Shown one piece after another: positions 1 through 64,000 of a DNA stretch of 64,000 bases. The stretch spans positions 452,001 through 516,000 of the forward strand of contig NZ_CP134772.1 of assembly GCF_031882575.1 (NCBI RefSeq), given 5' to 3'. This stretch comes from Pseudomonas sp. VD-NE ins (GTDB taxonomy: Bacteria; Pseudomonadota; Gammaproteobacteria; Pseudomonadales; Pseudomonadaceae). Both the position numbers and the translations under genes were made by a program. The notes under the pieces are model-generated. The model was not told the origin of the DNA. It did not search any database and saw only the letters and a list, made by a program, of their open reading frames with translations. Each line of letters opens with the position of its first letter. Position 1 is the stretch's first letter.

Positions 1-63
1 GTGACGGCGATCTTCGAAGGCCGCAACGCCGCCGAAGGGATCCTTGATTACCTGGGCGTCTAA
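1..63 (+). CDS. gltD: Glutamate synthase small subunit, C-terminal end (partial)
   Basis: Only the last 20 codons are in the window, ending GRNAAEGILDYLGV before TAA. This is the C-terminal tail typical of the NADPH-glutamate synthase beta subunit, whose FAD/NADPH domain passes electrons to GltB for glutamate synthesis. The position just before hemE on the same strand matches the gltB-gltD-hemE order known in Pseudomonas. The call rests on this short tail and on context, so it is good but not certain. Confidence 0.75.
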   Translation: MTAIFEGRNAAEGILDYLGV

Positions 64-91
64 ACCCGTCTAGCTGACTGCAATGCAATAC

Positions 92-180
92 CTGTGGGAG
101 CTGGCTTGCCAGCGATAGCATCACCTCGGTTAATCTGGCACACCGAGGTGTCCGCATCGCTGGCAAGCCAGCTCCCACAG
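92..180. repeat. REP-type inverted repeat (family A)
   Basis: Left arm GTGGGAGCTGGCTTGCCAGC and its reverse complement at 156-180 enclose a second stem (CACCTCGG 122-129 / CCGAGGTG 143-150), so the whole element can fold into one long hairpin. Near-identical copies lie at 10007, 40758 and 46888. It fills most of the gltD-hemE gap (64-310), in which nothing else was seen. Confidence 0.9.
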
Positions 181-310
181 TGTTTTGTGGTGTTGCAAAA
201 TCTGTATTCCAACGCAATAAATTGACCCGATAGACAAAAGGCTGACCTGCATCCGTGCCTTTTGCGTCGCGCTCTGAGAAAATGCCCGCACTTTTTTTCC
301 GGATGCCGAC

Positions 311-1378
311 ATGACTGCCCTGAAGAACGACCGTTTCCTCCGCGCCCTGCTCAAGCAACCCGTTGACGTCACCCCGGTGTGGATGATGCGCCAGGCCGGC
401 CGCTACCTGCCGGAATACCGCGCCAGCCGCGCCCAGGCCGGTGATTTCATGAGCCTGTGCATGAATCCGGAATTCGCCTGCGAAGTCACGATGCAACCGC
501 TCGACCGCTATCCACAACTGGACGCGGCGATCCTGTTTTCCGACATCCTCACCATCCCCGATGCCATGGGCCAGGGCCTGTACTTCGAGACCGGTGAAGG
601 TCCGCGTTTCAAGAAAGTTGTCAGCACCCTCGCTGACATCGAAGCCCTGCCGATCCCTGATCCACACAAAGACCTCGGCTACGTCATGGACGCGGTCAGC
701 ACCATCCGTCGCGAACTGAACGGTCGTGTGCCGCTGATCGGTTTCTCCGGCAGCCCGTGGACCCTGGCGACCTACATGGTCGAAGGCGGTTCGTCGAAAG
801 ACTTCCGCAAGACCAAAGCGATGCTCTACGACAACCCGCAAGCCATGCACCTGCTGCTGGATAAACTGGCGCAGTCGGTGACCTCGTACCTCAACGGCCA
901 GATCATGGCCGGTGCGCAAGCGGTGCAGATCTTCGATACCTGGGGCGGCAGTCTGTCGGCGGCGGCGTATCAGGAATTCTCGCTGGCCTACATGAAGAAA
1001 ATCGTCAGCGGCCTGATCCGCGAACACGACGGACGCAAAGTGCCGGTGATCCTCTTCACCAAAAACGGCGGCCTGTGGCTGGAAAGCATCGCCGAGGCTG
1101 GCGCCGACGCATTGGGCCTGGACTGGACCTGCGACATCGGCAACGCCCGCGCCCGTGTTGGTGACAAGGTTGCGCTGCAAGGCAACATGGACCCGACCGT
1201 GCTCTACGCCAAACCGGAAGCGATCCGCACTGAAGTCGGACGCATTCTGGCCAGCTACGGCAAGGGCAGCGGCCACGTGTTCAACCTCGGCCATGGCATC
1301 ACCCCTGAGGTTGATCCGGAGCATGCTGGCGCTTTCCTGCGTGCGGTGCATGAGTTGTCGGCGCAGTATCACGAGTGA
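311..1378 (+). CDS. hemE: Uroporphyrinogen decarboxylase
   Basis: A 355-residue protein, the usual length of HemE, which removes four acetate carboxyl groups from uroporphyrinogen III to give coproporphyrinogen III in cytosolic haem synthesis. The conserved N-terminal RQAGRY motif is at residues 27-32, and [13 protein letters not shown], another family signature, lies near residue 145. The ATG at 311 is the only sensible start; the family normally begins [15 protein letters not shown] strong intrinsic terminator follows at 1412. It is separated from gltD by a REP repeat, so it probably has its own promoter in 181-310, though none was clear. Confidence 0.97.
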
Positions 1379-1411
1379 TCGCCACACAGCTCTAATAACA
1401 GAAAACAAAAC

Positions 1412-1436
1412 GCCCGGCTTTTGCCGGGCTTTTTTT
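1412..1436 (+). terminator. Intrinsic terminator of hemE
   Basis: GC-rich stem CCCGGC-TTTT-GCCGGG followed by a run of seven T, 34 bases after the hemE stop codon. It is a textbook Rho-independent terminator for the + strand. Confidence 0.92.
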
Positions 1437-1442
1437 CAAGAT

Positions 1443-1513
1443 CAAAAGATCGCAGCCTTCGGCAGCTCCTACATGGGATTAATGTAGGAGCTGCCGAAGG
1501 CTGCGATCTTTTG
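1443..1513. repeat. Intergenic palindromic repeat (family B)
   Basis: Arm CAAAAGATCGCAGCCTTCGG at 1443 continues through GCAGCTCCTACAT; its reverse complement ends at 1513. The arms are about 32 bases with an 8-base loop. Other copies are at 3805, 50521 and 53189. It lies between the convergent hemE and MFS genes and could act as a bidirectional transcription stop for the latter. Confidence 0.9.
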
Positions 1514-1516
1514 CTT

Positions 1517-2791
1517 TCAGGCTCTGACACCGCTGAGAGGCGGCAACTTCGCCAGTTTCAACGCCACCAGCAACGCGATCAGCAACAACGAGCCGATAAA
1601 CAAACCAATCCCGTTCCAGCTGCCCAAATGCCAGAACACCCCGCCCGCCGTCCCGGCAATGCTCGACCCGGCGTAGTAGCTGAACAGATATAACGACGAC
1701 GCCTGCCCCTTGGCCTTGGTCGCGCGACGGCCGATCCAGCTGCTCGCCACCGAATGCGCGCCAAAGAAGCCAAAGGTGAAAATCAACATGCCGACAATCA
1801 CCAGCGGCAGCGGCGTAAACATTGTCAACGCAAGACCGGCAAACATCAGCGCAATGGTCGCCCACAACACTTTGCGTCGCCCCAGTTTATCGGCGAGCGA
1901 ACCGATCTTCGCCGAGCTGTAGATACCCGACAGATACACCACCGACAGCAAGCCCACGAACACCTGATCAAGGTTGTACGGCGCCGCCAACAGGCGATAG
2001 CCGATGTAGTTGAACAGCGTGACGAATGCGCCCATCAACAGGAATGCTTCAAGAAACAGCAGCGGCAGGCCGGCATCACGAAAGTGCATGGTGAAACCGT
2101 CGAGCAAACTGCGTGGGTGCAGTGAGCGCGAACGGAAGTTGCGCGACTCCGGAAGGATCTTCCAGAACACCGCTGCGGCAATCATCGCCAGACCGCCGAT
2201 CACCAGCATCGCCGTGTGCCAGCTGACAAAATCGATCAGCACACCGGTGATCAAGCGCCCGCTCATCCCGCCAATCGCGTTGCCGCCGATGTATAAACCC
2301 ATCGCAAGACCGATGTGTTGCGGATAGATCTCTTCACTCAGATAGGTCATTGCCACCGCCGCAAGTCCGCTCAGCGACAGCCCGATCAGCGCACGCATGA
2401 TCAGCACGCCTTCCCAACTCGGCATCATCGCACTGGCCATCGTGCAAAGCGCTGCCGCGAACAGCGCAGTCACCATCACCGGCTTGCGTCCGACCCGATC
2501 AGAGATCGGCCCGGTGATCAGCAGGCCGATGGCGAGCATGCCGGTGGCGACCGAAAGGATCAGGCTGCTCTGCGCCGCGTTGATCCCGTACTCATGGGAC
2601 AACAGCGGCATCATCGGCTGCACGCAATAGAGCAGGGCAAACGTCGCGAAGCCGCCGCTGAACAGCGCCAGCACCGTGCGCATGAACATCGGCGTGCCTT
2701 TTTCGATGTAGATATCTTGCAGCTCGGCGACGACATCGTCGGCCGCAGCGGGCGGGACTTCATGGGCTAGGGGCGCGACAGCAGTTTTCAC
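1517..2791 (-). CDS. MFS transporter (YnfM-like inner membrane efflux protein)
   Basis: A polytopic inner membrane protein of the major facilitator superfamily with about 12 hydrophobic segments. The loop motif SDRVGRKPVM after the second membrane segment is the MFS signature, and LADKLGRRKV repeats it in the second half. The substrate is not evident; the family resembles YnfM/arabinose-efflux-type exporters. I chose the GTG at 2791 (424 aa, starting VKTAVAPLAHE) because AGG sits 6 bases upstream; a GTG/ATG 45 bases further up would add an unlikely N-terminus. It is divergent from a LysR regulator, the classical arrangement for a transporter controlled by its neighbour. Confidence 0.88.
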   Translation of the reverse strand: MKTAVAPLAHEVPPAAADDVVAELQDIYIEKGTPMFMRTVLALFSGGFATFALLYCVQPMMPLLSHEYGINAAQSSLILSVATGMLAIGLLITGPISDRVGRKPVMVTALFAAALCTMASAMMPSWEGVLIMRALIGLSLSGLAAVAMTYLSEEIYPQHIGLAMGLYIGGNAIGGMSGRLITGVLIDFVSWHTAMLVIGGLAMIAAAVFWKILPESRNFRSRSLHPRSLLDGFTMHFRDAGLPLLFLEAFLLMGAFVTLFNYIGYRLLAAPYNLDQVFVGLLSVVYLSGIYSSAKIGSLADKLGRRKVLWATIALMFAGLALTMFTPLPLVIVGMLIFTFGFFGAHSVASSWIGRRATKAKGQASSLYLFSYYAGSSIAGTAGGVFWHLGSWNGIGLFIGSLLLIALLVALKLAKLPPLSGVRA

Positions 2792-2909
2792 TTCAGACCT
2801 CGGAGGGCACGGCCAGGCAGGCAATGAAAAAATCATATAGCTGGCTAATGTTTCTATCCAATATATTGTTCGACCTGTTTGATAGCTTTAACGACCTAAT
2901 GGGGTTTCC
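2792..2909. promoter_or_regulatory. Divergent MFS/LysR control region
   Basis: A 118-base AT-rich gap between divergent start codons. It contains the palindrome CAATATATTG (2859-2868) and an outer CTATC (2854) / GATAG (2881) pair. LysR regulators normally bind such dyads (T-N11-A type) between themselves and their target gene. Binding is inferred, not shown. Confidence 0.5.
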
Positions 2910-3806
2910 ATGGAATTGCGTCATCTGCGCTACTTCATCGCCGTCGCCGAAGAACTGCATTTCGGCCGCGCGGCACAAGTGCTGGGCATCTCGCAGCCGC
3001 CGCTGAGCCAGCAGATTCAGGCGCTGGAGCAAGAGGTCGGTGCGCGCTTGTTCGAGCGCACCAATCGTCGGGTCGAGCTGAGTGAGGCGGGGCGATTGTT
3101 TCTGGAGGAGGCGCGGCTGGTGCTGGCGCAGGTCGACAAAGCGGCAGATGTTGCCAGGCGTGCGCAGCTCGGTGAACTGGGCGAGTTGAAGATCGGTTTC
3201 ACCTCGTCGGCGCCATTCAACTCGACTATTCCGCAGGCGATCTTTTCCTTTCGCCAGCGTTTTCCGGCGGTGCACCTCAACCTGCGCGAAATGAGTAGCA
3301 CGCAAGTTGCCGAGGGCTTGGTGGATGAGTCAATCGAGGTAGGGATCATGCGCCCGCTGGGGTTGCCGGATTCCTTGAGTGTGGTGGAGTTGATGCGCGA
3401 GCCGCTGGTCGCGGTGCTCGGTTCCAAGCATCCGTTGGCGCAAGGCAGTGAAGAAGGACTGTTCCTCTCGGCGCTGGCGCTGGAGCCGTTCGTGTTCTTT
3501 CCGCGCAGTTACGGCAGCGGGCTGTATGCGCAATTGCTGAGCCTGGCGCGCGATGCCGGGTTCAGCCCGCACTTCGCCCAAGAGGCGGGCGAGGCGATGA
3601 CCATTATCGGCCTGGTCGCAGCGGGGCTGGGGGTTTCGGTGCTGCCGGCGTCTTATCAGAGGATGCGCATCGACGGCGTGGTCTACCGACCGTTGCTCGA
3701 TCCGGAAGCGGTGTCTGCGGTGTGGCTGGTGCAGCGCAAGGATCAGAAATCGCCAATGGCCAAGGCGTTTGTCGACCTTCTTACGCGAAAGGTCGAGTCC
3801 GCTTAA
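2910..3806 (+). CDS. LysR-family transcriptional regulator
   Basis: 298 residues, the standard LysR size. The N-terminal winged helix-turn-helix occupies roughly residues 1-60 (start MELRHLRYFIAVAEELHFGRAA, with SQPPLSQQI in the recognition region), followed by a periplasmic-binding-like effector domain from about residue 90. It is transcribed away from the MFS gene and likely controls it in response to an unknown small molecule. Translation starts at the ATG at 2910; no in-frame upstream start fits the family N-terminus. Confidence 0.93.
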   Translation: MELRHLRYFIAVAEELHFGRAAQVLGISQPPLSQQIQALEQEVGARLFERTNRRVELSEAGRLFLEEARLVLAQVDKAADVARRAQLGELGELKIGFTSSAPFNSTIPQAIFSFRQRFPAVHLNLREMSSTQVAEGLVDESIEVGIMRPLGLPDSLSVVELMREPLVAVLGSKHPLAQGSEEGLFLSALALEPFVFFPRSYGSGLYAQLLSLARDAGFSPHFAQEAGEAMTIIGLVAAGLGVSVLPASYQRMRIDGVVYRPLLDPEAVSAVWLVQRKDQKSPMAKAFVDLLTRKVESA

Positions 3807-3883
3807 AAGATCGCAGCCTTCGGCAGTTCCTACGGAGAAACGCGAATTCCATTGTAGGAGCTGCCGAAGGCTGCGATCTTTTG
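3805..3883. repeat. Intergenic palindromic repeat (family B)
   Basis: AAAAGATCGCAGCCTTCGGC arm and its reverse complement ending GATCTTTTG, separated by a short loop. It begins at the stop codon of the LysR gene and ends 10 bases before the stop of the next, convergent gene, so it may serve as terminator for both. Confidence 0.9.
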
Positions 3884-3892
3884 ATCTTGCCG

Positions 3893-4330
3893 TTAGGGCA
3901 ACCGCACCAAATCCCCCCTCAACGACACCCGCGTGACAAATATCCCCGCCCTGCATTCATACGTATTCAAATCCTTGCGCACATGCTGGTCGTAATAACT
4001 GACGATATTGACCACCGCATTCGCCCCGACCCGTTTGGCATCGGCCTGCAGCTTGATCAGATTCGACTGCAACACCCACTCGCAGGAATCGTGGTCACTC
4101 TTGTTGAAGCCGTTGGTCTTCAAATCACTGACCACCCCCCGGCGCAACAACTGCTGCGTCCCCTGCGGCCCATTGCCGAGCAGATAGAACTTCACGCTGC
4201 CATCCAGCCGTCCGGCGCGAATGGCGTCCGAGAGCACGGTTTCGAAGGGCATGTACATCAGGTGGGTGGCGTGGCTGGCGCTGGGCAGTAGCGCGAAAAG
4301 CGCGGCGGCGATCAGGGCTTTCACATGCAT
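3893..4330 (-). CDS. Small secreted protein of unknown function, paralogue of the lipoprotein at 5091
   Basis: 145 residues starting MHVKALIAAALFALLPSASHA, a clear Sec signal peptide with probable cleavage after SHA. The start at 4330 is chosen because AAGGAG lies 6 bases upstream. The mature part shares many positions with the C-terminal third of the lipoprotein at 5091-5894: LDGSVKFYL, KTNG.NKSD.D.C, W.LQS, A.AV.NI, CRAG and LRGDL. Such proteins are sometimes labelled excinuclease subunit A in databases, which the sequence does not support; the ANAV.NI stretch vaguely recalls YbjQ-like proteins. Two conserved Cys could form a disulfide. Function unknown. Confidence 0.8.
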   Translation of the reverse strand: MHVKALIAAALFALLPSASHATHLMYMPFETVLSDAIRAGRLDGSVKFYLLGNGPQGTQQLLRRGVVSDLKTNGFNKSDHDSCEWVLQSNLIKLQADAKRVGANAVVNIVSYYDQHVRKDLNTYECRAGIFVTRVSLRGDLVRLP

Positions 4331-4420
4331 GGTCATCTCCTTGACGTAGCGATGAACATTCGCTGATTGAAAGAGTGTAGACACCGTACATCTGCTACAG
4401 AGAAAACAGTGTGGAGCATG

Positions 4421-4438
4421 TGTAGCTCAAAGGCTACA
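4421..4438. promoter_or_regulatory. Candidate toxin-antitoxin operator
   Basis: Perfect inverted repeat TGTAGC-TCAAAG-GCTACA ending 8 bases before the toxin start codon. Type II antitoxins repress their own operon by binding such dyads; the placement over the promoter/RBS fits that role. The binding is inferred. Confidence 0.6.
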
Positions 4439-4446
4439 CTTCGGCC

Positions 4447-4749
4447 ATGACTGAGATTCTTCGAAGTTCTACATTTTCCAGCTGGCTTTTAAAGTTGGCT
4501 GATAGTCGCGCCAGGATGCGTATTCAGGTGCGGATTGATCGTATGGCTGACGGAAATTTTGGCGATGTCAAAGCTATCGGTGAAGGGCTCAGCGAAGTCA
4601 GAATTGACTATGGCCCCGGAGGAGTCTATTTCATGCAACAAGGTCGGCAAGTGGTCATCCTCCTATGCGGCGGAGACAAGAGCAGCCAACCCCGAGACAT
4701 CAAGCAAGCCAGGCTCATCGCGGAGTCCTGGCAGGAGCAAAACCCATGA
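4447..4749 (+). CDS. RelE/HigB-type toxin (addiction module killer protein)
   Basis: A 100-residue RelE-superfamily protein of the addiction-module killer type, whose members cleave mRNA or otherwise block translation. Family hallmarks are visible: F.SWLLKL near the start, RIDRMADGNFGDVKAIGEG, RIDYGPG, and GGDKSSQPRDI with a C-terminal helix. One oddity is GPGGVYF where relatives usually read GPGYRVYF: a residue is missing and the conserved Arg of this strand is lost, which might weaken the toxin. The stop overlaps the antitoxin start (ATGA), so the two are translationally coupled with the toxin first, as in HigBA-like modules. Confidence 0.88.
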   Translation: MTEILRSSTFSSWLLKLADSRARMRIQVRIDRMADGNFGDVKAIGEGLSEVRIDYGPGGVYFMQQGRQVVILLCGGDKSSQPRDIKQARLIAESWQEQNP

Positions 4750-5033
4750 CCGAAAAATTCACTCGTTGGGACTCAGCCGAGTACCTCAAGACAGAAGAGG
4801 ACATGGCTAACTATCTGGACGCCTGCATGGAGGAGGCTGGAGATGACCCGGCTTTTATCGCCAAGGCACTTGGCACCATAGCGAGAGCGCGAGGCATGAC
4901 TCAGGTCGCACGTGACGCAGGGTTGTCCCGAGAGAGCCTCTACCGCGCACTATCAGGTGAAGGAAACCCCGAGTTCGGAACAATCCTGAAAGTGGTGAAG
5001 GCGTTAGGGTTGAAGTTACACGCCAGTACTTGA
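4746..5033 (+). CDS. HTH antitoxin of the RelE/HigB-type module
   Basis: A 95-residue XRE-type DNA-binding protein. Residues 46-92 (IARARGMTQVARDAGLSRES..RALS..GNPEFGTILKVVKALGLKL) are the helix-turn-helix typical of the addiction-module antidote family. The N-terminal part likely wraps the toxin. The ATG at 4746 overlaps the toxin stop by 4 bases. It is expected to neutralise the toxin and repress the operon through the dyad at 4421. A strong hairpin follows 13 bases after the stop codon. Confidence 0.9.
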   Translation: MTEKFTRWDSAEYLKTEEDMANYLDACMEEAGDDPAFIAKALGTIARARGMTQVARDAGLSRESLYRALSGEGNPEFGTILKVVKALGLKLHAST

Positions 5034-5046
5034 TCCGGGCTGAATG

Positions 5047-5076
5047 ACAAAGGGCGCCGAATGGCGCCCTTTGTCG
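5047..5076. terminator. Bidirectional terminator between the TA module and the aryl polyene operon
   Basis: A 12-base-pair stem ACAAAGGGCGCC / GGCGCCCTTTGT with loop GAAT, followed by CGTTTC on the + strand. It is placed between convergent transcripts, so it probably ends the TA operon and catches the end of the long leftward operon. Confidence 0.8.
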
Positions 5077-5090
5077 TTTCTACAATCCCA

Positions 5091-5894
5091 TCAATCCACG
5101 TGCGCCAGATCCCCGCGCAACGCCACACTCGACACCACCAGCCCGGCACGGCACTGGAATTTTTCGGTGTCTTTGTACAGGTCGCGCTGGTCGACGCTGG
5201 CGATGTTGATCACCGCGTTGGCGTCGGCTTTCTTCGCGGCGTTCTGCAAGGTGGCCAGCGCCGATTGCAGGGCCCAGAAGCAGGCGTCTTGGTCGGATTT
5301 GTTCGAGCCGTTGGTCTTGCGGCTGCTGCTCACGGTGTCAAGTTTGCGCACCTGTTTTGGCAGCGTTTCGCCAGCCAGGTAGAACTTCACGCTGCCATCG
5401 AGCAGGCCGGCGTCGGTGGCGCGTTTGACGCCTTCACGGAAGCTCAGGTAAGTCGGCTCGTCGGCGCCTTGTTTGACGATGCCCAGGTCGTTGACGAACT
5501 CGATGTCCGGGTTGATCGACAGTTCTTTGAGCACGTTGTCGCGCAGGCGGTTGACCCAGCGGTTGTAGTTGCCGTGGATCTTGCCGTCCTTGGCATCGAG
5601 GCCGTAGCTGCTGCGGTAGTCGATTTCGAACGAAGTCGGGGTGAACGGAATGTCGACCTCAGCGTGATGGCGACCGCGTACGGTGATCGCCGCTTTGATC
5701 ATGCCCGGACGCACCGATTGCACGACCCATTGGCGGTCGTTGAGCGCGGTGACGATGGCGCGGCTCATCTGTTGCTGGGTGAAGCCGAGGTTGGGCGAGA
5801 ACTCTTCCTTGGCGTTGTAAACCGGTTTGCTGGTGCAACCGCCGAGCACAAAAGCCAGTGCCAACAGAGCGGCGATGCGGTGAAACTGAGTCAT
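5091..5894 (-). CDS. Lipoprotein of unknown function, last gene of the aryl polyene operon
   Basis: 267 residues with a lipoprotein signal: hydrophobic core then lipobox LGGC near residue 20. The ATG at 5894 is chosen because GGAG lies 8 bases upstream; a GTG three codons earlier is possible. The N-terminal two-thirds (about residues 30-150) have no family I can name. The C-terminal third is clearly homologous to the secreted protein at 3893 (LDGSVKFYL, KTNGSNKSDQDAC, NAVINI, CRAG, LRGDL). It lies 25 bases after the ketosynthase at 5920 and in the same direction, so it is probably cotranscribed with the pigment genes. Its role there is unknown; it may act at the envelope. Confidence 0.8.
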   Translation of the reverse strand: MTQFHRIAALLALAFVLGGCTSKPVYNAKEEFSPNLGFTQQQMSRAIVTALNDRQWVVQSVRPGMIKAAITVRGRHHAEVDIPFTPTSFEIDYRSSYGLDAKDGKIHGNYNRWVNRLRDNVLKELSINPDIEFVNDLGIVKQGADEPTYLSFREGVKRATDAGLLDGSVKFYLAGETLPKQVRKLDTVSSSRKTNGSNKSDQDACFWALQSALATLQNAAKKADANAVINIASVDQRDLYKDTEKFQCRAGLVVSSVALRGDLAHVD

Positions 5895-5919
5895 TCCCTT
5901 CACTCCAAACGTGGTGCGG

Positions 5920-7146
5920 TCAGTGCCAGCGGCGGAAAATCAACGAGGTGTTGACGCCACCAAAAGCGAAATTGTTGTTCATCACATAGTCGTGATGCAT
6001 CTGGCGGAATTCGCCGCGCAGGTAATCGAGTTTGCCGCAGTGCGGATCGACCTCGTCGAGGTTGAACGTGTGCACGTACAGGTCGCGGTTCATCATCTCG
6101 ATGCTGAACCACGACTCCAGCGCGCCGCAGGCGCCAAGGGTGTGGCCGAGGAAGCTCTTCTGCGAGCTGATCGGCATGCGTTCACCGAACAAACTGCTGG
6201 TCGCCAGTGTTTCGGCAATGTCGCCCTGTTCTGTAGCCGTGCCGTGACCATTTACATAACCAATGTCATCCGGGGTCAGGCCGGCGTCTTCCAGCGCCAG
6301 TTCCATGGCGCGGCGCATGGTCACTTGTTCCGGGCGTGTGGTGTGCTGGCCGTCGGCGTTGCTGCCGAAGCCGACGATCTCGGCGTGAATGTGCGCACCG
6401 CGGGCGAGGGCGTGCTCCAGCTCTTCGAGGACCAGAATGCCGCCACCTTCACCGATCACCAGACCATCGCGGCCCTTGTCGTACGGGCGTGGACTGGTCT
6501 GTGGCGCATCGTTTTTCAGGCTGGTGGCGTAGAGCGCGTCGAAGACCATGGCTTCGGTCGGGCACAGCTCTTCGGCGCCGCCGGCGAGCATCAACGGCAG
6601 GCGGCCGAACTTGATCGCCTCGTAGGCGTAACCGATGCCCTGGCTGCCGCTGGTGCACGCGCTGGACGTCGGGATCAGCCGCCCGGTCAGGCCAAAAAAG
6701 ATGCTGATATTGGCCGCCGTGGTGTGCGGCATCATCCGCACGTAGGAGTTGGCATTGAGGCCTTCGGCCACCGAGTTGAGCAGCATGTTGCCGAACGCTT
6801 TGATCTCGTCGGTGCTGCCGGTAGACGAACCGCAAGCCACGCCCATTCTGCCGTCCTTGATCGATTCGTCACCGAGCAAACCGGCGTCAGCCAGGGCGTT
6901 TTCTGCCGCACGAACCGCCAGCCGCGACACCCGACCCATGCTGCGCAATTGCTTGCGGGTCCAGTGCGCGGGCACTACAAAGTCATCGATCGGCCCGGCC
7001 AAGCGGGTGTTGAGTTCGCTGAAACGATCCCACTCGTCCATCCGGCGGATGCCACTGCGGTTGGCTGCGAAGTTGCCGGCGATGGTCTCCCAGTCACTGC
7101 CCAGCGAGGTGATGCCGGCCATGCCGGTGACGACGACGCGCTTCAT
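5920..7146 (-). CDS. Beta-ketoacyl-ACP synthase (aryl polyene, FabF-like)
   Basis: A 408-residue thiolase-fold condensing enzyme that would extend the polyene chain by two carbons from malonyl-ACP. The active-site Cys is at about residue 164 in SSACTSGSQG; the two catalytic His are in GHGTATEQGD and FLGHTLGACGA, so the Cys-His-His triad is complete. I chose the ATG at 7146, whose A overlaps the TGA of the upstream reductase gene (TGATG), with GGAGG 10 bases before it. Corresponds to the ApeO/ApeR-type synthases of aryl polyene clusters; which one was not resolved. A lipoprotein gene follows in the same operon. Confidence 0.93.
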   Translation of the reverse strand: MKRVVVTGMAGITSLGSDWETIAGNFAANRSGIRRMDEWDRFSELNTRLAGPIDDFVVPAHWTRKQLRSMGRVSRLAVRAAENALADAGLLGDESIKDGRMGVACGSSTGSTDEIKAFGNMLLNSVAEGLNANSYVRMMPHTTAANISIFFGLTGRLIPTSSACTSGSQGIGYAYEAIKFGRLPLMLAGGAEELCPTEAMVFDALYATSLKNDAPQTSPRPYDKGRDGLVIGEGGGILVLEELEHALARGAHIHAEIVGFGSNADGQHTTRPEQVTMRRAMELALEDAGLTPDDIGYVNGHGTATEQGDIAETLATSSLFGERMPISSQKSFLGHTLGACGALESWFSIEMMNRDLYVHTFNLDEVDPHCGKLDYLRGEFRQMHHDYVMNNNFAFGGVNTSLIFRRWH

Positions 7147-7874
7147 CAGCACAAGCCTCCGTTGACCGCCAGCACCTGGCGGGTGATGTACGAGGCTTCC
7201 GCCGACATCAGGAAATTCACCGCACTGGCCACCTCTTCCGGGGTGCCCATGCGTTGCGCGGGGATCATCTTCATCAATTCTTCCACCGGCACGTTTTCGT
7301 CGAGCATCGCGGTGTCGATCAGGCCCGGTGCGACGCAGTTAACCGTGATTTTGCGCTTGCCCAGCTCGATCGCCAACGCCTTTGCCGCGCCGATCACCCC
7401 GGCCTTCGAAGCGCTGTAGTTGACCTGGCCACGGTTGCCGATCAGCCCCGACACCGAGGTGATGCAAACAATGCGACCCGCGGCGCGACGGCGGATCATC
7501 GGCATCATCACCGGGTGCAGAACGTTGTAGAAACCGTCGAGGTTGGTGCGTAAAACTACGTCCCAGTCGTCGTCGCTCAGCGCCGGAAAGGCACCGTCGC
7601 GGGTCAGCCCGGCGTTCAACACCACGCCGTAATAGGCGCCATGGGTTTCGACGTCGGCTTCCAGAATGGTTTTGCAGGTTTCGCGATCGGCGACGTCGAA
7701 TTGCAGTATCCGCGCCTTGCGGCCCAGCGCTTCGACATCAGCCTGAACGGCTTGTGCTTCGGCCATGCCGCTGCGGCAATGCAGGACGATATCGTGCCCG
7801 GCCTGCGCCAGACGCAAGGCAATGGCGCGGCCGATGCCACGGCTGGAGCCGGTGACCAGTACGGATTCAGTCAT
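7146..7874 (-). CDS. 3-oxoacyl-ACP reductase, FabG-like (aryl polyene ketoreductase)
   Basis: A 242-residue short-chain dehydrogenase that reduces the beta-keto group of the growing chain with NADPH. The cofactor motif TGSSRGIG is at residues 8-15, and the catalytic set is Asn111, Ser140, Tyr153, Lys157 (NYSASK). It corresponds to ApeQ of characterised clusters. It overlaps the dehydratase gene upstream by 8 bases and the ketosynthase downstream by 3, so the three core enzymes are translationally linked. No upstream alternative start is plausible. Confidence 0.93.
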   Translation of the reverse strand: MTESVLVTGSSRGIGRAIALRLAQAGHDIVLHCRSGMAEAQAVQADVEALGRKARILQFDVADRETCKTILEADVETHGAYYGVVLNAGLTRDGAFPALSDDDWDVVLRTNLDGFYNVLHPVMMPMIRRRAAGRIVCITSVSGLIGNRGQVNYSASKAGVIGAAKALAIELGKRKITVNCVAPGLIDTAMLDENVPVEELMKMIPAQRMGTPEEVASAVNFLMSAEASYITRQVLAVNGGLC

Positions 7875-8331
7875 CGTTCGACTCCTGTGTCTGTTGCAGA
7901 TATTGGGATGGCTGGGGTGGGCGGAACACGTTCAGCCGCGCGCTGGCATGGATGCCGGCGCCGTGGATATGACATTCGAATACGCCCATGCCGTTGTCGT
8001 CTTCCAGCGAGCGCAGACCATGGATGGTCAGTTCGCTGCCGGCGGGAAACGCTTCGACGTTGCACTCGAACTTGCGCGTACCGAGCAGAAAGCCCAGTTC
8101 CACTGGATTGCCTTTCTGCCGCGCGTGGCAACCGGCAAATGCGGCGACGCTCTGCGCCATCAGTTCGATGCCGACCCAGGCCGGCAGGCTGCCGTCGGGC
8201 AGGTTGAACAGGCCATCTGGCTGGACCGTGAGGCGGGTGTAAATCTGCTCATCGTCAAAGCTTGAGATGTTGTCGATCAGAATCATGTCGCCCGCGTGGG
8301 GCAGCAATTCGGCGAGCGGCCAATCAATCAT
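7867..8331 (-). CDS. Hotdog-fold 3-hydroxyacyl-ACP dehydratase (ApeP-like)
   Basis: 154 residues starting MIDWPLAELLPHAGDMILID; the LLPHAG..ILID stretch holds the catalytic His of FabA/FabZ-like dehydratases, followed by the central helix GIELMAQSVAAFAG. It would dehydrate the hydroxyacyl intermediate to the trans double bond that builds the conjugated polyene. The start at 8331 overlaps the stop of the upstream ketosynthase by 4 bases (ATGA). The reading frame is open further upstream, but that stretch lies inside the neighbouring gene and lacks family character. Confidence 0.9.
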   Translation of the reverse strand: MIDWPLAELLPHAGDMILIDNISSFDDEQIYTRLTVQPDGLFNLPDGSLPAWVGIELMAQSVAAFAGCHARQKGNPVELGFLLGTRKFECNVEAFPAGSELTIHGLRSLEDDNGMGVFECHIHGAGIHASARLNVFRPPQPSQYLQQTQESNDD

Positions 8332-9524
8332 GGGGCGTCTCCGATAATCAGGCTGACGTTGTTGCCGCCAAAGGCAAACGAGTTGCTCATCAGGTAGCGG
8401 GGTGCAATGGACGTCAGGCGTTCGCTCGCGGTCACCCACTTCAGCGGCGGCAGCGCGGGATCGGCCTGCGCATCCCAGACGTGCGGCGGCAAGGCGTGAG
8501 CGGGGTTGTCGGCGCTCAGGCTCAGCCAGCAGAACGCCGCTTCCAGTGCGCCGGCTGCACCGAGGGTGTGGCCGGTCATCGGTTTGCTCGATGAGCAGGC
8601 GACGCCCTCGGGAAACAGTTCGGCGACCGCCAGACTTTCCATGGCGTCGTTGTGCTGGGTGGCGGTGCCGTGCAGGTTCAGGTAGTTGATCTGCGCTGCT
8701 TGCAGATGTGCGCGGCTCAAGGCTTTCTGCATCGCTTGCAGAGCGCCGCGCCCCGTCGGTTCAGGGGCGGAAATGTGATGGGCGTCGGAACTGGCGCCGG
8801 CGCCGAGCAGGGCAATGGCCGGGCCTTCGCCTTGTTGTTTGCTCATCACGAACAGCACCGCTGCTTCGCCGATGTTGATACCGCTGCGGTTGGCCGAGAA
8901 CGGATTGCAGCGCTCGTCGGATATCGCTTCGAGTGACGAGAAACCGTTGAGGGTCAACTTGCACAGGCTGTCGACGCCGCCACACAGCACCGCGTCGCAC
9001 AGACCCAGATCGAGCAAGCGCTGAGCGCTCATCAGCGCCCGGGCGCTGGAGGTGCACGCCGTGGAAATCACATAGGCCGGGCCGCTCAGTTGCAGCCAGT
9101 CGGCGAGGAAATTCGCCGGCGCGCCGAGTTCCTGTTGACGGTAATCGTATTCCGCCGGGAACTGCTGCTCGCGGATGTAGTGCGCCAGACCACGGCTGGC
9201 CTCGTCGATGCCCGAAGTGCTGGTGCCGAGGACCACGCCGATGCGCTCACGGCCGAAGGTCTGGATCGCTTGATCGATGTCATCGCGAATCTGCAACGCC
9301 GCCTCCAGCAGCAGCTGATTGTTGCGGCTGCGCTGATCAGCCAGTTCTGCGGGGATCGGCGCCAGTTCGCCGTGGACGGCGGCCACCGGCAGCTCACGTT
9401 CCGCCACCCAGCCGGACTCGCGACGCATGCCCGAGCAGTCACCGGCGAAGAGGTTGCGCGCGACGGTTTGTTTGTCGCGGCCCAGTGCGCAGATCACGCC
9501 GAGGGCATTCAGGTAAGCGGTCAT
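8328..9524 (-). CDS. Beta-ketoacyl-ACP synthase (second aryl polyene condensing enzyme)
   Basis: 398 residues, thiolase fold. Active-site Cys157 in STACTSSARA, His residues in LHGTATQHND and MTGHTLGAAGA. This is the second complete condensing enzyme of the operon; characterised clusters use two, one for elongation with its chain-length partner and one that is accessory (ApeO and ApeR types). Overlaps the lipoprotein gene downstream of it in map order (9521) by 4 bases, and the dehydratase by 4. Sequence divergence from the synthase at 5920 suggests different chain-length or substrate preference. Confidence 0.92.
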   Translation of the reverse strand: MTAYLNALGVICALGRDKQTVARNLFAGDCSGMRRESGWVAERELPVAAVHGELAPIPAELADQRSRNNQLLLEAALQIRDDIDQAIQTFGRERIGVVLGTSTSGIDEASRGLAHYIREQQFPAEYDYRQQELGAPANFLADWLQLSGPAYVISTACTSSARALMSAQRLLDLGLCDAVLCGGVDSLCKLTLNGFSSLEAISDERCNPFSANRSGINIGEAAVLFVMSKQQGEGPAIALLGAGASSDAHHISAPEPTGRGALQAMQKALSRAHLQAAQINYLNLHGTATQHNDAMESLAVAELFPEGVACSSSKPMTGHTLGAAGALEAAFCWLSLSADNPAHALPPHVWDAQADPALPPLKWVTASERLTSIAPRYLMSNSFAFGGNNVSLIIGDAP

Positions 9525-10000
9525 GGCGTCGGTTCACCCAACGGAGAAACGCGATAGCGCGGGCCTTGAGGCAGGTTCAATTCGAAGCTCAACGGTTGTG
9601 AATAACGGATATCCCAGCGCGCCGGCAGAGAACGTTGCCCGGCCTGTACCTGCGCAGTGGGGTAATTGCGCAGCAGCTCGCCGGACGGGGTCAGGGCGAA
9701 CAGCAGCGCGGCAAACAACTCCCGGGCTTCCGGGTTCGGCGGCAGCAGACCATCGGCCTGCCAGCGACCGTCAATCAGTTGCTGACGGGCCTGAGGAATA
9801 CCCAATGGATCCATCATCGACCAGCGAATGCCGGGGCCTTCGCGCTGGATCACCAGCAGCCAGTCCTGGCGTTGTTCGGCTTGTTGGCGTTCGATGTGCA
9901 GTTGCAACGGGAGAGGCAAAGTCGGGTTGCCCGCAGGCAGCGGGGCCTGGCTCGCGCAGGCACTCAGGAGGACAAATACCACCAACATTAGCCACGCCAC
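9521..10000 (-). CDS. DUF3261 lipoprotein (aryl polyene export/assembly)
   Basis: Starts near FVAWLMLVVFVLLSACAS, a lipoprotein signal with lipobox LSAC; mature part about 140 residues of DUF3261 type, found in aryl polyene clusters and probably outer-membrane attached, working with LolA- and MMPL-like partners in moving the pigment lipid. The reading frame is open up to an ATG at 10129 that overlaps the upstream methyltransferase stop (TGATG), but the added 43 residues are encoded by a REP repeat (10007-10097) and would spoil the signal peptide. I therefore prefer the GTG at 10000 or the ATG at 9988. AAGG lies just upstream. Confidence 0.78.
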   Translation of the reverse strand: MAWLMLVVFVLLSACASQAPLPAGNPTLPLPLQLHIERQQAEQRQDWLLVIQREGPGIRWSMMDPLGIPQARQQLIDGRWQADGLLPPNPEARELFAALLFALTPSGELLRNYPTAQVQAGQRSLPARWDIRYSQPLSFELNLPQGPRYRVSPLGEPTP

Positions 10001-10006
10001 AAACCT

Positions 10007-10097
10007 TGTGGGAGCTGGCTTGCCAGCGATGGCGTCGGCACATCGAGCATTTTTGTTGACTGACACACCGCTATCGCTGGCAAGCCAGCTCCCACAG
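10007..10097. repeat. REP-type inverted repeat (family A) inside the aryl polyene operon
   Basis: TGTGGGAGCTGGCTTGCCAG arm and its reverse complement ending at 10097. It is the only full-size repeat within the operon and lies between the methyltransferase stop and the probable start of the DUF3261 gene, where all neighbouring genes overlap. It is open in the reading frame of the downstream gene. Confidence 0.9.
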
Positions 10098-10128
10098 GGT
10101 TTCGGGTGTGCAGGTCGATAGCTGTGCA

Positions 10129-10854
10129 TCAGAAAGTACCTTGCAGCGGCTTGCGCGCTACCACGTTGACCAGCGTTTCCTCACGCTGCCCGAAGGGTTT
10201 CGGCTTGCGCACCCCAAACCGCTCCAGCAACCCAAAATCCTTCGACCGGCTCCACCACAGATACGGGTACGAAACGTTGCGTTCGGCAAACTCAAACCCC
10301 TGCCCGCGAATCATTTCCAGATACTGCGCCGCACTCTTCTGCACGTGCATCGGATGGCGGAACAACCAGCGAATCACCCACGTATCAATGTATGCCTCGG
10401 TGGACTCGGCGAACAGCAGATAGCCGCCCGGTTTCAGCACCCGATAAAACTCGGCGAGGGCCTTTTCCTGCTCGACCAGATGATGAAAAGTCTGATGGCA
10501 GAACAGCAGATCGACACTGGCGTCCGGCACATTGAGCGTCGCGCAATCGCTACCGATCAATTCCACGTCCAGATCCAGCCGCGCCGCTTCTTCGCAACTC
10601 AATTCAAGGCTGTGCGGATCGGCATCAACGCCGATCAAACGCTGTGGCGCAAAGGTCTGGCGCAGATGACCGAATGACTTGCCTTGACCGCAACCGGCGT
10701 CCAGCAACACCGGGTTTTCCGGCAGCGTTTCACTGAACAAGCCGCGTAAATCATTGATCGCCACGCGCAACACGTGGTGCTGCCAGGTGTGGCTGCGCAG
10801 GAACCAGAAACCGAAACGGGTTTCCTCGACGTAGCTGTCGCTCAAGTAATTCAT
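10129..10854 (-). CDS. Class I SAM-dependent methyltransferase
   Basis: 241 residues with SAM-binding motif I LLDAGCGQGKSFG near residue 65, acidic GVDADP after it, and a methyltransferase-11-type core ending VLKPGGYLLFAES. In aryl polyene pathways a methyltransferase (ApeB type) modifies the aromatic head group, so this is the likely role. The ATG at 10854 overlaps the stop of the flavoprotein upstream by 4 bases. The substrate is inferred from context. Confidence 0.87.
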   Translation of the reverse strand: MNYLSDSYVEETRFGFWFLRSHTWQHHVLRVAINDLRGLFSETLPENPVLLDAGCGQGKSFGHLRQTFAPQRLIGVDADPHSLELSCEEAARLDLDVELIGSDCATLNVPDASVDLLFCHQTFHHLVEQEKALAEFYRVLKPGGYLLFAESTEAYIDTWVIRWLFRHPMHVQKSAAQYLEMIRGQGFEFAERNVSYPYLWWSRSKDFGLLERFGVRKPKPFGQREETLVNVVARKPLQGTF

Positions 10855-12098
10855 GTGGCGTCCTTTGCACAGAGTTCGGAAATCATCTTCAAGCGGCGGC
10901 GCGCTTCGCTGACGAACGGGTTGCGTTCGTCCCAGGCGTAACCGGCGAGGATCGAGCAGATCATCCGGCGAATTTCCGCCTGGCTGTCTTCATAAAAAAT
11001 CACGTCCTGGAAGGTGCCGGCGTACCAGCCCTCGACGTAGCAGCGAAAGGTGTCGACGCCGCGCTTGAGCGGTTCGGCGAACTCGCTTTGCCAGTCGACG
11101 GTTTCGCCCTGCAACTGACGGTGCAAAACCGCTGCCGCCATGCTCGCCGAACGCATGGCGATGGTCACACCGGAGGAGAACACCGGGTCAAGAAATTCTG
11201 CCGCGTTGCCGAGCAAGGCAAAGCCTGGCCCGTGCAGGCTTTTCACATTGGCCGCGTAACCGCCGAGCGTGCGCGCCGGGATGTCCCACACAGCATTGTC
11301 GAGTACGCCGGCAAGGCTCGGGGTTTCGGCGATGAAACCGCGCAGGCAGGCATCCAGATCGCTGTCGCGGCCGTTGAAATGCTCTTGCGCTGCGACCACA
11401 CCCACCGAGCAGCGTCCGTTGCTGAACGGGATCGTCCAGAACCAGATATCGCGGTGTTCCGGATGGGTGGTGACGAGAATTTTTTCGCGGTCGAACGCCG
11501 GGTTGTCGATGTGATCTTCGACGTGGGTGAACACTGCCTGACGCACCGGGAAATTCGACGGTGCTTCCAGGTCCAGCAAGCGTGACAGCACACGACCGTA
11601 GCCGCTGGCATCCAGCACAAAATCGGCTTCGACGCGGTATTCGCTGCCGTCCTCGCGGCGCACGTCGAGGTGCGGTTTCGCTCGGCTGAAGTCGACGCTG
11701 ACGATGGCATCGCCGTAGCGGATTTCCGCGCCTTGCAGCGCTGCTTGATCGGCCAGCAGTTTGTCGAAGTCGGCGCGTTGCACCTGAAACGTGCTCGGCT
11801 TGCCATCGGTGAAGGTGTCGCTGAAATCGAAGGCGCTGTAGCGCTCGCCCCAAGCGAAGGCGGCGCCGGTCTTGCGCTGGAATCCGGCGGCGTTGACGGC
11901 ATCGAGCATGCCGGCCTCTTCGACGAAATCCAGGCAATGGCTGAGCAGGCTTTCGCCGATGGAAAAGCGTGGAAAGTGCTGGCGCTCGAGCACCAGCACA
12001 TCGTGGCCCTTGCGCTTGAGCAGCGCTGCGGCGATGGCGCCTGAAGGGCCGGCGCCGATGATCACGACCTGACGGGATTCCATTTCAACGATTGGCAC
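10851..12098 (-). CDS. FAD-dependent halogenase-like oxidoreductase
   Basis: 415 residues of the tryptophan-halogenase/geranylgeranyl-reductase-like flavoprotein class. The FAD-binding GAGPSG is at 15-20, and GESLL follows at 48-52. Two hallmarks of flavin-dependent halogenases are present: a Lys (K76) in the F-x-R-K-x-G-A context, and W-F-W-T-I-P at 219-224, which matches the W-x-W-x-I-P signature. Later Gly-rich GNAAEFLDPVFSSG binds the flavin. In the pigment operon it might halogenate or hydroxylate the aromatic head. The GTG at 12098 has GGAG 5 bases upstream; an ATG at 12083 is an alternative. Confidence 0.82.
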   Translation of the reverse strand: MPIVEMESRQVVIIGAGPSGAIAAALLKRKGHDVLVLERQHFPRFSIGESLLSHCLDFVEEAGMLDAVNAAGFQRKTGAAFAWGERYSAFDFSDTFTDGKPSTFQVQRADFDKLLADQAALQGAEIRYGDAIVSVDFSRAKPHLDVRREDGSEYRVEADFVLDASGYGRVLSRLLDLEAPSNFPVRQAVFTHVEDHIDNPAFDREKILVTTHPEHRDIWFWTIPFSNGRCSVGVVAAQEHFNGRDSDLDACLRGFIAETPSLAGVLDNAVWDIPARTLGGYAANVKSLHGPGFALLGNAAEFLDPVFSSGVTIAMRSASMAAAVLHRQLQGETVDWQSEFAEPLKRGVDTFRCYVEGWYAGTFQDVIFYEDSQAEIRRMICSILAGYAWDERNPFVSEARRRLKMISELCAKDAT

Positions 12099-13245
12099 GT
12101 GAACTCCGGGGCAGAGGATGTTGCAGATTCAAAGGCGCGCGATGCAGGCCGATCAGGGCCGGTAGCAGCGTCGCGATCAGGCCCATCAGCATCAGCGCGA
12201 AGTACAGCGCCGGGGTGATGAGCTGTTGTTGCAAGAGCAAATTGAGAAAGACGATTTCGCTCAGGCCACGAATGTTCAGCAGCACACTTTCGCGCCAGCG
12301 GCTGGCGCCTTCGAACGAGGCGCCGGCCCAGCCGAGGCCGAGCCAGTTGCCGAGCAGTTTACTGGCAATCGGCAACAGCAGCAGCGCCGCCCATTGCAGC
12401 GGACCAAGGCTGGAAAGGGCGCTGTGCACGTCGATCTGGACGATGCCGAACGTCAGAATCAGCGGAATCGCCAGCCACGTTTGCAAACGGCTCATCCAGC
12501 GCGCCGGCAACGGTAGCACCAGCGGCACTTTCAGCGCGGCCATGCACAGCAGGTAGCCGATGCCGAAGATCAACGCGTTGAGTTTGTAATGCTCAGCCAT
12601 CACCAGCAGTGCAAAGAAACCGAGGCTGTAGGTCAGCGGCCGACGCACACGCAACAGATTTAATAGCAGCGGCACACAGGCGAGACCCAGCGGCAGCAAC
12701 AGACTGCTCAGATGCAGACTGCCCTGGGCGAGGCCGAACAGTGTCCAGCAGGTCAGATCGATGAGGATCGCGGTCTGCACCAACCGGCGCGTGGCGGCGG
12801 GCGGATAATCGATGTGGCGCAGGTAAAGGTACAGCACCGGGATCGCGGTAATCGCGAACACCAGACCCACGGCCAGCGAGTTGAGCCACGGTTGCGCCGG
12901 CAGTAGCCAATACGCCGCGGCAAGGCCACAGGCGAACGGCACGACAAAACTCGGCACGGCGATTTTCACACTTTGGCGATCGAGTTTCAGATCGATCACG
13001 TCACTGAGAATGTGCCCGAGCAGCAAGGCAAAGCTCAGGCTGTAGAGGTTTTTCAGCCAGTCTGGCGCGATCAGTTCGGCGCCACTGAGCTGCCAGCCCG
13101 GTTCGATCCAGAAGTACATCAGCAGCGGCAAGCCGAAGCTCGCCAGCAGCAACTGGCTGACAATCGGGATCAGGCCGAAATGGCGGCCAATACGAGTGGC
13201 CACGGCGAACAGCGCCATGGCCAGCACCCAGAAACCGAGGACCAT
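12085..13245 (-). CDS. Cation/proton antiporter-like membrane protein embedded in the operon
   Basis: 386 residues with about 11-12 hydrophobic segments; the pattern (long helices, ALLLGHILSDVIDL, AITAIPVLYLYL, LNIRGLSEIVFLNLLL near the C-terminus) resembles the CPA2/Kef sodium-or-potassium:proton antiporters, without a cytoplasmic RCK domain. The ATG at 13245 overlaps the TGA of the MMPL gene (TGATG), and its end overlaps the flavoprotein start, so it is an integral part of the operon. An ion-exchange role in pigment export, or energising the MMPL pump, is speculative. The longer open frame upstream is coding sequence of the MMPL gene in another frame. Confidence 0.78.
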   Translation of the reverse strand: MVLGFWVLAMALFAVATRIGRHFGLIPIVSQLLLASFGLPLLMYFWIEPGWQLSGAELIAPDWLKNLYSLSFALLLGHILSDVIDLKLDRQSVKIAVPSFVVPFACGLAAAYWLLPAQPWLNSLAVGLVFAITAIPVLYLYLRHIDYPPAATRRLVQTAILIDLTCWTLFGLAQGSLHLSSLLLPLGLACVPLLLNLLRVRRPLTYSLGFFALLVMAEHYKLNALIFGIGYLLCMAALKVPLVLPLPARWMSRLQTWLAIPLILTFGIVQIDVHSALSSLGPLQWAALLLLPIASKLLGNWLGLGWAGASFEGASRWRESVLLNIRGLSEIVFLNLLLQQQLITPALYFALMLMGLIATLLPALIGLHRAPLNLQHPLPRSSRANR

Positions 13246-15584
13246 CACGTTGCTGGCTCCGCGACTGTCGCGGCGTGTTCGTGACGTCCGGCCCACGGTG
13301 CGAGCATGAAGCTGAAGGCCAGACCGAGGCTCACCGACAGGCCGAAATTGCTCACCGCCGGTGTGCTGGAAACCGCCAGCAAACCAAACGACAGCCACGT
13401 CGTCACAGCGGCGAGCAAGGTGCCAAGCAGGCTCACCGCCGCACCACCGACTTGTTCACGCATGAGAATCGCGTAGTCGACGCTGATCGCCGTGACCAGC
13501 AGCAGGCCGAACAGGCTGAACAGGGTCAGTGGCTGACCGAGCCAGCCAAGGCTGGCCAGACTGCACAGCGCCGCGAGCAGCGGCAGGGCAACAATGCGCA
13601 GCGCGCCGCCGAGACCAAATGGCAGCATCAACACCAGCACGATCAACACACAGGAGGCGAGTTTCAGTTCAGCAGCGCTGATTTGCGTGGCGGCAAAAAC
13701 TTCATTCAATTCCCCGAGGCGATCGACCAACACCACCCCTGGCAAATCGAGCGCCTGTACCCGCAGCAGCGCCGGGTTATTCAATCCTTGCAGACTGGTC
13801 ATTGCCGCCACGCCGTCTTCGCTCGGACCGAGCCAGAGCGTGCGATAAGGCTCGCCGAGCGGGCCGGCCAATGCCGCGTCGATGTCTTCGGCGGGCACAG
13901 TCTGCAATTGCTGTAGTTCGCTTTGCAGCGCGGCGAGCGGCACGCCGAGGTCGAGCAGTGGCTGCCAATATTGCGGCAGTTTGTTCAGTGCCTGGCGTAC
14001 CTGTTCTTGCTGGTTCGGCGGGCTGACCAGTTGATCGAGGGCGAGATAGCCTTGCAGCTTGTCGAGGTTGACCAGTTGCTCCAGACGCTCGCTCAGCGCG
14101 GCCTGCCGCTCGAGCAATTGCTGCTGATTGTTGGCGCGCACGAGGAAAAACTGGCTGGTCGGCTGATAGCCGGTGATGCGCGCGATGGTCTGCGCTTCGT
14201 CGGTCAGATGTTGCGGTGCGCCGACCCATTGGCGGATGTCATTCTTGCTTTGCAGCTGCACCAGACCACCCACACAGAAGGCGATCAGCAGCGCCAGCAA
14301 CACCGGCGTACGCACGCGTTCGAGGAGTTTTTCGCGCAGGTTGACCATGCGCTCGGCCAGATGCAGCGGCCATTGCGCGGGACGCAGTTCGACGTTTTTC
14401 AACAGCGCCGGCAACAGGCATACCGCCGACAAATACGCGCCGAGCAGGCCGGCGGCAGAGAACACGGCGATTTGCGTCAGCGCCGGGAACGGCGTCCACG
14501 CCAGTGCCAGATAACCGATGGCGCTGGTGATCAGACTCAGGGTCAGACCAGAAAGCGTCAAACGCAACGCCGGCCAACTGCGCCAAGGCTTCAGGCTCCA
14601 GCTCTTCGATAGATAATGCAGCGGATAATCCACCGCCACGCCGATCAGACTGGAACCGAGCACCAGCGTCATCACATGCATATGGCCGAACAGCGCCACA
14701 CACGCCACCGCGCCGAACAGCATGCCGACCAGCACCGGCACGAACGCCAGCAACACGCGCCAGCGACGAAAAGCGAGCAACAGCAGCAGCAGAATGCCGA
14801 CCGTGGCACCGCCACCGACCCAGGTCATTTCGCGAGTCGCTTGCTGCTGACCGTTGGCCGCATACAACAGGCCACTGGCGGCCAGCAGTTGCACGTCTGA
14901 TTTCGCGGCCTGCTCGCGGCTGTGTTGCAGCAGCGCGGCGACTTGCAGCGGCAGGTTCATATCGAAGGCATTGCCGGTGGTGCGTGCGCGCAGCAGCACC
15001 CAGCTCTTGCCGTCGGCATCGGCAATCAACGCGCCGCTGCCGATGTCCAGTTGTACCGAACCGTGCTGCGGCTGGCTGTTCTGGATGCGCCCGGTCAGGC
15101 CGAGCCAGTCGTCCTGACTCGGCACCAGACTGAAACCGCTGAACGGGTCGAACAACGCCTGCACCCGTTGCTGAATGAACACGTCGGGGTGTTCGATCAG
15201 CAATTGTCGGTCGTCCGCCGAGAGCATCGCCAATCGCCCTTGCAACAGTTGTGTGCGCAGCGCTGGCAGGTCTGCTTGCAGATTCCACTGCACCTTTTCG
15301 AACAGGCCGCTGGCTTGCCATTGCTCGCCCAGCGTCTGCGCCATGGCCACGGCTTGCTGGCGATCGGCGTGGCCGACCAGCACCAGCATTTCGCGGTTGA
15401 GCGGCTCCTGCATGCGTTGCTCGGCGCGCTGTTCAAGGGCGTCCGGGTGAGTGCCGGGCACCAGCTCCATCAGGTTCGCCGACAGGGGCGCACCGTCGCG
15501 CCATTGCCAACCGGCCAACGCGACGACCGCCAGCAGCAGGATCAGGAAAAACCAGGGCAGCCTGCGTTCACTCGGCAAAGTCAT
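13245..15584 (-). CDS. MMPL/RND-family exporter (aryl polyene transport)
   Basis: 779 residues with two RND-like halves: one N-terminal membrane helix, a large periplasmic loop, five or six helices (about 245-400), a second loop and a final helix group (about 640-770). It resembles the MMPL exporters of aryl polyene and xanthomonadin clusters (ApeM-type), which probably extract the pigment lipid from the inner membrane for delivery by LolA-like and lipoprotein partners. It overlaps the LolA-like gene by 17 bases. No gene symbol is assigned because the nomenclature was recalled, not verified. Confidence 0.88.
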   Translation of the reverse strand: MTLPSERRLPWFFLILLLAVVALAGWQWRDGAPLSANLMELVPGTHPDALEQRAEQRMQEPLNREMLVLVGHADRQQAVAMAQTLGEQWQASGLFEKVQWNLQADLPALRTQLLQGRLAMLSADDRQLLIEHPDVFIQQRVQALFDPFSGFSLVPSQDDWLGLTGRIQNSQPQHGSVQLDIGSGALIADADGKSWVLLRARTTGNAFDMNLPLQVAALLQHSREQAAKSDVQLLAASGLLYAANGQQQATREMTWVGGGATVGILLLLLLAFRRWRVLLAFVPVLVGMLFGAVACVALFGHMHVMTLVLGSSLIGVAVDYPLHYLSKSWSLKPWRSWPALRLTLSGLTLSLITSAIGYLALAWTPFPALTQIAVFSAAGLLGAYLSAVCLLPALLKNVELRPAQWPLHLAERMVNLREKLLERVRTPVLLALLIAFCVGGLVQLQSKNDIRQWVGAPQHLTDEAQTIARITGYQPTSQFFLVRANNQQQLLERQAALSERLEQLVNLDKLQGYLALDQLVSPPNQQEQVRQALNKLPQYWQPLLDLGVPLAALQSELQQLQTVPAEDIDAALAGPLGEPYRTLWLGPSEDGVAAMTSLQGLNNPALLRVQALDLPGVVLVDRLGELNEVFAATQISAAELKLASCVLIVLVLMLPFGLGGALRIVALPLLAALCSLASLGWLGQPLTLFSLFGLLLVTAISVDYAILMREQVGGAAVSLLGTLLAAVTTWLSFGLLAVSSTPAVSNFGLSVSLGLAFSFMLAPWAGRHEHAATVAEPAT

Positions 15585-16170
15585 GTTGCTCCGCGTCGCT
15601 CAACGGTTGGCCAGCGGTGCTGTCCTGCATGCGCAGCACGGTGCTGTCGCCCTGGGTTTCCAGCAGTTCGATGGTTTGCACCAACGTGCCGCCGTCGATA
15701 TTGATCTGGTTGAACACTTGCTTGAGCAGCAGGGAACGCGGGGTCAGGGTGAGTTTCCACTGCTGTGCGTCGCCGCTCAGCGCCAGTTCGAAATCCCGTT
15801 GCAGGCCACTGCTGTCACCTTGCAACACGGCGAGGAACAAACGGTTTTGCTCGGCGCCGGCGCTCTTGTTCGGCAACAACTGCCAGCCATTGCTGTCACG
15901 CCGGGCGATGCCCTTGGCGGTGATACGGTAATCCTGCTGCAGCGGCGTTTTCAGCAACCAGAGCAGGCCGTGGTTTTTGGCGAGGACGAAACTGCCCTTG
16001 CTGATCAGCGGCTGGGGCAGGGCGCGCAGGTGTTTTTCCTGTGTGAAATGGCCGTGGATCACGTCCGGTTTCGCCAGTTGCGCGCTCAGTTGTTGCAGGT
16101 CGAAGGCATTGGCCAGCGCTGACATCGTCAGCAGCACCAATACGCTCAGGCTTTTAACCAAAACATTCAT
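15568..16170 (-). CDS. LolA-like periplasmic carrier protein
   Basis: 200 residues with an N-terminal signal peptide (MNVLVKSLSVLVLLTMSALANA, cleavage after ANA) and the LolA/LolB-fold pattern: HGHFTQEKHLRALPQPLISKGSF, then repeated beta strands. It is expected to carry lipidic pigment across the periplasm, as the ApeL-type proteins in related clusters. It overlaps both neighbours: 17 bases with the MMPL gene and 4 with the thioesterase. This is a cluster-specific paralogue, not the housekeeping LolA. Confidence 0.88.
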   Translation of the reverse strand: MNVLVKSLSVLVLLTMSALANAFDLQQLSAQLAKPDVIHGHFTQEKHLRALPQPLISKGSFVLAKNHGLLWLLKTPLQQDYRITAKGIARRDSNGWQLLPNKSAGAEQNRLFLAVLQGDSSGLQRDFELALSGDAQQWKLTLTPRSLLLKQVFNQINIDGGTLVQTIELLETQGDSTVLRMQDSTAGQPLSDAEQHDFAE

Positions 16171-16592
16171 CGCAGCATCCTTTCCACGGCATCGGTGAAG
16201 ACTTTCGGCGAAGCCAGTTGCATCTCGCGGCTGCTGACTTCAACGGCGACCTGCACCGAGCTGGCGCGGGTCAGGCGCTCGCCGCTGTGCAGGTCGGTGA
16301 TCAGGTAATTGATCTTCAGACGGTTTTCCCATTCGACCAGACTGGCGCGCACATTCAGGCGCTGACCGAACACCGCGCCGCGCACATAGCGCAGTTGCAG
16401 GTCGATGACCGGCCAGGCGAACCCGGACTCGACCATGTGCGTGTAGTTGTGGCCGATCTTGTCGAGCAGCGCGCAACGCGCCACTTCGAGGTATTTGACG
16501 TAATGGCCGTGCCAGACGACGTGCATGGTGTCGATGTCGAAAAACGGCACAAGGATTTCCGTGTCGGCGTGAAGCACTCCGGCGCTACGCAT
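16167..16592 (-). CDS. 4-hydroxybenzoyl-CoA thioesterase-like hotdog protein
   Basis: 141 residues. The DIDTMHVVWHGHYVKYLE motif near residues 19-36 is the 4HBT family active-site stretch, with the Asp and the V-W-H-x-x-Y pattern conserved. In aryl polyene clusters a thioesterase of this type (ApeK-like) could release or edit acyl intermediates. The ATG at 16592 overlaps the ammonia-lyase stop by 8 bases. The longer open frame begins inside the neighbouring gene and is not used. Confidence 0.87.
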   Translation of the reverse strand: MRSAGVLHADTEILVPFFDIDTMHVVWHGHYVKYLEVARCALLDKIGHNYTHMVESGFAWPVIDLQLRYVRGAVFGQRLNVRASLVEWENRLKINYLITDLHSGERLTRASSVQVAVEVSSREMQLASPKVFTDAVERMLR

Positions 16593-18129
16593 GCAGCCTC
16601 CAGTGTTGCGCGGCGATGCGTTGCAGGCACAGGCGCAATTCGCCTTCCAGGGCACGGTCTTCGATCACCGGCGGGAAGTCCTTGGCCAATTCTGCGTGCA
16701 TCGCCGCCAGCGATGGCGGCAGCGGCCGGGCGTCTTCGGCCTGGGCGCGCAGCCACACGCCTTGGTTGGCGGCGAGCAGGGTGGCGGCGGCGACCTGTTC
16801 GGTCAGCTCCAGCACGCGGATCGCATCGCGGGCGGCGATGGTGCCCATGCTCACCTTGTCCTGGTTATGGCACTCGGTGGAGCGCGAGAACACGCTGGCC
16901 GGCATGGTGTTTTTCAGCGCTTCGGCGGTCCAGGCGCTGGTGCCGATCTGCACGGCTTTGAAGCCATGGTTGATCATCGCGCGGTCCGCTGGCGCGCCGG
17001 AGAGATTGCTCGGCAGACCGTGGTTGTAGCGCTCGTCGACCAGCAAAGCGAGCTGGCGATCCAACAGGTCGGCGACGTTGGCCACGAGGTTTTTCAGGCT
17101 GTCCATGGCGAACGCAATGTGGCCGCCGTAGAAATGCCCGCCGTGCAGCACGCGTTCGGCTTCGGCGTCGATGATCGGGTTGTCGTTGGCGCTGTTCAGT
17201 TCGGTTTCGATAAACGAACGCAGCCAGTTCAGGCTGTCGGCCAACACGCCGAGCACGTGCGGTGCGCAGCGCAGCGAATAGCGATCTTGCAGGCGATGCA
17301 GCGGCGCGGTCGGCGCGTCGATCGCCAGATCCTTGCGCAGCCACGCAGCGACCTGCATTTGCCCAGGATGCGGTTTGGCGGCGAACAGACGCTCGTCGAA
17401 GTGCTCCGGATTGCCTTGCAGCGCGACCACATTGAGCGCGGTGATGCGCGTGGCCAGTTGCAGCAGGTAGTCGGCGCGAGCGAAAGCGAGGCAGGCGAGA
17501 CCGGTCATCACCGCAGTGCCGTTCATCAGTGCCAAGGCTTCTTTCGGGCGCAGCACCAGTGGCGTCCAGCCGAGTTCGCGATGCACGTCGGCGGCCTGAC
17601 GGCGTTCGCCACGGAACATCACTTCACGCTCGCCGGAGAGTGTCGCGGCGACGTAGGACAGCGGCGTCAGATCGCCGCTGGCACCGACCGAGCCTTCCTC
17701 GGGAATCAGCGGCAGGATGTCGTATTCGAGAAACGCGTGCAGGCGTTCGAGAAGCTCTACGCGCACTCCGGAAACACCGTGGCACAACGACTGCAAACGT
17801 GCCGCCAGCACCGCACGTGTGGCTTGTGCATCAAGCAGTTTGCCCAGCCCGCAGCCGTGGAAGGTGTAGAGATGACGCGGCAGCGCTTCGACGTGATGCA
17901 ACGGCACCGCGACCACGCAGGAGTCGCCGTAGCCGGTGGTCACGCCGTAGATCACGCCTTCCTTGTCCAGCAGCGAATCGAGGAACCGCGCGCCCTTGGC
18001 GATGCGTTCGCGATAGTCGGCGTCGCTCTGCAACTGCACGGGTGCCTGACGGTTGGCCAGGGCCAGCACGTCTTCGATGCGCAAAGGGCGTTCGCCGAAG
18101 GTTACCGGCTCATGGGTTGGCGTGGTCAT
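16585..18129 (-). CDS. Aromatic amino acid ammonia-lyase (HAL/TAL family)
   Basis: 514 residues with the Ala150-Ser151-Gly152 triad (GASGDLTPLSY) that cyclises into the MIO prosthetic group, and the catalytic Tyr61 in YGVTTGYGDS. The enzyme removes ammonia from an aromatic amino acid. At the selectivity position it reads F-H (residues 90-91), unlike the S-H of ordinary histidases and the F-L of plant phenylalanine lyases, so tyrosine or phenylalanine is more likely than histidine. The likely product, 4-coumarate or cinnamate, would be the aryl starter unit. This is separate from the hut genes, none of which are present. Start overlaps the acyltransferase gene by 20 bases. Confidence 0.88.
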   Translation of the reverse strand: MTTPTHEPVTFGERPLRIEDVLALANRQAPVQLQSDADYRERIAKGARFLDSLLDKEGVIYGVTTGYGDSCVVAVPLHHVEALPRHLYTFHGCGLGKLLDAQATRAVLAARLQSLCHGVSGVRVELLERLHAFLEYDILPLIPEEGSVGASGDLTPLSYVAATLSGEREVMFRGERRQAADVHRELGWTPLVLRPKEALALMNGTAVMTGLACLAFARADYLLQLATRITALNVVALQGNPEHFDERLFAAKPHPGQMQVAAWLRKDLAIDAPTAPLHRLQDRYSLRCAPHVLGVLADSLNWLRSFIETELNSANDNPIIDAEAERVLHGGHFYGGHIAFAMDSLKNLVANVADLLDRQLALLVDERYNHGLPSNLSGAPADRAMINHGFKAVQIGTSAWTAEALKNTMPASVFSRSTECHNQDKVSMGTIAARDAIRVLELTEQVAAATLLAANQGVWLRAQAEDARPLPPSLAAMHAELAKDFPPVIEDRALEGELRLCLQRIAAQHWRLHA

Positions 18130-19057
18130 CGGTCTTCCAGAAAGGGTAAAAGTTGAACCATTGTTGCGGCGCTTCGAGGCAATAGTGACTCAGGCGCTGC
18201 GCATACCGGGTGGCCCACTGATGAATGACCTGCTCGCGCTCGCTGCGCTTCCATACCACGGCGTCGGCGAAGGGCTCGAGGGTCAGGCGATAGTGGCCGT
18301 CCGGCTGTTTCAGGCACATCAACAGATTGACCGGGCATTTCAGCAAACCGGCCAGCAGCCACGGGCCTTGCGGGAATGGCGCCGGGTGGCCGAGGAAGTC
18401 GACGGTCACACTGCGGCCGCCGTGCAGCGGCACGCGATCGCCGGCAATCGCCAGCCACTCGCCGCGCTCCAGCCGTTCGTGCAGTTGCAGCATGATCACC
18501 GGGTCGAGTTCGCTGACCTGAATCAGGCGCAGATTGGTCGCGCCGGCTTCACCGAGCAAGCGGTTGAATTGCTCGGCGTGCTTGGTGTGCACCAGCACGT
18601 TCATGGTGACTTTCTCGCCGATCTCGGCCAGTGCGCGACAGACTTCGAGATTGCCCAGGTGCGCGCCGACCAGCAGTTGTCCGCGACTGCCGCGCAACTG
18701 ATTGCGCAGCAGCGCCGGGTCGATGATTTCGATCTGTTCGATACGGAGTTTGCCGTTCCACACGTCGAGCTTGTCGAGCATGGAGTCGGCGAAGGCCATG
18801 AACTGGCCGAACACCCGCCAATGTGTCGGGCGCAATTCCTCGCGCTGGCTCCATGCGGCCAGGCGCTGCTGGTATTGCCAGGCACTGCGCCGTGCGGTGC
18901 GGCCGAACAGGAAAAAGTACAGAACGATGCCGTACAGCAATGGGCTGAGCAGGCGTCGGCCAAGGACCTTGGCGGCGAACGCGGTGAATCTCATCAGCAG
19001 GAAACTGCCGCGCTCTTCGCGGTCAGCCCAGTGCTTCTTGTCGGCCTCGCCAGTCAT
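18110..19057 (-). CDS. LpxL/HtrB-family acyltransferase
   Basis: 315 residues of the lysophospholipid/lipid A acyltransferase family; one hydrophobic segment near residues 30-55, then catalytic HLGNLE (H-x4-E), and later GDRVPLHGG and PFPQGPWLLAG, both family blocks. It probably transfers an acyl or aryl polyene chain onto a lipid anchor. The ATG at 19057 overlaps the glycosyltransferase stop (ATGA), giving 315 aa; the longer open frame upstream lies within the neighbouring gene. Confidence 0.88.
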   Translation of the reverse strand: MTGEADKKHWADREERGSFLLMRFTAFAAKVLGRRLLSPLLYGIVLYFFLFGRTARRSAWQYQQRLAAWSQREELRPTHWRVFGQFMAFADSMLDKLDVWNGKLRIEQIEIIDPALLRNQLRGSRGQLLVGAHLGNLEVCRALAEIGEKVTMNVLVHTKHAEQFNRLLGEAGATNLRLIQVSELDPVIMLQLHERLERGEWLAIAGDRVPLHGGRSVTVDFLGHPAPFPQGPWLLAGLLKCPVNLLMCLKQPDGHYRLTLEPFADAVVWKRSEREQVIHQWATRYAQRLSHYCLEAPQQWFNFYPFWKTDDHANP

Positions 19058-19788
19058 GCGCGCCACCGCCGCCAGAGGATCACCGGGAAACGCAGCAACA
19101 TGCCGAGAAACAGCCGCGTGTGCATGCTGGAAATCAGCGCGTTGTCGTGGAACAGACGGAAGTGCGACACGCCGTCCAGCGGGTAGTGCACGCTGGTTTG
19201 CAGCCAGCGCATCGGCTGATTGCGCCACGACAGGCGCACGAGAATGTCCGAGTCGAAATCCATGCGTTTGCCGACTTTCGCCGAGTCGATCACCGCCAGC
19301 GTTGGGGCCAGTGGATAGACGCGGAAACCGCACATCGAATCGCGGATCTGCAGCGACAGCGTGTTGATCCAGACCATGACGTGGGTCAGATAACGTGCGT
19401 ACAAACGGCCTTTCGGCACGCTCTCGTCGAACAGCGGATAACCGCAGATCATCGCCTCGGGATGGGCGCGGGATTCATCGACGAAACGCGCCACGTCGTG
19501 CAAGTCGTGCTGGCCGTCGGCGTCGACCTGCAATGCATGGGTGAAGCCCAGCAGCGCGGCCTCGCGCAGACCAGTCATCACCGCGCCGCCCTTGCCTTGG
19601 TTGGCGGTGAGGCGTACCAGATGCACGTTGTCGCGCTCGGCCAGAGCGTCGAGGACCCTGGCGCAAGAGGGCTTGCTCGCATCGTCCACCAGAATGCACG
19701 GCAGGCCTTGCGCGAGCAGAGCATCGACCACAGTGCCGATGGCAGTTTCGTGGTTATAAACCGGGATCACTGCACAAGGATTATGCAT
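19054..19788 (-). CDS. Family 2 glycosyltransferase
   Basis: 244 residues beginning MHNPCAVIPVYNHE, with the GT-A nucleotide-binding start, VDDAS, and the metal-binding QVDADGQHD. GT2 enzymes occur in aryl polyene clusters, where they may act on the lipid anchor; acceptor and sugar are unknown here. I chose the ATG at 19788 with AGGGA 8 bases upstream. The open frame before it comes from a partial repeat (19799-19826) in the only clear non-coding gap of this part of the operon. Confidence 0.87.
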   Translation of the reverse strand: MHNPCAVIPVYNHETAIGTVVDALLAQGLPCILVDDASKPSCARVLDALAERDNVHLVRLTANQGKGGAVMTGLREAALLGFTHALQVDADGQHDLHDVARFVDESRAHPEAMICGYPLFDESVPKGRLYARYLTHVMVWINTLSLQIRDSMCGFRVYPLAPTLAVIDSAKVGKRMDFDSDILVRLSWRNQPMRWLQTSVHYPLDGVSHFRLFHDNALISSMHTRLFLGMLLRFPVILWRRWRA

Positions 19789-19798
19789 ACCGGTGATC

Positions 19799-19826
19799 CC
19801 TGCAGGAGCGAGCCTGCTCGCGATTG
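19799..19826. repeat. Partial repeat related to the 25232 element
   Basis: GCAGGAGCGAGCCTGCTCGC resembles one arm of the GTGGGAGCGAGCTTGCTCGC repeat at 25232. It is a single half-element in the 59-base gap between the AMP ligase and glycosyltransferase genes, and can itself form a short hairpin. Confidence 0.65.
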
Positions 19827-19847
19827 AGTGCGCAGCACTCACCAAGA

Positions 19848-21527
19848 TCAATCATGCTCTGCACCCACAAGAATCCGCCCACTGGAGCAGGTTGCCGTGT
19901 CATTACGGTAAGCGAAATACAACTTGCGGCGCTCCGGATCGAAGCGCAGGTGCAACTGGATTTCATCGCCGGGGCGCACCAGTTGCTGGAACTTCAGCAC
20001 TTCCATGCCGGCAAACGGGCCGGTCAGGTTGAGCAGTTGGCGACCGAGGTTCAGTGCCCATTCCACCTGCACCACGCCGGGCAGGACCGGGGCTTTGGGG
20101 AAGTGGCCGCTGAAGTAGGCCAGGTCCGGGGGCACGCTCAGTTGCAGGCTCCACTCGCCAGCGGTTTCGACTTGTTCCAGCACTTCGGGCGCTTTCGCTC
20201 GCGGTGCCATCAGCAGCGCTTCGATATCGGCCTGCGGCAGCTTGCCTTGGCTGTTCAACGGCAATTGCCGCACCAGTCGCCAGCGTCGTGGCAGCGCCAG
20301 GGCTTCGCAGTGTTGGCGCAAATGCTGGCGCAGGGTTTCGGTCAGGCTGCGGCGGCCGTGTTCACGCAAGGCAAACAGGCCCGACTCGCTGAGCACCAGC
20401 AACGCACCGAGGGAGGCGCGGTTTTCCTGCACTACGCCGAGACGTGCTTCGGCGACCCAGTCGTGGGCAACCAAGGCTTGTTCGAGCATCGGCAGCGAGA
20501 TGCGTTTTTCTTCCAGTTTGATGATCCGGTCCAGCCGTCCGAGCAGTTCGAAGCGGCCATCGGCGGCGATGCGCGCGGCGTCAGCGGTGTGCTCGATGTG
20601 GCCTGCAGGCAGGTAGGGCGAAGCAACCAGCAGCGCACCGTCGCTATCCTGGCTCAGCTCGACACCGGCAAAGGGTTGCCACAGCGGTTGGCCCTGACGC
20701 CAGGCGATACCGCCGGTTTCCGAGCTGCCGAGGATTTCCGTCGGCCATTGCTGCAAGCGTTGTTGCAGGCTCTGCGCAGCTTCAAAGGGCAACGCGCCGC
20801 CGGAGGAAAACACCCGGCGCACGGCGCTCAGGGCTGGCCAGTCGAGGTTGTCGCCCATGCGTTTGAGCAACGCCGGGCTGGCGACCCAGGCGAAGGCTGG
20901 ATGTTCGCGGCTGGCACGCTGCAAGTCTTCGGGGAACGCCAGTTGTTTGCGCACAAACGGGCGTCCGGCGCACAGCGGCCACAGCACCCGAAACAGCAAA
21001 CCGTAAATATGCTGGGTGGCGACGCTGCCGATAATGCAGGCCTCACCGAGACCCGCGCCCCACAGTTGTTCCAGCGCTTCGACCTCGTTGGCCAGTTGGC
21101 GCAGGGTCTTGTCGATGCGTTTGGGCTCGCCGCTGGAGCCGGATGTGCACAGGCTCAGGCGACACTGGTCGAGGTCCAGTTCGGCGCCGGCTAGCGGCGG
21201 CTGCTGAACGTCGTTCAGTTGCGCATCATCGGCTTGATCGGTCAGCCACAGATCGACTTCAGCCGACCAGCGCTGGCGGGTTTGTGCTTGCAGATCCGAA
21301 GGCAGCAGAACACTCACGCCGGCACGCCATGCGCCCAGCAGAGCGATAGCCAGTTCGGCGGCATCTTCCAGGTGCACAGCCAGGCGTTTCACGCCTTGCG
21401 CTTGCAGACCGGCGGCAACGCTCAGGGCCTGTTCGCACAGTTGTGTGTGTTCGAGGGCCGGTGCGTGGCTGATGGCCCGCGCCGGCACAGGCTTGAGCAA
21501 CAGCTGCTCAAGTTTTATCCAGTTCAT
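19848..21527 (-). CDS. AMP-dependent acyl/aryl ligase fused to an ApeI-like dehydratase
   Basis: 559 residues in two parts. Residues 1 to about 450 form an ANL adenylating enzyme with phosphate loop [10 protein letters not shown] (127-136) and SSETGG; it would activate the aromatic or acyl starter for loading on a carrier protein. The last 97 residues (463-559) are a hotdog dehydratase with [14 protein letters not shown], the ApeI-type motif with a catalytic His. In E. coli clusters these are separate genes (ApeH, ApeI), so a fusion is present here. The ATG at 21527 overlaps the upstream stop (ATGA). Confidence 0.88.
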
Positions 21528-22069
21528 GTACGGCCTCTTACCCGTTGTCGTATCAGCCATTCAATGGCAAACATCAGGCCGATCAATCCATAGGAGATCA
21601 GGCCGGTGTACAACATCCACCAATTCAGCGGCGCCCACAGGGTCAGCAGGGCGGCGCACAAACCGTTGCAGAAGAAAAACACGCTCCAGGCCACGGTGAC
21701 CTTGCGCGTATAGCGAATCGCAATGGCCGGCAGCTCTGGCTCACGCAGGCGCGCCAGGCGCTCGACCATCGGTGGCCCGAATTTCAGGCTCAGGCTGAAC
21801 AGCACCAGCATGAAGCCGCTGATCAGCACCGGGTACCAGCGCAGCAACAGCGGACTGTCGAACAGCGCCAGCAGCAGGCAGAACACAATGGCCACAGCGG
21901 CCATCCACAGGCTGCCGGGTTTGCGTTCGCCGGTCAGCGCCCGCGCCAGCCACAGGCTGCCCAGCAGCAGACCAAACTGCCACGGGGCAAAGTGCTCCAT
22001 GCCGAAATACACCGCAAAGGGGTACAGCAGACCGGCCAGCAGCAGGCCGAGGCCGATCAGTCGGCTCAT
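21524..22069 (-). CDS. Small inner membrane protein of aryl polyene clusters (COG4648-like)
   Basis: 181 residues with about six hydrophobic segments (LIGLGLLLAGLLYPFAVYFG, then FGLLLGSLWLARAL, AVAIVFCLLLALF, and WWMLYTGLISYGLIGLMF). It corresponds to the conserved membrane protein that sits between the ligase and the carrier proteins in aryl polyene clusters (ApeG type). Its exact task is unknown. Overlaps both neighbours by 4 bases. Confidence 0.8.
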   Translation of the reverse strand: MSRLIGLGLLLAGLLYPFAVYFGMEHFAPWQFGLLLGSLWLARALTGERKPGSLWMAAVAIVFCLLLALFDSPLLLRWYPVLISGFMLVLFSLSLKFGPPMVERLARLREPELPAIAIRYTRKVTVAWSVFFFCNGLCAALLTLWAPLNWWMLYTGLISYGLIGLMFAIEWLIRQRVRGRT

Positions 22070-22320
22070 GCGGCCGGTTGAACCAAGCGGTAGACCGCCT
22101 CGACCACGTCACCGACAGTGCGCACCGATTTGAATTCGTCGGCGGCGATTTTGTAGCCGGTCTGGCGCTTGATGTGATCGATCAGATCGACCGCGTCGAT
22201 GCTGTCGATTTCCAGATCCTGATACAGGTTGGACTCCAGGCTCACACGGGCCGGATCCAGTTCGAACAGCTCGACCAAGGCAGCGCGCAGGGTGTTGAAA
22301 ATATCGTCACGAGTTTGCAT
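22066..22320 (-). CDS. Acyl carrier protein (second, aryl polyene)
   Basis: 84 residues with the phosphopantetheine site in EIDSIDAVDLI (Ser40). It carries the growing chain as a thioester. The stop overlaps the membrane protein start by 4 bases; the start lies 9 bases after the stop of the other carrier protein. Two non-identical carriers in tandem are standard in this pathway (ApeE/ApeF). Confidence 0.93.
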   Translation of the reverse strand: MQTRDDIFNTLRAALVELFELDPARVSLESNLYQDLEIDSIDAVDLIDHIKRQTGYKIAADEFKSVRTVGDVVEAVYRLVQPAA

Positions 22321-22329
22321 GGTCCGGTC

Positions 22330-22590
22330 TCAAGCTGCCTGTTTTGCCGTGACGAATGCCGCAAGGCTGGCCACGTTGGTGAAATGGTTACGGGTGTCTT
22401 TGGCGTCGGCGTCGATTTTGATGCCGTATTTTTTCTGGATCGCCAGACCCAGTTCCAGCGCGTCGACGGAATCCAGGCCCAGGCCTTCGCCGAACAGCGT
22501 CTGCTCATCGCCGATGTCGTCGACGCTGATGTCTTCGAGGCCGAGGGCATCGATGATCAGCAGTTTGATGTCACGATTCAGATCGCTCAT
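22330..22590 (-). CDS. Acyl carrier protein (first, aryl polyene)
   Basis: 86 residues with GLDSVDALELG (Ser41) as attachment site. This carrier differs from its partner, which suggests specialised roles such as starter loading versus elongation. It overlaps the end of the acyltransferase gene by 20 bases, which favours coupled translation. Confidence 0.93.
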   Translation of the reverse strand: MSDLNRDIKLLIIDALGLEDISVDDIGDEQTLFGEGLGLDSVDALELGLAIQKKYGIKIDADAKDTRNHFTNVASLAAFVTAKQAA

Positions 22591-23380
22591 CTTCGGCGAG
22601 CTCCTTAATGAAGTAGGTGTGCAAATAATCGTTGAGCTTGCGCGAGGCCTGCGGTGCGGGCCCCTGCGCGGCGAAAGTCTGTGGGTCTATATCGGCCCCG
22701 ACGCGAAAACTGAAGTGCACGCGGCGGCTGGGGATCCGATACCAGGGTTCGGCTTTGGTCAACGTGGTCGGGCTGACCTTGATGATCACCGGCGTGAGGA
22801 TTTTCGCACCGCGCAGGGCAATTGCCGCGGCGCCCCGATGGAAGGCTGGCGCCTGGCCCGGCTGGGTGCGGGTGCCTTCCGGGAAAATGATCAGGGTCTG
22901 GCCGTTTTGCAGGGACTGCGCGGCGGCATCGAGCATGTCCATGCTGCCGTCGTTGCTGATGTATTCGGTGCTGCGCAACGGGCCACGGGTGAAGGGGTTT
23001 TCCCACAGGCTTTTCTTCACCACGCAATTGGCCTGGCGCACCAGGCCGATGAGGAACACCACGTCGATCAGCGACGGGTGGTTGGCGATGATCATCTGCC
23101 CCGGTCGACCCAGACGTTCGGCGCCCTGAATGTCATAGGTCAGCACGCCGGTGCGGGCCATGAACCGCACAAAAAACCAGAACAGCCGACTGACGGTCTC
23201 CCGCGCGCGCTGGCGATGCACAACGGCGTCACCGGGCAGGCAAGCCAGCAGCGGAAACACCAGCACACGCAGGCACAGCCCGCCTAGCCCGAACAGGGTA
23301 AAGCTTGCGGCGGTGGCCAGCAGGCGCCAGTAATAGGCATCGCGGTTTTTTTCGGTCACGGATTGCGTTGCCAGGTCCAT
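22571..23380 (-). CDS. 1-acyl-glycerol-3-phosphate acyltransferase-like (PlsC family)
   Basis: 269 residues with two hydrophobic segments near the N-terminus and the PlsC motifs: NHPSLID (H-x4-D, catalytic) and FPEGTRT (phosphate binding). It is likely to act on the lipid portion to which the polyene is attached (ApeD-type). The ATG at 23380 is internal to the preceding gene by 25 bases; the longer open frame is in the preceding gene. Confidence 0.88.
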   Translation of the reverse strand: MDLATQSVTEKNRDAYYWRLLATAASFTLFGLGGLCLRVLVFPLLACLPGDAVVHRQRARETVSRLFWFFVRFMARTGVLTYDIQGAERLGRPGQMIIANHPSLIDVVFLIGLVRQANCVVKKSLWENPFTRGPLRSTEYISNDGSMDMLDAAAQSLQNGQTLIIFPEGTRTQPGQAPAFHRGAAAIALRGAKILTPVIIKVSPTTLTKAEPWYRIPSRRVHFSFRVGADIDPQTFAAQGPAPQASRKLNDYLHTYFIKELAEDERSES

Positions 23381-24081
23381 ACACGATTTTTCCAGGCATG
23401 TTGGCAATGGGTTTGCTGGCCAAGCAGGGTTTGCAACAGATTGAGCGCGTGGGGCCAGTGCGCTTTTGACCGTGTTTCTGTGACGCTGTTCAGGGTCAGC
23501 CGCCAGTCGGTACCGGGGGTCAGCAAAAGACCGAGCGCGTAGGGAAAAGGCACATCGTCGATCCACGCTGAATAGGCTTCGGGTGGTTGTTCTTCGGTGA
23601 TCACCAGCAGCACCGCCGGGGCGCCTTCATTGAGCAGCGCCGCCGCTTCGAGCATGCCGTGCTCAAGACCGTCGCCGGCCGCGGCGAGGGCAGTCATTTC
23701 GCTGGTTTCGCCACGCATGATCGACCACAGGCCGATGATCGCGTTGTGCACGGACAGGCTGAACTGGGTCGGCGACAGCGGCTGCTCGGTCGCCAGATCA
23801 CTGAGAATGTCGTAAGTGCGTGGGGTTTCACCGTGGCGCGAGATGAATACCAGCGGCAGATTGTCCCGTCCGTCGGCCAAGGGCCAGCCAACACTGAACG
23901 CCATCCGTGCCAGTCGGCTGAGGCGGCGGCGCTGCATGGCCGGCAAGAACGACACATCGGGCGCGGCATCACTGCGCTGGAGCACGACCGGTTGTCGGCT
24001 CCAGGCCTGCCAGGCGTCCACGCTGTCGAGGCCAGGGGCCCACGCGCGCCATTGGGCGATGTTGAAGTTGATCACGGACAT
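23356..24081 (-). CDS. Ketosynthase-like chain-length factor (ApeC-type)
   Basis: 241 residues resembling the N-terminal half of a ketosynthase (ketoacyl-synt_2 type); [10 protein letters not shown] and [13 protein letters not shown] are recognisable, but no Cys active site is present where synthases carry one. This is the feature of chain-length factors that pair with a true synthase. It is the first gene of the operon. On the minus strand GGGATGA precedes the ATG, and a GC hairpin (24086-24099) lies over that ribosome-binding region. Confidence 0.85.
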
Positions 24082-24085
24082 TCAT

Positions 24086-24099
24086 CCCGCCCCTGCGGG
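24086..24099 (-). promoter_or_regulatory. GC hairpin in the leader of the aryl polyene operon
   Basis: Stem CCCGC / GCGGG with a four-base loop, starting 5 bases before the first start codon, so on the minus strand the GGGAT Shine-Dalgarno region is partly in the stem. It could restrict translation of the first gene; chance formation in GC-rich DNA is possible. Confidence 0.4.
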
Positions 24100-24169
24100 C
24101 TTTTGTTGACGCGTTTGGTCGCCAAAGCCGCAGCAGGCTTGACGTGGCGCTTGGCGCCGGGTGGCGCGC

Positions 24170-24198
24170 ATTATCCCGGTGCGACGAGTGTGTAGCAA
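24170..24198 (-). promoter_or_regulatory. Predicted sigma70 promoter of the aryl polyene operon
   Basis: On the minus strand TTGCTA (24198-24193), a 17-base spacer, and GATAAT (24175-24170). Transcription would start near 24163, giving a leader of about 80 bases to the first gene. It lies in the 356-base gap between the operon and the divergent ParA gene. Confidence 0.6.
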
Positions 24199-24203
24199 AT
24201 GCT

Positions 24204-24231
24204 GGTTACATTTTGCGCAGCGAAATGTACC
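24204..24231. promoter_or_regulatory. Inverted repeat upstream of the operon promoter
   Basis: GGTTACATTT (24204-24213) and AAATGTACC (24223-24231) around a nine-base centre. It lies immediately upstream of the predicted -35, where an activator would bind. The regulator is unknown, and no obvious regulator gene is in the operon. Confidence 0.5.
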
Positions 24232-24437
24232 GAGTGGTTCGCAAGAAAACTGTCACTTGGCCATTATCCAGATTGTCAGCGGCTTGTCTGTCGGGGATCT
24301 CGGCGATCAATGGCGGTAATTGCGCTATCTGTCCGCGGATATTTGCACCTGACTCTGTAGTCCATGTCCGTGAAGGTAGCGAAGCGAGGTCGCGCGCATC
24401 TACACTCGGTCATTCTTTGATACACGGAGGTTTGGTC

Positions 24438-25208
24438 ATGCGGCGCGTGGTGTTCAATCAGAAAGGTGGCGTAGGCAAGTCCAGCATTGCCTGCAATCTG
24501 GCGGCGGTCAGTGCCAGCGAGGGTTATCGCACGTTGTTGGTGGATCTCGATGCCCAGGCTAATTCCACTCAATATCTGACCGGGCTCACCGGCGACGACA
24601 TTCCGATGGGTATTGCCGACTTCTTCAAGCAGACCCTGTCTTCCGGGCCGTTCTCGAAGAAGAATCAGGCGGACATCTACGAAACCCCGTTCGACAACCT
24701 GCACATCATCACCGCCACCGCCGAGCTGGCCGACTTGCAGCCCAAGCTCGAGGCCAAGCACAAGATCAACAAGCTGCGAAAGTTACTCGATGAGCTGTCC
24801 GAGGATTACGACCGGATTTACCTCGATACGCCGCCAGCGCTGAATTTCTATGCGGTATCAGCGTTGATTGCAGCCGATCGCGTGCTGATCCCTTTCGATT
24901 GCGACAGTTTCTCGCGTCAGGCCTTGTACGGGCTGATCGCGGAGATCGAAGAGCTGAAGGACGACCACAATGAAGGCCTGGAAGTTGAGGGCATCGTGGT
25001 CAACCAGTTCCAGGCCCGGGCAAGCCTGCCGCAGCAGATTCTTGATGAGTTGATTGCCGAGGGGTTGCCGGTACTGCCGGTGTATCTGACCAGTTCAGTG
25101 CGCATGCGCGAATCGCACCAGGCCAGCATGCCGCTGATCCACCTCGACCCGCGCCACAAGCTGACCCAGCAGTTTGTCGAACTGCACAATCTGCTCGAAG
25201 ATCACTGA
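24438..25208 (+). CDS. ParA-family ATPase
   Basis: 256 residues with the deviant Walker A KGGVGKSS (9-16) and [10 protein letters not shown]. The family partitions DNA or positions cell components; there is no parB-like gene next to it, so it is an orphan ParA of the kind known in Pseudomonas chromosomes at this position. The ATG at 24438 follows ACGGAGG by 7 bases; the open frame before it is not used. It is divergent from the aryl polyene operon and lies at the right border of the segment that seems to be inserted. Confidence 0.9.
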
Positions 25209-25231
25209 TCTCGTGAGCTATCCATGAACCC

Positions 25232-25323
25232 CTGTGGGAGCGAGCTTGCTCGCGAATGCGTCAGTTCAGTCGACATCCTCGTTAACTGATCCACCGCTTT
25301 CGCGAGCAAGCTCGCTCCCACAG
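25232..25323. repeat. REP-type inverted repeat (GAGCGAGCTTGCTCGCGA variant)
   Basis: CTGTGGGAGCGAGCTTGCTC arm and its reverse complement ending GCTCCCACAG. A variant of the family A element with CGAGCTTGCTCG in place of CTGGCTTGCCAG. It lies between convergent parA-like and trxC. Confidence 0.9.
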
Positions 25324-25338
25324 TGGGTTCTGGGTGGG

Positions 25339-25773
25339 TCAGATCCCTTGGCTACGCAGCCACGCCATCAACTGCGGCAACGGCAACGCACCACTCTGCC
25401 GCGCCACTTCCCGGCCGTTCTTGAACAGAATCAAGCTCGGAATCGAACGAATCCCCAACTGCGCCGACAATTGCTGATTCGCTTCGCTATCAAGCTTGGC
25501 CAAGCGGCACTTGCCCGCCAACTGCGCCGCCGCCTGCTCGAACACCGGCGCAAACGACTTGCACGGCCCACACCAGTCCGCCCAGACATCCACCAGCAAC
25601 GGCAGATCACCCTTGATCTGGCTGGCGTAATCGCCTTGCTTGAGTTCGAACGGTTTGCTCAGCAGCACGGCGGATTTGCAGCGTCCGCACTTGGGTTGAT
25701 CCGCAAGGCGCTCGGCGGGGATGCGGTTGAGGCCGTTGCAGGAGGGGCAGGGGATGAGGAGTGGTTCGGACAT
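25339..25773 (-). CDS. trxC: Thioredoxin 2
   Basis: 144 residues. The N-terminal zinc finger (CPSC near residue 9 and CGRC near residue 29) that distinguishes TrxC from TrxA is present, followed by the thioredoxin fold with WCGPCK active site near residue 67. It reduces protein disulfides in the cytosol, often under oxidative stress. Starts at ATG 25773. Stands alone between parA and a HigA-like gene. Confidence 0.95.
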   Translation of the reverse strand: MSEPLLIPCPSCNGLNRIPAERLADQPKCGRCKSAVLLSKPFELKQGDYASQIKGDLPLLVDVWADWCGPCKSFAPVFEQAAAQLAGKCRLAKLDSEANQQLSAQLGIRSIPSLILFKNGREVARQSGALPLPQLMAWLRSQGI

Positions 25774-25960
25774 GATGGGTTCTCAGGCAGGACGTCTATG
25801 AGACTGATCTGGAGGCAAAGTCACGATTATCAAGGAATTGATCTGTAGGTCGTTACCTTCCTCAGTTGAGGAAAGGGCCTACGCACGTCTGCGCGGAGGC
25901 TGACTATCTGTATTTTATCTAATCGGTCATCTTGTGCAGAACTGAGCGAAATACCTTCCT

Positions 25961-26482
25961 ATGACCGTCAAGACCGTTAAACGCCTTCCACTCTCGGAGC
26001 TTTTGAAGGGCTCTGAATATCTAAAAACCTTAAATGCCCGGACGAGTTGTTCGCTCACCGGGGACTCTGTTGGCTTTGAGAGTGTTTGCCTTGATTCCGG
26101 TGCGTACCAAGGTTCGGGTCTCTTTACTCGTTTTCTGCAGTTGCCAGAAAACGAAGAAGACTACGATGCCTTGGTGTTGGCGGTCGACGAACTGCTGGAA
26201 ATTACCGGTGATGACGAGTCTCATCCGTTGATGAGCTTGGTGGATATCATTGGTGACTGGATTGAAGAATGGGATCAAACGCACCACCCGGTCCCAAAAC
26301 CTCCGGGTTTTGAAGTATTGGGATATCTGATGCGTGAGCATGGTTTGACCCAGAGCGACTTGCCTGGAGTGGGCACTCAGTCAGTCGTCTCTGAGATCCT
26401 GAGCGGCAAGCGGCAACTAAACCTGCGACAGGTTCGATGGTTGGCTGAGTACTTCAAGCTGCCTGTAGACGTGTTTATCTAG
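25961..26482 (+). CDS. HigA-like helix-turn-helix protein without an adjacent toxin
   Basis: 173 residues. From about residue 55 (LPENEEDYDALVLAVDELLE, then HPLMSLVDIIGDWIEEWD and GYLMREHGLTQSDLP.VGTQSVVSEILSGKRQLNLRQ) it matches HigA-type antitoxins. The first 55 residues are not part of that family and I do not recognise them. No HigB toxin is seen upstream (25774-25960) or downstream, where selO follows in the opposite direction with 6 bases between the stops. It could be an orphan antitoxin used as a regulator or an anti-toxin guard. Start at ATG 25961 lacks a strong Shine-Dalgarno. Confidence 0.78.
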   Translation: MTVKTVKRLPLSELLKGSEYLKTLNARTSCSLTGDSVGFESVCLDSGAYQGSGLFTRFLQLPENEEDYDALVLAVDELLEITGDDESHPLMSLVDIIGDWIEEWDQTHHPVPKPPGFEVLGYLMREHGLTQSDLPGVGTQSVVSEILSGKRQLNLRQVRWLAEYFKLPVDVFI

Positions 26483-26488
26483 GCCGCC

Positions 26489-27991
<1,503 letters not shown>

Positions 27992-28000
27992 TTAGACCGG

Positions 28001-31000
28001 TTAGTCGAGTTTGGCCGGCGGCGGCTCTTGCAGCGGTTTCTGATCGTCGGCGACCGGCACGATGGTTTTCGTTTCCGGCTCGATCGGCACCATCTTGTAT
28101 TCCTGACCGTGGAGGTTCTTCAAGTAGACCTCCATCTGGCGGAACGAGATGTTGATGTGCTGCTTCTTGAACTCGCGGTTGATGAAGCGGTTGACCTCAT
28201 CGAGCACCGGGTTGCGGTCACCGAGGTCACGCACGTGCATGCGCAATTCGTGGTCAAGGGTACTTTCGCCGAAGTTGAGGAAGTACACGTGTGGCTCTGG
28301 CTCTTTGAGTACGCGCGGGTTTTCCCGGGCAGCCTTGAGCAGCAGTTCCTTGACCAGATCCAGATCCGAGCCGTAGTCGACGCCGAGTTTCAGCGTGACG
28401 CGGGTGATGGTATCGGTCAGCGACCAGTTGATCAGTTGTCCGGTGATGAACGTCTTGTTCGGGACAATGATGTCCTTGCGGTCGAAGTCGGTAATGGTCG
28501 TGGCGCGGATGCGGATCTTGCTCACCGTGCCCGACAGGTTGCCGATGGTGATGGTGTCACCGATCCGCACCGGACGTTCGAAGAGGATCATGATGCCGGA
28601 GATGAAGTTCGCAAAGATCTCCTGCATACCGAAACCGAGGCCGACCGACAGCGCCGCCACCAGCCATTGCAACTTGTCCCAACTGACGCCGAGGGTCGAC
28701 AGGGTCGAGACGAAGCCGACGCCGGCGATCACGTACGACAGCAGCGTCGTGGTCGCGTAGGCACTGCCCTGAGCCAGATTGAGCTTGGACAGCACAAACA
28801 CTTCGAGCAGGCCCGGCAAGTTGCGCGCGAGGGCGAAGGTGATGCCGATGATGATCAGTGCGCCGAGCATGTCGCCGATGCTGATCGGCACCATGCTCAT
28901 GTTGGCGCCGGTGCCGCTGGTGTATTCGTAGAGGGTGATGTTGTCGAGGTACGAGAACACCGAAATCAGGTCCGACCAGACCCAGTACAACGCGGCAATG
29001 AAACCGCCGAGCAGGGCCAGACGGATCAGGCGCAGGGACTGCTCGTTGACCTTTTCGATGTCCAGCGTCGGCTCTTCGATCACCGCTTCACCGTCGCCAG
29101 CCTCTTTCGCCGCCTGCCGTTTGGCCAAGGCACGCTGATAGGCCAGACGTCGCGCGGCGACGCTCAGGCCACGGACGAAAGTCGCTTCGATCACCAGCCA
29201 GAACATCAGCAGGTACAGGGTGTTGATCAAGCGGTCGCTGAGCTTCAGCGCGGTGTAGTAGTAGCCAAAGCACACCGCCACGAACAACGCGATCGGCAGC
29301 AGGGTGAACATCACGCCGACGGCTTTGCGGAACAGCGACGTGTTCTCGTGAGCCGGGCTGCTGATCAGCAAACGGCTGAGCAGCCATGCCATCAAAGCGT
29401 AGCAGGTCAACACCACCGGCATGCCGAGCACATCGTCGGCGAGTGCGGCCGGTTGCAGTTCGGCCACGGCAACAATGGTCACCAGCGCCATGACCACCAG
29501 ACCCAGTCGACGGATCCAGCCCTGGAGGAATTCAACCTGCGGCTTTTCCCAACGGAAGTGCAGTTCTGCCACACCACCCGGCGCGAGAATCCGGTAAGCG
29601 GTGTAGAACACCAGCCACGCCTGACCCATCTGCAGCAAAGCCGCGCCCATGTTGGCGTTCTGTCCGCGCGCGTCGATCTGCAACGCCAGACCACACAAGG
29701 CCAGGCCCAACGCGACCGGCATCGCCAACAGAATATTGATCAGAATCGCCTGCGGCGTGTGCCACTGGCTGTCACGCTTGAAGTGGCCGATGTCCTGGTG
29801 AACCTTGTTCAGCCGCGCATACAGATTCTTGCGTCGCCACAGCAATGCACCGATCAGCAGCGCCAGCGGCAGGAACAGCAACGGTCGCTGGATCAGACCG
29901 TCTGTCAGCTCACTCAGGCTGGAGGCCCACGGCAGGGTGTCGACCTGACGTTTCAGGCGCTCTGGCACTGCGCGCATCCATTCCAGGTCCAGCGGCTTGT
30001 TGCTGGGGATCCAGAACATCTGCTCATCCAGCGTAGCGCGCAGGCTCTGTGCGGTGCTCAGCAGTTGTTTCTGGTTGAGTTGCAGGGTAATCGACTCGTT
30101 GAGCATGGCGCTCAGTTCGCGATTCAGTCGCTCCAGCAGGTCGGCGCGGGTATTGGCCAGCTCCAGCAGGTTTTTGCGCAATTGCGGGGTGACCTGCTCC
30201 GGTGGCTGCGTGGACAGCAGATTGTCGACATAGGCGGCCGGATTACTCAGTTGCTCACGCTGCTGGCTGACGTCGAATTGCCACAGGCGAATGTCGGCGA
30301 TCTGATCCGCCAGATCGCGATCGACCTTGAGCCGCGGCAGGGCTTGTTTCTGCTTATAGAGAATCTTCGACAGCAACAGGCTGCCCTTGAGCACGCTGAT
30401 CTGCTCGTCCAGTGCTGAATCGCTTTGGGTCAGGCTGTCGAGCTGTTGTTTGGTCTGCAGATTCTGTTGGGTGACTTCGTTGAGGCGGTCAGTGCTTTTG
30501 AGCAGGTAGTCGGAGAGCTTGAGGTTTGCCGTGCTTTCGATGGCCAGCAGGCTGCTGCTACCGGCCTTCTGCGCCTCGATCGACTGCTGCGTTACGGTTT
30601 CCTGCGACTGCGCCAGACGTTTCTGGTTGATCAGGGTTTGCAGTTCCTGGATCTCGCGGTCGAGGCGCTCGGACTTCTCCGAGAGCAAGTCATGCTGAGC
30701 ATTGCCAAGATCCTGCAACTGGCTGTTGCCGGCCAGTTCCTGGCGACGCAGTGGAATCAGCGCATTCAGCGCCGCCAGTTCGGCGTTCAACTGATCGCGC
30801 TGTTCGGCGGTGACGGTTTTACCCGCGTCCTTGCCGGATTTGAGGATGTTGTTGATCTGCTGGATGCGCGTCTGGCTGGCGGATATCTCCGCTTGCGCGC
30901 GCTCGGGACGCGTCTGCGCGGTGATGATCAGGCTGTTGGCGTCGGCCAGGGCCTTTTGCAGGTCACTTTGCTGGGTCGAGCGATCGGTGAGGATTTGCTC

Positions 31001-31354
31001 CAGTTGCTGAATCGACTCCTTGGGAAAACGCTGCGCCACCGGCACCACGGGCGTGGCCTTGAGGCGTGTCAGTTCGCGGGTGTTTTCAATCGTCTGCTTG
31101 GGCGCGGTCGCCAGTTGCTGCTTGAGATCGATCAGCTTCTGTTCGTAATCACGCTGGTTGTTCAGCTGATTGAGCGTGTTCTGCAGGACGGTCTGCAGGC
31201 TCTTTTTATCGGCATCCGGCAGTTTGCTGTCGGCGAGTTTGTCGAGGCTGGCCTGCACGGCGTCGCTGGACGGTGGTTCGGCGGCGTACAGCGGGCCGAC
31301 AGTAAGACTCAGGCCCAGCAGGGCCGCGGCGAAAAAGGAGCGCAGGGTAGGCAT
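28001..31354 (-). CDS. mscK: Large MscS-family mechanosensitive channel (MscK/MscM-like)
   Basis: 1117 residues. Signal peptide to about residue 25 (SLTVGPLYA-AE), long coiled-coil periplasmic region rich in Gln/Leu (about 25-480), around ten membrane segments (480-880), and a C-terminal MscS pore and beta domain containing GLGFGMQEIFANFISG and GTVSKIRIRATTITD. Such channels open under membrane tension to release solutes, and MscK is also gated by potassium. It lies 34 bases from the K+/H+ antiporter gene upstream, in one transcription direction. The length matches the E. coli MscK/YjeP class. Confidence 0.9.
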   Translation of the reverse strand: MPTLRSFFAAALLGLSLTVGPLYAAEPPSSDAVQASLDKLADSKLPDADKKSLQTVLQNTLNQLNNQRDYEQKLIDLKQQLATAPKQTIENTRELTRLKATPVVPVAQRFPKESIQQLEQILTDRSTQQSDLQKALADANSLIITAQTRPERAQAEISASQTRIQQINNILKSGKDAGKTVTAEQRDQLNAELAALNALIPLRRQELAGNSQLQDLGNAQHDLLSEKSERLDREIQELQTLINQKRLAQSQETVTQQSIEAQKAGSSSLLAIESTANLKLSDYLLKSTDRLNEVTQQNLQTKQQLDSLTQSDSALDEQISVLKGSLLLSKILYKQKQALPRLKVDRDLADQIADIRLWQFDVSQQREQLSNPAAYVDNLLSTQPPEQVTPQLRKNLLELANTRADLLERLNRELSAMLNESITLQLNQKQLLSTAQSLRATLDEQMFWIPSNKPLDLEWMRAVPERLKRQVDTLPWASSLSELTDGLIQRPLLFLPLALLIGALLWRRKNLYARLNKVHQDIGHFKRDSQWHTPQAILINILLAMPVALGLALCGLALQIDARGQNANMGAALLQMGQAWLVFYTAYRILAPGGVAELHFRWEKPQVEFLQGWIRRLGLVVMALVTIVAVAELQPAALADDVLGMPVVLTCYALMAWLLSRLLISSPAHENTSLFRKAVGVMFTLLPIALFVAVCFGYYYTALKLSDRLINTLYLLMFWLVIEATFVRGLSVAARRLAYQRALAKRQAAKEAGDGEAVIEEPTLDIEKVNEQSLRLIRLALLGGFIAALYWVWSDLISVFSYLDNITLYEYTSGTGANMSMVPISIGDMLGALIIIGITFALARNLPGLLEVFVLSKLNLAQGSAYATTTLLSYVIAGVGFVSTLSTLGVSWDKLQWLVAALSVGLGFGMQEIFANFISGIMILFERPVRIGDTITIGNLSGTVSKIRIRATTITDFDRKDIIVPNKTFITGQLINWSLTDTITRVTLKLGVDYGSDLDLVKELLLKAARENPRVLKEPEPHVYFLNFGESTLDHELRMHVRDLGDRNPVLDEVNRFINREFKKQHINISFRQMEVYLKNLHGQEYKMVPIEPETKTIVPVADDQKPLQEPPPAKLD

Positions 31355-31388
31355 AGAGACCGGTCAAGCAAGTGAGAGTGGACGCAGT

Positions 31389-33131
31389 TTAGAGGAAGAG
31401 CCCGGGGCCCGGGCGACTTCCTTCGGGGAATCTGACGCCCACTTTGCCGATCTTGTTCCCGTCCATGACCGCAACCGTCCAGTGGGTGTTGTTCCACTCC
31501 ACCTGGTCACCGACGATCGGTGCGCCGCCGACTTTGTGCGCGATGAAGGCGCCCAGGGTCATGTACGGATCAATGCCCTCGGCCGGCAACCCGTAGAGCG
31601 CCGCAACCGCTTTAAGCTGGGCGTCTCCTTCGAGCACGAAGTCACCGAAGAAGCGCAGATCGAGACCGCGTTGCGGCGCCTGGCTGAAGAGTTTTCCGAG
31701 GGCGCCAAGGTTGTGTTCATGGCCGATAACACACAGTAAATCATCGACTTCCAGCACCGTACTACCCGACGGATGGAGCAGTTGCTGACCACGAAACAGT
31801 GCAGCGATACGCGTGCCTTCGGGCATTTTCAGCTCGCGCAGGGGCGAACCGATGCACCATTTCTCCGCGCCGAGCTTATAAACGAACAGCTCCCACTCGC
31901 TGGTGACGTGGACTTCCAGCGCCGCGCGGGAAATCGGCGCTGGCTCCGGCGGTACGGTCACCTTCAACAGCTTGGCCACCCACGGCAGGCTCGTGCCCTG
32001 CACCAGCAGCGACACCAGCACGATGAAGAACGCGAGGTTGAAGTACAGCTGCGCATTCGGCAGCCCGGCCATCAGCGGGAACACCGCCAGAATGATCGGC
32101 ACCGCTCCGCGCAGGCCAACCCAGGAAATAAACGCTTTTTCGCGGCCATGGAACGCCTTGAACGGCAGCAGACCGACCATCACCGACAGTGGCCGCGCAA
32201 ACAGAATCATCCACAGTGCCAGACCCAGCGCGGGCAGGGCGATTGGTAGCAAATCATGCGGCGTCACCAGCAACCCCAGCACGAGGAACATGCCGATCTG
32301 TGCGAGCCACGCCATGCCGTCGAGCATGTGCAGAATGCCGTGACGGCTGCGCACCGGGCGGTTACCGATCACCAGACCGCACAGATAAACCGCGAGGAAG
32401 CCGCTGCCATGCAGGGCGTTGGTCAAGGCGAATACCACCAGACCGCCGGCGATCACCAGAATCGGATACAGGCCGGCCGCGAGATTGATGCGGTTGACCA
32501 GTTGCAGCATCAACCAGCCGCCACCGAGGCCGATCACGCCGCCGATGCCGAACTCGCGGATCAGGTGGGTCAGCAGGCTCCAGTGCAAACCGGTCTGGCC
32601 GCTGGCGAGCATATCGATCAGGGTCACGGTGAGAAACACCGCCATCGGGTCATTGCTACCGGATTCGATTTCCAGGCTGGCCGTCACCCGTTCGTTCAGG
32701 CCTTTGCCGCCGAGCAGCGAGAACACTGCTGCGGCGTCGGTTGAGCCAACGATGGCGCCGATCAACAAACCTTGAATCAGATTGAGGTCGAACAGCCATG
32801 CGGCGGCCATGCCGGTCAGCCCGGTGGTGATCAACACTCCGACCGTGGCCAGCGACAGCGCCGGCCACAAGGCCACGCGGAAACTCGACACCCGCGTACG
32901 CAAGCCGCCGTCGAGGAGGATCACCGCGAGTGCGAGGTTGCCGACCAGATAGGCTGTCGGGTAGTTATCGAAAATAATGCCGCCGCCATCGACCCCGGCG
33001 GCCATGCCAACCGCGAGAATAATGACCAGAATCGGGATGCCGAGACGGGAGGAGAGGGAGCTGACGAGAATGCTTGCGCCTACCAGCAACGCGCCGATCA
33101 AGAACAGGCTGTTGATGGTCGTCGCATTCAA
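31389..33131 (-). CDS. cvrA: Potassium/proton antiporter (CvrA/NhaP2-type)
   Basis: 580 residues: about twelve membrane helices (1-390) with the CPA1 antiporter pattern ([25 protein letters not shown]), then a cytoplasmic RCK_C domain and a C-terminal CorC/HlyC-like domain. Such proteins exchange K+ for H+ and adjust ion balance. It is directly upstream of the mechanosensitive channel, suggesting an osmotic/potassium unit. ATG at 33131. The upstream gap to the chemoreceptor contains only repeats. Confidence 0.88.
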
Positions 33132-33273
33132 AGGCAGTACTCCAGAAGCGTAAAGACGGGCACAAACTGACCATGCAGTCTGCGTGCCAGCGATTCTAAC
33201 CTGTTGAAATGTGATGCTGTCAAAAAGGTTTTTCAGTGTGGCATCAGGTTTTGTGTTCGGCGGGCGATTGCTG

Positions 33274-33543
33274 CCCTCACCCTAGCCCTCTCCCGGGGGG
33301 AGAGGGGACTGATCGCGGTGTTTGTTCAAGTTACACCGACCTGAAATTCCGGGTCGAACTCAGGTTTTGAAAAAACACGAAGATCTGCTCCCTTTCCCCC
33401 TCTCCCGGGAGGAGAGGGGGACTGATCGCGGTGTTTGTTCAAGTTACACCGACCTGAAATTCCGGGTCGAACTCAGGTTTTGAAAAACACGAAGATCTGC
33501 TCCCTTTCCCCCTCTCCCTCTGGGAGAGGGCTGGGGTGAGGGG
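33274..33543. repeat. Mosaic CCCTCACCC-type repeat with a 113-base tandem duplication (family C)
   Basis: The left edge CCCTCACCCTAGCCCTCTCC and right edge GGGAGAGGGCTGGGGTGAGG are inverted copies. Between them a segment starting GACTGATCGCGGTG occurs twice, at 33307 and 33420, with a period of 113 bases and nearly identical sequence; each unit ends in CCCTCTCCC. The remaining bases of the gap (33132-33273) hold no gene. Confidence 0.88.
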
Positions 33544-33565
33544 CTTTTGACCTTAATCTCAAAAT

Positions 33566-35191
33566 TTACAGGCTGAACCGCCCAACCATGTTGTTCAAAT
33601 CCAGCGCCAACCGCGACAGCTCATTACTCGCCGCACTGGTCTGATTCGCCCCGGTCGCCGACTGCACCGACAGATCGCGGATGTTGACCAGATTACGATC
33701 CACTTCCCGCGCCACTTGCGCCTGCTCTTCAGCCGCGCTGGCGATCACCAGGTTGCGCTCGTTGATCTCGACGATGGCGGTGTTGATGGTGTCCAGCGAC
33801 ATGCCGGCACCACGAGCGATGTTCAGGGTCGACTCAGCGCGCTCGGTGCTGTTGCGCATCGAATCCACGGCGTGTTCGGTGCCGCTCTGAATGCTGCCGA
33901 TCATCCGCTCGATTTCGCTGGTCGACTGTTGAGTGCGGTGCGCCAAGGCACGTACTTCATCCGCCACCACGGCAAAACCACGACCGGCTTCACCGGCGCG
34001 TGCCGCTTCAATCGCTGCGTTCAGAGCCAGCAGGTTGGTCTGATCGGCCAGACCACGGATCACATCCAGCACCTTGCCGATGTCACGGGATTCATTCGCC
34101 AGATCACCGATCAGCGAAGCAGTGCTCTGCACATCGGCGCTCATGCGTTCGATCGCGCTGACGGTTTCCTGCACCAGATCACGGCCGTCGCCGGCAGACG
34201 TGGTGGCGTTTTTCGAAGCTTCCGAAGTGCTCACGGCGTTGCGTGCGACTTCTTCCACGGCGCTGGTCATCTCGTTGACCGCCGTGGCCGCCTGTTCGAT
34301 TTCATTGTTTTGCTGAGTCAGGCCACGCGCGCTTTCGTCGGTGACGCTGTTCAGTTCTTCAGCCGCCGAAGCCAGCTGAGTGGCCGAACCGGAAATGCGC
34401 TGCAGGGTGTCACGCAGCTTCGATTGCATTTTGGCCATGGCCGCGAGTAGACGTCCTGCCTCGTCTTCACCGTCAACGTGGATCGGCTGGGTCAGGTTGC
34501 CTTCAGCGATGGTTTCCGCAGCGTCCAGTGCTTTGGAGATCGGCTTGGTAATACTCACGGTCAGCAGCCAGGCGAAGAGGAACGTCAGGCCAGTGGCGAT
34601 CACCAACAACGTGACCACAAGGTTGAAAGACATCGAAAACTGATCGCTCGCGCCTTTATCCGTCTCGGCGATTTGCTGGGTGTTGATCTCCAGCAGGCGC
34701 GCCAGGGCGGTGTTCACCGCTTCCGAGTTGCTCAGCAAGTCCGAGTTGAGCATCTGCCGCAGTTCATCAATCTGATTGTTGCGCGACAGGGTTTTCATCC
34801 GGTCTTCAAGCTGGCGGTACTGCGCGAGCAACTGCACGTATTGATCATAAGCCGCACGTTCTTGCGGGCCGTCGATCAACGGTTCGTAGGCGCGCTGGGC
34901 GTCGGCGATCTGTTTGTTGCGCAACTCGAACAGTTCGACAGTCTTTTGTTGAACGTCCGGTTCACGGTTGATCAGCAACCGATACGACAAGACGCGCAGG
35001 CGCAGGGTCAGTTGGGTGAATTCGTCGAGAGCCTTGATGGAAGGCACGCTGGCCGTCGCAATGTCTTCGCCTGCTGCGCGGATTTTGCTCATCTGATTCA
35101 GCGCGAACACGCCGAGAATCAGCATCAGGCCGCCGATCAGGGCGAAGCCGGTAAACGCCCGTGGGGCGATATTCATATTGCGAAGGGACAT
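33566..35191 (-). CDS. Methyl-accepting chemotaxis protein (4HB type)
   Basis: 541 residues: short N-terminus, membrane helix (about 10-32), periplasmic four-helix-bundle region (about 35-190), second membrane helix (about 193-215), HAMP, and the C-terminal signalling domain with hairpin [20 protein letters not shown]. It senses an unknown ligand and signals to CheA. The ATG at 35191 (MSLRNMN) gives a protein of usual length; the frame is open 30 codons further, but no good Shine-Dalgarno supports either. Confidence 0.9.
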
Positions 35192-35470
35192 GGGGCGGAT
35201 ACCAAGAGAGGGCCGCATCCATGCGGGCTGAGACTGCTGTATGGATGACTTATCGGTCATACGACTAAAGTCTTGAGGCACTGTGCGTATTTGTCGCAGA
35301 AGGGCTCGGGCGACGAAGTGCAGGAACCAGATCGGCAGATCACAGTCTTTAAAACTCGCGAGAACGGTCGGCCACCAGGAAAATCAAGGCTTTGCGCCGG
35401 TTTAACCCTGGCATCCGTGATGACTTTTCTTTATCGTACGCGCCCTTTGAAAAACGCTTGGAAGATCAAA

Positions 35471-35701
35471 ATGTTGGAAGCATCCCTCAGCCAATTGGAA
35501 CAGCTCGTCAGCGACCTGGTGCAACAGAACCAGACCCTCGCGCAAACCAACCAGACCCTGTCCACGGAACTGGCCCAGGCCAAGGATGAAAACGAAAGCC
35601 TGCAACTGAACCTGATGGAGCAGGAAGAAAAGCACGGCGCCACCGCCGCCCGCATTCAAGCCCTGGTTGATCGCGTCAACGCAGGTCCTGTCAGCGCATG
35701 A
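35471..35701 (+). CDS. TIGR02449-family small coiled-coil protein
   Basis: 76 residues, almost entirely coiled coil (LEQLVSDLVQQNQTLAQTNQT, with a heptad Leu pattern). It belongs to the small protein family that precedes zapA in Pseudomonas. The ATG at 35471 has GGAAG 6 bases upstream; the open frame upstream is not used. Its end overlaps zapA by 4 bases (ATGA). A link with cell division is inferred from the fixed pairing. Confidence 0.85.
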   Translation: MLEASLSQLEQLVSDLVQQNQTLAQTNQTLSTELAQAKDENESLQLNLMEQEEKHGATAARIQALVDRVNAGPVSA

Positions 35702-36000
35702 ACCACCACACAGCAGGGGTAAAGGTCGTCTCCATTCTCGGGGAGGACTATTCGATCAAGGCACCGGCCGGGGAAGAACAGACCCTGCTGGACGCGGCCA
35801 TGATGCTCAAGGCAGCGCTGGATGACACCAAGCGCAAATACCCGACATTGATCGGTGACCGCTTGCTGGTGCTGGCGGCGATGAATCTGTGCTCGCAGCA
35901 GATTGAAATGAAGAAACAGCACCAGGAAGAACTCGACCGTTATCAAGAGCAAGTCAGCGCCACGGTCGATACCATCGCCAAGACCATCAATCAGGGTTGA
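35698..36000 (+). CDS. zapA: Cell division protein ZapA
   Basis: 100 residues. ZapA binds FtsZ and bundles filaments at mid-cell. The N-terminal beta part (VSILGEDYSIKAPAGEE) and the C-terminal coiled coil (HQEELDRYQEQVSATVDTIAKTI) match the family. It overlaps the preceding small gene. In most gammaproteobacteria the 6S RNA gene ssrS and then ygfA follow; here neither does. Confidence 0.92.
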   Translation: MNHHTAGVKVVSILGEDYSIKAPAGEEQTLLDAAMMLKAALDDTKRKYPTLIGDRLLVLAAMNLCSQQIEMKKQHQEELDRYQEQVSATVDTIAKTINQG

Positions 36001-36013
36001 AGCGCGTTTTTGC

Positions 36014-36037
36014 AGCGCCTCGGTACTTCGAGGCGCT
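36014..36037. terminator. Hairpin between zapA and the convergent gene
   Basis: Stem AGCGCCTCG / CGAGGCGCT with loop GTACTT, starting 13 bases after the zapA stop. The T run after it is weak (AAATTT), so termination efficiency is unclear; it could serve both convergent transcripts. Confidence 0.6.
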
Positions 36038-36058
36038 AAATTTCGGACAGCTCTGTGT

Positions 36059-36430
36059 TTATTGAGTTTTAGTTACTGGCTGCCAGTAGATCTTCCTCAA
36101 CCACTCTCCGTTGGTTTGCTTCTTGAACTCTCCGTGGGAGACCCTGTAGGTCGTCTCGTCGATCGTCACTTCATCTCCGCGCGAAAGCAGGTTTTGATAT
36201 TCCGATCCTGCGATTGGCTGAATTGTGCTGTACGTTGCGCCTGAGAACGTGGTGATCGTCGCTTTGTAATGGATTACGGGGAAAACCATGACTTCGGTAA
36301 AGTGTTTTCGGGTGATCACCGATAGCATGCTGGATCCGTCGACAAAGTCGCCGACCTGCGCTGATTTCACAAACGTATCGTTGTCAGACATTGTCTGTAC
36401 AAAGCTTTCAGCTGGACTTGTATCAGCCAT
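36059..36430 (-). CDS. Hypothetical protein
   Basis: 123 residues with no recognised domain. ATG at 36430 is supported by AGGAG 8 bases upstream (AGGAGAAAAATC). It is hydrophilic with no signal peptide or membrane segment and several beta-prone stretches (MVFPVIHYKATITTFSGATY). Base composition appears lower in GC than in the flanking genes. It is located between zapA and a chemoreceptor, where related genomes usually have ssrS-ygfA after zapA. Confidence 0.65.
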   Translation of the reverse strand: MADTSPAESFVQTMSDNDTFVKSAQVGDFVDGSSMLSVITRKHFTEVMVFPVIHYKATITTFSGATYSTIQPIAGSEYQNLLSRGDEVTIDETTYRVSHGEFKKQTNGEWLRKIYWQPVTKTQ

Positions 36431-36526
36431 GATTTTTCTCCTGCTAGTACAGCGTGAGTCTGTGAAGCGAACGCTTGGGCACAGACAGGGAAACTGCAAT
36501 CTATGCCACGCGATGCGAGCTGTAAC

Positions 36527-36542
36527 CTGTCAGAGTTGACAG
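36527..36542. promoter_or_regulatory. Inverted repeat CTGTCA-GAGT-TGACAG
   Basis: Perfect 6-base arms around a 4-base centre, in the gap between the divergent hypothetical gene (start 36430) and the chemoreceptor (start 36682). A candidate operator for an unknown regulator. Confidence 0.45.
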
Positions 36543-36632
36543 TGTTCTCGCCATGAAATCGGCCCGCTTCTTGCTGGTCGAAGATCACTGCTTCAAGGTT
36601 TGTCTCTTGTTTACGTGATTTTTGTATACATC

Positions 36633-36648
36633 TGGCGCGACAGTTGCA
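36633..36648 (+). promoter_or_regulatory. Predicted sigma54 (RpoN) promoter of the chemoreceptor
   Basis: TGGCGC-GACAG-TTGCA matches the consensus TGGCAC-N5-TTGCA with the invariant GG (36634-35) and GC (36646-47) separated by 10 bases. The start codon is 34 bases downstream of the element, leaving room for transcription start near 36658 and a short leader. Confidence 0.6.
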
Positions 36649-36681
36649 GTGTTTCTGCCTCTTATCCTTTGGGGGTGCTCC

Positions 36682-38619
36682 ATGCAGTTGTGGCGACGCA
36701 GTATTCAATGGCAGTTGATTCTCAGCATGGGCACGGCCCTGCTGGTCAGCATCCTGATCGTGGTTGGCATTTATACCCTGGTGGTCAACCGCCTCGCCCA
36801 GAGCTATCTGGTCGAACAAGCACTGCCGTCGAGCATCGAAGCGACGCGCAACGATATCGAACGGATCCTCGTCCAGCCGCTGACGGCGGCCAAGGACATC
36901 GCCAGCAATTCCATGGTGCGCGATTGGCTCGCATCCGGCGAAGACAGCAGCAAAACGGCGGCCTTCGCGCAGTATCTGGAAGGCATCCGCGCCGAACATA
37001 AAGCTTTCACGGCTTTGATCATCGGCACCGAATCCAATCACTACATCACCGAAAAAGGCCTGGATCGCACCCTCAGTCGCGCCAAACCGGCGGATGCCTG
37101 GTTCTATTCTTTTCTCGACAGCAATCAGCCGCGCACCCTGAACATCGACAACGACGGGGCGACCGGAGAGTTGGCGCTGTTCATTGATTTGAAGGTGGAG
37201 CAGGCCGGCAAAGTGGTCGGCGTGGCCGGGCTCGGTTTGAGCATGAAAGAGCTGTCGGAGCTGATCCACAATTTCAGCTTTGGTGAGCGCGGCAAGGTCT
37301 ATCTCGTGCGTTCCGACGGTTTGATTCAGGTGCATCCGGAAGCGCAGTTCAGCGGCAAACGCACCTTGAGCGAGCAAATTGGCGCCCATGCGGCGCAGGC
37401 CGTCATGGGCCAGAAAGCGGCGATCAGCAGCAGCTTCCAAAGAGATGGCGAAGACTTTCTCGCCTTAAGTCTGCCTTTGCGCGATCTGGGCTGGACGCTA
37501 GTGGCCGAAGTGCCGCAGTCGCAGATCTACGCCGAGGCCCGTAAAGCGATGTGGATGAGCGGCGGTATCGGTCTGGCCGTGGCGCTGGTGTGCCTCGCTT
37601 TGGTGGTGTGGCTGGCGCAAGGTTTGGTGCGACCGATTCGCCAAGTAACAGCCGCGCTGGTAGCAATCGGTAGCGGTGGTGGAGATTTGACCCATCGGTT
37701 AGATTCCAGCCGTGCCGATGAGCTGGGCGACCTCGCTCGCGGTTTCAACCGTTTTCTCGATAGCCAGCGCGGGATGATCGGCGAAGTGCTGACAACCAGC
37801 GAACGTCTGCGCACGGCCGTGGGGCAGGTGGCGAAGGTAGTGGAGAACACCGCTGAGCGTTCTGGCCGTCAGCAGGAAATGACTGACATGGTCGCCACTG
37901 CCGTTCATGAGATGGGCCTGACCGTGCAGGAAATTGCGCAGAACGCCGGCAACGCGGCACTGGCCTCGCAAACCGCGCGGGATGAAGCGATGCAAGCGCG
38001 GGAAGTGGTCGGCGGCTCGATCAAGCATATTGAAAGCATGTCCGATGAGATCGGCGTGGCGGCGGGCGCGGTCGGCGAGTTGGCGCATCAAGTGGCGTCG
38101 ATCGATTCTGTATTGGCGGTGATTCGTGGTGTGTCCGAGCAGACCAATCTGCTGGCGCTCAATGCCGCCATCGAGGCGGCCCGAGCCGGTGATATGGGGC
38201 GCGGCTTTGCAGTTGTCGCCGATGAAGTGCGCACCTTGGCGCGCCGCACTCAGGCATCTACTGACGAAATCCAGCAAATGATCGGCAGCCTCAAGCAAGG
38301 CGCGGAAAACGCTGTGTCGTCGATGCGCACCGGCCAGGCGGCGACCGGCACCGGGGTTGAGTCGAGCCAGCGCACCGGGGCGTCGTTGACGGCGATTACC
38401 GGGCAGGTCGAGCGCATCAGTGACATGAACCATCAGGTGGCGACGGCGACGGAAGAGCAGTCGGCGGTGACGGAAGAGATCAACCGTAACGTGCAGGGGA
38501 TTTCTGATTTGGCCCGGGCGACGGCGGGGGAGGTTCGGGCCTGTCGTGAGGATTGTCAGATGTTGCAGAGGCTGGCGGATGATCTGGCGCGGCAGATGGG
38601 TGGGTTCAAGTTGACTTGA
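36682..38619 (+). CDS. Methyl-accepting chemotaxis protein (dCACHE type)
   Basis: 645 residues: membrane helix 11-34, a double-CACHE-like periplasmic ligand domain (about 40-290), second membrane helix (about 295-318), HAMP, and the signalling domain with hairpin [20 protein letters not shown]. Its ligand is unknown; CACHE domains often bind amino or organic acids. I chose the ATG at 36682 (MQLWRRS) with GGGGGTG before it. A sigma54 element lies just upstream. Confidence 0.92.
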
Positions 38620-38636
38620 GTGCTGAGCCAGAAAAG

Positions 38637-38828
38637 CCCCTCACCCTAGCCCTCTCCCAATGGGAGAGGGGACTGACCGAGTGGTGTTGCGTCATGCGCC
38701 GACTTGAACGACCGAGTCGAATATGGATTCGGCAAGGCACTTTCAGGTCGATGTACTTCTTAAATATCCCCCGGTCGGCCCCCTCTCCCTCTGGGCGGTC
38801 CGACGTTTCGGGAGGGCTGGGGTGAGGG
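38637..38828. repeat. CCCTCACCC-type repeat (family C), single unit
   Basis: Begins CCCCTCACCCTAGCCCTCTC and ends with the inverted GGGAGGGCTGGGGTGAGGG. The inside shares GACTGACCGAG.GT..T with the copies at 51091. It lies between the convergent chemoreceptor and acyl-CoA dehydrogenase genes. Confidence 0.85.
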
Positions 38829-38835
38829 TCGGCTT

Positions 38836-40638
38836 TCAGAACCACGCATCCTGCATCGCCAGACACGTATCATCCCGCGCCTCCAGCAACGCCAGTTCAT
38901 GGTGGCACCCCGGCACTTCCCACGTCAGAAAATACCGCGCCGCCTGCAACTTGCCCTTATAGAAGTCGATATCCGCCGCATTACCTTTCAGCAACCCTTC
39001 CTCAGCACGAATCGCCTGCTCCAGCCAGCGCCAGCCAATCACCGTGTGCCCGAACACCTTCAGGTACAGCGCCGAATTCGCCAGGCTGCTGTTGACCTTG
39101 CCCTGCGCCAGATCGGTCAACAAACCGATGGTCACCGTTTGCAGGCGCGCCACCAGTTTCTCTAAAGGCTCACGCAGTGCGGTTAGCGAATCGTACGCCG
39201 TAGCGCGCTCGGCGGTGTTGGCGATCAGCCGAATCAACTGCTTCAGTCCTGCGCCACCGTTCTGCGCCAATTTACGCCCGAGCAAGTCCAGCGATTGAAT
39301 GCCATGGGTGCCTTCGTGGATCGGATTCAGGCGGTTATCGCGGTAGTACTGTTCAACCGGGTATTCGCGGGTGTAGCCGTGGCCGCCAAGGATCTGGATC
39401 GCCAGTTCGTTGGCCTTGAGGCAGAACTCCGACGGCCAGGATTTGACGATCGGCGTCAGCAGATCCAATAGCTCATGGGCCTGTTTACGCTCGGCTTCGG
39501 TTCCCAGCGTCGTGGTGTCATCGAACAAACGCGCCGCGTACAGGCCAAGGTCGAATGCACCTTCGACGTAGGATTTTTGCGTCAACAGCATACGTCTGAC
39601 ATCCGCGTGCTGAATGATTGCCACTGGCGCTGTGGTCGGATCCTTGCTGTCCGGCACCCGCCCTTGTGGACGCTCGCGAGCATACTCCAGCGAATACAGA
39701 TAACCGGCATAACCGAGCATCACTGCACCCATGCCAACGCCGATCCGCGCTTCGTTCATCATCTGGAACATGTAGCTCAAGCCGCGGTGCGGCTCGCCCA
39801 CCAGATAACCGACACATTCACCGTTATCGCCGAAGTTCAGCGCTGTGGAGGTGGTGCCGCGCCAGCCCATCTTGTGGAACAGCCCGGCCAGCAGCACGTC
39901 ATTGCGTGGGCCGAGGCTGCCGTCATCGTTGACCAGAAACTTCGGCACGATAAACAGCGAGATGCCTTTCACCCCCGGCGGCGCGTCGGGCAGCTTGGCC
40001 AGAACCATGTGCACGATGTTTTCCGAGAGCGGGTGATCGCCGCCGGAAATGAAGATCTTGTTGCCCTTCAGGCGATAAGTGCCGTCGGACGCCGGCTCGG
40101 CGCGCGTACGAATATCCGACAGGGACGAACCGGCATGCGGCTCGGTCAAGGCCATGGTGCCGAAGAAGCGGCCATCGATCATTGGCTGCAGGAAGCGCTG
40201 TTTCTGCTCGTCGGTGCCAAAGCTCTCGATCAGGTTCGCCGCACCCATGGTCAGGAACGGGTACGAAGTCGACGCAGCGTTGGCCGACTGAAAATGGGCG
40301 AAGCAGGCTTGCGACAGCAGTGTAGGAAGCTGCATGCCACCGGCATCGAAACTTCTCGCAGCGTTGAGGAATCCTGCCTCAAGGAAGGCATCCACTGCCG
40401 GTTTCACTTCAGGAATCAGAATCGCCTTACCGTCTTCATAGCGCGGCTCGTTCTCGTCGCCCTTGCGGTTGTGCGGTGCAAAGTACTTCTCGGCGATGTT
40501 GCGCGCGGTGCCGATGGCGGCGTCGAAGGTCTCGCGGTTGTGCTCGGCAAAGCGCTCACGCCGGGTCAGGCCCTCGGCATCAAGGACTTCATACAGCTCG
40601 AAAGCCAGATTGCGGGAACTGAGCAGCGTCTCGGACAT
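38836..40638 (-). CDS. Acyl-CoA dehydrogenase
   Basis: 600 residues, longer than classical 380-residue enzymes, with the extra C-terminal domain of the DmdC-like/FadE-type family. Blocks: MALTEPHAGSSLSDIRTRAEP (FAD and substrate binding), GNKIFISGGDHPL, and ILGGHGYTREYPVEQYYRDNRLNPIHEGTHGIQSLDLLGRK (catalytic Glu region). It catalyses FAD-dependent alpha,beta-dehydrogenation of an acyl-CoA; the chain length is not evident. Starts at ATG 40638. This gene normally lies between cvrA and rlmJ in Pseudomonas. Confidence 0.92.
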   Translation of the reverse strand: MSETLLSSRNLAFELYEVLDAEGLTRRERFAEHNRETFDAAIGTARNIAEKYFAPHNRKGDENEPRYEDGKAILIPEVKPAVDAFLEAGFLNAARSFDAGGMQLPTLLSQACFAHFQSANAASTSYPFLTMGAANLIESFGTDEQKQRFLQPMIDGRFFGTMALTEPHAGSSLSDIRTRAEPASDGTYRLKGNKIFISGGDHPLSENIVHMVLAKLPDAPPGVKGISLFIVPKFLVNDDGSLGPRNDVLLAGLFHKMGWRGTTSTALNFGDNGECVGYLVGEPHRGLSYMFQMMNEARIGVGMGAVMLGYAGYLYSLEYARERPQGRVPDSKDPTTAPVAIIQHADVRRMLLTQKSYVEGAFDLGLYAARLFDDTTTLGTEAERKQAHELLDLLTPIVKSWPSEFCLKANELAIQILGGHGYTREYPVEQYYRDNRLNPIHEGTHGIQSLDLLGRKLAQNGGAGLKQLIRLIANTAERATAYDSLTALREPLEKLVARLQTVTIGLLTDLAQGKVNSSLANSALYLKVFGHTVIGWRWLEQAIRAEEGLLKGNAADIDFYKGKLQAARYFLTWEVPGCHHELALLEARDDTCLAMQDAWF

Positions 40639-40757
40639 GGCGGCCTACCTGAAATTGGGGTTGGGCCGAGTCTAGGCGTGCTGATAAACACTGAACAGGA
40701 AGATTGATAAGCGTGATATTGGAGCCGCGCGCAGACTTAACAAACACCCCCAAAACA

Positions 40758-40849
40758 CTGTGGGAGCTGGCTTGCCAGCGATGGCGGCAGTTCAGTCGAC
40801 ATTGATGGTGACTGAAAAATCGCTATCGCTGGCAAGCCAGCTCCCACAG
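40758..40849. repeat. REP-type inverted repeat (family A)
   Basis: CTGTGGGAGCTGGCTTGCCA arm and reverse complement ending at 40849, loop with its own short arms. Lies between the acyl-CoA dehydrogenase start and putA stop; no other feature in this 259-base gap. Confidence 0.9.
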
Positions 40850-40897
40850 GGACTGTTGCTATGCCGGGCACCTATGCAGGTGACCGGTTTATCGCTG

Positions 40898-43800
40898 TTA
40901 ACCGATAGTCATCAAGCTCGCATTACCACCCGCCGCCGCAGTGTTAACGCTCAACGCCCGCTCGATCACCAGACGCTCCAGTGCAATGTTGGTCTCGCCC
41001 TGGGACAAGCCCTGAACCCCAACGATCGCGCCGGCACGCTTGGCAATTTGCTGGCAAACGCCGCGCAACTGGTCGGAATGGCCGTGATGCAGAACCGCAT
41101 CGAACACCACCTCATCCTTGTTCCAGTCGGAAACCAGCTTGATCCGCACCTGAATCTCCTTCGGCAAGCGTGCGAACAAGGCCTTGCTGATGTCGGACTC
41201 CGGCCAAACTGCCGAACCGCCCACGGCCAATACCGCAGCCAGTTGCGTCAGCAGATCACCTTCAACCTCCGCCAGGCACAGCACGTGCTCGCGCGGCAGA
41301 ATCGCATAGCTGTTTTTCTCGCCGGTCGGGCCGGCCAGCATGCGGGTGATGCCGCTCTGCGATTGCGCAGCGTACTGCACGCACAGCGTGCTCAGGTCGG
41401 CAAACTTGTTGCTTTCAGCCCAGGCTTTCAAGGCGTTCAGCGGTTTGCTCATGGCGTCGCGCAAACGAACGTCCGGGGCGACAACGGCGTCACCGCGAGC
41501 GAAGGATTGTTCGATGGCATCGGTAGGGCGGGTCGCCAGCAAACGGTACAGGTACAGCGGGCCACCGGCTTTCGGGCCAGTACCCGAGAGGCCTTCGCCG
41601 CCGAACGGCTGCACGCCGACTACAGCACCAACGATGTTGCGGTTAACGTAGACGTTACCGGCGTTGACGTTGTCGATCACCTTGGCGATGGTCTCGTCGA
41701 TTCGGGTGTGCACGCCCAGCGTCAGGCCATAACCGGAAGCGTTGATCTGGCCGATCAGTTGATCGATCTCTTTGCGCTTGTAGCGCACCACGTGCAGCAC
41801 CGGGCCGAAGATCTCGCGTTGCAGCTCGTCGAAGCTTTCCAGTTCGATCAGGGTCGGCATGACGAAGGTGCCGCGTTTGACCTCTTCGGTGTCGGCGATC
41901 GCCACCTGGTAAACGTTGCGACCTTTATCGCGCATGCCCTGGATGTGCTTGTCGATGCCCGCCTTGGCTTCGGCGTCGATCACCGGGCCGATGTCCACGG
42001 ACAGACGCTCAGGGTTGCCGAGACGGCTTTCAGCCATGGCACCTTTGAGCATTTCGATGACGCGATCGGCGGAATCTTCCTGCAGGCACAGTACGCGCAG
42101 CGCCGAGCAACGCTGACCGGCGCTGTCGAAGGCCGAGGACACCACGTCGATCACAACTTGTTCGGTCAGTGCCGATGAGTCGACGATCATCGCGTTCTGG
42201 CCACCGGTTTCGGCGATCAGCGGAATCGGACGGCCCTGGCTGTCGAGACGGCCAGCGATGTTGCGTTGCAGCAGACGCGCGACTTCGGTGGAGCCGGTGA
42301 ACATCACGCCTTTGACGCGCTCATCACCGACCAGACCGGCACCGACGGTTTCACCGCGACCCGGTAGCAGTTGCAGCACGCCTTCCGGGATACCGGCTTC
42401 GAGCAGCAAGCGCACGGCTTGAGCCGCCACCAGTGGAGTTTGCTCGGCAGGTTTGGCCAATACCGGGTTACCGGCTGCCAGTGCGGCAGCGACTTGGCCA
42501 CTGAAGATTGCCAATGGGAAGTTCCACGGGCTGATGCACACCACCGGGCCCAGTGGGCGGTGGGCGTCGTTGCTGAAATCGTTGCGCGCCTGCACCGCGT
42601 AGTAACGCAGGAAGTCGACCGCTTCACGGACTTCGGCAATGGCGTTGGCGAAAGTCTTGCCGGCTTCGCGAGCCAGCAGGCCCATCAGCGGCTGGATCTC
42701 GCCTTCCATCAAGTCAGCGGCACGTTCCAGAATTGCGGCGCGTTCGGCAGGCGGGGTGGCTTGCCAGATCGGTGCGGCGTTCAGTGCGCATTGAATGGCG
42801 TTGTCGACGTCTTCGACGGTGGCTTCCTGCACGTGACCGACCACATCACGGTGATCAGCCGGGTTCAGAACAGCTGCCGGCGTTTCAGTGCTGGAAGCGC
42901 AGCCGAGCATCGGCGCGGCTTTCCAGTCGTTGTGTGCGGTGGCCAGCAAAGCGCAGGACAGCGAAGCCAGACGATGTTCGTTGGCCATGTCGATGCCGCT
43001 GGAGTTGGCGCGTTCGGAACCATACAGATCACGCGGCAGCGGAATGCGCGGGTGCGGCAGGCCGAAACCACCTTCCACGGTTGCCATCTGCTCGATCTGC
43101 GCCACCGGATCGGCTACCAGTTCCTGAATCGAAATCGACTGGTCGGCGATGCGGTTGACGAACGAGGTGTTCGCGCCGTTTTCCAGCAAGCGACGTACGA
43201 GGTACGCCAGAAGGGTTTCGTGAGTACCCACCGGAGCGTACACGCGGCACGGACGGTTCAGCTTGCCTTCGGAAACCTTGCCTACAACCTGTTCGTAAAG
43301 CGGTTCGCCCATGCCGTGCAGGCACTGGAATTCGTACTGGCCCGGGTAATAGTTCTGACCGGCAATGTGGTAAATGGCCGACAGGGTGTGGGCGTTGTGC
43401 GTGGCGAACTGCGGGTAGATGACTTCCGGCACCGACAGCAGTTTGCGTGCGCAAGCAATGTAGGAAACGTCGGTGTACACCTTGCGGGTGTAAACCGGAT
43501 AGCCTTCCAGGCCTTCGACCTGGGCACGCTTGATTTCGCTGTCCCAGTACGCGCCTTTCACCAGACGGATCATCAGGCGATGACGGCTGCGACGGGCCAG
43601 ATCGATCACGTAATCGATCACGTACGGGCAACGCTTCTGATAAGCCTGGATGACGAAACCGATGCCGTTCCAGCCAGTCAGTTGCGGCTCGAAGCACAGG
43701 CGCTCGAGCAGATCCAGCGACAGTTCGAGACGGTCGGCTTCTTCGGCGTCGATGTTCAGGCCGATGTCGTATTGCTTGGCCAGCAGGGTCAGCGACAGCA

Positions 43801-44851
43801 GGCGCGGGTACAACTCGTCCATCACACGCTCGTACTGCGCACGGCTGTAACGCGGGTGCAGTGCCGAGAGCTTGATGGAGATGCCCGGGCCTTCATAAAT
43901 CCCACGGCCGTGGGAGGCTTTGCCGATCGAGTGGATGGCCTGTTCGTACGACGCCAGGTACTTCTGCGCATCGTGTTCGGTCAGTGCCGCTTCACCGAGC
44001 ATGTCGTAGGAATAACGGAAGCCCTTGGCTTCGAACTTGCTCGCGTTGGCCAAGGCTTCGGCAATGGTTTCGCCGGTGACGAACTGCTCGCCCATCAGGC
44101 GCATGGCCATGTCGACGCCCTTGCGGATCATCGGCTCGCCGCTCTTGCCGATGATGCGACTCAGCGACGACGTCAGGCCGGCTTCGTTGTGCGTGGACAC
44201 CAGTTTGCCGGTCAGCAGCAGGCCCCAAGTGGCGGCGTTGACGAACAGCGACGGGCTGTTGCCCAAGTGCGGATGCCAGTTGCCGGTGCTGATCTTGTCG
44301 CGGATCAGTGCATCGCGAGTGCCCTTGTCCGGGATACGCAGCAGCGCTTCGGCCAGGCACATCAGGGCTACGCCTTCCTGGGACGACAGAGAAAATTCCT
44401 GCAGCAGACCCTGAACAATGCCTGCACGACCGCCGGCACTTTTCTGGTTACGCAGTTTTTCCGCGATGGAGGCGGCGAGCTTATTGGTGGCTTCAGCCAT
44501 GGCAACCGGCAGGCGAGCCTGCTCGATCAGCATCGGCACCACTTCCGGCTCAGGGCGACGGTAAGCGGCAGTAATCGAAGCGCGCAGAACCGACTGCGGC
44601 AGGATGCTTTCGGCGAATTCGAGGAAGCACTGGTGGGCGTGATCGGTGTGGATTTCGCCCGCCTCATCGGCGTCCTTGGCGGTCAAACCGTTCAGCTCGG
44701 TCAGGGTTGCACCACCCTCGAGTTTTTCCAGGTAATTGAAAATTGCCTGCTTGATCAGCCAGTGCGGTGTGCGATCAATCGAGGTAGCGGCGGCCTTCAG
44801 GCGCTCGCGGGTCGGGTCATCGAGTTTGACCCCAAGGGTGGTGGTAGCCAT
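40898..44851 (-). CDS. putA: Bifunctional proline dehydrogenase / P5C dehydrogenase and put repressor PutA
   Basis: 1317 residues. The N-terminus ([21 protein letters not shown]) is the ribbon-helix-helix DNA-binding domain that marks trifunctional PutA proteins. It is followed by the proline dehydrogenase barrel (about 190-560) and aldehyde dehydrogenase domain (about 600-1100) with catalytic Cys in [11 protein letters not shown] and Glu in [11 protein letters not shown]. PutA oxidises proline to glutamate at the membrane and represses put genes without proline. ATG at 44851 begins the RHH domain; a 12-codon extension is not used. Divergent from putP. Confidence 0.97.
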
Positions 44852-44923
44852 ATTTTTATCCTCATGGTTGCCACAGTTGCGTGGCATCAGCTGGCGGCAA
44901 GATTAGCCGTGCGCTGAAAGAGG

Positions 44924-45161
44924 TGCAACCGGGTGCAACCCTTTTTTATCGGAATAATAAGCAGCTCGTCAGGAATTATTTTCTGGTACGAAAGTGCCGC
45001 ACTTGCTTGGTGCTTTTGCTTCTAGCAACGCGCCTTGACTGCGCTAAAAGGGAGCAAAAACCGCCTGTTTCTCGGAATATCCGACTAGGTGCAACTGATT
45101 CTCGCGAAACTGGTTGCACCTTTTTAACTTTGTTGCATAGCATTCGCGCCCTAGGTGCAAC
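44924..45161. promoter_or_regulatory. put control region with six GTTGCA-type sites
   Basis: PutA of E. coli binds GTTGCA. Here the motif or its complement TGCAAC occurs at 44924, 44934, 45090, 45113, 45132 and 45156 in the 456-base putA-putP gap. Two form an inverted pair (GGTGCAAC at 45088 / GTTGCACC at 45113). This suggests cooperative PutA binding over both divergent promoters. Confidence 0.75.
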
Positions 45162-45307
45162 CGGGATAACCCGGTGCATCGGCTGGTGGCTTTCCTGGGG
45201 AAACATCAGTCCTAAATGCGCGGGATCCCGAATCGTCTGCCAAACGTCGTCGTTTGCGCGGGGTTCATCACCGCTGCTACATAAAAACAAAGCCAGGGCG
45301 TAACTTA

Positions 45308-46792
45308 ATGAGCGTAAGCAATCCAACACTGATCACGTTCGTGATCTACATCGCAGCAATGGTGCTGATCGGCTTCATGGCCTATCGCTCCACCAATAAC
45401 CTGTCTGACTATATTCTTGGCGGCCGTAGCCTGGGCAGCGTCGTCACCGCGCTGTCTGCCGGTGCTTCCGACATGAGCGGCTGGCTGTTGATGGGCCTGC
45501 CGGGCGCCATTTACATGTCCGGTCTGTCTGAAAGCTGGATCGCCATCGGCCTGATCGTCGGCGCCTACCTGAACTGGCTGTTCGTTGCCGGCCGTCTGCG
45601 CGTGCAGACCGAGCACAACGGCGATGCCCTGACCCTGCCAGACTACTTCTCCAGCCGTTTCGAAGATAAAAGCGGCCTGCTGCGCATCATTTCGGCGATC
45701 GTGATTCTGGTGTTCTTCACCATTTATTGCGCTTCCGGCATCGTGGCTGGCGCCCGTCTGTTCGAAAGCACCTTCGGCATGTCCTACGAGACGGCGCTGT
45801 GGGCCGGTGCTGCGGCGACGATTGCCTACACCTTCGTTGGCGGTTTCCTCGCGGTGAGCTGGACTGACACCGTGCAAGCCACGCTGATGATTTTCGCGCT
45901 GATCCTTACGCCAATCATCGTGCTGCTGGCCACCGGCGGCGTCGACACCACGTTCCTCGCCATTGAAGCCAATGACCCAAGCAACTTCGACATGCTTAAA
46001 GGCACCACTTTCATCGGCGTCATCTCGCTGATGGGCTGGGGTCTGGGCTACTTCGGTCAACCTCACATCCTCGCGCGTTTCATGGCGGCGGATTCGGTGA
46101 AGTCGATTGCCAAGGCACGTCGCATCTCCATGACCTGGATGATCCTGTGCCTGGGCGGCACCGTGGCCGTGGGCTTCTTCGGTATTGCTTACTTCTCGGC
46201 ACATCCGGAACTCGCCGGCCCCGTCACCGAGAACCACGAGCGTGTGTTCATCGAACTGGCCAAGATCCTCTTCAACCCATGGATTGCCGGTGTGCTGCTG
46301 TCGGCCATTCTGGCCGCTGTGATGAGCACCCTGAGCTGCCAGTTGCTGGTGTGCTCGAGCGCCCTGACCGAAGACTTCTACAAAACCTTCCTGCGTAAAT
46401 CCGCTTCGCAACTGGAGCTGGTCTGGGTCGGTCGCGCCATGGTGCTGTTGGTTGCACTGATCGCGATCGCCCTGGCAGCCAACCCGGAAAACCGCGTGCT
46501 GGGCCTGGTGTCGTACGCCTGGGCTGGTTTTGGTGCTGCGTTCGGTCCGGTTGTACTGATCTCGGTGGTCTGGAAAGGCATGACCCGCGACGGCGCACTG
46601 GCCGGTATTCTGGTCGGCGCGATCACCGTAGTGGTGTGGAAGCATTTCGAGGTGATGGGTCTGTACGAAATCATCCCGGGCTTTATCTTCGCCAGCCTGG
46701 CCATCTACATCGTCAGCAAGATGGGCGAGCCGACCAAAGGCATGGTGCAGCGCTTCGAAGCGGCGGAAAAAGATTTCCACCTGAACAAGTAA
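45308..46792 (+). CDS. putP: Sodium/proline symporter PutP
   Basis: 494 residues with about 13 membrane helices (SSS family). The blocks SDYILGGRSLGSVVTALSAGASDMSGWLLMGLPGAIY near residue 35 and GYFGQPHILARFMAADSVKSI near residue 245 identify PutP, which imports proline with Na+. ATG at 45308 (MSVSNPTL). Divergent from putA, sharing the control region, so uptake and oxidation are likely coordinated. Confidence 0.96.
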   Translation: MSVSNPTLITFVIYIAAMVLIGFMAYRSTNNLSDYILGGRSLGSVVTALSAGASDMSGWLLMGLPGAIYMSGLSESWIAIGLIVGAYLNWLFVAGRLRVQTEHNGDALTLPDYFSSRFEDKSGLLRIISAIVILVFFTIYCASGIVAGARLFESTFGMSYETALWAGAAATIAYTFVGGFLAVSWTDTVQATLMIFALILTPIIVLLATGGVDTTFLAIEANDPSNFDMLKGTTFIGVISLMGWGLGYFGQPHILARFMAADSVKSIAKARRISMTWMILCLGGTVAVGFFGIAYFSAHPELAGPVTENHERVFIELAKILFNPWIAGVLLSAILAAVMSTLSCQLLVCSSALTEDFYKTFLRKSASQLELVWVGRAMVLLVALIAIALAANPENRVLGLVSYAWAGFGAAFGPVVLISVVWKGMTRDGALAGILVGAITVVVWKHFEVMGLYEIIPGFIFASLAIYIVSKMGEPTKGMVQRFEAAEKDFHLNK

Positions 46793-46817
46793 TGCCCTGA
46801 GCTTCGGCTCACACGAA

Positions 46818-46853
46818 AACGGCCCGTTTCCTACAGGAGGCGGGCCGTTTTTT
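46818..46853 (+). terminator. Intrinsic terminator of putP
   Basis: Stem AACGGCCCG / CGGGCCGTT followed by TTTTTTG, 25 bases after the putP stop. A strong Rho-independent terminator. Confidence 0.93.
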
Positions 46854-46887
46854 TGTGCCTGTGTTTTTTTGCTGACACTTGAGAAAC

Positions 46888-46979
46888 CTGTGGGAGCTGG
46901 CTTGCCAGCGATAGCGGTATGTCAGTCAGCGAATAGGTTGAATGTGCCGACCTCATCGCTGGCAAGCCAGCTCCCACAG
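46888..46979. repeat. REP-type inverted repeat (family A)
   Basis: CTGTGGGAGCTGGCTTGCCA arm and reverse complement ending at 46979, just after the putP terminator and upstream of vgrG. The remaining 164 bases up to vgrG presumably hold the vgrG promoter; none was evident. Confidence 0.9.
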
Positions 46980-47143
46980 GATTCGTGGTGGGATTTTAGG
47001 ATTTGTCTGTAGTTGAAGGCGCCGCTTTTTGCAGGGTTTTTCATCAATGAAAGTAGGGCAAATCTGATTTTCCCGTCACCCATTCATCACCCCTTGCCCC
47101 TCATGCAGAATCGCCCGCCCTTCATTCTGCAGAGAGACATCGG

Positions 47144-49159
47144 ATGTTCGCGCCTGCCAATCAACCGCGTTTCACGTTGACACTCGAAGGCGCCCAACAT
47201 GACCTCAAGGTCCTTGAGTTCACGGGCAAGGAAGCCATCAGCCAACCCTTTCGTTTCGAGCTGGAACTGGTCAGTGAGCGGCCGGATCTGGATCTCGAAA
47301 GCCTGCTGCACTGTCAGGCGTTTCTGAGCTTTGATGCGGACGGCTCCGGCGTTCACGGTCAGATTTATCAGGTCGGGCAGGGCGATTCCGGGAAACGTCT
47401 GACGCGTTATCACCTGAGTCTGGTACCGCGTCTGACGTACCTCGGTCACCGCATCAATCAGCGGATTTTCCAGCATCAAACGGTGCCGCAGATTATTGCG
47501 CGGGTGCTCAAGGATCATTCGATCCTGCGTGATGCCTTCGAATTTCGCCTCGGCAGCGAATACCCGGTGCGCGAGTATTGCGTGCAGTACGCCGAGAGCG
47601 ATCTGGCGTTTATCCAGCGTCTGTGTGCCGAGGTCGGCATTCATTACCATTTTCAGCACAGCCCCCAGGGTCACCTGCTGGTGTTCGGCGACGACCAGAC
47701 CGTGTTCCCGCGTCTCGCCGAGTCGACGGTGTATCTGCCGGGCAGTGGCATGTCCGCTGGTGCGCCGGCGATTCAGCGTTTCAATGTTCGCGTGGAAACC
47801 CGCACCAGCGTGGTCACTCGGCGCGACTACAACTTCGAAAAGCCGCGGCTGCAGTTGCAGAGCCGTATCGACGGCGAGCAGCGCCCGGTGCTCGAGGACT
47901 ATCACTACCCCGGTCAATTCAACGATCGTGAAACCGGCAAGCACCGGGTGCAGCGTGCGCTCGAGCGGCATGTCGCCGACTACCGTCAGGCCGAGGGCAT
48001 CAGCGACGAATCCGCGCTGGTTTGCGGACATTTCCTGCACCTGGCCGAGCATCCGCGCCACGACTGGAATGACCTGTGGCTGTTGACCGCCGTTGAACAC
48101 CATGGCCGTCAGCCGCAAGTGCTGGAGGAATCGGTGACCAGTGATGGGGAAGGATTCCAGGGTTACCGTAATAGCTTTCTCGCCACGCCGTGGGACGTGT
48201 TCTTCCGCCCGGCGCTGGGGCTGGAGAAGCCGCGCATGCTCGGCTATCAACCGGCGGTTGTGACCGGGCCGAAAGACACCGAAATCCACTGTGACGAGTA
48301 TGGTCGGGTCAAGGTGCAACTGGCCTGGGATCGCGACGGAGAATTGAACGAACATTCCAGTTGCTGGCTGCGCGTTGCCACTAACTGGGCCCATGACCGT
48401 TACGGCAGCGTGTTGATCCCGCGAGTCGGCATGGAAGTACTGGTCGGCTTCATTGATGCCGACGCCGACAAACCCTTGGTCGTGGGCTGCCTGCCCAACG
48501 CCGCGACGCCGATCCCGCTGGATCTGCCCGCAGACAAGACCCGCAGCATTTTCCGCAGCCAGAGCAGCCCCGGCGGTGGCGGCTACAACGAACTGCGCAT
48601 CGAAGATCGCAAAGGCGCCGAAGAAATCTACCTGCGCGCCCAGCGCAACTGGACGCAGCATGTGTTGAATGATCAACAGGTGCAGGTCGATAACCAGCGC
48701 AGCATTGTTGTCACCGGGACCGCTCGGCACGAGTTGAAGGCTGATGAGCAGCGCATTACTCACGGTCAGCGGCAGACCGAAGTGAAGCAGGACGACCATC
48801 TGAGCGTGATCGGCGACCGGCATATTCGCGTGAGCAATCAGGCGATCAGCGCCAGTGGGCAATTCCACGTCAGCGCCGGTCAGCAAGTGGTCATTGATGG
48901 CGGGGCGAGTGCGACGATTCAGGCCGGTGGGCAGTGGATCAACATCGGCCCGGGTGGCATTTTCAGCAGCGTGCCGATTGTCGTGGGCGGCGCGCCGATG
49001 GCGGCGATGAGTGCCGCGCCGGTTGTACCGGGATTGCCGGAGAAACTCGCCGCCGCGCCGGCTGCCATGCTGACGGCTGCACAAATCATGAGCTTCAAGG
49101 GTGACGCGCCATTCTGCGAAGAGTGTGAACGTTGTAAGGATGGTCTCTGTGCAGCCTGA
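47144..49159 (+). CDS. vgrG: Type VI secretion tip protein VgrG
   Basis: 671 residues. VgrG forms the trimeric spike tip of the T6SS tube. The gp27-like base (about 1-370; VSERPDLDLESLLHCQAFLSF, LTYLGHRINQRIFQHQTVPQII) and gp5-like part (DEYGRVKVQLAWDRDGE, SSCWLRVATNWAHDRYGSVLIPRVGMEVLVGF) are clear, followed by a repetitive beta-helix stalk. There is no large C-terminal effector; the tail ends in CEECERCKDGLC with four Cys (658, 661, 664, 669). It lies away from the main T6SS genes, none of which are in the window. A DUF4123 gene follows with overlap. Confidence 0.93.
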   Translation: MFAPANQPRFTLTLEGAQHDLKVLEFTGKEAISQPFRFELELVSERPDLDLESLLHCQAFLSFDADGSGVHGQIYQVGQGDSGKRLTRYHLSLVPRLTYLGHRINQRIFQHQTVPQIIARVLKDHSILRDAFEFRLGSEYPVREYCVQYAESDLAFIQRLCAEVGIHYHFQHSPQGHLLVFGDDQTVFPRLAESTVYLPGSGMSAGAPAIQRFNVRVETRTSVVTRRDYNFEKPRLQLQSRIDGEQRPVLEDYHYPGQFNDRETGKHRVQRALERHVADYRQAEGISDESALVCGHFLHLAEHPRHDWNDLWLLTAVEHHGRQPQVLEESVTSDGEGFQGYRNSFLATPWDVFFRPALGLEKPRMLGYQPAVVTGPKDTEIHCDEYGRVKVQLAWDRDGELNEHSSCWLRVATNWAHDRYGSVLIPRVGMEVLVGFIDADADKPLVVGCLPNAATPIPLDLPADKTRSIFRSQSSPGGGGYNELRIEDRKGAEEIYLRAQRNWTQHVLNDQQVQVDNQRSIVVTGTARHELKADEQRITHGQRQTEVKQDDHLSVIGDRHIRVSNQAISASGQFHVSAGQQVVIDGGASATIQAGGQWINIGPGGIFSSVPIVVGGAPMAAMSAAPVVPGLPEKLAAAPAAMLTAAQIMSFKGDAPFCEECERCKDGLCAA

Positions 49160-49862
49160 TTTTCTTTTGCCAGCCGATTGGTTGGCGCGGGAGCCGTTGA
49201 AAGCGTCCGAGCAAATGTTCGCGGTATTCAGCAATACCAGCGAGGCGAAGCCGCTTGAGGGTTGGCCAGGCATGGCGAGTCCGATCTGGGCCGAGACGAT
49301 CTATGCCGAGTGGGATGCGGTGATGCCTTACGTGGGAATTGTCGCTACTGACAGTGAGTTTCTGCATTGGGTCGCCACTACCGAGTCGCTGGATTGGGGA
49401 TGGTTGGCGGTTTCTTCGGCGAATCTTGAAGAGGTGGTGGCGCACTTTCGCAGCCTGACTCAAGTGCTGATGCCTGACGGCAAAACGGTGTTTTTTCGTT
49501 TCTGGGATGGGCGGTTTCTCTTGCCGATTTTGCAGGCCGATGAGGTGGGCGCGGCGCAACTGTTTCCGCTGATCGGGCGTTGCTTGATCAATGGGCAGGC
49601 GCTGGAAATTGGTGGCAGGGCGCAGGTTTCGGTGCGGTCATTTCCGTGGTGGCAGGTGCCGGAGTCAGTGCTGGCACAGCAGGGTAATGACGTTCCAACG
49701 GCCAACGCGTTGCAGTGGTTGAGCGAGGAGTATCCGGCTCTTTTCGAGGCCTTTCCCGAAGCAGTTTTGCGTTGCAAGGTCAGGCGGTTTTTTCAGGTTT
49801 CAATGTCGGAAGAATCGTCGCAATCGGCGTTGCTGGCGTTTTTGCTGGCAGAGTCGGAGTGA
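49149..49862 (+). CDS. DUF4123 domain protein (T6SS effector adaptor/chaperone)
   Basis: 237 residues starting at GTG 49149, 7 bases after AAGGA; an ATG at 49140 is possible. Overlaps the end of vgrG by 11 bases. DUF4123 proteins load effectors onto a cognate VgrG. The first part (AVFSNTSEAKP, WDAVMPYVGIVATDSEFLHWV, WGWLAVSSANLEEVVAHFRSL, VFFRFWDGRFLLPIL) fits the family. The cognate effector would be expected next, but no effector-like gene follows. Confidence 0.8.
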   Translation: MQPDFLLPADWLAREPLKASEQMFAVFSNTSEAKPLEGWPGMASPIWAETIYAEWDAVMPYVGIVATDSEFLHWVATTESLDWGWLAVSSANLEEVVAHFRSLTQVLMPDGKTVFFRFWDGRFLLPILQADEVGAAQLFPLIGRCLINGQALEIGGRAQVSVRSFPWWQVPESVLAQQGNDVPTANALQWLSEEYPALFEAFPEAVLRCKVRRFFQVSMSEESSQSALLAFLLAESE

Positions 49863-49942
49863 GTTTTCGGGGCGAAGGTCTCGGACGATTCCTTCGAGTT
49901 GCGGCGGTTTTCATGAACTGGTGGGCGGTGGGTTGCAGGGAT

Positions 49943-50156
49943 AGTCTTAAAAGGTCACCGCAGATGCGGCGACAGGGTGTAGGAGCCTTGAGACTAGAAG
50001 AGTGCATAAACGTCGTTGCCTGGTTTGCGGCAGTCTATGTGCGTCCGTAAGATCATTTGCGGCGGTTATGTGCGGGCACGCTTCGGCGTGGCCGAGTTCT
50101 CTGGTCTCGGTACTCCTACCCCGCGCATGGCTGCCACCCAAACCCGTAGGAGGGCG
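49943..50156 (+). ncRNA. Candidate structured RNA leader upstream of the DUF3077-type gene
   Basis: Several hairpins line up before the gene. First an outer stem AGTCT (49943) / AGACT (49991) with AAGG / CCTT inside, enclosing hairpin GTCACCGC-AGAT-GCGGCGAC (49954-49973). Then CACGC-TTCG-GCGTG (50077-50090), CCGAG / CTCGG (50092-50110), and CTCCTAC (50113-50119) pairing with GTAGGAG (50146-50152). The last stem covers an AGGAGG just before an in-frame ATG at 50157. This would be a cis-acting translational switch. The folding is read by eye and not calculated. Confidence 0.5.
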
Positions 50157-50192
50157 ATGGTGGAAGCTCATTTCACTACCAGAGGTTCAAAA

Positions 50193-50513
50193 ATGAAAAC
50201 GCTAACACCCGATCCACCCTACGAAAAGATCATCCCTCATCCCGACAACCGCTTCATGGCCCTGACCGGCAATTGCAGCGACATGCCGGCCCTGTTCATC
50301 GACACCCACGTGCCTCTCGACATCCTCATGGACGCCGCCAACCATCGTCTGCGCGCCGTGATCCAGGTGCTGGAAAACATGTGCATGCGCGGCTCGGTCG
50401 AATGCGACTCCGTCATCCTCAGCGATTTCGCCCAGCTCTGCGTTATCCCATTGCGTGATGGCTGTGATGTGCTTGATGTTATCGGCAGGCGCCTGCGCAG
50501 CATGCCCTCCTGA
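50193..50513 (+). CDS. DUF3077 (DUF6124)-type small protein
   Basis: 106 residues; a hydrophilic protein with a helical C-terminus (MDAANHRLRAVIQVLENMC), of the small-protein type common in fluorescent pseudomonads, function unknown. The ATG at 50193 has AGAGG 7 bases upstream. The frame is open 59 codons further up, across the structured leader, with alternative ATGs at 50157 (after AGGAGG) and earlier, so a longer product is possible. Located after vgrG-DUF4123, but no domain suggests a T6SS function. Confidence 0.6.
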   Translation: MKTLTPDPPYEKIIPHPDNRFMALTGNCSDMPALFIDTHVPLDILMDAANHRLRAVIQVLENMCMRGSVECDSVILSDFAQLCVIPLRDGCDVLDVIGRRLRSMPS

Positions 50514-50520
50514 AAAAGAT

Positions 50521-50600
50521 CAAAAGATCGCAGCCTGCGGCAGCTCCTACACCGGAATAACGTTCACCCTGTAGGAGCTGCCGAAGGCTGCGATCTTTTG
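50521..50600. repeat. Intergenic palindromic repeat (family B)
   Basis: CAAAAGATCGCAGCCTGCGG arm and reverse complement ending at 50600, with a slight asymmetry (CCTGCGG against CCGAAGG). Sits between the convergent DUF3077-type and Tai4-like genes. Confidence 0.9.
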
Positions 50601-50621
50601 ATGTTGATGGCGATCGGAGCG

Positions 50622-51035
50622 TCAGTCGGAAATGTACGCGTCCTGAGTGTTGATAAAGCGGTTGAACGCCTCGGAGTTGTAGACCTTCAGGCACGCAAGG
50701 AACACTACTTTTTCATTCGAGTATTTGCTGTTTGAAGGTGTCTGTTGGTAAGCCGCCAACACGTAGTTTCGGGTTTCTTTATAGGGATCGTGCAGCACCT
50801 GCAGCGTGTCTTCATTTTGCAGAATGGTATGCATGCCTTTGCCCATAAACGAATAGGCATTGGCGGACAGTGCAATGTCTTTTTCCAGCAAGGAGTGTTC
50901 GTTGAATGGCTTTAGGATGCAGTGGCTCAGGCCGTAGTTCTTTAGTGTCTGGCGTGCCTGTTCAATGTGGGTTTCGTCGGCAAGGGCGAGGTATGGGTCA
51001 AGCAGACTGAGTAAGCAGATGATCAGATATCGCAT
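50622..51035 (-). CDS. Tai4-like T6SS amidase immunity protein (putative)
   Basis: 137 residues with a signal peptide (MRYLIICLLSLLDPYLALA-DE), start at ATG 51035 after GGAAG. The pattern NYGLSHC, KDIALSANAYSFMGKG and FLACLKVYNSEAFNRFI resembles Tai4 immunity proteins, which protect the periplasm from Tae4 amidases: their blocks are NY..LA.C.., DAG...AL, FLKCLDLYHS..LD. The paired effector is not seen in this window. I infer family membership from remembered patterns; a search would settle it. It lies 462 bases from the VgrG-adaptor genes on the opposite strand. Confidence 0.55.
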   Translation of the reverse strand: MRYLIICLLSLLDPYLALADETHIEQARQTLKNYGLSHCILKPFNEHSLLEKDIALSANAYSFMGKGMHTILQNEDTLQVLHDPYKETRNYVLAAYQQTPSNSKYSNEKVVFLACLKVYNSEAFNRFINTQDAYISD

Positions 51036-51090
51036 GAGTTTTTGACTTCCTGTCGTCATGGTTAGCCAGTTTAACGCCATAAAAGCAAAG

Positions 51091-51469
51091 CCCCTCACCC
51101 TAGCCCTCTCCCAGAGGGAGAGGGGACTGGCCGAGGTGTCTGGGGGATATACGCCGACTTGCGACTTCAGTGGTGAACTTCGCTTGGCCAAGCCTGGATG
51201 TTGGTGTTCTTTCGGGGGGACTGACCGAGTTGTCTGGGTGATGTACGCCGACCTGCGAGTTCAGCGGTGAACTTTGTTTGGCCAAGCCTGGATGGGGGTG
51301 TTGTTTCGGGGACTGACCGAGTTGTCTGGGGGATGTACGCCGACCTGCGACTTCAGTGGTGATCTTCGCTTGGCCAAGCCTGAGATCACGCTGATCTTTC
51401 AGGTCGATGTAACCCGCAAGATCACCACCGTCAGTCCCCTCTCCCTCCGGGAGAGGGCTAGGGTGAGGG
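51091..51469. repeat. CCCTCACCC-type repeat with three tandem units (family C)
   Basis: Edges CCCCTCACCCTAGCCCTCTC and GGGAGAGGGCTAGGGTGAGG are inverted copies. Inside, units starting GACTG at 51125, 51219 and 51311 (about 92-94 bases each) contain TACGCCGAC.TGCGA.TTCAG.GGTGA and TTGGCCAAGCCTG. It fills most of the gap between the divergent Tai4-like gene and rlmJ. Apart from it nothing but presumed promoters is seen in 51036-51550. Confidence 0.88.
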
Positions 51470-51550
51470 CAGGCTTTTGTCCGCTCGGCTGCGAACCCCT
51501 GACTTGCCGCCCGGTAAAAGGTAAACTTTGCGCCCTTCGCAGGAGCAGCC

Positions 51551-52387
51551 ATGAATTATCGTCACGCCTTCCATGCCGGCAATCACGCCGATGTGTTCAA
51601 ACACCTGACCTTGACCCGCCTCATCGCCCTGATGTCGCGCAAGGAGCAGCCGTTTGCCTATCTCGACACGCACGCCGGCATCGGTCTGTATGACTTGCAG
51701 GGTGATCAGGCCAACCGTACCGGTGAGTACCTGGAAGGCATCGCGCGCTTGTGGGAGCAGCCGGATCTGCCAGCGCTGACCGCCGACTACATGAAGGTGC
51801 TGCACGAGATGAACCCGGACGGCCAGTTGCGCTACTACCCGGGTTCGCCGGAGCTGGCGCGGCGCCTGACCCGCCCGCAGGATCGGGTGATGCTCAACGA
51901 GAAGCACCCGGAAGACGGCGTGCTGCTCAAGGACAACATGGCCGGCGATCGTCGGGTCAAGGTTCATCTCGGCGAAGGCTGGCACGTCGCTCGGGCGATG
52001 TTGCCGGTTCAGGAAAAACGCGCGGTGATGTTGATTGATCCGCCATTCGAGCAGCTCGACGAAATGCAGCGTTGCGCAGCGTCGTTGAAAGAGGCGATTG
52101 GCCGGATGCGTCAAACCGTGGCGGCGATCTGGTATCCGGTAAAGGATCAGCGTTCGTTGCGGCGTTTCTATCAGGATCTGGCCGGCACCGGTGCGCCGAA
52201 GTTGTTGCGCGTGGAATTGTTGGTGCATCCGCTGGATACGCCGAACAGCCTGAACGGTTCGGGCATGGCAATTGCCAATCCGCCGTGGGGGCTGGAAGAG
52301 GAATTGCGTGAGCTGCTGCCGTGGTTGTCGAAGAAGCTGGGGCAGACTCAGGGTGGCTGGCAGATGGATTGGCTAATAGCGGAGTAA
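51551..52387 (+). CDS. rlmJ: 23S rRNA (adenine2030-N6)-methyltransferase
   Basis: 278 residues. The family N-terminus MNYRHAFHAGNHADVFKHL is present, and IDPPFEQ near residue 163 is the N6-adenine methyltransferase motif IV. It methylates A2030 of 23S rRNA. ATG at 51551 after AGGAG (51541-51545). Length matches E. coli RlmJ. Confidence 0.95.
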   Translation: MNYRHAFHAGNHADVFKHLTLTRLIALMSRKEQPFAYLDTHAGIGLYDLQGDQANRTGEYLEGIARLWEQPDLPALTADYMKVLHEMNPDGQLRYYPGSPELARRLTRPQDRVMLNEKHPEDGVLLKDNMAGDRRVKVHLGEGWHVARAMLPVQEKRAVMLIDPPFEQLDEMQRCAASLKEAIGRMRQTVAAIWYPVKDQRSLRRFYQDLAGTGAPKLLRVELLVHPLDTPNSLNGSGMAIANPPWGLEEELRELLPWLSKKLGQTQGGWQMDWLIAE

Positions 52388-52460
52388 AGCTTCGAGCTAC
52401 AAGCTACAAGCTGAAGCGAACGGAGCGCTTGCAGCTTGACGCTTGTAGCTCGCAGCTTTA
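52386..52460. repeat. Inverted repeat between convergent rlmJ and msrA
   Basis: AAAGCTTCGAGCTACAAGC and AGCTTGACGCTTGTAGCTCG arms form a long imperfect stem (GCTACAAGCT repeated at 52396 and 52403). It fills the 70-base gap, overlapping the last codons of both genes; a distinct repeat family from A-C and a likely terminator for both. Confidence 0.8.
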
Positions 52461-53108
52461 GTTCGGCATGCACACGCCGGTGCCGCCAATCCCGCAATAG
52501 CCTTCAGGATTCTTCGCCAGATACTGCTGGTGATACGTCTCGGCGAAGTACACGGTCGGCGCCTGTTCGATCTCGGTGCTGATTTCACCCAGACCCGCCT
52601 TCGACAGTTCCGCCTGATACACAGCCTTGCTCTTCAATGCCGCATCCAGATGCTCAGGCGAGGTCGCGTAGATCACCGAGCGGTACTGCGTGCCGATGTC
52701 ATTGCCCTGACGCATGCCCTGCGTCGGGTTGTGCAATTCCCAGAACATCGCCAGCAGCTCTTCGTAGCTGACTTTGGCCTTGTCATACACCACCAGCACC
52801 ACTTCCGCGTGGCCGGTCAGGCCCGAGCAGACTTCTTCGTAAGTCGGGTTCGGCGTGAAACCGCCGGCATAACCGACGACCGTGCTGACCACGCCTTCAC
52901 GCTGCCAGAAGCGCCGCTCGGCGCCCCAGAAGCAGCCCAGACCGAAAATCGCAAAATCAACGTCCTGGAAAAACGGGCCAAGCAGCGGGGTTTCTTCAAA
53001 CACGAAGTGCTTTTCAGGCAGGGTCATCGCGGTTTCGCGGCCGGGCAGAGCTTGTTCTTTAGTCGGGAGCACGTTTTTGTTCACCAGAATTTCCGAGCGC
53101 AGAACCAT
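52458..53108 (-). CDS. msrA: Peptide methionine sulfoxide reductase A
   Basis: 216 residues. The catalytic GCFWG (Cys59) follows FAIFGL; recycling Cys near the C-terminus are Cys205 (YCGIGG) and Cys213 (GVCMPN), as in three-Cys MsrA. It reduces methionine-S-sulfoxide in proteins. ATG at 53108 with GAGG 7 bases upstream. Confidence 0.96.
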
Positions 53109-53188
53109 GATCGTTCCTCTCAGTCAGGTTGGATGTAAAAAGTCAGACCGCCAGTGTGCCCAATGATGCCCGACTTCGCACTCTCCAA

Positions 53189-53273
53189 TGTAGGAGCTGC
53201 CGAAGGCTGCGATCTTTTGATCTTGTCTTTAAAAAACAGGATCAAAAGATCGCAGCCTGCGGCAGCTCCTACA
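53189..53273. repeat. Intergenic palindromic repeat (family B)
   Basis: TGTAGGAGCTGCCGAAGGCT arm and reverse complement TCAAAAGATCGCAGCCTGCG ending in CTCCTACA at 53273. Located in the gap between msrA start and dipA stop. Confidence 0.9.
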
Positions 53274-53290
53274 TGAGGGGGCGGCGGGAG

Positions 53291-55987
53291 TTAGAGGCAG
53301 AGCGGGCCGCGCGGGTAGCGTTTGAGCGCCTGGATCAGTTCGCCGCCGGGTATCGGCCGGTCGAACAGGTAGCCCTGGCCGACGTCGCAACGATGCCGAC
53401 GCAGGAACGCCAGTTGTTCGGCGGTCTCGATGCCTTCGGCCACGACCTTGAGTTTCAGGTTGTGCGCCATGGCGATCACCGCTGAGGTGATTTCCATGTC
53501 GTCCTGATTGTCGGGGATTTCGTGGATGAAGCTGCGATCGATCTTGATGATGTCGATCGGGAATTTCTTCAGATAGCTCAGCGACGAATAACCGGTGCCA
53601 AAGTCGTCCATGGCCAGCGTCAGTCCGAGGCGCTTGAGTTGATCGAGTTGCAAGTGCGTGTCTTCGGTAGCTTCCAGCAACAGACCTTCGGTCAGCTCCA
53701 GTTCGAGCAGATTGGCCGGCAGCGCTTCTTCCTTGAGGATGTTGGCAATGGAGGCCACCAGATCCGGGTCGGAGAACTGTTTCGGCGACAGGTTGATCGC
53801 CACTTGCAGATTGCCCATCCCGGCAGCGGTCAGCGCTTTGCTCATGCGGCAGGCCTGGCGCGCGATCCACTTGCCGATCGGAATGATCAGGCCGGTCTCT
53901 TCGGCGACGCTGATGAACTGGTCCGGGCGGATCATCCCGCGTTCCGGGTGGTTCCAGCGCAACAGCGCTTCCATGCCCAGCAGACGACCGCTGCGCAGGC
54001 ACAGCTTGGGCTGGTAGAACACGTCCAGTTCGTTCTGGGTCAGGGCGCGGCGCAGGTTGTTCTCGACGAACAGTTTGTAACTGGCCTCGGCATTCAGTGC
54101 TTCGGTGAAGACTTGTACCTGATGTTTGCCGTTGGCCTTGGCCTTGTGCAGCGCCAGACCGGCGTTACGCATCAGGGTTTGCGGGTCGCGACCGTGCAGC
54201 GGCGCGCACGCCAGGCCGACCGAACCGGTCACGCTGATCAATTGGTTGTCGACAAACATCGGCTTGTCGAGGGTCGCCAGCAATTGGTTGGCGATCTGCT
54301 GGCCGGTGGCAAGGTCGGTGTCATCGAGCAACACGGCAAACTCGTTACTGGCAAACCGCGCGAGGCTGCCGCTCGGACTCAGGCTGTTGCGCAAGCGTCG
54401 GGCCAGACTGATCAGCAGTTTGTCGCCGGTCTGATGACCGAGGCTGTCGTTGATCCGCTTGAAGTTGTCGATGTCCACCAGCAACAGGCTGATCGGCGTA
54501 TCGCTGTCGCGGGCGAAGCGTTCGTCCAGATTGCGGATAAACGCCGGGCGATTGCCGAGGTTGGTCAGGTTGTCGGTGTAGGCCAGACGCTCGATGCGCT
54601 GCTGCGCCAGTTTGGTCTGGGTGATGTCTTCGTAGATGCCGATGTAGTGCGTCAGTTCGCGGTTGTCGCCATAGACCTTGGAGATCGACAACTGGCCCCA
54701 GTACGGTTCGAGGTTTTTCCGGCGGCTCTTGAATTCACCCTGCCAGCTGTTGCTCTTGGCCAGCGCCGAGGGCGCGTCGAACAACAGTTCACTGAGGTTT
54801 TCCAGCGCCGGCAGCTCGGACAGACGCTGGCCGTGGACTTCTTCGGTGGTGTACTGGGTGATCGCGGTGAAACTCGGGTTGACGTACTCGACCACGCCGT
54901 CGCAGTTGACCAGCAAAAACGCGTTGGCGCTTTGCTCGACCGCACGCTGGAACAGGTGCAGGGCGCTGGTGGCGGTGCGGCGGTTATGGTTGTTGATGAC
55001 TTGCGCGAACTGGTCGGCGAGCTCGCCGGCAAAAGCGATTTCGTCGGACTGCCAAGCGCGGGTGACGCCAGTCTGCTCCAGGCACAGCACGCCGACCACC
55101 TGGCCATCGACGCGAATACTCGCGTCGAGCATGGCGTTGACGTCGCGCGGGCGCAGCGCTTCGGCCATCTCCCGGGTGCGTGGATCACGCATCGCATTGT
55201 GTGCGTCGATGGCGCGGCTGCTGTGCAGCGCTTCCATGTAGTCGGGGAAACTGCTGATGTCGATCCCGTCCGGGAGGATGTATTCCTGGGTCGCGCGGTG
55301 ATACGCGGAGATCGGTACTAGCTGCTGGCCTTCGAGGTTCCACAGGCTGGCGCAGTCGATTTCATAGATATCGCAGGCACAGCGGGTGATCAGCTCAGCG
55401 GCTTCCTGCAGCGAGTTGTGCGTGCTGTAGCGCTGACGAGCGAGCAACAGAATCAAGTCCTGCTGGGCGCGCACGCGTTCCAGGTGCTGCAGTTGTTCCT
55501 GCTGCGCCCGTTGGTTGAGTTCAAGGGCGATTTGCAGGCGCGAATTCTGCGTTTCGAGGTCGACGGAAGGCGGCAGTGGCACTTCATCGAAGACGTGATC
55601 CACCGCCAGCAGGTAGCCGCGCAGCAGGTGACGATTGTGTTGTTTGTAGGCTTCGCCCAGCTCAAGGATGTTCAGCGCCCCGGCAGCCGTGTGCAGGGTG
55701 TATCGCACCAGATAATGCGGGCTGGCGGTCAGCTGTTGCTGGATCGTGTCGTGCAGTTGGTAACGCGCTTCCGGTTCCATCAGGCTGGCGTAGGGTGAGC
55801 CGACCAGCGCGCAAAGCTCGACGGCCGGCTGACCGAACTGGCGTTCGCAGTTGGGATCGAGAAACAGCATGGCCCAACTGGCTTCATTCAAGCGCTCGAA
55901 ACGCAGCATGCCGAGCCGCGAGGGCACAGGCAACTGCGTCACTACCTCGGCCGCCATACGGCTGGCGGCATCGGGTTGGCTCTTCAT
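53291..55987 (-). CDS. dipA: Cyclic-di-GMP phosphodiesterase (GAF-PAS-degenerate GGDEF-EAL)
   Basis: 898 residues, like DipA of P. aeruginosa. N-terminal GAF-like part (about 190-345), PAS (about 355-480), GGDEF-like (about 485-640) and EAL (about 650-890). The GGDEF site reads ASNEF, so cyclase activity is probably lost; EAL reads GMEALLRWNHP with later DDFGTGYSS, KIDRSFI, EGIE intact, consistent with a working phosphodiesterase. It would lower c-di-GMP and promote dispersal or motility. ATG at 55987 (MKSQPDA); 38 codons upstream are rejected. Confidence 0.9.
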   Translation of the reverse strand: MKSQPDAASRMAAEVVTQLPVPSRLGMLRFERLNEASWAMLFLDPNCERQFGQPAVELCALVGSPYASLMEPEARYQLHDTIQQQLTASPHYLVRYTLHTAAGALNILELGEAYKQHNRHLLRGYLLAVDHVFDEVPLPPSVDLETQNSRLQIALELNQRAQQEQLQHLERVRAQQDLILLLARQRYSTHNSLQEAAELITRCACDIYEIDCASLWNLEGQQLVPISAYHRATQEYILPDGIDISSFPDYMEALHSSRAIDAHNAMRDPRTREMAEALRPRDVNAMLDASIRVDGQVVGVLCLEQTGVTRAWQSDEIAFAGELADQFAQVINNHNRRTATSALHLFQRAVEQSANAFLLVNCDGVVEYVNPSFTAITQYTTEEVHGQRLSELPALENLSELLFDAPSALAKSNSWQGEFKSRRKNLEPYWGQLSISKVYGDNRELTHYIGIYEDITQTKLAQQRIERLAYTDNLTNLGNRPAFIRNLDERFARDSDTPISLLLVDIDNFKRINDSLGHQTGDKLLISLARRLRNSLSPSGSLARFASNEFAVLLDDTDLATGQQIANQLLATLDKPMFVDNQLISVTGSVGLACAPLHGRDPQTLMRNAGLALHKAKANGKHQVQVFTEALNAEASYKLFVENNLRRALTQNELDVFYQPKLCLRSGRLLGMEALLRWNHPERGMIRPDQFISVAEETGLIIPIGKWIARQACRMSKALTAAGMGNLQVAINLSPKQFSDPDLVASIANILKEEALPANLLELELTEGLLLEATEDTHLQLDQLKRLGLTLAMDDFGTGYSSLSYLKKFPIDIIKIDRSFIHEIPDNQDDMEITSAVIAMAHNLKLKVVAEGIETAEQLAFLRRHRCDVGQGYLFDRPIPGGELIQALKRYPRGPLCL

Positions 55988-56230
55988 GAAGGGAACTCGC
56001 TTGGAAATATGCTGAACGCGCCGGGCTCGCGCCCTCTTTACTGTTGCCTGCGGCAAGGTTGCATCATTGCGGCACCGACTGACAAGAGACATGAAGGCCA
56101 AGTGCTATAAGAATATGTCGGCTGCGCTGAACATTTCTCCAGCGTGCGCTGAAAACTAATGCTGTTGAATTGAAAGAACGCCGTCCCAGAGCGGTTCTCG
56201 CCCCGCCACGGCGCACTTTTGACCGGCGCA

Positions 56231-57628
56231 TCAACGCAGTGCAATGCTGATCGATTGCAGGCGTTTGCCATCGCGGTCGTGGTAATTGACCTGAATCTGG
56301 CCCGCCTCGACGACCAGGTGAGCGAAATTGTCTTCACTCACCACGGTGCTGGTCAGTTCATGCCGGTAATCGCCCGCCGCCGTGCGCACCAGCGGCTGAT
56401 CCAGAATGAACGTGGACGTTTTCGCATACGGCAGCAGTTTGCTGTTGCACAGCGGCGAGGACACGATGGTGTGCACTTCGAAGTCCGGGTCTTCGCTGTG
56501 ACTCAGGCGAGCAGTCAGCGAGCCATGCACGTCCCCGGAGATGAACACGACATTCTTGATGTGCCGGGTACGGATGGTTTCCAGCAGGCGCAGGCGTTGC
56601 TCGGGGAAGGCTTTCCAGGCGTCATCGCCATGAAGTTTGCGATCCGGATAGAACATCACGCTGGTGACCACGAACTTGACCCGCGCCGTGCTGTTGCTCA
56701 GCCATTTGAGCAGGGCCTGTTCCTGTGCCTCGTCAAGGATGCGTCGGTCATCGACTGACAAGTTGCGGCGGGTGCGGCTATCAGTGACAAACCATTCGAT
56801 ATCGCCGTCGCTGAATTGATACCAGTAATGCTCAAGTTTCGAGTGATCGACTTCACCGTTAGTTGTCAGCGGATGTGCTGGACTGTGACTGGCCTGATAC
56901 AACTCATAAGCGGCCATGGCGTTACGGTACAAGTCACCGTCGGACTTGCTGGCATTGGCGGGCCAGTTGTCTTCGATTTCGTGATCATCAAGAATCATGT
57001 AAGTCGAAGTGCCGGACATCAGACGTTGAATATTCGGTTGGGAAAAGGCAGCGCGGTACTTGCTGAGGATGTCTTGGTATTCGCGGTCCGGTGCGATCAA
57101 GTTCAAATCGTCCACATAGATTTGATCACCGGTCATCAATACCGCGCTGATCGGTGGTTGCAGGCCTTCGATCACCTGGTTGATGGACGCGAAGATCCGG
57201 TCGCCCAGTTGCGGCCGCGAAGCGATACCGGCGGTCATGCGCAGATAGCGGCAGGAGCCGACGATATAGGCTCTGGGTTGCAAGGCTTTGCTGGAGCGGG
57301 TGCGCAGGCGGTAGATTTCTCGCGGCCATTGCAACGGCAACTCTGCAACGCTGTCCGGCGTATGCACCGGATTCATCGGGCTGAACCAGCCGGCCTGATA
57401 TTCATATTCGGTGTCGGCACTCAAGTTGTTGAGGGCAAATACTTGCGACATGTCACGTATTTCGCTCAATCGTGCGAAATGACCTTTTGACCATGCTTGT
57501 GTGCCGGACACACGGTAACGTACTCCAGCAAATACCAATGCATTGTTCTGCCGCTCGCCACGCATGAATATACGCGCGTGATGAGTTGTAACGTGGCCGA
57601 TTATCGGGCCGATAGTTGGTTTTAACAT
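56231..57628 (-). CDS. PhoD-like alkaline phosphatase D family protein
   Basis: 465 residues with a metallophosphoesterase domain of the PhoD family. Motifs: GSCRYLRM, VLMTGDQIYVDD, ILDDHEIEDNW, and VFISGDVHGSL supply the metal ligands. There is no signal peptide or Tat motif, unlike classical secreted PhoD, so a cytosolic location is likely. The substrate is unknown. ATG at 57628. The upstream AT-rich gap (57629-57780) carries the repeat ATTCGAATTAACTTTAATT, possibly the promoter. Confidence 0.85.
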   Translation of the reverse strand: MLKPTIGPIIGHVTTHHARIFMRGERQNNALVFAGVRYRVSGTQAWSKGHFARLSEIRDMSQVFALNNLSADTEYEYQAGWFSPMNPVHTPDSVAELPLQWPREIYRLRTRSSKALQPRAYIVGSCRYLRMTAGIASRPQLGDRIFASINQVIEGLQPPISAVLMTGDQIYVDDLNLIAPDREYQDILSKYRAAFSQPNIQRLMSGTSTYMILDDHEIEDNWPANASKSDGDLYRNAMAAYELYQASHSPAHPLTTNGEVDHSKLEHYWYQFSDGDIEWFVTDSRTRRNLSVDDRRILDEAQEQALLKWLSNSTARVKFVVTSVMFYPDRKLHGDDAWKAFPEQRLRLLETIRTRHIKNVVFISGDVHGSLTARLSHSEDPDFEVHTIVSSPLCNSKLLPYAKTSTFILDQPLVRTAAGDYRHELTSTVVSEDNFAHLVVEAGQIQVNYHDRDGKRLQSISIALR

Positions 57629-57806
57629 GTCGAATCCATTCGAATTAACTTTAATTAACAGGTTTCTACTAAGTCTTCTTAGTTGAATTGGCTGCGCCTA
57701 GGTTAGTTGCGTATCGAATAAAAAAGATCGGTGCCAAGTCGACTGTGGTTGTGGCCGATGTCAGCGCGACATGTGGGAAAAGAACCTGAGGTGGGTTTCT
57801 TCAGGC

Positions 57807-57834
57807 AAAAAAAAGCCCCGCCAAACTGACGGGG
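57807..57834 (-). terminator. Intrinsic terminator of the aceEF operon
   Basis: On the minus strand CCCCG-TCAGTTTGG-CGGGG followed by CTTTTTTTTG. Upstream of it, between aceF and this site, two other hairpins (TCGGCCCTCCG / CGGAGGGCCGA at 57874-57899 and GAGCG / CGCTC at 57844-57858) add to the stop region. Confidence 0.88.
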
Positions 57835-57904
57835 TTGAGGTACGAGCGTGTGGCGCTCGAAAGGGTGCAGCAATCGGCCCTCCGTTGCCGGAGGGCCGAT
57901 CGAG

Positions 57905-59863
57905 TTACAGCAGGATCGTGCGGATGTCCGCCAGCAGGCTGCCCAGACGCTGGGTGAAGCGTGCGGCAGCAGCGCCGTTGATCACACGGTGATCGTAGGA
58001 CAACGACAGTGGCAGCATCAGTTTCGGCTGGAAGGCTTTGCCGTCCCAGACTGGCTGGATGGTTGCCTTGGAAACACCGAGGATCGCCACTTCCGGCGCG
58101 TTGACGATCGGCGTGAAGCCGGTGCCGCCAATGTGGCCGAGGCTGGAAATGGTGAAGCAGGCGCCTTGCATGTCGTCAGCGGTAAGCTTCTTGTCGCGGG
58201 CCTTGGCGGCCAGCGCAGCGGCTTCGGCTGCCAGTTGCAGCAGGCTCTTCTGGTCGACGTTCTTGATGACCGGTACCAGCAGGCCATCCGGAGTGTCGAC
58301 GGCGAAGCCGATGTTCACGTATTTCTTGCGGATGATCGCTTTGCCGCTTGGTGCCAGCGAACTGTTGAAGTCCGGCAGCTCCTTGAGCATGTGCGCGCAC
58401 GACTTGAGCAGCAGCGGCAGGATGGTCAGCTTGACGCCAGCCTTCTCTGCAACGGCTTTCTGTGCCACGCGGAAGGCTTCCAGCTCGGTGATATCAGCCG
58501 AATCGAACTGAGTCACGTGCGGGATGTTCAGCCAGCTGCGGTGCAGGCTCGACGCGCCGATCTGCATCAGGCGAGTCATCGGCACTTCTTCGATTTCGCC
58601 GAAACGGCTGAAGTCGACGACCGGGATCGGCGGGATGCCCGCGCCACCGGTTGCGCCCGCTGCAGCGGCCGGTGCTTCCTTGGCCTTCTGCATCATCGCT
58701 TTGACGTAAACCTGCACGTCTTCTTTCAAGATACGACCGTGCGGGCCGCTGGCGCCGACAGCGTTCAGCTCGACGCCGAACTCACGGGCCAGTTGACGCA
58801 CGGCTGGGCCGGCGTGAACTTTGGCGTCCGGCTTGGCCGGTGCGGCGGCCGGTGCGGCGGCTGGAGCGGCAGCAGGTGCAGCGGCAGCCGGAGCGGCAGG
58901 TGCCGGAGCGCTCGGAGCAGCAGCAGCAGCGGCAGCAGCAGGCGCTGCGCCTTTGACTTTCAGCTTGAGGATCAGGTCGCCGGTACCGACTTCGTCATCC
59001 AGCTTGATGGAAACGCTTTCCACCACGCCAGCGGCAGGCGATGGAATTTCCATGCTCGCCTTGTCGGATTCCAGAGTGATCAGCGACTGGTCGGCTTCAA
59101 CGCTGTCGCCAGCCTTGACCAACACTTCGATGATCTTGGCTTTGCCGGCCGAACCGATGTCCGGAACGTGGATGTCCTGAACGCTGTCAGCCACCGGGGC
59201 TGCTGGCGCGGCTGCCGGAGCAGGCGCAGCGGCAGCGGCCGGTGCAGCAGCCTGAGCCGGAGCGGCCGCAGCAGGGGCCGCAGCACCCGCCACTTCCAGA
59301 TCCAGAATCAGGTCGCCGGTGCCGACTTCGTCGTTGAGCTTGACGCTGATGGCCTTGACCACGCCAGCGGCAGGCGACGGGATTTCCATGCTCGCCTTGT
59401 CGGATTCCAGAGTGATCAAAGATTGATCAGCCTCGACGGTATCGCCGACCTTGACCTGGATTTCGATGATCTGCGCCTTGCCCGACGAACCGATGTCCGG
59501 CACGTGCACTTGCTGGACCGATGCGGCAGCAGGGGCAGCGGCTGGTGCAGCGGCAGCAGGCGCGGCAGCCGGTTTGGCCTCCGCTTTTGCAGCCGGTGCA
59601 GCGGCAGGAGCAGGGGCCGCTTCAGCGGCGCCCTCGACTTCCAGCTCAAGCAGTTCGTCGCCTTCTTTCAGACGGTCGCCCAGCTTCACTTTCAGGCTTT
59701 TGATGACGCCGGCTTTCGGGGCCGGCACTTCCATGCTGGCCTTGTCCGATTCCAGAGTCAGAATGCTCTGGTCGGCTTCGATACGGTCGCCGACCTTCAC
59801 AAACAGTTCAATTACTTCACCTTCACCGCTGCCGATGTCAGGTACGCGAATGAGTTCGCTCAC
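57905..59863 (-). CDS. aceF: Pyruvate dehydrogenase E2 (dihydrolipoamide acetyltransferase)
   Basis: 652 residues. Three lipoyl domains, each with the ESDKASME attachment Lys, at about 1-78, 118-192 and 232-307, joined by Ala/Pro-rich linkers, then a peripheral subunit-binding domain (about 345-385) and the catalytic core (about 420-652) with active-site DHRVING. This E2 transfers acetyl groups to CoA in the pyruvate dehydrogenase complex. Some pseudomonads have two lipoyl domains; three are present here. Start 11 bases after aceE. Confidence 0.97.
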   Translation of the reverse strand: MSELIRVPDIGSGEGEVIELFVKVGDRIEADQSILTLESDKASMEVPAPKAGVIKSLKVKLGDRLKEGDELLELEVEGAAEAAPAPAAAPAAKAEAKPAAAPAAAAPAAAPAAASVQQVHVPDIGSSGKAQIIEIQVKVGDTVEADQSLITLESDKASMEIPSPAAGVVKAISVKLNDEVGTGDLILDLEVAGAAAPAAAAPAQAAAPAAAAAPAPAAAPAAPVADSVQDIHVPDIGSAGKAKIIEVLVKAGDSVEADQSLITLESDKASMEIPSPAAGVVESVSIKLDDEVGTGDLILKLKVKGAAPAAAAAAAAPSAPAPAAPAAAAPAAAPAAAPAAAPAKPDAKVHAGPAVRQLAREFGVELNAVGASGPHGRILKEDVQVYVKAMMQKAKEAPAAAAGATGGAGIPPIPVVDFSRFGEIEEVPMTRLMQIGASSLHRSWLNIPHVTQFDSADITELEAFRVAQKAVAEKAGVKLTILPLLLKSCAHMLKELPDFNSSLAPSGKAIIRKKYVNIGFAVDTPDGLLVPVIKNVDQKSLLQLAAEAAALAAKARDKKLTADDMQGACFTISSLGHIGGTGFTPIVNAPEVAILGVSKATIQPVWDGKAFQPKLMLPLSLSYDHRVINGAAAARFTQRLGSLLADIRTILL

Positions 59864-59874
59864 AAAATGTCTCC

Positions 59875-62520
59875 TCAGCAGTCCAGTGGGTTGCGTTTTT
59901 CCGGGTCGATGCCGAACTTGACGATGGCCTCAGCCACCACCTTAGGTTCGATATCACCACGGTCAGCCAGTGCTTCCAGGGCTGCCAACACCACGAAATG
60001 ACGGTCAACTTCGAAGAAATGACGCAGTTTCTTGCGGCTGTCGCTGCGGCCGAAACCGTCGGTTCCGAGGACTTTGAATTCCTTGGATGGTACCCACTGA
60101 CGGATCTGCTCGGCGAACAGCTTCATGTAGTCGGTAGACGCGATAACCGGACCTTTACGGCCGTTCAGGCACTCTTCGACGTAGCTCAGCTTAGGCTTCT
60201 GGCCCGGCTTCAGACGGTTGCTGCGCTCGACAGCGAGGCCGTCGCGACGCAGTTCGTTGAAGCTGGTAACGCTCCAGACGTCAGCGCCAACGTTGAACTC
60301 TTCACGCAGAATCTTCGCCGCTTCACGGACTTCACGCAGGATGGTGCCGGAGCCCATCAGCTGGACGTGGTGCGCCGCATCGCGGGTGTCTTCTTCGAGC
60401 AGGTACATGCCTTTCTTGATGCCTTCTTCGGCACCGGCCGGCATGGCTGGCTGCTGGTACGACTCGTTCATCACGGTGATGTAGTAGAAGATGTCCTGTT
60501 GCTCTTCGGTCATCTTCTTCATGCCGTCCTGAATGATCACCGCCAGCTCGTAGCCGTAGGTTGGATCGTAGGTGCGGCAGTTCGGGATGGTCGCGGCCAG
60601 CAGGTGGCTGTGACCGTCTTCGTGTTGCAGACCTTCACCGTTCAGGGTGGTACGGCCGGCGGTGCCGCCGATCAGGAAGCCACGGGTACGGCTGTCGCCA
60701 GCGGCCCAGGCCAGGTCACCAATCCGCTGGAAGCCGAACATCGAGTAGAAGATGTAGAACGGCAGCATCGGCTGGTTGTGGCTGGAGTACGAAGTACCGG
60801 CAGCGATGAACGAGCTCATGGCGCCTGCTTCGTTGATGCCTTCTTCAAGGATCTGACCTTTCTGGTCTTCCTTGTAGAACATCACCTGGTCTTTATCGAC
60901 TGGCTCGTAGAGCTGGCCGACGGACGAGTAGATGCCGAGCTGACGGAACATGCCTTCCATACCGAAGGTACGGGCTTCGTCCGGGATGATCGGGACGATG
61001 CGCGGGCCGATTTCCTTGTCCTTGACCAGTTGCGCGAGGATCCGCACGAAGGCCATGGTGGTGGAAATTTCACGGTCGCCGGAACCGTCAAGGATCGCCT
61101 TGAGGGTGTCCAGGTCCGGAGTCGGCACGCTGAAGCTTTGTGCGCGGCGCTGAGGCACGAAACCGCCCAGTGCAGTGCGACGCTCGCTGAGGTAGCGGGC
61201 TTCGGCGCTGTTTGGCTCTGGCTTGAAGAACGGCAGGTTCTCCAGCTCTTCGTCCTTGACCGGGATGTCGAAACGATCGCGGAACAACTTCAGGCTGTCG
61301 ACGTCGACTTTCTTGGTGTTGTGCGCAGTGTTTTTCGCTTCGCCGGCACCGGTGCCATAACCCTTGATGGTCTTGGCGAGGATGACGGTTGGTTGTTCTT
61401 TGTGGTTGACCGCTTCGTGGTACGCCGCATAGACCTTGTACGGGTCGTGGCCGCCACGGTTGAGTTTCCAGATCTCGTCGTCGGACAGATCAGCAACCAT
61501 CGCCTTGAGTTCTGGCGTGTTGAAGAAGTGTTCACGGACGAACGCGCCGTCTTTGGCTTTGTAGTTCTGGTACTCGCCGTCGATGACTTCGTCCATGCGA
61601 CGTTGCAGGATGCCGTCGACGTCTTTGGCCAGCAGTGGGTCCCAGAAACGGCCCCAGATGACTTTGGTCACGTTCCACTGAGCACCGCGGAACACGCCTT
61701 CGAGTTCCTGGATGATCTTGCCGTTGCCGCGAACCGGGCCGTCGAGGCGCTGCAGGTTGCAGTTGATGACGAAGATCAGGTTGTCCAGCTTCTCGCGGCC
61801 GGCCAGGGAGATCGCGCCCAGGGATTCCGGCTCGTCACACTCGCCGTCGCCCAGGAAGCACCAGACTTTCTGTTTGCCCGGCTGGATGAAGCCACGGTGT
61901 TCCAGGTACTTCATGAAGCGTGCCTGGTAGATCGCCTGGATCGGACCCAGACCCATGGAAACGGTCGGGAACTGCCAGAAGTCAGGCATCAGCCAAGGGT
62001 GCGGGTAGGACGACAGGCCCTGACCGTCGACTTCCTGGCGGAAGTTGTTCATCTGGTCTTCGGTGATGCGGCCTTCCATGAACGCACGGGCGTAAACGCC
62101 TGGCGAAGTGTGGCCCTGGAAGTAGATCAGGTCGCCGCCGTGTTCGTCGGTCGGGGCCTGGAAGAAGTAGTTGAAGCCGATGTCATACAGGGTCGCACTG
62201 GAAGCGAAGCTGGAGATGTGACCACCCAGGTCAGAATCTTTCAGGTTCGTACGCATTACCATGGCCATCGCGTTCCAGCGTACCAGCGAGCGAATGCGGC
62301 GTTCCATGAACAGGTCGCCAGGCATGCGTGCTTCGTGGGTTACCGGGATGGTGTTGCGGTAAGGCGTGGTGATGGCGTAAGGGAGCTGCGAACCGCTGCG
62401 GGTTGCCAGTTCACCCATACGGGTCATCAGATAGTGAGCACGGTCTTCGCCTTCTTTGTCGAGAACCGATTCCAGGGCGTCCAGCCATTCCTGGGTTTCG
62501 ACGGGATCGAGGTCTTGCAT
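59875..62520 (-). CDS. aceE: Pyruvate dehydrogenase E1 component
   Basis: 881 residues, homodimeric E1 type. It decarboxylates pyruvate with thiamine diphosphate and acetylates the lipoyl groups of AceF. The TPP-binding GDGECDEPES near residue 228 and later ELRRDG and transketolase-like domains (SFIAAGTSYSSHNQPMLPFY) support this. ATG at 62520. Only 11 bases separate it from aceF. Confidence 0.97.
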   Translation of the reverse strand: MQDLDPVETQEWLDALESVLDKEGEDRAHYLMTRMGELATRSGSQLPYAITTPYRNTIPVTHEARMPGDLFMERRIRSLVRWNAMAMVMRTNLKDSDLGGHISSFASSATLYDIGFNYFFQAPTDEHGGDLIYFQGHTSPGVYARAFMEGRITEDQMNNFRQEVDGQGLSSYPHPWLMPDFWQFPTVSMGLGPIQAIYQARFMKYLEHRGFIQPGKQKVWCFLGDGECDEPESLGAISLAGREKLDNLIFVINCNLQRLDGPVRGNGKIIQELEGVFRGAQWNVTKVIWGRFWDPLLAKDVDGILQRRMDEVIDGEYQNYKAKDGAFVREHFFNTPELKAMVADLSDDEIWKLNRGGHDPYKVYAAYHEAVNHKEQPTVILAKTIKGYGTGAGEAKNTAHNTKKVDVDSLKLFRDRFDIPVKDEELENLPFFKPEPNSAEARYLSERRTALGGFVPQRRAQSFSVPTPDLDTLKAILDGSGDREISTTMAFVRILAQLVKDKEIGPRIVPIIPDEARTFGMEGMFRQLGIYSSVGQLYEPVDKDQVMFYKEDQKGQILEEGINEAGAMSSFIAAGTSYSSHNQPMLPFYIFYSMFGFQRIGDLAWAAGDSRTRGFLIGGTAGRTTLNGEGLQHEDGHSHLLAATIPNCRTYDPTYGYELAVIIQDGMKKMTEEQQDIFYYITVMNESYQQPAMPAGAEEGIKKGMYLLEEDTRDAAHHVQLMGSGTILREVREAAKILREEFNVGADVWSVTSFNELRRDGLAVERSNRLKPGQKPKLSYVEECLNGRKGPVIASTDYMKLFAEQIRQWVPSKEFKVLGTDGFGRSDSRKKLRHFFEVDRHFVVLAALEALADRGDIEPKVVAEAIVKFGIDPEKRNPLDC

Positions 62521-62631
62521 GGCTTGCTCCAGGGCGGAAAGGCTTCCAGAATCGGTTGCCTGAGTTTGCGACTGGCCTTGTGGGCAGACGATTTAAAATT
62601 CTTGGATTGCCGATAGGTTGTTCCGGCGGCG

Positions 62632-62696
62632 TGTAGTTTTACTACAAATCTTCCGGCATTTCAGCCTTTCGAATGTATAGACGAGTAGTAAAACTA
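62632..62696. promoter_or_regulatory. Paired operators and promoter of aceEF
   Basis: TGTAGTTTTACTACA (62632-62646) is a perfect 6-3-6 inverted repeat; its reverse complement minus two bases recurs at 62682-62696 (AGTAGTAAAACTACA region). A -10-like TATACAT (minus strand, 62679-62673) lies between the two copies and the second copy sits where the spacer of that promoter would be. The dyads look like sites for a GntR-type regulator responding to pyruvate or lactate, an inference. The remaining intergenic bases to glnE (62905) hold no gene. Confidence 0.65.
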
Positions 62697-62904
62697 CAGA
62701 AGAATGGCTTGTGGCCTCCGGCTGCGTTGTGAGAATAATCGTTAAGGTTGGTCTTTTGCCATCTGAAAAAGGTGAAACTTTGATGTTCGCTGCCAAAGAG
62801 AAAGAAATTTCAGCTATTTCTAACTTTTGTTCGACAGTCCTCCGGGTAGCGGCTTTTCACCAATCACTACAAGCGGCCATTTACACGCCGATCAAGGATA
62901 GACC

Positions 62905-64000
62905 ATGACCCTGCCCGTGCTTGCCGAACTGCCCGCCATTCTCCTGCCGTTGGTCACTCGATCCGAGCAGTCGTTCCGTACGGCCGTCGCTGCGCTGGAA
63001 AACGATCACGGCTTCGCCAACTGGACGCCAGAGCGCTGGGCGCAGTTCGCCCGCGTCACCGGCGCCAGCGAGTTTGTCATTGAACAGAGCGTTCGTGACC
63101 CTTTGATGTTGCTTGCGCTGGTGCAGTCCGGCGAGCTCGACCGGGCCTTCGCGCCGGGTGAATTGTGTGCGCAGATTGCCGCGGCGGTGAACGCCGCGCA
63201 AACCGAAGATGAACTCGGCCGCGCCTTGCGTCGTCAGCGCGCTCGACATCAAGTGCGGATCATCTGGCGCGATCTCACCCGTCAGGCCGATCTGGTGCAG
63301 ACCTGCCGTGATCTCTCGGACATGGCCGACGCCACCATCGACCAGGCTTATCAATGGTTGTACAGCCGCCATTGCGAACAGTTCGGCACGCCGACCGGCC
63401 GCCGCAGCGGTGAGCCGCAGCAAATGGTCATCCTCGGCATGGGCAAGCTCGGCGCGGTGGAGTTGAACCTGTCTTCCGACATCGATTTGATCTTCGCCTA
63501 CCCCGAGGGCGGCGAAACGGTGGGCGTGAAGCGCTCGCTGGATAATCAGGAGTTTTTCATCCGCCTCGGTCAGCGCCTGATCAAGGCGCTGGATCCGATG
63601 ACCGTCGACGGCTTCGTTTTCCGCGTCGACATGCGCTTGCGCCCGTACGGCTCGTCCGGCGCGCTGGTGCTGAGCTTCAATGCGCTGGAGCAGTATTACC
63701 AGGATCAGGGCCGCGACTGGGAACGCTACGCGATGATCAAGGCGCGGGTGGTGGCCGGTGATCAAGTCGCAGGCGCGCAGTTGCTCGACATGCTGCGCCC
63801 GTTCGTTTATCGGCGTTATCTGGACTTCTCGGCAATCGAAGCGCTGCGCACCATGAAGCAGTTGATCCAGCAGGAAGTGCGGCGCAAGGGCATGGCCGAC
63901 AACATCAAACTCGGCTCCGGCGGCATTCGCGAGGTCGAGTTCATCGCTCAGGCCTTTCAGTTGATCCACGGTGGCCGCGACTTGAGCCTGCAACAGCGTC
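62905..64000 (+). CDS. glnE: Glutamine synthetase adenylyltransferase/deadenylase, N-terminal part (truncated by window)
   Basis: Open to the window end (365 codons). The protein begins [19 protein letters not shown] and contains the nucleotidyltransferase motif [20 protein letters not shown] near residue 175, the deadenylating domain of GlnE, and [14 protein letters not shown] near its visible end. GlnE adjusts glutamine synthetase activity by adenylylation. ATG at 62905 with AAGGA 6 bases upstream. Divergent from aceE; the family is normally about 980 residues. Confidence 0.95.

Follow-up and report, generated by a model that had tools for sequence, protein, structure and literature searches.

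A probable immI-type C4 antisense-RNA module, as in phage P1, on the chromosome of a Pseudomonas with some forty C4 copies

The c4 antisense RNA is described from Proteobacteria and phages, and the accompanying c4-a1b1 element from gamma-Proteobacteria and phages (Weinberg et al. 2010, PMC2864571). In phage P1, RNase P is reported to release C4 from a longer transcript, and C4 to repress in trans (PMC5320573, PMC8546580), the repressed step being the synthesis of Ant (PMC8546580). C4 is thus a known RNA, and its occurrence in multiple copies has been published for Acinetobacter baumannii, in which 21 C4-like sRNAs are described as expressed and apparently processed at GGW, with incoming phage mRNAs offered as one possible target (PMC5320573). 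These Group 1 sRNAs resemble the RNAs reported here in being multi-copy in one chromosome and in having a variable specificity loop, which that paper calls a′ and which we call b′ in line with the P1 names (PMC5320573). The available part of that account names no cis target genes, whereas here every copy is followed by a gene that matches it.

We analyzed a 64,000-nucleotide stretch of Pseudomonas sp. VD-NE ins DNA (hereafter, the window). Within it, positions 49941 to 50513 very probably (roughly 0.87) constitute a C4 antisense-RNA module of the P1 immI type located on the chromosome. The parts of such a module, their order and complementarity, their covariation among homologues and purifying selection on the gene can all be read from the sequence. 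A search of the whole window against Rfam returned a single RNA over the cut-off, the C4 antisense RNA (RF01695), at 50055 to 50141 on the forward strand. It covers the full model (1-87) with 64.7 bits and an E value of 3e-10, for a cut-off of 45 bits; the C4 of phage P1 itself scores 68.8 bits by Rfam. A laxer run on positions 49850 to 50700 added c4-a1b1 (RF03163), comprising a 5′ hairpin and the first target sites, at 49941 to 49993 on the same strand, with a sub-threshold 31.0 bits against a gathering score of 46.7. By every tested feature except that a1b1 score, the RNA is a member of the known family. Beyond C4 and c4-a1b1, this run, with E up to 1, gave only three miRNA matches, which are below the cut-off and look false, and no match to a riboswitch, a thermosensor or another known leader family. 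The miRNA matches fall on a long palindrome 3′ of the gene (50517 to 50603), with the core TGTAGGAGC, which we take to be REP-like; the window holds 8 copies of this core, versus 0.13 expected, and one of them spans site a1 (49978 to 49986).

Site names follow the phage P1 record, where a2 comes immediately after C4 and b2 shortly before icd; the sequence identifies a′ as the strand 3′ of hairpin P3 and b′ as the loop of P3. All the window's sites lie on the forward strand. Site b′, CTCTGGT (50099 to 50105), is the 7-nt complement of b2, ACCAGAG (50178 to 50184). The latter overlaps the Shine-Dalgarno sequence AGAGG (50181 to 50185), which is seven bases 5′ of the ATG at 50193. The a′ strand, CTCCTAC (50113 to 50119), is complementary to both a1 and a2: GTAGGAG at 49979 to 49985 is its perfect 7-nt complement, and the same motif at 50146 to 50152 begins four bases past the end of the C4 match. 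Site b1, GAGACTAGA (49990 to 49998), can form a duplex with the P3 loop and adjoining flank that includes one G-U pair, and of 4 bp only when limited to Watson-Crick pairs; eight of its bases come from the pairing analysis and the ninth from inspection of the sequence. A conserved 70-nt block at 49877 to 49946 on the forward strand, ending in GGATAGTC, is a probable promoter. We propose it from conservation only, because a scan for the sigma-70 consensus found none; no terminator consensus was found either.

The window shares with the P1 and P7 immI regions (RF01695, RF03163) the clover fold, the a′ and b′ segments and, probably, the duplication of the target sites as a1b1 and a2b2. The order a1, b1, C4, a2, b2, start codon is the same as in P1 and the spacing is similar, b2 lying 18 to 11 nt before icd in P1 and 15 to 9 nt before the ATG at 50193 here. 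Unlike in P1/P7 immI, the a1b1 element falls below the Rfam cut-off; unlike in P1, a non-phage gene for a 106-residue protein replaces icd-ant, and the module is chromosomal, one among tens of paralogous modules.

The predicted fold agrees with this identification. The 87-nt C4 alone folds with stem P1 closing hairpins P2 and P3 at -45.6 kcal/mol (z -4.66; 0/200 shuffles as good), and both its minimum-energy and centroid folds are the clover with a′ and b′ free. P1 and two hairpins were present in 71/71 C4 sequences folded, the window's own being counted twice, and among the 42 C4 of the own genome folded in isolation, a′ was free in 37 and b′ in 34. The whole 251-nt leader also folds better than shuffles (z -3.0; 2/200 as good), which bears out the view of the initial annotation that the leader is structured. 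That annotation had further proposed that CTCCTAC at 50113 to 50119 pairs with GTAGGAG at 50146 to 50152 as the last leader stem, hiding an AGGAGG ribosome-binding site before an in-frame ATG at 50157. All of these elements are present as claimed, and the named stem covaries, with CTCCTAC/GTAGGAG, TTCCTAC/GTAGGAA and CTTCCAC/GTGGAAG found in homologues. The complementarity stands, but none of the stretches folded has this hairpin in its minimum-energy structure. Across the whole leader a′ pairs upstream with a1, and in C4 alone or C4 with the 3′ leader it is an unpaired strand of the clover. Likewise, in the 42 leaders of the genome the post-P3 strand is mainly paired upstream in 18, unpaired in 22, paired within C4 in 2 and paired downstream in 0. 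Since GTAGGAG is the target a2 located 3′ of C4, the stem is better described as the a′/a2 antisense-target pair.

The same reassignment applies to the start of the gene. Of 13 syntenic orthologues, 10 have GTAGGAA or GTGGAAG in place of the proposed ribosome-binding site, as befits a covarying target a2 rather than a Shine-Dalgarno sequence. Regardless of frame, 6/13 of these orthologues have an ATG near 50157. As a start codon it is disfavored, being in frame and open in 3/13 of them and in 8/42 loci of the own genome. In contrast, the start at 50193 is kept in 13/13, as ATG in 11 and GTG in 2, and it is likely the true start. The reading frame is open across the leader of this copy, as the initial annotation had noted, and a longer protein from 50157 may be made from it; because the ATG at 50157 is poorly kept and the start at 50193 is kept among the syntenic orthologues, the open leader frame looks incidental. 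The initial annotation thus most likely misplaced both the ribosome-binding site and the start codon.

The target gene (50193 to 50513, forward strand) codes for a protein of 106 residues that belongs to an unnamed family with 235 homologues, which we call the W family. It had been taken for a DUF3077-type gene, an assignment that Pfam does not bear out, as the protein matched no Pfam family at E up to 0.1, and none in NCBIfam or PHROG. The dN/dS values of 0.08 to 0.22 in 13/13 syntenic orthologues indicate that the gene is under purifying selection. Its AlphaFold2 model is a two-helix hairpin (pLDDT 84.6), and that of a DUF6124 protein likewise has two long helices (pLDDT 73.7). Common ancestry of the two families found no support, the profile comparison giving a probability of 4.7 and aligning only the N-terminal PDPP/PNPP motif. 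Sequence comparison gave no support to P1 Icd as a relative of DUF6124, DUF3077 or the W family, and solved structures were discarded as relatives by sequence (best E 0.02). Among the 120 of the 235 homologues that are listed, those with organism names come from Pseudomonas, except for a single gammaproteobacterial MAG and a single compost metagenome. A homologue was found in 76 of 149 Pseudomonas genomes searched, the own genome included.

In the window, the module is located in a type VI secretion system neighborhood (47144 to 51080), between vgrG-DUF4123 and a Tai4-like gene whose match is weak (E 0.0012, below the cut-off). At the 13 orthologous loci, DUF4123 is present in 13, vgrG also in 12 within the stretch compared, and the Tai4-like gene in 7.

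To compare homologous loci, we took the best 30 of the window gene, its own included; of the other 29, 28 have C4 ahead of the gene. In the 13 syntenic orthologues, the 70-nt upstream block is 77 to 100% and the gene 81 to 95% identical to those of the window, and the cassette between them is 60 to 72% identical in 10 of the 13 and alike in the others, L105 (100%), L109 (95%) and L115 (82%). The identities do not run in parallel. L106 has an upstream block 100% and a gene 92% identical to the window's with a cassette at only 66%, whereas L109 has a cassette at 95% and a gene at only 86%. This contrast suggests that the cassette has been replaced as a unit rather than by steady drift.

Loop and target change together in the homologues, as in CTCTGGT/ACCAGAG, CCTAACGT/ACGTTAGG, CCATGATTG/CAATCATGG and others, and a2 covaries with a′ and a1. 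For a pairing test, loci with the same loop were merged, which left 22 different loops from 29 loci. The loops pair better with their own targets than with those of others, both at the Shine-Dalgarno region (mean 7.14 versus 4.15) and at the upstream element (6.05 versus 4.60), with 0/10000 permutations as high in each case. The two comparisons for the post-P3 strand give 7.14 versus 6.38 (0/10000) and 6.73 versus 6.22 (23/10000). Crossed controls in this set gave no excess, with 2311/10000 and 9868/10000 permutations as high. The loop run is only 5 in five of the 29 loci (L106, L108, L111, L112 and L130); if G-U pairs are allowed, four of them reach 10 to 12, and L130 stays at 5.

The window's module is one of many. 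The own genome, a single contig of 6.7 Mb, has 42 C4 matches, 41 of them over the cut-off, and 41 c4-a1b1 matches at E <= 0.001, of which 19 are over the cut-off; the window's is among the 41. Neither search gave a match in any of 14 named control genomes. The 42 C4 are followed by 34 DUF6124 genes (PF19619), 4 DUF3077 genes (PF11275), 3 genes of the W family and 1 Bro-N gene. DUF6124 and DUF3077 are also small proteins behind the same C4 leader, and the window protein matches neither. The remark in the initial annotation on similar leaders before such genes is thereby borne out for pseudomonads. Its suggestion of a regulatory RNA family holds insofar as the element is conserved and bears on access to the ribosome-binding site; the family, however, is the known C4 (RF01695) and not an unnamed one. 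In four genomes, the first frames after C4, which were chosen automatically, match one of the three small-family profiles in 136 of 159 cases, and among the remaining 23 are wrongly chosen frames, genes resembling Bro-N and short frames at the front.

Several loci of the own genome deserve separate mention. Four C4-DUF6124 modules (L008, L009, L029 and L066) lie within 6.4 kb at G000 C1:1820921-1827285, and their genes are 89 to 94% identical with four different loops. At L006:1501-2151 (G000 C1:6396084), C4 precedes the Bro-N gene, which matches phage anti-repressor families; C4-linked frames similar to it are present in other Pseudomonas genomes. In L001 and L002 (905577 and 311299), a short frame separates C4 from the DUF3077 gene, an arrangement like icd-ant of P1. 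A c4-a1b1 match at G000 C1:1126856-1126908 (L073:1157-1209) precedes a DUF6124 gene with no C4 detected, and is possibly a decayed C4 module. An orphan DUF6124/DUF3077-like gene, likewise with no C4 detected, adjoins a PrrF sRNA match (L280; G000 C1:4238275-4238678). Finally, a second frame after the C4-DUF6124 gene of L071 (G000 C1:4309669) appears W-family-like by eye.

The pairing of each C4 of the own genome with its adjacent target was measured as the longest Watson-Crick run, each of the 42 being compared with its own and the other 41 target regions; for the loci at 311299, 905577 and 1715007 the first short frame served as the anchor. The mean run of the P3 loop at the Shine-Dalgarno region was 7.17 nt for own and 3.91 for other pairs, and that of the post-P3 strand was 7.21 versus 4.19 with the region just after C4 and 7.12 versus 4.76 with the upstream region. 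The P3 loop gave a weak signal with the upstream region, 5.36 versus 4.30. For all four comparisons, 0/10000 permutations were as high, and two crossed controls showed no excess (3.40 versus 3.64 and 3.52 versus 3.66). In 10 of the 42 loci the P3 loop run at the Shine-Dalgarno region is at most 5, little above the non-cognate mean. The first three results were repeated in three more genomes, with 0/2000 permutations each, using 42/43, 45/45 and 30/30 of their C4 matches, the weakest match of G096 (34.6 bits) being left out. Loop runs of at least 7 were found in 28/42, 23/42, 29/45 and 19/30 own pairs of the four genomes, against 19/1722, 23/1722, 55/1980 and 17/870 other pairs.

Duplex energy was dropped as a measure of specificity in favor of run length because it is, we think, confounded by the bases of the P3 stem. 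By energy, cognate pairs beat permuted ones for both target pairs and are the best of 42 in 8 and 5 cases, the P3 loop of the window copy ranks its own Shine-Dalgarno region 11th of 42, and the P3 loop with the upstream element gives no signal.

Within each of the four genomes, all P3 loops are distinct (42/42, 42/42, 45/45 and 30/30; 159/159 altogether), whereas a-sites are shared among copies (24, 26, 26 and 23 distinct). Combinations that could cross-pair at the two sites together, with runs of at least 7 and at least 6, number 2/1722, 1/1722, 4/1980 and 1/870. The neighboring copies at 2604936 and 2606378 illustrate this privacy, their genes being 98% identical and their loops unrelated, each matched by its own target. 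Among paralogue pairs with coding sequences at least 80% identical, which are not independent of each other, a loop is shared in 0/78 within genomes versus 37/235 between genomes; this comparison omits the 10 of the 159 loci that lack a long frame close to C4. In a label-shuffle test, 44/5000 shuffles were as low, a figure confounded by orthology. The exclusion of shared loops within a genome is thus suggestive only, because orthologues share loops by descent.

C4 is widespread in the genus, with a match over the cut-off in 109 of 119 Pseudomonas genomes. The 110 genomes with any match include 46 with at least 20 copies and 17 with 33 or more, these copy numbers being lower bounds, as 33 candidates were scored per genome. 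In a class-wide sample of 369 genomes, the own one included, 24 had a C4 match. Single-protein queries against 50,697 phage records returned 0 matches for the window gene, 0 for a DUF3077 protein and 1 for a DUF6124 protein. Of the 60 frames that flank the modules we surveyed 47, which belong to 30 of the 42 loci; among the 25 of 39 matched families listed, there is one KilA-N and one integrase core, the others being ordinary chromosomal families. The window's own module lacks the phage genes and the Ant-type target of a prophage immI region, its flanks being vgrG, DUF4123 and the weak Tai4-like gene and its target having no match to Ant or another family. From the phage-record queries and the mostly chromosomal flanking families, most C4 copies look like resident chromosomal modules, not prophage immunity regions.

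From this organization we infer the following course of transcription, processing, action in trans, repression and its relief. A single transcript would carry a1-b1, then C4, then a2-b2, and last the small gene that starts at 50193. C4 would probably be cut from it, as RNase P does in P1, and the released RNA would adopt the clover fold of three stems, leaving two segments free. Its a′ would pair with a2 just 3′ of C4, and b′, in the P3 loop, with b2 on the Shine-Dalgarno sequence of the ATG at 50193. Such pairing would block translation, so that the gene would normally be silent, and it would open if free C4 were scarce or the targets escaped. In the uncut transcript of this copy, pairing with a1-b1 is predicted to be the more stable alternative, and it may keep C4 inactive until cutting.

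Other explanations of the same locus have to be weighed against this antisense module. A leader switch acting in cis, be it riboswitch, thermosensor or attenuator, in which the hairpin between 50113-50119 and 50146-50152 hides the ribosome-binding site, was the logic put forward in the initial annotation. It would account for the covarying complementarity and for a leader more structured than shuffles, but the hairpin is missing from the minimum-energy folds and no leader of the 42 pairs mainly downstream. The hidden site is probably away from the real start codon, and what Rfam recognizes is C4, an antisense RNA described as trans-acting in P1 (PMC8546580), with the pairing that of antisense and target rather than a leader hairpin. 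We thus regard a cis switch as very improbable. Trans action in P1 (PMC8546580) would also be in keeping with C4 copies whose main targets are other RNAs, for example mRNAs of incoming phages, and not the neighboring gene, and the available part of the A. baumannii account names no targets (PMC5320573). However, pairing with the adjacent cognate target is far above chance in four genomes and co-changes across homologues, which makes other RNAs unlikely as the main targets. Also very improbable, in our view, are inert left-overs of P1-like immunity regions without present function. C4 is a phage element, one of the 42 modules precedes a Bro-N anti-repressor-like gene, and KilA-N and integrase core frames occur in the flanks; but decay of this kind is at odds with purifying selection on the window gene and the maintained pairing, with the presence of C4 in 109/119 Pseudomonas genomes, and with the near absence of the products from phage records (0, 0 and 1) and the otherwise ordinary chromosomal character of the listed flanking families.

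A further possibility refines the antisense module and is compatible with it, namely that C4 serves as the antidote to a putatively harmful small protein, in an immunity-like or type I toxin-antitoxin-like arrangement. The private loops would then define specificity groups that silence like copies only, for instance when one enters a new cell. The antisense half of a type I system is supported by the pairing seen in the sequences, and the first C4-controlled gene of P1, icd, is annotated as an inhibitor of cell division. No loop is common to two copies in any of the four genomes, even coding sequences 98% identical have unrelated, target-matched loops, and the cassette acts as a unit at a conserved locus. 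On the other hand, P1 Icd has no sequence relation to the three families, anti-phage defense models gave no match (0/42), and insulation between paralogous regulators would equally explain private loops. An antidote function is therefore conceivable, with the odds against it.

None of the papers found, judged by title or abstract and with most subscription papers outside the search, reports C4 control of DUF6124, DUF3077 or the W family; the one DUF3077 paper found concerns furfural tolerance (PMC9630843). The target genes, the private loops and the cassette replacement appear to be new. As a tentative picture, one that we put forward as a conjecture, pseudomonads may have domesticated dozens of P1 C4 circuits as mutually insulated antisense locks, each holding one small helical protein of the DUF6124, DUF3077 or W family. 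The a1b1-C4-a2b2 cassette would be swapped as a unit between alleles, with no key shared in a genome. Shut in a settled genome and opening in a cell without the matching C4, such locks might form an RNA-run immunity- or incompatibility-like system.

These observations give C4 RNAs beyond phages a named mechanism and testable targets, and they tie three uncharacterized Pseudomonas protein families to one regulatory device. Some forty apparently orthogonal antisense-target pairs per cell offer material for the study of how RNA specificity diverges, and perhaps building blocks for synthetic regulation. Should the modules prove immunity- or addiction-like, a layer of genome conflict would have gone unnoticed in a genus that is well studied.
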